Shown here: positions 1 through 23,068 of the stretch, one piece after another | Layout of the letters: each line of letters begins with the position of its first letter | Numbering within the stretch: position 1 is the stretch's first letter | Virus record (IMG/VR): IMGVR_UViG_3300020477_000140 | Span: 1-23,068 of that record | Direction: 5' to 3' (one strand) | Length of the DNA: 23,068 nt | DNA from: a virus | The notes under the pieces: generated by a model | What the model saw: the letters and a program-made list of their open reading frames with translations, nothing else | Told to the model about the DNA's origin: nothing | The model's database searches: none | Translations under genes and position numbers: made by a program

Positions 1-42
1 GCAGCGGATTCTTTAGCTAGCAATAAGGACCGCTGGACATAA
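1..42 (+). CDS. 3' end of an upstream phage gene (possibly portal)
   Basis: Frame 1 is open from the first base and reads AADSLASNKDRWT before a TAA stop at 40-42; the other two + frames stop earlier (frame 2 at 14-16, frame 3 at 18-20). A scaffold gene begins 41 bases later, and in podoviruses the gene just before the scaffold is usually the portal protein. The portal call rests only on position, because 13 residues are too few to recognise a family. It could also be a spurious open stretch. Confidence 0.4.
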   Translation, partial: AADSLASNKDRWT

Positions 43-83
43 ACGAGGACAAGCTGCGGCCCCTCAAATAAAGGGAAAATTAA

Positions 84-1028
84 ATGAGTGATGAAACAGT
101 CCTTTCCGATGAGGAAAGGTTTGAAGCTCTTCTGTCGGCTGATGACGAGCCGGTAGAGGAACCAGCCCCGGTCGAAGAGGTCGGACAAGCTGAAGAAGAG
201 GCCGAAGAGGTTGAGGGCGAAGAGCTTGAAGCTTCTGAGGAACAAGAAGAGACCGAGAGCGAAGAAGAACTAACAGAAGAAGAGCCTGAGTCAGAAGGAA
301 CCGATGACAGCGTAATTGAGTTTACGCTGACCAGCGGCGAAACCATTCAGACCACCAAAGAGGATCTCGCTGGAAGCTATTTGAGGCAATCGGATTATAC
401 TCGCAAAACACAAGAATTGGCTGACGAGAGAAGAGAGTTTGAACGCCAGAAAGTTGAGGTGGAAAACTATCTTCGGGAGCAGGTCAATCAAGTTGCACAG
501 TTTGCACAGCAAGAGCCAGACGAACAATATTGGGCAAACCTTTATGAAGAGGACCCGATTGGCGCTCCGAAAATTGAGCGTGATTATCGTATGGCGAAAG
601 AGCAGCGCGAAAAATTAATTCAACAACAGCAAGTGCGTGAACAGCAAATGTTTCGGCAGAAAGTGGAACAAGAGGCTCATCGACTTCCCGAGCTCATTCC
701 GCAGTGGGCTGACCCCAAAGTTTACGATGCTGAGAAAAATGAATTATCGCGTTTTCTGGTCGGACAGGGTTTCGATCCGAAAGATGTGTCTATGGTGTCA
801 GATGCTAAACTTGTACATATGCTGTACAAAGGCATGCGGATGATACAACTTGAGACCAACGCTCCAAAGGTCAAGAGCAAGAAAGTCGCAGGCAAACCCA
901 GAGTTATTAAACCGGGATCTGCACGACCTAAATCTAGACCAAAATCCGAGTTAGCCAAAGCTAGTGAAAGTGCGAGGTCTGCCCAAACAAATGAAGCATG
1001 GGCAGATGTATTCGACAAAATCATTTAA
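84..1028 (+). CDS. Phage capsid scaffolding protein
   Basis: A 314-residue protein that probably guides procapsid assembly and leaves the shell before or during packaging. Residues 1-76 are extremely acidic (long Glu runs). A short beta segment follows, then the motif YLRQSDYTRKTQ at about 99-110, which is characteristic of podovirus scaffold proteins in my knowledge of the family. Residues about 108-215 are a long Gln/Glu/Arg-rich coiled coil. The tail (about 255-290) is strongly basic (KSKKVAGKPR, RPKSRPKS), as expected for a scaffold segment that contacts the capsid. The ATG at 84 has an upstream AAAGGG ribosome site. The gene sits directly before the major capsid gene with a 24-base gap, the normal scaffold-capsid order. 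Calling it scaffold rests on composition, motif and position together. Confidence 0.85.
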   Translation: MSDETVLSDEERFEALLSADDEPVEEPAPVEEVGQAEEEAEEVEGEELEASEEQEETESEEELTEEEPESEGTDDSVIEFTLTSGETIQTTKEDLAGSYLRQSDYTRKTQELADERREFERQKVEVENYLREQVNQVAQFAQQEPDEQYWANLYEEDPIGAPKIERDYRMAKEQREKLIQQQQVREQQMFRQKVEQEAHRLPELIPQWADPKVYDAEKNELSRFLVGQGFDPKDVSMVSDAKLVHMLYKGMRMIQLETNAPKVKSKKVAGKPRVIKPGSARPKSRPKSELAKASESARSAQTNEAWADVFDKII

Positions 1029-1052
1029 CCTAGCTATGGAGAACTTTTTAAA

Positions 1053-2329
1053 ATGGCTACACCTACCAATACAGTCATTGAATCAACGCGAGTAAATCGC
1101 GAAGAGTCAGTGCAAAATGCTATTAGGGATATAAGCCCCCTAGACACCCCAATGTTAACAATGGCTAAGGAAATCAAGCTGACGGCAAGATACAGCGAGT
1201 TCTTGACAGACTCACTTGCTGCAGTTGACGCTTCCAACGCCCACCTTGATGGTGACGATGACACAATCGGCGCAAGCCCGGCTGTTACTCGTTTGGCTAA
1301 CAGAACGCAGATCGTTAAGAAAACAGCGTCTGTTTCTGGAACCACTGAGGCAGTTAACCTTTATGGTACAAAATCAGAATTAGCGTTTATTTGGAGCGCG
1401 GCTGCGTAGCAATACGCAGTAAAAAATATCCCGTGAATTGCTGGGAAGCCTAAGTCGTTTGATAAGGTAATCAGCAGCCAAGCCCTGCGGGGAAGGTTCA
1501 CAGACTATCCGAGAGGAGTACAGCTCAAGTGAGCTGGAAGCGCGGGACACCCTACTGGGGTGATGATATAGTCGCGTCTAGCTAGAAATAGTTAGCACAG
1601 TTTATTCTGTGGCTGCGGTCTAACGAACTGCGGTTAAGGAAAAAGGTTATTTTAAAACAATAACTTAACGACCAAATGGCTAAACGCTCGAAGGAGCTAA
1701 AGCGAGACATGGAAACGATAATGATGGGCAAGCAGGCATCGACTGCCGGCTCAGCATCTGTCGCTGCCCAGCTCGGCTCTTTACAGGGCTACATGAGTGC
1801 TTCAATCGGCAACATTAAATATGCTGATGCGAAGGGCTCAGCTACCACACCCGGCTGGAGTGCCGGCAACACTGGCGCAATTGTAGATCCGTCTGCAACT
1901 GCGGCTTTTACTGAAGACATGTTCAAGGATCTCGTTAAGACCTGTTACGACAATGGGGCAGAAAACGCTGATGTTTTAATGGTGGGTTCCTTTAACCGTC
2001 AGAAGGCAAGTGGCTTTACTGGAATTGCCGATTTATACCGCGAGACAGGTTCCAAGCCGACAGCTTCGGTGCTCGGAACCGCGAGTGTGTACATTAGCGA
2101 CTTCAGCGGCCCAAGCGGCATTAAGATTGTAGCTAACAGGTTCCAGTCATCTGATGTTGGAATGCTTGTTGATATGGACATGGTCCAAGTTGGTTTCTTA
2201 AGACCGTACACAAGCTATGAATTAGCTAAGACTGGTGACTCCACCGCTCGCAGCATCGTGGCTGAATTTTCAATATTGCCGATTTCGCCCGAGGCGCACG
2301 GTAAGATTGTAGGCTTAACAACAGCCTAA
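1053..2329 (+). CDS. Major capsid protein, gene split by a group I intron (exons 1053-1386 and 1671-2329)
   Basis: The two open frames 1053-1409 and 1664-2329 are exons of one gene. Joining base 1386 to base 1671 creates a split Tyr codon (T|AC) and gives the continuous motif SELAYQMAKRSKELKRDME, a conserved segment of the DUF5309/SU10-like family of HK97-fold capsid proteins. The product is 330 residues, normal for that family. Exon 1 carries the N-terminal arm (ESTRVNREESVQNAI, then SPLDTPMLTMA). Exon 2 carries the rest, including a segment around ADVLMVGSFNRQKASGF and the C-terminal RPYTSYELAKTGDS. GGAG lies 11 bases before the start. Without splicing, translation would stop at the TAG at 1407-1409 and give a 118-residue fragment lacking two thirds of the shell protein. 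A strong terminator follows. The gene call and join are well supported; the exact family name is from memory. Confidence 0.9.
1387..1670 (+). ncRNA. Group I self-splicing intron, ORF-less, subgroup IA-like
   Basis: All core helices can be drawn. P1: exon GCGU 1383-1386 with GCGC 1396-1399, placing the U-G pair at the 5' splice site. P2: CTGCGT 1402-1407 with ACGCAG 1414-1419. P3: 1429-1435 with 1541-1547, seven pairs. P4: TGCTG 1439-1443 with CAGCA 1472-1476. P5: 1448-1451 with 1465-1468. P7: GACTAT 1503-1508 with ATAGTC 1568-1573, a perfect match that includes the classic ATATAGTC element. P8: 1548-1552 with 1558-1562. An extra hairpin, CAGCTC 1521-1526 with GAGCTG 1531-1536, sits between P7 and P3, as in phage subgroup IA introns. 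P9: 1578-1583 with 1590-1595, followed by two more hairpins. The last intron base is G1670, as expected. At 284 nt it is small and has no homing endonuclease inside. Confidence 0.93.
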
Positions 2330-2340
2330 TTTGTCTTTGA

Positions 2341-2365
2341 GAGGGGGAGCGATCCCCCTCTTTTT
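2341..2365 (+). terminator. Intrinsic terminator after the capsid gene
   Basis: GAGGGGGA at 2341-2348 pairs perfectly with TCCCCCTC at 2353-2360 around a GCGA loop and is followed by five T (2361-2365). It lies 12 bases past the capsid stop. It would end or reduce read-through into the tail genes, and so raise capsid message relative to downstream genes. Confidence 0.93.
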
Positions 2366-2381
2366 ATAGGGAGAAAGTTTT

Positions 2382-2726
2382 ATGGAAAAATGGCGACCGC
2401 TCGACGAAGATAATACAAAAGTGGAGCTGTTTTGGTATGACGACGAAACACAGACTCAACACGTTAAAACCGTCTATAAGCATACCGACGTTATTTTGGA
2501 TGCGAATAAATCCATCCAAGGTAACCAAGCCGGGAGAGATGCAGAAAACCATTTCTGGGAAGTTGCACGCATACCGCCGAGCATACAGCATCTTTGGCTG
2601 CAGGAAGGGTTAGACATATATAACCGCGAACACGGTGACCGGCTGATGAAAAAGCTTGATGACCCAGAGTGGAAATATCTCAGAGTCCAAACTGGTCGTA
2701 TTGGCAGACGCTCAGGTCACATATGA
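2382..2726 (+). CDS. Conserved small phage protein, unknown function
   Basis: A 114-residue acidic/aromatic protein, probably cytoplasmic or a minor virion part, with no signal or membrane segment. The end (LDDPEWKYLRVQTGRIG) and a middle HFWEVARIPPSIQHLWLQEG recall small proteins encoded next to head genes in other podoviruses, which have no known function. The start has a good AGGGAG site 11 bases upstream (2368-2373 against ATG 2382). It is the first gene after the capsid terminator. Its stop overlaps the start of the next gene (ATGA at 2723-2726), so the two are probably translationally coupled. Confidence 0.75.
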   Translation: MEKWRPLDEDNTKVELFWYDDETQTQHVKTVYKHTDVILDANKSIQGNQAGRDAENHFWEVARIPPSIQHLWLQEGLDIYNREHGDRLMKKLDDPEWKYLRVQTGRIGRRSGHI

Positions 2727-4033
2727 ATTTAATTGAACAGCTAGACGAGGAATTAGCGCTTAATGTTGACAACTGGCAAGCAGCCGTAAAACTTGGCGCA
2801 GCGTATCTTAAACTCGGCAACCTCGGACACGCATACGCATTTCTTAGCCAAGCGGTTGGCATTGAACAGAACGAATTTACGTTAAATGAAGCAGGCCGTG
2901 TTTACGCGGCGATGGGGCGTTGGAACGAGGCTCTGCAATTCTACGAAGCAGCAGCAAAGAAGAATCCGAAAAACGTACAGGCGGCAAATAACGCTGCACT
3001 AGCGCATCTTAATATTGGCGACCATGACAAGGCTGCAGAATGGCTCATAAGGCCATTTGCCAAAATGACTAAAGACGAATACGAAGCAGCTGACACACGC
3101 GAGCTGGACTGGAACTGGGCATTTGTACATCTAGCCCGGGGTGATTACCGCAAAGGCTGGGAAGCGTGGAACAAAGGCGAAGGCCACGGCGATCGAGTTA
3201 AGCGTCATGCATACGCCCCCAGGTGGATGCCGGGCGACAGCGGCGATGTCGTTTTTTACGGTGAGCAGGGACTGGGCGACCAGATCATGTTTGCCGAGTG
3301 TTTGTATGATGCAATTGGAGATGTGAAAAAAGGTGCAGTGGTCGAAGTGGATGAGCGCCTAGCCAATCTGTTTCGACGCAGTTTCCCCGAAGCAAGGATA
3401 ATGGGAACATTAGGCAATGAGCAGCCCGGCTGGAGAGCTCCCGGCAATGCTGGTTCCATTCCGCTTGGATCACTGCCGCTTTATTATAGGCCGTCAGCTG
3501 CGAGTTACAGAGGCCACCCTTATTTATTGGCTGACCCGGAGCGTCGATTAATGACGCGAGCTCTTCTCGGCTCGTTAGGCAAAAAACAAAAGATAGGTAT
3601 TAGCTGGACCGGGGGATTACGACACACTGGTGCGATGGCGCGGAGTGTCGAGCTGAAAAAACTGATGGCGAGTTTCAAACGCATCGACGCTAAGTTTGTT
3701 TCGCTTGAACATACACATTTTGAAGATACAGAACAGCACGCCGTCAAAGCGTTTGATTATATTACTGGCAGGTCACTTGACTACGACAACACAGCGGCGC
3801 TCGTAAGCGAGCTGGATCTTGTTGTCAGTGTGCCGAATACAGTTGTACATCTCGCCGGAGCTCTTGGCGTACAGACACTGGTGCTCGGATCGAAATCGCC
3901 GAGCTGGTGTCACACGGTTATGAATATGCCGCTCTATAAATCGGTTGAGGTTATGAATGATTGGACGCCTGCAACGGCTGCTAAACGCATAAAGGAAAAG
4001 TTGAATGGCATTGTCAAATTACGGTCAGCTTAA
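2723..4033 (+). CDS. TPR-repeat protein with glycosyltransferase family 9-like domain
   Basis: The 436-residue protein has two parts. Residues about 1-120 form three or more tetratricopeptide repeats (for example GRVYAAMGRWNEALQFYEAA and NNAALAHLNIGDHDKAAEWL). From about residue 178 it has a GT-B-like region: FYGEQGLGDQIMFAECLYD in the N-lobe, KIGISWTGG near 290, and DLVVSVPNTVVHLAGALG near 365-382, which matches the C-lobe of ADP-heptose-type transferases. Proteins joining TPR to this domain are known in bacteria and in some marine phages. I chose ATG 2723 (ATGA overlap with the preceding stop) over an in-frame ATG at 2669 deep inside the upstream gene. Substrate and target are unknown: it may glycosylate virion proteins or host surface polysaccharide. 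Its seat between capsid and adaptor genes favours a virion-linked role, which is inference. Confidence 0.82.
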   Translation: MNLIEQLDEELALNVDNWQAAVKLGAAYLKLGNLGHAYAFLSQAVGIEQNEFTLNEAGRVYAAMGRWNEALQFYEAAAKKNPKNVQAANNAALAHLNIGDHDKAAEWLIRPFAKMTKDEYEAADTRELDWNWAFVHLARGDYRKGWEAWNKGEGHGDRVKRHAYAPRWMPGDSGDVVFYGEQGLGDQIMFAECLYDAIGDVKKGAVVEVDERLANLFRRSFPEARIMGTLGNEQPGWRAPGNAGSIPLGSLPLYYRPSAASYRGHPYLLADPERRLMTRALLGSLGKKQKIGISWTGGLRHTGAMARSVELKKLMASFKRIDAKFVSLEHTHFEDTEQHAVKAFDYITGRSLDYDNTAALVSELDLVVSVPNTVVHLAGALGVQTLVLGSKSPSWCHTVMNMPLYKSVEVMNDWTPATAAKRIKEKLNGIVKLRSA

Positions 4034-4634
4034 GGCGAGTGTCGCTGACACTTTAAATCGCGACGATATGACAGCGCAGATTGTTGACTCTATCACAATG
4101 TGCGAAGCGATGGTAAATCGCGATCCTAAGTTTCAAAACCGCAGGATGGAAACAGCGTCAAGTTTGACATTTGATGCAGCCGGCGAAGCAAGTTTGCCAA
4201 CTGATTTTATTGCAGCTCGCACACTTGTGTTTCAATCGAGCCCTCGAAGCAATCTTGAGTTTCTGTCGCCATCCGGGTTTGAGACAAAGTTTCCAAGCAC
4301 GACTACCGGGTTGCCGATCAACTACACAATTATTGGCGACAAGGTAAAAATTGGACCGCCGCCAAACAGCGGAGCTGGTGCTGTTCTACGCTACTATCAG
4401 CGAGTGCCGAGTTTAACAAATGACAGCGATACAAATTGGCTTCTGACATATTACCCGGATATATACCTATATGGCACGCTGGTTCATACGGCTCCATATC
4501 TTGGCGAAGATGCGAGGCTGCAAACTTGGTATGGAATGCTTGACAGGGCCTCTGGCGAGCTTGCCGGTCAGGATAGCAGAGCACGGTTTAACGGTTCGCC
4601 GGTCATGCCTAGCGTTGCGGTAACCATTGTATGA
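4005..4634 (+). CDS. Head-tail adaptor protein (P22 gp4-like position)
   Basis: A 209-residue protein. The N-terminal half is helical (YGQLKASVADTLNRDDMTAQIVDSITMCEAMVNRD). Then come the segment SLPTDFIAARTLVF and a C-terminal run LLTYYPDIYLYGTLVHTAPYLGED. This helix-strand-helix pattern, and in particular the xxYPDIYLYGxLxxAAPY-like stretch, is typical of phage adaptor proteins that bind the portal and seal the neck. The start overlaps the glycosyltransferase gene by 29 bases; an AAGG-type site precedes it (AAAGGAAAAGTTG). It ends in an ATGA overlap with the next gene. Confidence 0.8.
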   Translation: MALSNYGQLKASVADTLNRDDMTAQIVDSITMCEAMVNRDPKFQNRRMETASSLTFDAAGEASLPTDFIAARTLVFQSSPRSNLEFLSPSGFETKFPSTTTGLPINYTIIGDKVKIGPPPNSGAGAVLRYYQRVPSLTNDSDTNWLLTYYPDIYLYGTLVHTAPYLGEDARLQTWYGMLDRASGELAGQDSRARFNGSPVMPSVAVTIV

Positions 4635-4900
4635 TTCCAAATCCTTCGATTTACCCCGACTGGAAAAGATGGGGTCAGCAGCTGCAGCAAATACTAACGC
4701 CTCTTTTAGAAAGCTTAGAGGTGTCGTTCTTCCGGCAAGGCAATGTCCTGTCGGTGGCTCGGCATGACGTTGCGGCGCTCCCTTCCGCAGCCGTGCCGGG
4801 CGAAATTATTTTTGTGAATGATGAAACCGGGGGAGCCGTGCTGGCATTCAGTGACGGCACAAATTGGCGACGAGTTACAGACAGAGCAATTGTGAGTTAA
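4631..4900 (+). CDS. Small virion/tail-associated protein
   Basis: An 89-residue protein overlapping the adaptor stop by 4 bases. The N-terminal half is amphipathic helix (WGQQLQQILTPLLESLE). The C-terminal half, VPGEIIFVNDETGGAVLAFS then DGTNWRRV, is a beta-rich stretch of a kind that recurs at the ends of phage tail fibre and neck proteins. It has no membrane segment. Position between adaptor and tail fibre suggests a fibre-attachment or neck role, but the function is not known. Confidence 0.7.
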   Translation: MIPNPSIYPDWKRWGQQLQQILTPLLESLEVSFFRQGNVLSVARHDVAALPSAAVPGEIIFVNDETGGAVLAFSDGTNWRRVTDRAIVS

Positions 4901-4902
4901 AG

Positions 4903-6642
4903 ATGGCTACACCCACCACGCGACTAAAATTAAAAAAACAGGCACTATCCGAAAACCTAAACACCTGGGGATTGTCTAACGGCATCAACGGCGTCATCGA
5001 TCAGGTCGATGTACTAGCTGGCTACCTTGAGGTAGATCTCGGAACATCAACCAGCTACACGTTTGGTACGACAAATTATTCAGTCGCCGGCAATGAGCAT
5101 ATGTATCGTGCTGTAAAGTTTACCGGCACACCTGCATCTGGTGTAACTGTAAACATCCCAGCTGTAGATGATTTCAAGTTTGTTGAAAACGCCACCGGGC
5201 AGACGATCACATTCTCAAACGGTTCAACGACTGCAGCCTTGGCGGATACGTTTACTGGTTATGTAAGAACCGATGGCAGCTCTTCTATAACTGTCCTGGT
5301 ACTGCCTGATGGTGTGAACGTGAAAACCGTCGCAGATGATATAGGAAATGTAAACTTAGTTGCAGGTCAAATTAGCCCGACAAATAATATAGGTACGGTT
5401 GCTGGTCTTAGTTCTGAAATAACATTGTTAGGAACTGCCGACGCCGTTGCAGACATGAACACGCTTGGTCATGCCGATGTGGTAAGTGACATGAATGCGC
5501 TGGCAGTTGCAGATGTTATTTCTGACATGAATACATTAGCCGTGCCTGATGTTATAAACGACATGAACACGTTGGCATCGCCTGATATAGTCTCTGATCT
5601 CAATACGTTAGCCACGCCTGATATTGTCGCAGATATGAACGCACTGGCGGTCACGGATGTTTTGGCAGACATGGCCGCGTTAGCAGAAACAGATGTGCTT
5701 GCTGACATGGCTTTGTTAGCAGACGCCGATGTTATTGCTGACATGAACACTTTAGCTACGGCTGATATTGTGAATGACATGAATTTGCTTGCAGACGCAG
5801 ATGTCATTTCCGATATGAATACGTTAGCAAATGCTGATGTTATTTCTGACATGAATACGCTTGCAACGGCAGATATTGTTGCCGATATGAATACGCTTGC
5901 CCATGCTGATGTGGTAAGTGATATGAATACGCTTGCGACGGCAGATATTGTTAATGACATGAACGTCTTAGGCACGGCCTCAAACGTAACTGACATGGCC
6001 ACTTTGGCGGATATTCAAGACGGCACTGTGGCAACAAACGCAATAACAATTGCCGCAGATAATTCAGACAACATCACCGATTACTCTAAAACTTATCTCG
6101 GCCCTAAAAATTCGGCTCCGACGCAACGCAATGATGGTACAGCTTTGCAGGCAGGGGATTTAGTGTTTCGGACAGATTTAGACCAGATGCAAGTAAGAAA
6201 TGCGGCTAACAATGCTTGGGCTACGGTTGCTGTTACAGCCTCAAACTTTCTTACGGTATCTAACAATCTTTCGGATGTAGCAGATGCGGCTACCGCTAGA
6301 AGCAACCTCGGCGGTGTAATTACCGAAATATCGCAAGATACTACCCCTCAACTTGGCGGTGACTTGGATATGCAGAGTCACTCAATTAGTAGTGGCGTTT
6401 TAGGCATCAAAAATACGGGGTCGCAATCTGAATTACGTTTGTATTGTGAATCTGGAAACGCTCATTTTACAGGAATAAAATCAGCACCCCATGCTCAATA
6501 TAGTGGAAACCTCACGTTTGTATTGCCAGCGACAGTCGGTGCGGCGGGTCAAGTGCTGACTGATGCGGCTGGTGATGGTGTGCTTGCGTGGTCAACACCA
6601 AGTGCTGGCGGTGGTTTCGCTACACAATTTAAATTTACATAA
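4903..6642 (+). CDS. Tail fibre protein with 12-residue tandem repeats
   Basis: A 579-residue protein. Residues 1-~150 (MATPTTRLKLKKQALSENLN, then a beta-rich region) probably attach to the virion. A long central shaft is made of sixteen 12-residue repeats (see repeat feature). The C-terminal region holds SNFLTVSNNLSDVADAATAR, then TPQLGGDLDMQSHSI and a glycine-rich end; this TPQLGGDLD motif is common in marine phage fibres. Such proteins form trimers that contact the host surface. I chose ATG 4903 (MATPTT) over an in-frame TTG at 4864 that lies inside the preceding gene. No strong ribosome site is visible, so translation may depend on the upstream gene, which ends 3 bases earlier. Confidence 0.85.
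   Translation: MATPTTRLKLKKQALSENLNTWGLSNGINGVIDQVDVLAGYLEVDLGTSTSYTFGTTNYSVAGNEHMYRAVKFTGTPASGVTVNIPAVDDFKFVENATGQTITFSNGSTTAALADTFTGYVRTDGSSSITVLVLPDGVNVKTVADDIGNVNLVAGQISPTNNIGTVAGLSSEITLLGTADAVADMNTLGHADVVSDMNALAVADVISDMNTLAVPDVINDMNTLASPDIVSDLNTLATPDIVADMNALAVTDVLADMAALAETDVLADMALLADADVIADMNTLATADIVNDMNLLADADVISDMNTLANADVISDMNTLATADIVADMNTLAHADVVSDMNTLATADIVNDMNVLGTASNVTDMATLADIQDGTVATNAITIAADNSDNITDYSKTYLGPKNSAPTQRNDGTALQAGDLVFRTDLDQMQVRNAANNAWATVAVTASNFLTVSNNLSDVADAATARSNLGGVITEISQDTTPQLGGDLDMQSHSISSGVLGIKNTGSQSELRLYCESGNAHFTGIKSAPHAQYSGNLTFVLPATVGAAGQVLTDAAGDGVLAWSTPSAGGGFATQFKFT
5437..6012 (+). repeat. Sixteen coding repeats of 36 bp (12 residues)
   Basis: The consensus unit is ADVVSDMNTLAT, with D at position 2, hydrophobic residues at 3-4, DMN at 6-8 and LA at 10-11. 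Sixteen units run without interruption or insertion. DNA copies differ mostly at codon wobble positions, and some neighbours are almost identical (5833-5940 region). The period suits a fibrous trimeric shaft. Unit number could change by recombination between near-identical copies. Confidence 0.93.
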
Positions 6643-6657
6643 AGAGAGAGGTTAAAA

Positions 6658-8268
6658 ATGGCCGACCGTATAGAGGAATTATTTCTAAAAGAGTTTACAT
6701 CTGCGGAACTGATCGCTGGAACTAGGCACGATTTTACCACTGACAGCTCGACAGCCTACGCGGTGAAGGATGTGGAATTTACTCAGGGTTCGGATGACGA
6801 CGCAGTAAGCGGCAGCGTTACCGCTTCAAAAACTACGGATTTCTCGGCTGGTAAATTCTCAACGCTTGGCACATTTGGGAGCAGGGTCGATAGTTTAAGT
6901 GGAAGCGCGGTGCTTGACGTATCATCGACACTTAGCATAAGGCCAGACGCAAAGGCCATTTCATACAAAGACGTTATGTTACAGCTTGATAACAGCAACA
7001 ACGCTAACCAAGTTGGGCCGATTGTCGAGTATCTAAAACCAACGGTAAACGGCAATGCAGAAAGCGCTACCACGACTGCACAAGTTGCCACCGGGGCTGG
7101 CTCTAGCCCCGGAAATTTTACGTCAGGCATGGTAAAGGAGTATTCCATCGTTCACACTAACGCCAATGGAATTAAGCTCTATATCAGGTTTGCAAAAGGC
7201 CAGTATAATACCTCTGGCGTATATATCGTCGGAATGGATAATTCGACTAACTACGCATCTTTTACCAGCACATATACTGAACATCTTTGGGACGGCGAGC
7301 GCTATATTTATTGGGCAGATAATGACTATATCTATTTTTTCGATACCGACGACGCAAATATTACCAACCCAAGCAACCACTCAACGACTTGCCACGGCAG
7401 AATGACGGTTACTGGCATACCAACATTAAGTCCGCAGAGCTATGATCACAGGCGCGGTAGCATTACCACTTCTGCGCATGACGGCAAAACTTATGTATAT
7501 CAATGGTACAATTCGCAACAATATGGAATAGTCGTTGAACTGCCATCGACAATTTCAGACGGCGGTACTTGCCCAAAATTCTGGAAGACAGGAAGCGGGT
7601 CATACGGTGCTTCCGGCACTGATCCATTTGGAAATAATTCGGGAAGTGCATGGAATATGTACGCTTATAACAATAATGTTAGTGAGGGACAGTACACAAT
7701 TCACCAAATAACTACCTTCACCGATCTCAAAAGTGTAAAACGGTGGGCAATAATGATGCGTAACACTAGTGACGAGGCTGTTTGGCTGATGTGGAAAGAC
7801 GCTGACATGCAAGCTCTTGCGTCTGGGGATATTCTTGGGTCGAACGACTCAAATATAAACTCAACCGATGGCATTACTTGCATTTCAACTGCAAGTCTTT
7901 CCGATGACGCACTTCTTTGGAACACGGTTTACTTTTCTGCTAGTTCCCAAAACGCTTTTATGCACAGTGGGGGAAGTTACTTAGGCACAGGAAATTCGGA
8001 TTGGCAAAGCGGAAGCTACAACGTGATTTGGCTCGACGGCATTACCGTCTATCAAGGCAATACTAGCTCCAATTATAACGTCTTTGAAATAGATTTGACG
8101 CAAACAAGCTTCCCTGCATTATTTACTACAAATGAATATACGCCGTACCAAAATAATTTCTGGATGATGGGCGTAACGCCGTCGCAGGCCACGATTGATG
8201 CGAGAACATACACAAAAGCACCATCTTTGACCGTGCGCTGCACAGGTGTGAAAGAGGATAGGAGTTAA
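6658..8268 (+). CDS. Large tail-associated protein, unrecognised family
   Basis: A 536-residue, Ser/Thr/Tyr/Asn-rich, probably all-beta protein without membrane or signal segments. An N-terminal section (about 1-140) contains SVTASKTTDFSAGKFSTLGT and VLDVSSTLSIRPDAKAISYK. A middle section has repeated aromatic strands (DGERYIYWADNDYIYFFDTD). The C-terminus includes WMMGVTPSQATIDARTY. The composition is like host-recognition or tail-spike proteins. A good site (GAGAGAGG) precedes ATG 6658. It lies between the fibre gene and small tail genes, so a receptor-contact or fibre-tip role is likely, but I do not recognise a named domain. Confidence 0.75.
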   Translation: MADRIEELFLKEFTSAELIAGTRHDFTTDSSTAYAVKDVEFTQGSDDDAVSGSVTASKTTDFSAGKFSTLGTFGSRVDSLSGSAVLDVSSTLSIRPDAKAISYKDVMLQLDNSNNANQVGPIVEYLKPTVNGNAESATTTAQVATGAGSSPGNFTSGMVKEYSIVHTNANGIKLYIRFAKGQYNTSGVYIVGMDNSTNYASFTSTYTEHLWDGERYIYWADNDYIYFFDTDDANITNPSNHSTTCHGRMTVTGIPTLSPQSYDHRRGSITTSAHDGKTYVYQWYNSQQYGIVVELPSTISDGGTCPKFWKTGSGSYGASGTDPFGNNSGSAWNMYAYNNNVSEGQYTIHQITTFTDLKSVKRWAIMMRNTSDEAVWLMWKDADMQALASGDILGSNDSNINSTDGITCISTASLSDDALLWNTVYFSASSQNAFMHSGGSYLGTGNSDWQSGSYNVIWLDGITVYQGNTSSNYNVFEIDLTQTSFPALFTTNEYTPYQNNFWMMGVTPSQATIDARTYTKAPSLTVRCTGVKEDRS

Positions 8269-8271
8269 CCC

Positions 8272-8631
8272 ATGGCATTAACACAAAATAAACGAACAGC
8301 AAGTGCTTCAGCGGGGGCCGTTTCTGCACCTGATAAAAATATAGCTGGTTCAAGTACCAGTTCCAGCACACTTCTCTATACAGTACCCGCTGGCAGAAAA
8401 GCGGAAGTGTATATTGGTCATGAATACACTTACTCAAATGCGTATGATTATTATTTAGACATCGATGTTGGGGGTACTTACATACAGGTAATGGGGGGGT
8501 TATCACGACAGTCTTATACTTATCGTTCTTTAACTACTCCTCTAATCACACTACACGCTGGCACACGAATTTTAACTCGCAGTTCAAACTCAGGAAATGC
8601 GTACTTTTTGGGAGTTGAGAAAGATGCGTAA
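8272..8631 (+). CDS. Small beta-rich tail accessory protein
   Basis: A 119-residue protein with alternating strands (TLLYTVPAGRKAEVYIGHEY, YYLDIDVGGTYIQVMGG, LITLHAGTRILTRSSNSGNA). The LYTVPAGRKAEV-like pattern, followed by a high-glycine/serine end, resembles small jelly-roll or beta-sandwich proteins found beside phage tail fibres. AGGAG lies just upstream of ATG 8272. Its stop overlaps the next gene by 8 bases. Function unknown; probably a minor fibre or decoration component. Confidence 0.7.
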   Translation: MALTQNKRTASASAGAVSAPDKNIAGSSTSSSTLLYTVPAGRKAEVYIGHEYTYSNAYDYYLDIDVGGTYIQVMGGLSRQSYTYRSLTTPLITLHAGTRILTRSSNSGNAYFLGVEKDA

Positions 8632-8905
8632 GCTTGTTTTAAACAACATTGAATATGAAGTCGCTGTTCTTGAGCTAAAAGAAAGCGGTGACTCCACTGT
8701 AGTTTTGAGAACCATTGTGGAAGAGGGCGAAACGAGTGAAAAAAAATACCGCATAAATTTGGCCCGCCACAACCCTCTTACGCTGGAAATTTTTAAGAGT
8801 GAAGACGAGCGTATAGATTACACTGTCTCGATGCCTGACAGGTATTGGGATGAATGGTATGAAGACCCTGAGCCATTGCCGCATCCAGAGGGCGGTGAGG
8901 AATAG
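8624..8905 (+). CDS. Small acidic phage protein, unknown function
   Basis: A 93-residue protein beginning MRKLVLNNIEYEVAVLEL and ending in a Pro/Glu/Gly-rich tail (DPEPLPHPEGGEE). I preferred ATG 8624, which has GAGAAAG just upstream and overlaps the previous stop by 8 bases, over an in-frame ATG at 8597 without a site. No recognised domain. It could be a small assembly chaperone for the neighbouring tail proteins, judging only from size, acidity and position. Confidence 0.65.
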   Translation: MRKLVLNNIEYEVAVLELKESGDSTVVLRTIVEEGETSEKKYRINLARHNPLTLEIFKSEDERIDYTVSMPDRYWDEWYEDPEPLPHPEGGEE

Positions 8906-8908
8906 ACT

Positions 8909-9655
8909 ATGATTTCATATGAAGATGCTCTCCGTGCTGGTCCAGATGGTGTTGTTGACACCAGCCCCGGGTCTCTGTTTGATCAATATAAAATACAGCA
9001 AGCTGGCTTTAATGCTAATGTCGGTACTGCTCCGGGCAGTCCCATGCTGACTATGGGTCAGCAATATATGGCGAGTAACCCCGATGTTCAACAAGATGCA
9101 ATTGCTAGAGCTAAGGCAGAAGGTTTAACAGGCGGCGATGCGTTTAGTAATCGCTTAGACGAGATAGCGTTTGAGCATTTTAACGCATATGGAAGATCAG
9201 AAGGAAGATCTGGCTTTGGATATACGGCTCCTAATCCAAATAGTTTCGCGCCATCTCCAACTGACGGTATGCCTTTTACACCGGGGCCGGGATCAGGGTC
9301 AGTGCCGGGCTCAGGTTTTCAAGGTAACGCTAATCAAAATTTCACTGGCACTGGTGCGCCCAATATGCAGGCAGTCAACCAGAGCTACGAAACAGCTCTA
9401 AATAATTTTGGTGGATTATTGTCAAACTATGGCGACTTTTTTGGCGGTTTATTGTCAGGCGCTCAAAACGGAATGAGCGGCAACATGGGTCAAAACTACA
9501 CGGGTTTTTATGCGCCGGGTCAAACGCCTGCAGCTGGTGGTTTTGGATCATTCCCAGCCTACAATTTCGGCGGTTTTAATGCTGGCGGTTCCTGGGGCGG
9601 CAGCTCAGCTCCGTCTGGCGGTAATACTGGACATAGACAACTTTGGACTGTGTAA
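8909..9655 (+). CDS. Gly/Asn-rich virion protein with YxxxNPDV...EGR motif
   Basis: A 248-residue protein. Residues 53-100 contain YMASNPDV and, after a helical stretch, HFNAYGRSEGR. This matches a short module (Y-x-x-x-NPDV ... H-x-x-x-x-G-x-x-EGR) often repeated in large secreted or surface proteins of marine bacteria. Residues about 105-248 are low-complexity Gly/Asn/Phe/Pro (for example GGLLSNYGDFFGGLLSG). GAGGAA precedes the start. Its TAA is directly followed by the next gene's ATG at 9656. It may be a flexible tail or adhesin part; function not established. Confidence 0.7.
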   Translation: MISYEDALRAGPDGVVDTSPGSLFDQYKIQQAGFNANVGTAPGSPMLTMGQQYMASNPDVQQDAIARAKAEGLTGGDAFSNRLDEIAFEHFNAYGRSEGRSGFGYTAPNPNSFAPSPTDGMPFTPGPGSGSVPGSGFQGNANQNFTGTGAPNMQAVNQSYETALNNFGGLLSNYGDFFGGLLSGAQNGMSGNMGQNYTGFYAPGQTPAAGGFGSFPAYNFGGFNAGGSWGGSSAPSGGNTGHRQLWTV

Positions 9656-11749
9656 ATGCCAATAATCGAACTACCAATCAAGCCCGGGATCATCAAAGAT
9701 AACAGCCGGCTGCAGTCAGAGTCACGCTGGATCGACGGCGATAAGATACGATTTCGCAGGGTTGGCGATCGGACTATGCCCGAGGTGATCGGTGGGTATG
9801 AGGATCTGTTCGATGCTGCAACATCTGGATATGTGCGCGGCAAGGCGCGAACAATCCATGTCTACGAAACAAATGACAATGTGCGTCAGGTAGCGGTCGG
9901 CACATCGTCAGATTTATACTGTTATACAGGAGCCCTTCTTTGGCCCATCACTCCGATCAGAAGCAACCAGACTCTGAGCAACGCGATAACAACTACAAGT
10001 GGTTCCGCGACTGTCTCAATAACCTCTACGACTCACGGAGCCACCAGTGGCGACTATGTGCTGTTAGACCAAGCAGCGCCCGTTGGCGGAATCAACCTCG
10101 GCTCAAGTGGCTCATTTACCGATCAAATTACAGCGAGAGCTCAGGCGAAAACCTTAGTTATTGAAAGTGCAGCACACGGTTTATCAACCGGGGATGCTGT
10201 TTCTATTGCAGGTGCTGCCGGGTTTGCCGGCATACCAGCATCTGAGATTAATAGAACGCTGACCGTTTATGTCATCGACGCAGATATGTTCATCGTTGCG
10301 GTCGATACGGCTGCAACAAATGACGCGACAGGCGGTGGCGCAGTGACATGGATTGGACATCGTCAATACGAAGTAACGGTGGTTGATGCAAACACCTATA
10401 CAGTTCAAGCTAAAAACAATGCTACGGCAACGGTGCTTGCCGGGGCTGGCGGTGCGCTAAGAGAAGAATTTCTAATCCCGGTTGGCAATGAAACATCTTT
10501 GTCGGCATCCGGGTATTCGACAGGTGGATACTCAGATGGCTACTATTCAGCCCCGAGCTCAAGCGTTGCGACGACTGCTCGGACATGGACGCTAAGTAAT
10601 CTTGGCGAGACATTGATCGCGAATTATATTAATAGCCCACTTTATCGATGGGATAACAACCCTTCTATAAGAGCTGTATCAATCAGCGCGACGGTTACAG
10701 ATGCACCAATAAAAAATCTTACTCACATGGTGACGCCAGAAAGGTTCCTAGTGGCACTAGGTACAAGCGATCAGCCTAGTGGCACGTTCTCTCCACTAAC
10801 GGTTGCATTTGCCGACCAAGAAAAAGGTCTGACGACTGGCGACTGGACGCCAGACTCTACGAACAGTGCCGGTGATTTCATTCTTGGCGGTACATCTAGA
10901 ATTGTATCTGGATGCGCGATGCCGGGTCTCAATCTAGTCTGGACCTTAAACGAATTGTTCAGCATACAATTTGTTCCAAACTTATCGACAATATTCAGAC
11001 CAACATTGATTGGGTCGGGTTGCGGTCTAGTCGGACAGAACGCATGGGCCCGAGCTGGTGATAGCGGATCAGTTTATTGGCTGTCAACGTCAAAAGAATT
11101 TATGCTCTGGGCCGGCGGTACGCCAACCACAATCAGCTGCCCGGTGAAAGACTTTCTGTTTGATAATTTAGCCGATGGACAAGAAGCGTTGATTCATGCA
11201 GGCACGTTGGACAGCCAGAACGAGATCTACTGGTTCTATCCGACAACTAGTGATGCCGGGGTGACCGAAAACACACGTTATATATGTCTTAATTATGCGC
11301 TGCTCACTTGGACGGTTGGCACTTTTGACATTACAGCATTTGTGGATCGAGGCTTGGAAGAATATCCGATAGCTGCATTTAGTGACGGCACAATGAAGTT
11401 GATGGAAAAAGGCAACACCGCAAACGGCTCAGCTATACCAAGCGTATTTTTAGAGTCAGGTTGGATTGATACGGCTGAGGGCACGACACAAACATTTGTA
11501 AAAAGATATGTTCCAGATTTTGCGCATTTATCCGGCGGTGTAAATGTCAAGATATTGTCGAAAGACTGGCCTCAGGATTCCAATGTCACGACAACCGATC
11601 TCGGCAATATTTCAACATCGACACTCAAAAAAGACTGCCGCATAACAGCTCGGCAGATCGCACTGAGATACGACTGGCAGAGCAACCCTACTGATGGCAG
11701 GCTTGGCCGCATTGAGCTCGATCTTGAAAAAACAAACAGGCTGCGATGA
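9656..11749 (+). CDS. Tail hub/stabilisation protein (P22 gp10-like)
   Basis: A 697-residue protein beginning PIIELPIKPGIIKDNSRLQ, then SRWIDGDKIRFRR and PEVIGGYEDL. This opening (short Pro/hydrophobic strand, then a SxxRWxDxxxxRFRxG-type segment and GG) is the usual start of phage proteins that form the tail hub or tube between neck and fibres in podoviruses. Later sections are beta-rich with repeated Gly/Thr strands, in keeping with a propeller-like fold; two short inserts (about 105-130 and 160-190) contain the THGATSGDYVLL and AHGLSTGDAVSI repeat pair. There is no clear ribosome site, and the start abuts the preceding stop, suggesting coupling. The specific gp10 link is by similarity of opening and order. 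Confidence 0.78.
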   Translation: MPIIELPIKPGIIKDNSRLQSESRWIDGDKIRFRRVGDRTMPEVIGGYEDLFDAATSGYVRGKARTIHVYETNDNVRQVAVGTSSDLYCYTGALLWPITPIRSNQTLSNAITTTSGSATVSITSTTHGATSGDYVLLDQAAPVGGINLGSSGSFTDQITARAQAKTLVIESAAHGLSTGDAVSIAGAAGFAGIPASEINRTLTVYVIDADMFIVAVDTAATNDATGGGAVTWIGHRQYEVTVVDANTYTVQAKNNATATVLAGAGGALREEFLIPVGNETSLSASGYSTGGYSDGYYSAPSSSVATTARTWTLSNLGETLIANYINSPLYRWDNNPSIRAVSISATVTDAPIKNLTHMVTPERFLVALGTSDQPSGTFSPLTVAFADQEKGLTTGDWTPDSTNSAGDFILGGTSRIVSGCAMPGLNLVWTLNELFSIQFVPNLSTIFRPTLIGSGCGLVGQNAWARAGDSGSVYWLSTSKEFMLWAGGTPTTISCPVKDFLFDNLADGQEALIHAGTLDSQNEIYWFYPTTSDAGVTENTRYICLNYALLTWTVGTFDITAFVDRGLEEYPIAAFSDGTMKLMEKGNTANGSAIPSVFLESGWIDTAEGTTQTFVKRYVPDFAHLSGGVNVKILSKDWPQDSNVTTTDLGNISTSTLKKDCRITARQIALRYDWQSNPTDGRLGRIELDLEKTNRLR

Positions 11750-12105
11750 CGAGAGCCTGGGAGAATGCCAAGCCTCTGATAGAGGCGGCTCTTGAGTATC
11801 AGGATACACATAGCATAACAGATGTTGAAAGAGAGCTCGCCAATGACCGGGCTCAATTGTGGTGCGGTGAAAAAAGCGCAATTGTCACACAGATGGAAGA
11901 TTACCCGGCAGGCAAAAAGGTCAGAGTTTGGCTGGCAGGCGGTGAAATGAATGAGCTGCTTGAGATGCTGCCGGATATTGAGGCATGGGCAGAGGGAGCA
12001 GGCTGTTTGTCTGTCGTCATTGCTGGTCGTCACGGATGGGCAAGAGTTTTAAAAGATTACACGCAACCATATGCGTATTTAGAGAGGAAATTAAATCATG
12101 GGTAA
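11746..12105 (+). CDS. Small conserved phage protein, possible GNAT-like fold
   Basis: A 119-residue protein overlapping the hub gene by ATGA (11746-11749). It has two beta segments, KKVRVWLAGGEMNELLEMLP and CLSVVIAGRHGWARVLKDY, and ends YAYLERKLNHG. The GRxGWxRVLKxY....YLxRxL ending recurs in small phage proteins sometimes annotated as acetyltransferase-like. I see no clear acetyl-CoA loop, so an enzymatic role is doubtful. It probably has a structural or assembly role next to the ejection genes. Confidence 0.6.
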   Translation: MTRAWENAKPLIEAALEYQDTHSITDVERELANDRAQLWCGEKSAIVTQMEDYPAGKKVRVWLAGGEMNELLEMLPDIEAWAEGAGCLSVVIAGRHGWARVLKDYTQPYAYLERKLNHG

Positions 12106-13123
12106 AGGTGGTCCAAAGACAGCGGTAAGCACTAGTGATATCCCAGTGAGGTATCAGGACTTTGTCGATAGCAATCTCGGTCTCGCATCCGTATTAGCCA
12201 ACCGGCCTTATCATAGGTTTGAGGGTCCGACCTTGGCAGGCTTTACCCCGGATCAGATTGCTGCGTTTAATCAGGTGCGCGGTATGGACAGGCAACGAAT
12301 GCCGCAGCAGCAAGCAGGTAACGCTGCAACCGCAGCTGCCATAAACTCTATTACAAATCCAGCAACAATGATGGGTAAGTATCAGAATGCTTTTACCGAA
12401 GATGTCATCGATAATCTGACAACGGATCTCAGGCGAGAGCGTGACGCAATGAATACAACCGCCAGATTGCAGTCACCGTTTGGCGGTAGTAGAGCTGCGC
12501 TCGTTGAAGCTGAAAATAATCGTAACTACTTGGATAAATTAGCGAATGCAACCGGGCAGCTGAGGATGCAGAATTTTCAAGATGCAGCACGCCTAGGTCA
12601 GTCTGGTACAGGTCAGCTCATGCAGGGGGCATCGCAATTGACAAACCAGGCAGCCGCTAACCAGCGCATGGGCTTAGAGGCAGCTGGCGCATTGTCAGGT
12701 ATCGGACAGCAGATCCAAGGACTGCAGCAGGCAGCGATGGCTGATAGAGAGAAGCGTTTCTTAGATGAATTAAACTATCCATTACAGGCATTGAACCTGC
12801 GGCAGCAGGCCGTTGGAATGACACCTATGGGCTCTGTTAGTCGAACTCCTATTACTGGGGGCGGCATGGACATAGGTGGACTGTTAAGCGGAGCTGGCGG
12901 TTTAATGAAAGGTATAGCAGCCTTGAGCTGCTGGGTAGCTAGAGAATGTTACGGCCCTGACAATCCTAAATGGATCGATTTTAGGAGCTGGATGTTCAGA
13001 GAAGCACCTGACTGGCTTTTTAATACTTACATGAAATACGGTGAGCGTTTCGCCAAGTTTATAAGTAACAAACCAAAAGTAAAATCTGTAATTCGCTGGC
13101 TAATGGATAAGGCGATCGACTAA
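12098..13123 (+). CDS. Virion protein with C-terminal CWVARE domain
   Basis: A 341-residue protein. Residues 1-~230 are helical and rich in Gln/Ala (GQLRMQNFQDAARLGQ, GIGQQIQGLQQAAMADREK). A glycine-rich linker (GGGMDIGGLLSGAGG) follows. The last ~65 residues form a compact aromatic/basic module starting CWVARECYGPDNPKWIDFRS and containing YMKYGERFAKFISNKP. This module recurs at the ends of phage tail or internal proteins in my memory, with no defined function. GAGAGG precedes ATG 12098, and the gene overlaps the previous one by 8 bases and the next by 1 (TAATG). Confidence 0.72.
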   Translation: MGKGGPKTAVSTSDIPVRYQDFVDSNLGLASVLANRPYHRFEGPTLAGFTPDQIAAFNQVRGMDRQRMPQQQAGNAATAAAINSITNPATMMGKYQNAFTEDVIDNLTTDLRRERDAMNTTARLQSPFGGSRAALVEAENNRNYLDKLANATGQLRMQNFQDAARLGQSGTGQLMQGASQLTNQAAANQRMGLEAAGALSGIGQQIQGLQQAAMADREKRFLDELNYPLQALNLRQQAVGMTPMGSVSRTPITGGGMDIGGLLSGAGGLMKGIAALSCWVARECYGPDNPKWIDFRSWMFREAPDWLFNTYMKYGERFAKFISNKPKVKSVIRWLMDKAID

Positions 13124-14553
13124 TGGCTGTACCACAATCACTTTTACAAAACCTCGTAGCAAACGCTCAGCTGCAGCAGCAAGAATCGCTGCGGTCCCGA
13201 AAGATGCGAGAGCTCGCTCAGGCTGCACCAAGAGGTCAGGCTGCTCGAATTGCTGCGCCTAGACCAATTGTCCAGCCGCCTAGTAGAGGCATGGGTCAGG
13301 GGCTCAGCGCACTAGGTAAAGCACTTGGCGATATTGGTCAGATGAAAAAAGAACGTGCGGCTAAGGATGCTTTATCTGCGCTATACGCACCGCCGCCAAT
13401 GAGCGAAGAAGATCTCATGGAAGGAGTCGAACCATCTGCTCCACAAGTAACCTCGACAATGTTGCAACGTGTTCTTGCACAACATCCCGGCACAACGGTG
13501 GCTAAGCAAGGAATGGACATGGTCAACTTGTTGGCGAGACAGGAACAGAATGAGTTTATGAATGAATTGCGCCGAGATGAGTTAGCTGCCCGAGAAGCGC
13601 AAGATTTAAGGCAGATAGAAGCAAATAAAGAGCTGAAAAGAATGCAGCTCGATTATGAGGGTAGAAAACGATTTAAACCGGCTGGCCCCCTTGATTACAG
13701 AGAGCAAGGTATTGACCCAAGAGATTACCGACTTTCTATGAACAAGTTTGGCGAATCAAAAATACAATACATGCCTTCGTATGAGCGCAGAGCTCAGTTG
13801 AAACAATTAGGCGTTCCTAGACCAGAGCCAAGATTTGAAGATGCGTTTTCTAAAAAAATGGGAACAGTTGGAGCTGACTACATAGTAGAAACTAGAAAAG
13901 GCGGTAACGCAGCTAGAACAACACTTTCTAACAATAGAAGAATAATAAACCTTCTAGATCAGGGTTTTACACCCGGAATGCTGGCTCAAACTAATATGAC
14001 TGTAGGCAAATTTGCCCGGTTGATTAATGCGCCAGAATCGTTACTAAAAAAACTTGGCATTATGGATATGGACCAAATTGCTAAAGGCGAAACATTTGCG
14101 AATATTGCAGCTGGGTTTGTTTTCGATGCATTGCAGAACTTTACTGGTGCTATTTCAGAGGGTGAACGAGAATACGTCGAAAGCGTTGTACCAACATTAG
14201 CAATGACCCCGGGCGGCATAAGAGCAATTGTAAAAATCAAAAGTGCAATTGCCAAAAGAGCGATACTTAAAGAAAAAATGTTAGCGGAGTGGCAACAGAA
14301 AAGATTTATAGAAGGAAAACCACCTTCGCCAGAAACAAGAAATGCAGCTGGTCAAACTTTTGATGATTTTTATAAGCAAGAGATAGACAGGATGGGCAAT
14401 GTAATTAGCGACGACCTTAGAAAAGAAATAGATGCAGCATCTCGCGCAACTCCAACTGACATGAAATTTGAGCAAGTTACCATTGGAGAGGGTGAGAACC
14501 AAAAAACTTACCAAATTATTGGCGGCAGACCTTTTGAGGTGGGTGAAAACTGA
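13123..14553 (+). CDS. Putative internal/DNA-ejection protein 1
   Basis: A 476-residue helical protein with charged coiled-coil stretches (residues about 135-190: ARQEQNEFMNELRRDELAAR). A helical domain at about 245-400 includes LQNFTGAISEGEREYVESVV then PTLAMTPGGIRAIV. The GAISxxEREYxxxxxPxLxxTPxG pattern is one I associate with podovirus ejection proteins. It overlaps its neighbours by 1 base at each end (TAATG, TGATG). It is the first of three successive long genes between tail hub and lysis genes, matching the place of P22 gp7/gp20/gp16. Confidence 0.68.
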   Translation: MAVPQSLLQNLVANAQLQQQESLRSRKMRELAQAAPRGQAARIAAPRPIVQPPSRGMGQGLSALGKALGDIGQMKKERAAKDALSALYAPPPMSEEDLMEGVEPSAPQVTSTMLQRVLAQHPGTTVAKQGMDMVNLLARQEQNEFMNELRRDELAAREAQDLRQIEANKELKRMQLDYEGRKRFKPAGPLDYREQGIDPRDYRLSMNKFGESKIQYMPSYERRAQLKQLGVPRPEPRFEDAFSKKMGTVGADYIVETRKGGNAARTTLSNNRRIINLLDQGFTPGMLAQTNMTVGKFARLINAPESLLKKLGIMDMDQIAKGETFANIAAGFVFDALQNFTGAISEGEREYVESVVPTLAMTPGGIRAIVKIKSAIAKRAILKEKMLAEWQQKRFIEGKPPSPETRNAAGQTFDDFYKQEIDRMGNVISDDLRKEIDAASRATPTDMKFEQVTIGEGENQKTYQIIGGRPFEVGEN

Positions 14554-16838
14554 TGAAAGAAGTAACTGACCCAGAAACACTAAAAAAAATCCAAGCGGCT
14601 CGAACTGGCGGTGGTCAAACGAGGACGGCTGTAACAGACCCAAAGATAATTGCACAAATAGAAGCAAAGAGAAAAGGTGGATCGGTTGCTGACCTGCCGT
14701 CCCTTGGCGCATCTCTCGAAAAAGCCGCAAGAGATGTCAGAGGTTTGGTTGGCGATGCAGCTGAGTACATCGAAAAATCATGGACCGGCGAAGGACGTTA
14801 CGATCCTGCGATTGCTGAGTCAGGTGAACTAGGCGACAACTTGGAAGGAACAACGCTTGGTCAGTCAGCAAGAATAGCTGGCGCATATGCTTTGACTCCA
14901 GATCCGTTTGCCATTGCAGATATTGCAGAAAAAACACTACCCGGTGCAAAAGTAAGCATCGATAAATTTAAAAACCCAGTCATTGAGTGGAATGGAAATA
15001 AATACTACATCAACCGACCCGGGGCGTCATCTTCAGACGCTGCGAAATTTGTAGCTGACCTTGCTCAATTTTACCCTGCCGCCAAAATAGCATCTACGTT
15101 TGCAGGATTGTTTGCGAGGATGGGCATATCGATACCGTTATTTGCTGGAACTTCAGTCACGCAGGATTTAGCAGCTGGACAACTTGGAAGCGAACAGGGC
15201 GTCGATATCGAACGAGCAGGCATGGCAGGTCTTGGCGGTATGTTCGGCGAAGTGCTTGCGCCAGTCGTATTGAGAGGCTGGCGAGCTCTGTTTGGCAATC
15301 GCAGATTTTACCGTAATGGTAGACTGACTCCTGAGGGTGAGGCCGCAGCTCGTCAGGCTAACTTGAACCCGGATGATTTAGGTGCAGCTGAAGCGCAGGT
15401 TTTTGGGGCCAACTTACGCTATGCGTCAGATCGCTATAGTCAAGAAGCACCAAGCGTTGCAGCTGGCATGACGCAAGCAGGTGAATTTAACGTGCCATTA
15501 TCAAGAGGTCAGAGAACACAAGACCCGGCTCAATTGAACCGCGAAAGTTTGGCGCTGCAAGGTGCAACGACTAACAAAGCACAACAAGCGATGCGGGATG
15601 CAGACGCTTTGCAACAACAAAACTTAGCAAGGGCAGCTGATGATATAGCTGACGAATTGAATATCGAAGCTAGAATGGGCGGCACAAGGGGCGCAGCTGA
15701 AGCATTACAGAAAAGGGTACAGCAAGCGGCTGAGTCGGCAAGGAAAGAAGGAAGTGATGCATTTCAAGCAGTTCAAATAGCTGATCAACCTACGTTCCAA
15801 GGACAGTCTGTCATCGATATGCGGAATCAAATGACTAAAAAATTCCGCGAAGAGTTTAGTTTTAGTTATGACCCTAAATTACAGCCAAGGGTTGCTAATT
15901 TAATTAATGCGTTGCAAAGGTTTTCGCCAAAGATTGTTAAGCGCAGAAAAACTCCATTCTTCTTGCCAGAGCTCGAACGGTTTAGAAGAATTATGAACAA
16001 GCAGATTGATGGCGCAACCGGGCAAGAACAAACCATGCTGATTTCGTTAAGAAACGATTTTGACAGCTGGATGGACAGTGCTATCGAAAAGTCTATGGTC
16101 GAGGGCGATACAGAGGTTATTAACCAGCTAAAACGTGCTAGAGGTCTATGGGCTAATTACCGCCAAAAGTTTGGTGTTACTAGCAGTGGTGATGCAGGTG
16201 GAAAATTTATACAAAAGTTGCTTGATCCTAGAACTACGCCTGAGGAAGTTGCAAAAGGATTATTCGGGCTGACGAGAATATACCCAAGTAACTCTTCTAG
16301 AGTTATAGCGAAGCTGCAAGAAGCACTTGGCGATCAAGGTATGGCAGAGGTTCGCGAGATGGGCTGGACGACGATTGTTGACAAAGCAATCACTGACAGT
16401 GTGCAGGGCGGCAGTAGAAGGATGAGTCCACAGAAGTTTGTTACAGCGTTTAAAAAAGCACTGAAAGAAAATCTAACGGCACTTAAACTATTGTACACAC
16501 CTGACGAGCTGGCAAAGATGCGCAGGTTTGCAGGTCTTGCAGAACGTGCGATACGGCCTACAACTAACCCTTCGGGAACAGCCGCTGGTTTAAGCACGAT
16601 CGTAAGAGATTTTGCAAAACAATATTTCACAGTGCTCGGTTTTACGCACGGACTAGGGACTGGAATAGCAACAAGGGTTGGATTGGACGCAGCTGGGAAA
16701 GTTGTTGGCGCTAGGCAGGCTAGACAAATGTTGAACCCAAGAGATCCTCGGGGCCGTCTCCCACTTGTTCCAGCTGCTCTTGGCGGTGGTGGAAGTGGTG
16801 CAGAGAGCAACCGGCCTGAGCCGCCAATAGCGAGGTGA
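14553..16838 (+). CDS. Putative internal/DNA-ejection protein 2
   Basis: A 761-residue protein. It opens with a tandem motif, VTDPETLKKIQAARTGG then VTDPKIIAQIEAKRKGG (residues 4-50), a short repeat seen at the start of phage virion proteins. Residues about 165-215 are hydrophobic and small-residue rich (FAGLFARMGISIPLFAGTSV), a possible membrane-active segment. Residues about 290-480 form long helices with Gln/Ala/Arg. No enzymatic motif such as a transglycosylase catalytic Glu was recognised. It is probably carried in the virion and delivered to the cell during DNA entry; this is inferred from order, length and composition. Confidence 0.68.
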   Translation: MKEVTDPETLKKIQAARTGGGQTRTAVTDPKIIAQIEAKRKGGSVADLPSLGASLEKAARDVRGLVGDAAEYIEKSWTGEGRYDPAIAESGELGDNLEGTTLGQSARIAGAYALTPDPFAIADIAEKTLPGAKVSIDKFKNPVIEWNGNKYYINRPGASSSDAAKFVADLAQFYPAAKIASTFAGLFARMGISIPLFAGTSVTQDLAAGQLGSEQGVDIERAGMAGLGGMFGEVLAPVVLRGWRALFGNRRFYRNGRLTPEGEAAARQANLNPDDLGAAEAQVFGANLRYASDRYSQEAPSVAAGMTQAGEFNVPLSRGQRTQDPAQLNRESLALQGATTNKAQQAMRDADALQQQNLARAADDIADELNIEARMGGTRGAAEALQKRVQQAAESARKEGSDAFQAVQIADQPTFQGQSVIDMRNQMTKKFREEFSFSYDPKLQPRVANLINALQRFSPKIVKRRKTPFFLPELERFRRIMNKQIDGATGQEQTMLISLRNDFDSWMDSAIEKSMVEGDTEVINQLKRARGLWANYRQKFGVTSSGDAGGKFIQKLLDPRTTPEEVAKGLFGLTRIYPSNSSRVIAKLQEALGDQGMAEVREMGWTTIVDKAITDSVQGGSRRMSPQKFVTAFKKALKENLTALKLLYTPDELAKMRRFAGLAERAIRPTTNPSGTAAGLSTIVRDFAKQYFTVLGFTHGLGTGIATRVGLDAAGKVVGARQARQMLNPRDPRGRLPLVPAALGGGGSGAESNRPEPPIAR

Positions 16839-16842
16839 TGTA

Positions 16843-19485
16843 ATGGCACTAAGAGACGAATACGGATTAGCGCCAGTAGGTCTGCTTGGAACCCGGCCAG
16901 ATATGATTAGCGTGAACCAACAACTGCTCGGCGTTAATGTACCCGGTCACGCTGCTCACATGGCTGGCTACATGATCCCCGGGACAGGGTTCCTTGATTC
17001 TTTAGGTTTTATGCCGGCAGGCCCCGGTATCAAGGGGAGATTCGGGCCGTCATTGTTAGATAGCATTCGGAACCAAGATTATGCTTATGCGCTTGGTCAA
17101 GGTCTAGGTACGGTTGGCGATGTTGCGCATGTGGCTGGAGCTGCAACAATGTTCCCGCCTTTAATCGCTGCAGGCACGATGATTAAAATGATGTCAAATC
17201 CTTTGCGTGCCACAAAGAACATATCCAGAGGTGTGACTGGCGGTGGTAAAACACCTGACACAAACAACATTTTAAAATCTGAGTCTTTTGTTGATAATCC
17301 AACAACGCCCGGCCCTGTACAGCCGTCTGCTGTCGAGCCGCAACCCGGCTTTAGTGACATACGAATGGGCGACCCGGTAGGCGATCTTGTCTCTGGTCAA
17401 AAACCTATTCGAGGCCAAACGGATAAAGAGCTGGTTGCTATGCAGCGAGCAGAGTTATCACCGAAACAATTAGAAAAAATAAATGCACTAAAAACCACAC
17501 ACCCATCTGTTTATAAAGCCAGTCGATTTATGTTGCCTGGCGAGGTTACACAATTGATAGGGTCACAGAAAAACATTGAAGCAGCTGAACGGTTGTTAGA
17601 TGTTTTACCGCCAGCCAAGGAAATGACAGCACTTGGCAAAATGGGCGGTGCTAAACGAGGATGGTATCGCGCATCTACTCAAGCGCTCGTTGATGTATTT
17701 GGCGACGATGCGCCAAGGTTTGCTGCTTTGTTAGCTGCAACGTCACCGCAAACATCCGTAGAATCTAATTTAATTAATTCGCTTAATATTTGGAAAAACT
17801 GGACCGCTGCCGGTAGACCAACTAGCAGGGAAAAAATTCTCGACGTTATGGGTGACAGCGTGCAGGGAGAAAAAGGACGCGACTCAATATTAGGTGCGTG
17901 GGAAAACAATACGGTCAACGCACTGTCTACTGCCAACCCGGGGGACATCAAATTATCTCTTGGTGATATAAATTTATCAGGGGCGAAGGTCGATAGTTTT
18001 ATGGCTAATCTGTCAGACGATGTTTACCGTTTTACAAACGATGCTTGGATGGCAAATACGTTAGGCGTCAAACAAAGTTTATTTCAGGGCGGCGGCAAAG
18101 GACCACCTGCATATCATGTTGTTTCTGCGTATGGCAGACAAGTAGGTAACTCTATTGGGCTAACGCCAAGAGAGATGCAAGAGACAGCGTGGACCGCTGG
18201 TATGGCATTATTAGAGGGCGCTAAGAGTAGAGGCATCCCGGTCACTGAGATGGTAGACAAGCTCTCACGTAAGGATATTTTGGCGACCCCGGATTTTGCA
18301 ACGCTGTTCCAGATGCCTGAGTACAGAGGCGTTTTGTCCGATGCTGGTTATGGAGATAAGGTCAGCAAATTAAAAGAGTTCAATTTTCCACCTGATCAAC
18401 CGCTAACAAAGGCTGAAAGAAACGCTGCATTGAAAGCAGCTCAGCGTCTAGAGGAGCTGGCGCAGATCCGAAAAGCCGACAGTAATGTTAAAACATTAAC
18501 GATGAAAGATTACGAAGCAGTTGTTAATAATATTTTTGAGGCTGTTCCCGGAAGATCTACTGGGGTACTTAGTGGTTTGGCAGATGCACCAGACAACGTC
18601 AGAAAAAATTATTCGCAACAAGCTTTTAAAGCAATGACTGACCCTAGGGGCGTAGATATTTTAAATAAAGGTGTTGGTCTAGACACTGGAAGAACATTGC
18701 GTGGTCAAGGTATGTACATTGATGACACTGGTGTGCCTCAGTATAATCCATCTGCCAATGCGCCAACCGTTTCTCAATTGACGCGATCTGGTAATCTTAC
18801 AAAAGCTGACCAAGATCGATTGCAGGCAGTCGCTAATTTAAGGGGTGGCCTTTTGGCGCAAGAAGGAACGCCTATCAATGCCATTCAACCTGACCCCAAA
18901 GGGGTAGAGAATATAATACCGAGGGATAAAGGGGCTGGCGTTCAGCCTATGATGGATACGGCAAGTGTTCTACCGCCAAATTATGCGGCTACAGACACAG
19001 GGAAAGGTATTGGTTTGTTAGATATTAGCGGAGATACCCCAGAACAATTACCGCAAGGAACTGTTAAAAAAATCACTGGGTTATTGCAGGCAGATCAGAA
19101 GAACCCATTACCGCCTGTCACAGTTGATAGAGTGTTTGGTGATTATATCGATTATACAGACGAATTTGCTCAGGGTGTTGGCAGTCAGGCTGTAGTTAGA
19201 AAAATGTTTAATGTGCTTAATAAGCTACCTAGTAAAGTTTTCAACAAGCTTGACAATAATCAGACGCGGTTAATGGCTAAAGATTTACATGACCTCAATG
19301 AAAAAACCGCCGCCAAGAACAATCTACCTTTGAGAGAAGATCATCAAAATATGCTGAAGATCATCTATGAAAAAGGATTGAAAGGCTTGAAGGCGGCGGT
19401 CGGTACGAAAGAATTATTGCCTTCTATTTTTGTGATCGGGCTTGGCGCGAAACTTTTCCAGCAACATTCTGGATCGGATTCATAA
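16843..19485 (+). CDS. Putative internal/DNA-ejection protein 3, with HhH-GPD-reminiscent domain
   Basis: The longest gene here, 880 residues. Residues about 10-130 are Gly/Ala/Pro-rich with hydrophobic stretches. A clear globular domain spans about 215-480: RGWYRASTQALVDVFGDDAP, then FAALLAATSPQTSVESN (near 293), SGAKVDSFMANLSDD (near 380) and FTNDAWMANTLG (near 396). The K-x-x-x-F-x-x-N-L...T-x-D-x-W-M pattern recalls a domain seen in phage and large polyvalent proteins and is distantly like HhH-GPD DNA-glycosylase architecture; a catalytic role is unproven. The C-terminal ~200 residues are helical. GAGGTGATG gives a ribosome site near ATG 16843. Its last 62 bases overlap a gene on the other strand. 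Confidence 0.7.
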   Translation: MALRDEYGLAPVGLLGTRPDMISVNQQLLGVNVPGHAAHMAGYMIPGTGFLDSLGFMPAGPGIKGRFGPSLLDSIRNQDYAYALGQGLGTVGDVAHVAGAATMFPPLIAAGTMIKMMSNPLRATKNISRGVTGGGKTPDTNNILKSESFVDNPTTPGPVQPSAVEPQPGFSDIRMGDPVGDLVSGQKPIRGQTDKELVAMQRAELSPKQLEKINALKTTHPSVYKASRFMLPGEVTQLIGSQKNIEAAERLLDVLPPAKEMTALGKMGGAKRGWYRASTQALVDVFGDDAPRFAALLAATSPQTSVESNLINSLNIWKNWTAAGRPTSREKILDVMGDSVQGEKGRDSILGAWENNTVNALSTANPGDIKLSLGDINLSGAKVDSFMANLSDDVYRFTNDAWMANTLGVKQSLFQGGGKGPPAYHVVSAYGRQVGNSIGLTPREMQETAWTAGMALLEGAKSRGIPVTEMVDKLSRKDILATPDFATLFQMPEYRGVLSDAGYGDKVSKLKEFNFPPDQPLTKAERNAALKAAQRLEELAQIRKADSNVKTLTMKDYEAVVNNIFEAVPGRSTGVLSGLADAPDNVRKNYSQQAFKAMTDPRGVDILNKGVGLDTGRTLRGQGMYIDDTGVPQYNPSANAPTVSQLTRSGNLTKADQDRLQAVANLRGGLLAQEGTPINAIQPDPKGVENIIPRDKGAGVQPMMDTASVLPPNYAATDTGKGIGLLDISGDTPEQLPQGTVKKITGLLQADQKNPLPPVTVDRVFGDYIDYTDEFAQGVGSQAVVRKMFNVLNKLPSKVFNKLDNNQTRLMAKDLHDLNEKTAAKNNLPLREDHQNMLKIIYEKGLKGLKAAVGTKELLPSIFVIGLGAKLFQQHSGSDS

Positions 19486-19672
19486 GTCGTTTTCTGATAT
19501 CCTTCTCAACGTCCGAGGGTGGTTTGCGCCACCGCCATAACGAGAAGTCTCCTATCAGAGCCTCGCCAGTGTCTGGGTCAGTAAACTCAACCGTCAAAAA
19601 GTATTCGTCTTTATAGTCATAGGTGACGCTATCTTTTTCAAAATCTACGATTTTAGGGGATGGGTCATACAT
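19424..19672 (-). CDS. Small acidic antisense-oriented gene, unknown function
   Basis: The only likely gene on the - strand. The 82-residue product (MYDPSPKIVDFEKDSVTYDY..., then FTDPDTGEALIGDFSLWRWR) has natural protein composition. It starts from ATG at 19672-19670 with AAGGAG exactly 8 bases upstream. A -35/-10 pair lies further upstream at 19774-19746. Its C-terminal 20 codons overlap the end of the 880-residue gene, tail to tail, so expression could interfere with or be silenced by late transcription. The segment it occupies has no competing + strand gene. No domain recognised; it could be an early or lysogeny-phase small protein. Confidence 0.72.
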   Translation of the reverse strand: MYDPSPKIVDFEKDSVTYDYKDEYFLTVEFTDPDTGEALIGDFSLWRWRKPPSDVEKDIRKRLMNPIQNVAGKVSRQARSQK

Positions 19673-19745
19673 GGTTCATGCTCCTTCTTTAGTGCTTTTG
19701 GCGGGATGCCACGGCGCACAATCTAGGTTCAAATGCCGTTCCATA

Positions 19746-19774
19746 TATATAGCAATTGTGTAGAGGTTTTGCAA
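19746..19774 (-). promoter_or_regulatory. Sigma-70-like promoter candidate for the - strand gene
   Basis: On the - strand TTGCAA (19774-19769) is separated by exactly 17 bases from TATATA (19751-19746). Each hexamer matches the consensus at four of six positions. Transcription would begin near 19739 with a leader of about 65 bases before ATG 19672. The -35 box overlaps the bases just before the + strand start codon at 19775. Confidence 0.45.
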
Positions 19775-20092
19775 ATGCCAAAAAACAACGCTATCGCTCT
19801 TCTGCTTCTTCTGGCATTTGGCGTCATCGTCTGGTTCGCAACAGCTGCGAAAGGCGAAGAAAAGGTCGGCTGCCCTCCTCGCGAGATGCTGTTAATCAGC
19901 ATTCGCGATAATGGCCTTGTTTCGGTTTGGAGAGCTTGGTCAGACAAAGGCCATGTTACGGAAATATTCATGAAAATGGACAGTGAAGAATCGAGGTGGC
20001 TGGCGGTAGTGCATCTCCCTAATGCACACAGTTGCATTGTGGATCAGGGCATTAAAGGTAAATTCATGCTGCAGGGTAAAGAATCCATATGA
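19775..20092 (+). CDS. Small membrane-anchored or exported protein at head of lysis cassette
   Basis: A 105-residue protein. Residues about 5-23 are a hydrophobic segment (AIALLLLLAFGVIVWFATA) after a short basic start, a signal anchor or signal peptide. The rest is a ~80-residue soluble domain with two cysteines (VGCPPREM, AHSCIVDQG) that could form a disulphide if exported. I chose ATG 19775 (GAGG 10 bases upstream) over an in-frame ATG at 19733, which would put 14 polar residues before the membrane segment. No lipobox is evident, so it is not an obvious outer-membrane spanin. It overlaps the next gene by ATGA. Confidence 0.7.
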   Translation: MPKNNAIALLLLLAFGVIVWFATAAKGEEKVGCPPREMLLISIRDNGLVSVWRAWSDKGHVTEIFMKMDSEESRWLAVVHLPNAHSCIVDQGIKGKFMLQGKESI

Positions 20093-20301
20093 GCGAGGTA
20101 GAAATGAAAGCATCAATTGCAGCTCTGGAACAGCGGAATAGTGATCAAGAGAGGCGGTTGGCGGTTATCGAATTAAAGCTGGATAAGCTTATCGAATATA
20201 GCGCCTATGGAAAATCGAGTATCCGCATACTTATTCTAGTCGGGTCCGTGCTATCGGCAGTAGCAGCAGCTGCTGCTTATGTATGGGATAAAATCAATTA
20301 G
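20089..20301 (+). CDS. XhlA-like coiled-coil/one-TM lysis-associated protein
   Basis: A 70-residue protein with a coiled coil at about 5-40 (IAALEQRNSDQERRLAVIEL) and one C-terminal transmembrane helix at about 46-66 (IRILILVGSVLSAVAAAAAY). This layout is that of haemolysin XhlA-type phage proteins, which sit in the membrane and can assist holin-driven lysis. ATG 20089 overlaps the preceding stop; an in-frame ATG at 20104 has a better ribosome site (GAGG) and would give 65 residues, so either could be used. Confidence 0.72.
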   Translation: MSEVEMKASIAALEQRNSDQERRLAVIELKLDKLIEYSAYGKSSIRILILVGSVLSAVAAAAAYVWDKIN

Positions 20302-20632
20302 ACATAATCATTTGCAAGATTCCGCCTGGGCAGAAGCCTGTGTTGTGAGGCATTTCCTCAAGAGGGGCTACACCGTCTGCACAAATTTTAGCGGTCACGG
20401 CCCGGTCGATATGATTTGCATGAGGACCAGATTTAATAAACCCGCTGAAATTTTAATGATCGACGTAAAAATGACATCAAACCGCAGTTATCACGGTTTA
20501 ACTCTAGAGCAAAAATATGCCGGTGTGCGAATAGTGACGGTCGATCCAGATGGTCACATAACACTAATTCCCAAGGGTACAGAGCGAATTAAGAAAGAAG
20601 GTAAAAATGATGAAGATATTGCACAAACTTGA
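20279..20632 (+). CDS. PD-(D/E)XK-fold nuclease
   Basis: A 117-residue basic protein with the signature of a small PD-(D/E)XK nuclease: Glu19 in the first helix (WAEACVVRHFLKRGYTV), Asp44 in GHGPVDMIC, and Asp62-x-Lys64 in ILMIDVKM. These would bind metal and cleave DNA. Residues 65-70 (TSNRSY) follow the catalytic strand. The size and layout resemble both archaeal Hjc-type resolvases and the I-Ssp6803I group of intron endonucleases. The start overlaps the XhlA-like gene by 23 bases. Its place inside a lysis cassette is unusual for a resolvase. Which reaction it performs cannot be told from sequence alone; a link to the capsid intron is considered in the findings. Confidence 0.75.
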   Translation: MYGIKSIRHNHLQDSAWAEACVVRHFLKRGYTVCTNFSGHGPVDMICMRTRFNKPAEILMIDVKMTSNRSYHGLTLEQKYAGVRIVTVDPDGHITLIPKGTERIKKEGKNDEDIAQT

Positions 20633-20729
20633 CGCATGGTTTTCTGGTCTTGCATTTAAGTGGCAAGCCGGGATAGCTATGGCATCCATGTTTCTGGTCA
20701 TGGTAATAATAATAGCTATTGCTAACTGA
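20607..20729 (+). CDS. 40-residue single-TM membrane peptide
   Basis: A short gene reading MMKILHKLDAWFSGLAFKWQ followed by a strongly hydrophobic helix (GIAMASMFLVMVIIIAIAN) to a TGA at 20727-20729. AGAAGG lies 5 bases before ATG 20607. It overlaps the nuclease gene by 26 bases and the next start by 1 base (TGATG). The amphipathic start plus one membrane helix is like small holin or antiholin peptides. Function not certain. Confidence 0.65.
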   Translation: MMKILHKLDAWFSGLAFKWQAGIAMASMFLVMVIIIAIAN

Positions 20730-20995
20730 TGATTAATCCTGATCTAGACGGTGACGGCACAGTCACGGCTGAAGAATTACAGGCAGCTGACGGTCACGAT
20801 AAATTTTTAGTCCAGAAAAACATAGCGATAGCTGCGTTTGTTTTTATGATCATCCTTACTGTGGCACTCTGTACGCCAATAGTACATGAGAGCCGTGTGA
20901 CAGCGTTAAGCGGTTTGATATCCACAATGTATGTGGCCTTGGCTTCAGTGGTCGGGGCGTTTATGGGTTTCAGCGCATGGATGACTAAGAAGTGA
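20729..20995 (+). CDS. Two-TM protein with canonical EF-hand loop (holin candidate)
   Basis: An 88-residue protein. Residues 5-16 (DLDGDGTVTAEE) fill every position of a 12-residue EF-hand calcium loop: Asp at 1, 3 and 5, Gly at 6, Val at 8, Glu at 12. After a short linker come two transmembrane helices, about 31-50 (NIAIAAFVFMIILTVALC) and 60-84, with a short basic end (WMTKK). Two helices and this size fit class II-type holins. It overlaps both neighbours by 1-4 bases in the lysis cassette. A calcium-binding N-terminus could tie membrane permeabilisation to calcium, for example after seawater or periplasmic calcium enters; that is inference. It could also be an antiholin or a membrane sensor. 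Confidence 0.75.
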   Translation: MINPDLDGDGTVTAEELQAADGHDKFLVQKNIAIAAFVFMIILTVALCTPIVHESRVTALSGLISTMYVALASVVGAFMGFSAWMTKK

Positions 20996-21393
20996 TCAAC
21001 CTGCTTGGCTCACTTGTCCAGCCTGTCACCGGGCTGCTCGATAAGTTTATCGAAGACAAAGATCAGAAGAACCAGCTCGCCCATGAAATATCGACAATGG
21101 CTGAGCGACACGCCCAGGAGCTCGCCAAAGGGCAGCTAGAGATCAATAAGGCCGAGGCTCAAAGCAGAAATATTTTCGTCGCTGGTTGGCGTCCGTTCAT
21201 TGGATGGACCTGCGGCGTAGCAATGGCATACAACTATGTAATCCACCCAATAATGATTTTTGTACTAGCCCAGCTGGACTATCTAGTAGCCCTGCCTGCA
21301 TTAGACCTTGGCGAAATGATGCCTGTATTGATGGGTATGCTCGGCCTTGGCTCGCTAAGAAGCTTCGAGAAATATAAAGGCATAAGTAAATGA
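20992..21393 (+). CDS. Holin, 3-TM gene-transfer-agent type
   Basis: A 133-residue protein starting at GTG 20992 (GTGA overlap with the previous stop). Residues 1-60 form an amphipathic helix (LLDKFIEDKDQKNQLAHEIS). Then come FVAGWRPFIGWTCGVAMAYN, a hydrophobic segment at about 82-100, and LGEMMPVLMGMLGLGSLRSF with EKYKG. The AGWRPFIGW...LGMLGLGxxRxxEKxKG pattern is that of the GTA-type 3-TM holin family. It would permeabilise the inner membrane so that the lysozyme coded next can reach the wall. It overlaps the lysozyme gene by ATGA. Confidence 0.88.
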   Translation: MINLLGSLVQPVTGLLDKFIEDKDQKNQLAHEISTMAERHAQELAKGQLEINKAEAQSRNIFVAGWRPFIGWTCGVAMAYNYVIHPIMIFVLAQLDYLVALPALDLGEMMPVLMGMLGLGSLRSFEKYKGISK

Positions 21394-21803
21394 ATATCGA
21401 AACAGTCACCGATATGCTCATTGTAAATGAGGGCATGGTGTTACACGAATACAAAGACCACCTCGGCTATTCGACTATCGGGGTGGGTCGATTAATCGAA
21501 GAAGGTATGGGTGGCATCACCGAAGAGGAAGCAAAGTATCTTTTAGCTAATGACATTCAAACAGTGTGTGACCGGCTCGATAGTAAGTTTACCTGGTGGC
21601 GCGATCTATCCGAGAACCGGCAGCACGTTATGATCGACCTGTCATTTAATCTGGGGAATCGGTTGGATAAATTTGTAAACTTTTTGGCGAACATGGAAGC
21701 AGGTTTATATGATGCAGCTGCATTCCATTTGATGGATAGCTTATACGCCAAACAGGTAAAGGGGAGAGCAGAAAGAAACGCAGATCTTATCCGGGGGGGA
21801 TGA
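21390..21803 (+). CDS. Endolysin, T4-type lysozyme (GH24)
   Basis: A 137-residue muramidase that hydrolyses peptidoglycan glycan strands. The catalytic triad spacing of T4 lysozyme (Glu, +9 Asp, +15 Thr) is kept exactly: Glu14 in NEGMVLHEYKD, Asp23 and Thr29 in GYSTIGVGR. The C-terminal lobe includes RQHVMIDLSFNLG and KGRAERNADLIRGG, typical of the family. It has no signal peptide, so release should depend on the holin. It is slightly shorter than T4 lysozyme (164 residues), mostly at the C-terminal end. Start by ATGA overlap with the holin. Confidence 0.93.
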   Translation: MNIETVTDMLIVNEGMVLHEYKDHLGYSTIGVGRLIEEGMGGITEEEAKYLLANDIQTVCDRLDSKFTWWRDLSENRQHVMIDLSFNLGNRLDKFVNFLANMEAGLYDAAAFHLMDSLYAKQVKGRAERNADLIRGG

Positions 21804-21804
21804 C

Positions 21805-21966
21805 ATGGAAGGAGTTTCGTGGGTTGACCTATTCAACTTGGCGCTTGGAGCATTTGCCGTGATCGGGGCCATTGTTTATAGTCTGATTCGTCAAAAGGTC
21901 GATATTGAACACATGAAAAAACAGATCACCCAGTTATTTGACCTCTGGAATAGCCGGGATAAGTAA
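21805..21966 (+). CDS. 53-residue one-TM protein, possible lysis accessory
   Basis: A short gene after the lysozyme (1-base gap), reading MEGVSWVDLF then a membrane helix (NLALGAFAVIGAIVYSLI) and a charged helical end (VDIEHMKKQITQLFDLW). One TM followed by a coil is the layout of small inner-membrane spanin subunits, but the coil is short for that role and no outer-membrane lipoprotein partner is visible. A run of G just upstream serves as a weak ribosome site. It is the last gene before the attachment region. Confidence 0.65.
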   Translation: MEGVSWVDLFNLALGAFAVIGAIVYSLIRQKVDIEHMKKQITQLFDLWNSRDK

Positions 21967-22009
21967 TTTGTACAAGGATTCGGCAAGTTTTTTTGAAAAA
22001 GGTAGCTAA

Positions 22010-22078
22010 GTGTCTGATAATAAATGGAGAATAGGTATCGATATCGGTGGGACCTTCACCAACATCAGCTATTTCTAA
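22010..22078 (+). pseudogene. 5' fragment of a host HyuA-type hydantoinase/oxoprolinase gene (possible att core)
   Basis: From GTG 22010 the sequence reads MSDNKWRIGIDIGGTFTN, then ISYF and a TAA. RIGIDIGGTFT is the N-terminal phosphate-binding motif of HyuA/5-oxoprolinase family enzymes, about 690 residues when complete; only the first ~17-18 codons are here, then the match stops abruptly (Asp usually follows GTFT; Asn is present). A GGTAG sequence lies upstream of the GTG. It sits between lysis genes and integrase, as an attP core would. After integration the phage would supply start codon and leader to the host gene. A chance match over 17 codons in frame with a start is very unlikely. Confidence 0.75.
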
Positions 22079-22082
22079 AACA

Positions 22083-22111
22083 CTCTCATAGCTTCTCATA
22101 AACCCTCATAG
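22083..22111 (+). repeat. Arm-site-like direct repeats, cluster 1
   Basis: Three copies of YYCTCATAR start at 22083, 22093 and 22103 (CTCTCATAG, TTCTCATAA, CCCTCATAG), exactly 10 bases apart. One copy per helical turn puts them on the same DNA face, as expected for arm-type sites bound by the N-terminal domain of a tyrosine integrase. Confidence 0.8.
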
Positions 22112-22166
22112 CCTATTAAGTTATTGATATCAGTACACAAATCAAGATGGGCTGTTTTATCATACA

Positions 22167-22194
22167 TTCTCATAGTTTCTCATGAATTCTCAAT
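22167..22194 (+). repeat. Arm-site-like direct repeats, cluster 2
   Basis: TTCTCATAG, TTCTCATGA and TTCTCAAT begin at 22167, 22177 and 22187, again 10 bases apart and in the same orientation as cluster 1, 84 bases downstream of it. The third copy diverges after TTCTCA. Probable second set of integrase arm sites. Confidence 0.78.
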
Positions 22195-22248
22195 TATTTT
22201 AAAAATTTGTACAAGAATGTGTCATGACCCCTTGTAATCCGAATACCG

Positions 22249-22265
22249 AGATATTATGTATATCT
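22249..22265. promoter_or_regulatory. Inverted repeat, possible operator/promoter before small gene
   Basis: AGATAT at 22249-22254 and ATATCT at 22260-22265 form a 6-bp inverted repeat with a 5-base centre. A TATTAT at 22252-22257 inside it matches the -10 consensus at five of six positions, though no good -35 box lies at 17 bases (TTGTAA at 22232-22237 is 14 away). It could be a repressor or excisionase site over a promoter for the gene at 22301. Confidence 0.35.
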
Positions 22266-22300
22266 GTAGAAACAACGGATAACAAAAAAGGGAGCCAAAA

Positions 22301-22480
22301 ATGAACACAGTACCAACCCCACTAATCAACGAGTTAGAAAAACTCACACAATTAGAAATCGCCCTCGATGCTTTGTGTAAGGTTGCTAAGAGAGAGATTT
22401 TCGTCGCTTACCCACACGACAACGATGCAATAGCACCTTACTTAATTGAGGAAATCAAAAAGACAGTAGAACTTTTATAA
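22301..22480 (+). CDS. 59-residue protein, unknown function
   Basis: A short gene starting at ATG 22301 with an excellent GGGAG site 8 bases upstream. It encodes NTVPTPLINELEKLTQLEIA then YPHDNDAIAPYLIEEIKKTV, mainly helical, soluble and acidic. It ends just before a terminator-like hairpin. It lies between attP and the integrase, so a regulatory or excision role is possible from position; nothing recognisable supports it. Confidence 0.65.
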   Translation: MNTVPTPLINELEKLTQLEIALDALCKVAKREIFVAYPHDNDAIAPYLIEEIKKTVELL

Positions 22481-22485
22481 ACAAG

Positions 22486-22510
22486 GGGGGGGCTTCGGCC
22501 CCTCACTTTT
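22486..22510 (+). terminator. Hairpin with UUCG tetraloop, terminator-like
   Basis: GGGGGGC (22487-22493) pairs with GCCCCTC (22498-22504) around a stable TTCG loop (22494-22497), with one G-T pair. ACTTTT follows, with four T, so it is a moderate intrinsic terminator between the 59-residue gene and the next gene at 22525. Confidence 0.7.
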
Positions 22511-22524
22511 CAAGGGAGCAAACG

Positions 22525-22872
22525 ATGACAAAAAGAACTTTGACCTACAAGAAAAACGGTTATGACATAATCGGATACTTCTCGGGTGTTGGCGAAGATC
22601 GAAAAGCCGAGATTTGGTCTAAGCCTTATGGTGAAACTGATCACGTTTATTGCGGCATGATATACAAGGGGCTTACTTCGTCACATGGCACAGAGCGAGG
22701 CTGCGGTTCTACCTGGACAACTAAGAATGATGGAACAGGAGAAGATTACGCTCTTAGATGGTTCGAGGCCGCGAGGAAACTAAAGCGTAAAAGAACATGG
22801 AAAAGCGGAGACCCTACTCTTGTAGACCGCGCACGAAAGACGTTGTTGAAGATGCATGGGAGCGTAAAGTAA
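22525..22872 (+). CDS. Basic protein coupled to integrase, unknown function
   Basis: A 115-residue protein, pI clearly basic in its second half (ARKLKRKRTWKSGDP, RARKTLLKMHGSVK). The N-terminal half looks beta-rich (YDIIGYFSGVGEDRKAEIWS). AGGGAG lies 9 bases upstream of ATG 22525. Its TAA overlaps the integrase ATG (TAATG), so the two are likely co-translated. A basic small protein in this place could be a recombination directionality factor, but no helix-turn-helix of the usual excisionase type is recognised. Confidence 0.65.
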   Translation: MTKRTLTYKKNGYDIIGYFSGVGEDRKAEIWSKPYGETDHVYCGMIYKGLTSSHGTERGCGSTWTTKNDGTGEDYALRWFEAARKLKRKRTWKSGDPTLVDRARKTLLKMHGSVK

Positions 22873-23068
22873 TGGCACAAGTAATGACACAAGCAAAGTT
22901 TGACAGCCTCAAGCCAAAAACTAAGCCGTATCGGGTAGCTGTCGGGCATAACGTGTGGGTGAACATCACACCCACCAACTTCAAAACTTTTATCTATCGT
23001 AAAATGAAGCACCGCAAGAAGATGGTGATCACTCTAGGGTCGTCACAAGGTATGGAGCTGCACGATGC
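22872..23068 (+). CDS. Tyrosine integrase, 5' part (arm-binding domain), runs off the window
   Basis: The visible 65 residues contain AKFDSLKPKTKPYRV, then VWVNITPTNFKTFIYRK and KKMVITLGSSQGMELHDA. This is the N-terminal arm DNA-binding domain (DUF4102-like) of P4/lambda-type tyrosine integrases: K-P-K-x-K-P-Y...V-x-x-x-x-x-K-x-F-x-Y-R...LGS. It would recognise arm sites such as the repeats upstream. The catalytic Arg/His/Tyr part lies beyond the window. ATG 22872 has GGGAG 9 bases upstream; an in-frame ATG at 22884 is an alternative. Confidence 0.87.
   Translation, partial: MAQVMTQAKFDSLKPKTKPYRVAVGHNVWVNITPTNFKTFIYRKMKHRKKMVITLGSSQGMELHD

Follow-up and report, generated by a model that had tools for sequence, protein, structure and literature searches.

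A putative phage attachment site containing the 5' end of a hydantoinase/oxoprolinase (HyuA)-type gene

The segment 22010-22078 of the analysed stretch of DNA, an IMG/VR record covered in its entirety (23,068 bases; hereafter the window), is probably the attP core of a temperate, marine, podovirus-like phage, which would insert into the 5' end of a hyuA-type gene of its host and rebuild this gene in frame. That the window contains an attP with a hyuA 5' end as its core is, judged from the sequence, near certain. The fragment is embedded in the elements expected of an attachment site (Table 1), and it was also detected in related phages.

Table 1. Features in and around the putative attP of the window
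Feature	Position	Strand	Remarks
Holin	20992..21393	+	phrog_3427; left flank
Lysozyme	21390..21803	+	PF00959; left flank
53-aa ORF	21805..21966	+	last gene before attP
Arm-type repeat 1, AATTTGTACAAGGAT	21965..21979	+	81 bp left of overlap centre
Shine-Dalgarno-like AAAGG, weak	21998..22002	+	before GTG; anti-SD duplex -4.1 kcal/mol
IHF-like TAAGTGTCTGATA	22007..22019	-	1 mismatch from consensus; exact consensus in L004 (6614-6626)
HyuA-like 5' fragment, GTG to TAA, VSDNKWRIGIDIGGTFTNISYF and stop	22010..22078	+	translation, motif, PF05378
Left core-type arm ATATCGGTG (predicted)	22041..22049	+	top-ranking inverted-repeat register of window for a 7-nt spacer, 7/9
Predicted 7-bp overlap GGACCTT	22050..22056	+	GGACTTT in L002 and L004; TGATGTA in L003
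Right core-type arm CACCAACAT (predicted)	22057..22065	+
TCTCAT repeats, block 1	22072..22108	+	10-bp steps
IHF consensus TATCAATAACTTA (predicted site)	22117..22129	-	exact consensus at +107 from GTG position in 4/4 phages
TCTCAT repeats, block 2	22156..22192	+
Arm-type repeat 2, AATTTGTACAAGAAT	22204..22218	+	co-oriented; 158 bp right of overlap centre
Small ORF between attP and int	22301..22480	+	without family
Small ORF between attP and int	22525..22872	+	without family
Tyrosine integrase N-terminus (arm-binding domain)	22872..23068	+	first 65 residues, ended by contig edge; DNA 97% identical to L002 int

The HyuA-like fragment and the attP architecture

The GTG of the fragment is directly preceded by an in-frame TAA, and the frame runs to the TAA at its end. 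The translation corresponds to the first ~17 codons of a HyuA-type gene, including a leader of about the right length. The extreme N-terminus of hydantoinase/oxoprolinase A proteins is recognised by its signature IGIDIGGTFT, and the pattern [IV]G[IV]D[IV]GGTFT occurred once in the window (6e-8 expected; absent from 200 shuffles). The profile PF05378 (Hydant_A_N) aligned from its position 1 with the 22-mer of the window (E 0.012) and also detected the fragments of the related phages L002 (E 0.046) and L004 (E 7.5e-4). Because the fragment is so short (22 residues), the score of 15.8 bits in the window stays below the gathering cut-off of 25.2, and those of L002 and L004 are likewise below it. 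As a sequence match, the RIGIDIGGTFT motif at the gene start fits the N-terminal region of PF05378, which applies to the fragment alone and not to a HyuA protein. A chance resemblance, as might be suspected from the short length and the sub-threshold Pfam score taken alone, can practically be dismissed in view of the expected number of motifs and the occupation of the homologous place in three phages; the recurrence in the relatives refutes it.

For comparison, six annotated HyuA-type genes located on alphaproteobacterial plasmids were used. Four of them fit the strict motif pattern, and the motif starts at residue 7-11 (N-termini, for example, MSDRYRIGIDVGGTFTD and MAQHSYRIGIDIGGTFTD), so that the leader length in the phage is natural. 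The hyuA of Bosea shares 27 of 30 bases with the phage, including an exact match of the predicted 7-bp overlap; nothing links Bosea to the phage. The similarity to HyuA also extends to [WY]-R-I-G, codons on the left that lie outside the core arms and that the core site of an integrase would not need. To the right, it stops at about 22060-22063; the codons that close the fragment (NISYF and stop) are phage-specific. The sequence-only reading had proposed that attP carries the start codon and first codons of a HyuA-type gene, which is borne out by the motif, PF05378, the repeats, the symmetry of the core and the IHF site; of the extent it had assigned to this gene, the GTG-led 5' end is retained, and the end has to be moved back by the phage-specific codons.

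Judged by its sequence, the region has the properties of an attP, namely an adjacent tyrosine integrase gene, arm repeats on both sides, inverted core arms and a predicted IHF site. Since phage sequence is present on both flanks of the fragment, the site represents an attP rather than the junction of a prophage. When the window was scanned for inverted arms flanking 6-8 bp, a single clear optimum emerged, ATATCGGTG-GGACCTT-CACCAACAT (22041-22065), whose arms are imperfect inverted repeats. The same register ranked first in L002, shared the first rank in L004 and came close to it in a third relative, L003, despite its differing sequence; thus, the predicted core of all four phages has a common register, a 7-nt spacer and 6-7 of 9 matched arm pairs. 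Furthermore, the window, L002 and L003 each have two copies of the 15-nt repeat AATTTGTACAAG, placed at -81 and +158 relative to the centre of the overlap. The arm repeat of L004 differs and is doubled, at about -77 and +164, and the spacing of the arm repeats amounts to 239-240 across the four phages. The right side of attP additionally holds, at 10-bp steps, 4 of the 5 plus-strand TCTCAT copies of the window.

The HyuA-like ORF of 22 codons might also be a peptide or leader gene of the phage itself, which merely resembles HyuA and is no integration core. In three phages, this ORF does have a start and a stop, and a weak ribosome site precedes it. This explanation is nevertheless very improbable, because the symmetry centre of attP and the arm spacing fall within the ORF, precisely this part is replaced in L003, and the match covers the most conserved segment of HyuA at its natural position.

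The integrases of L003 and L004, which are available in full length, match Phage_integrase (PF00589), and L004 also encodes HTH_17 (xis-like) and repressor-like HTH genes. The presence of integrase, HTH_17 and repressor-like HTH genes in the relatives fits a temperate lifestyle. That the host is marine is deduced from an earlier finding and from the marine look of the phage kin of the relatives, and not from a host match.

Proposed junctions and the start of translation

Strand exchange would take place at about 22050-22056, within the GGTF codons; the joined product would be of phage origin as far as about 22056 and would continue with the host gene, beginning at the GGTFT codons. In the lysogen, the remaining hyuA would thus follow in frame on the late-gene side, which comprises the lysozyme gene, the 53-aa ORF, the weak ribosome site, the GTG and about 13 codons, and HyuA could still be produced in full length, its N-terminus being slightly altered. 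The predicted attR consists of AATTTGTACAAG...GTGTCTGATAATAAA joined to a long hyuA. At attL, the host hyuA start would be joined to TNISYF with its stop and to the TCTCAT repeats, followed by the integrase operon. A junction constructed in silico with a real hyuA having the same overlap was in frame from the GTG (VSDNKWRIGIDIGGTFTDIV...). With the crossover at the overlap, translation of hyuA should begin at a start provided by the phage, and the promoter of the host hyuA should face the integrase operon. All four phages have a conserved in-frame stop (TAA/TGA; 22076-22078 in the window) immediately behind the core, and this stop would end a host-started peptide at this other junction.

The signals for translation are less distinct. 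The duplex of the putative ribosome site with the anti-SD sequence was calculated as -3.4 kcal/mol in L002, -6.2 kcal/mol in L004 and +2.2 kcal/mol in L003. Sites as good as AAAGG precede 20% of the ATG/GTG codons in the window, and for the window and L002 the range is 20-27% of background sites. The ribosome site of L004 is fair; those of the window and L002 are unremarkable. A promoter scan of the 43 bases from the last gene of the lysis region to the GTG revealed nothing convincing, so that the transcription which the sequence-only reading expected the phage to provide is unproven.

L003, which lacks the HyuA core, has likewise retained the sequence TAAGTGTCTGATA that surrounds the GTG. As the start region overlaps this IHF-like motif, its conservation can be explained without translation and is not clean evidence; it had been considered as proof of selection on the start codon, and this was dropped after the IHF match was found. 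The third base of the GTG falls in the free spacer of the motif. Taken together, selection on the start codon itself is weakly supported.

These observations bear on a further explanation, according to which the core matches hyuA, and the start and the upstream codons are incidental. Integration would then disrupt hyuA, and the conservation on the left would reflect binding of IHF and integrase together with a past capture from a host. This would agree with the near-IHF sequence in L003, the weak ribosome site of the window and the absence of a promoter just upstream. It is less easily reconciled with a frame that is open and in register from the GTG through the core in three phages (window, L002 and L004), with the [WY]RIG coding similarity outside the core arms, and with a GTG that lies in an unconstrained spacer and was lost in L003 only. 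An incidental start is thus rather unlikely. Regarding the reconstitution of hyuA in frame, the evidence tips slightly towards a use of the phage start in the lysogen. The earlier proposal that the host gene is cut near its start and rebuilt with phage-supplied initiation is supported in part, since the geometry of the junction in silico, with a left half from the phage bearing the GTG and a right half from the host, would restore hyuA in frame; the weak Shine-Dalgarno sequence and the overlap of the start with an IHF-like motif speak against it.

A reciprocal exchange of expression signals can be proposed with little confidence. In this case, hyuA would gain the ribosome site, the GTG and upstream transcription of the phage, and the hyuA promoter would read into the integrase operon after a short peptide that terminates at the conserved stop (22076-22078). 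If true, lysogeny would retune a catabolic enzyme of a marine bacterium, and the expression of the integrase would be tied to a host promoter.

Related phages and the search for the host

The region is common to the window, L002, L003 and L004, and no more than these four phages are known. The HyuA fragment is retained in L002 (VSDNKWNIGVDVGGTFTNISYL and stop) and L004 (VVDSKYRIGVDVGGTFTDVSYF and stop) with many synonymous changes. When base changes were placed randomly in a permutation, fewer amino acid changes than random were found for the two wider pairs (P about 0.02 each) and the closest pair gave P 0.12, the pairs not being independent. A core that does no more than follow the host gene would produce the same synonymous bias.

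L003 agrees with the window on the right side, but its core is another one, GTA stands in place of the GTG, and a ribosome site is missing. Nearby genes of the window and L003 are about 84% identical, whereas the left arm and the core show 46-53% identity; this drop indicates that a block was exchanged. The attP of L003 (6621-6689) probably targets a different gene. In addition, the integrase of L002 (7315-8001) is a mosaic. Its arm-binding domain is 98% like that of L003 and 39% like that of L004, in line with the arm repeats common to L002 and L003. The core-binding part is somewhat nearer to L004 (83%) than to L003 (75%), in line with the HyuA core common to L002 and L004. With three integrases compared, it is suggestive only that the integrase domains track the parts of attP. 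L003 and the mosaic integrase of L002 offer a small natural experiment on how integrase domains and attP parts may change jointly with the target.

A 32-mer and a 27-mer of the core, used to look for attB by exact matching, had no match in 84,980 species genomes, so the host gene expected by the sequence-only reading was not recovered by exact matching. No lysogen, attL or attR was seen either, and we therefore infer the target gene from the fragment. It might be argued that the phage now integrates elsewhere and that its HyuA core is left over from a previous host, as host switching through a change of attP would predict. The missing match in the exact searches and the exchanged core of L003 fit this idea, and the adaptation of phage attP to new sites is documented (PMC8649754). 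The arms and overlap of L002 and L004 are still symmetric, though, and the synonymous variation is host-like and shows no decay, which makes a relic improbable.

Searches of viral contigs with the integrase yielded L002, L003 and L004 alone, and motif scans of viral contigs detected a truncated HyuA start only in phages of this group. Three contigs with long HyuA-type genes (L025, L031 and L036) had no integrase junction upon inspection of their ORF lists, and no HyuA fragment was present in 50,697 named phage records.

Comparison with known integration systems

At tRNA genes and icd, attP sites that restore the target gene mostly replace its 3' end; the phage described here differs in bearing a 5' end with a start codon. 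The principle is shared, as an attP may bring a replacement piece that preserves the function of the split target gene, and tyrosine integrases need identity mainly over about 7 bp (PMC10111431). The HE-PICI attP also resembles the present site, with two co-oriented arm motifs flanking the crossover at -81 and +132 (PMC10111431), here at -81 and +158, and L004 also has doubled half-sites. The motif, the target and the type of element are all different.

Integration at a 5' end, regarded as unusual in the sequence-only reading, has precedents. SpyCI islands of Streptococcus pyogenes integrate in the 5' end of the protein-coding housekeeping gene mutL and alter its expression; they normally silence mutL, and in one strain an island-encoded promoter rescues it (PMC3430984, PMC4689407). 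There, a repair operon of a Gram-positive bacterium is affected, whereas the phage would target a catabolic enzyme gene and has an in-frame replacement start within attP. In Escherichia coli, HK022 integrates between torS and torT, so that torS is cut off from its native promoter and is driven by a phage promoter (PMC6814406). A host gene is likewise split from its own promoter by the prophage, but the torS coding sequence remains intact and int adjoins torS. In the phage studied here, the coding sequence itself would be cut, hyuA would adjoin the side of the lysis genes and not int, and no convincing promoter was found. The strategy as such is therefore known; the new aspects are the hyuA target and, if the proposed junction is correct, the in-frame replacement start. 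Our literature search retrieved no report of a hydantoinase as integration target.

Studies of how phages influence the metabolism of their hosts usually look at genes carried by the phage; in the present case, it would be the attachment site that determines how a catabolic gene of the host is started. The tag of 17 codons could be used to seek lysogens in marine metagenomes and single-cell genomes.

Some features outside the attP region were also observed. A group I intron (Rfam RF00028, 103 bits, E 3.5e-26) at 1377-1595 (+) interrupts the major capsid gene, which is split into an N part from 1053 and a C part from about 1664 to 2329. A TPR-repeat protein is encoded amid the head genes (2669-4033) and is an unusual cargo for a structural module. 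Furthermore, a SAM-V riboswitch (RF01826, 45.7 bits) at 19678-19747 (-), with a counterpart in L004 (4349-4422), precedes a minus-strand ORF of 82 aa (19424-19672), which is without known family and runs opposite to the late genes.
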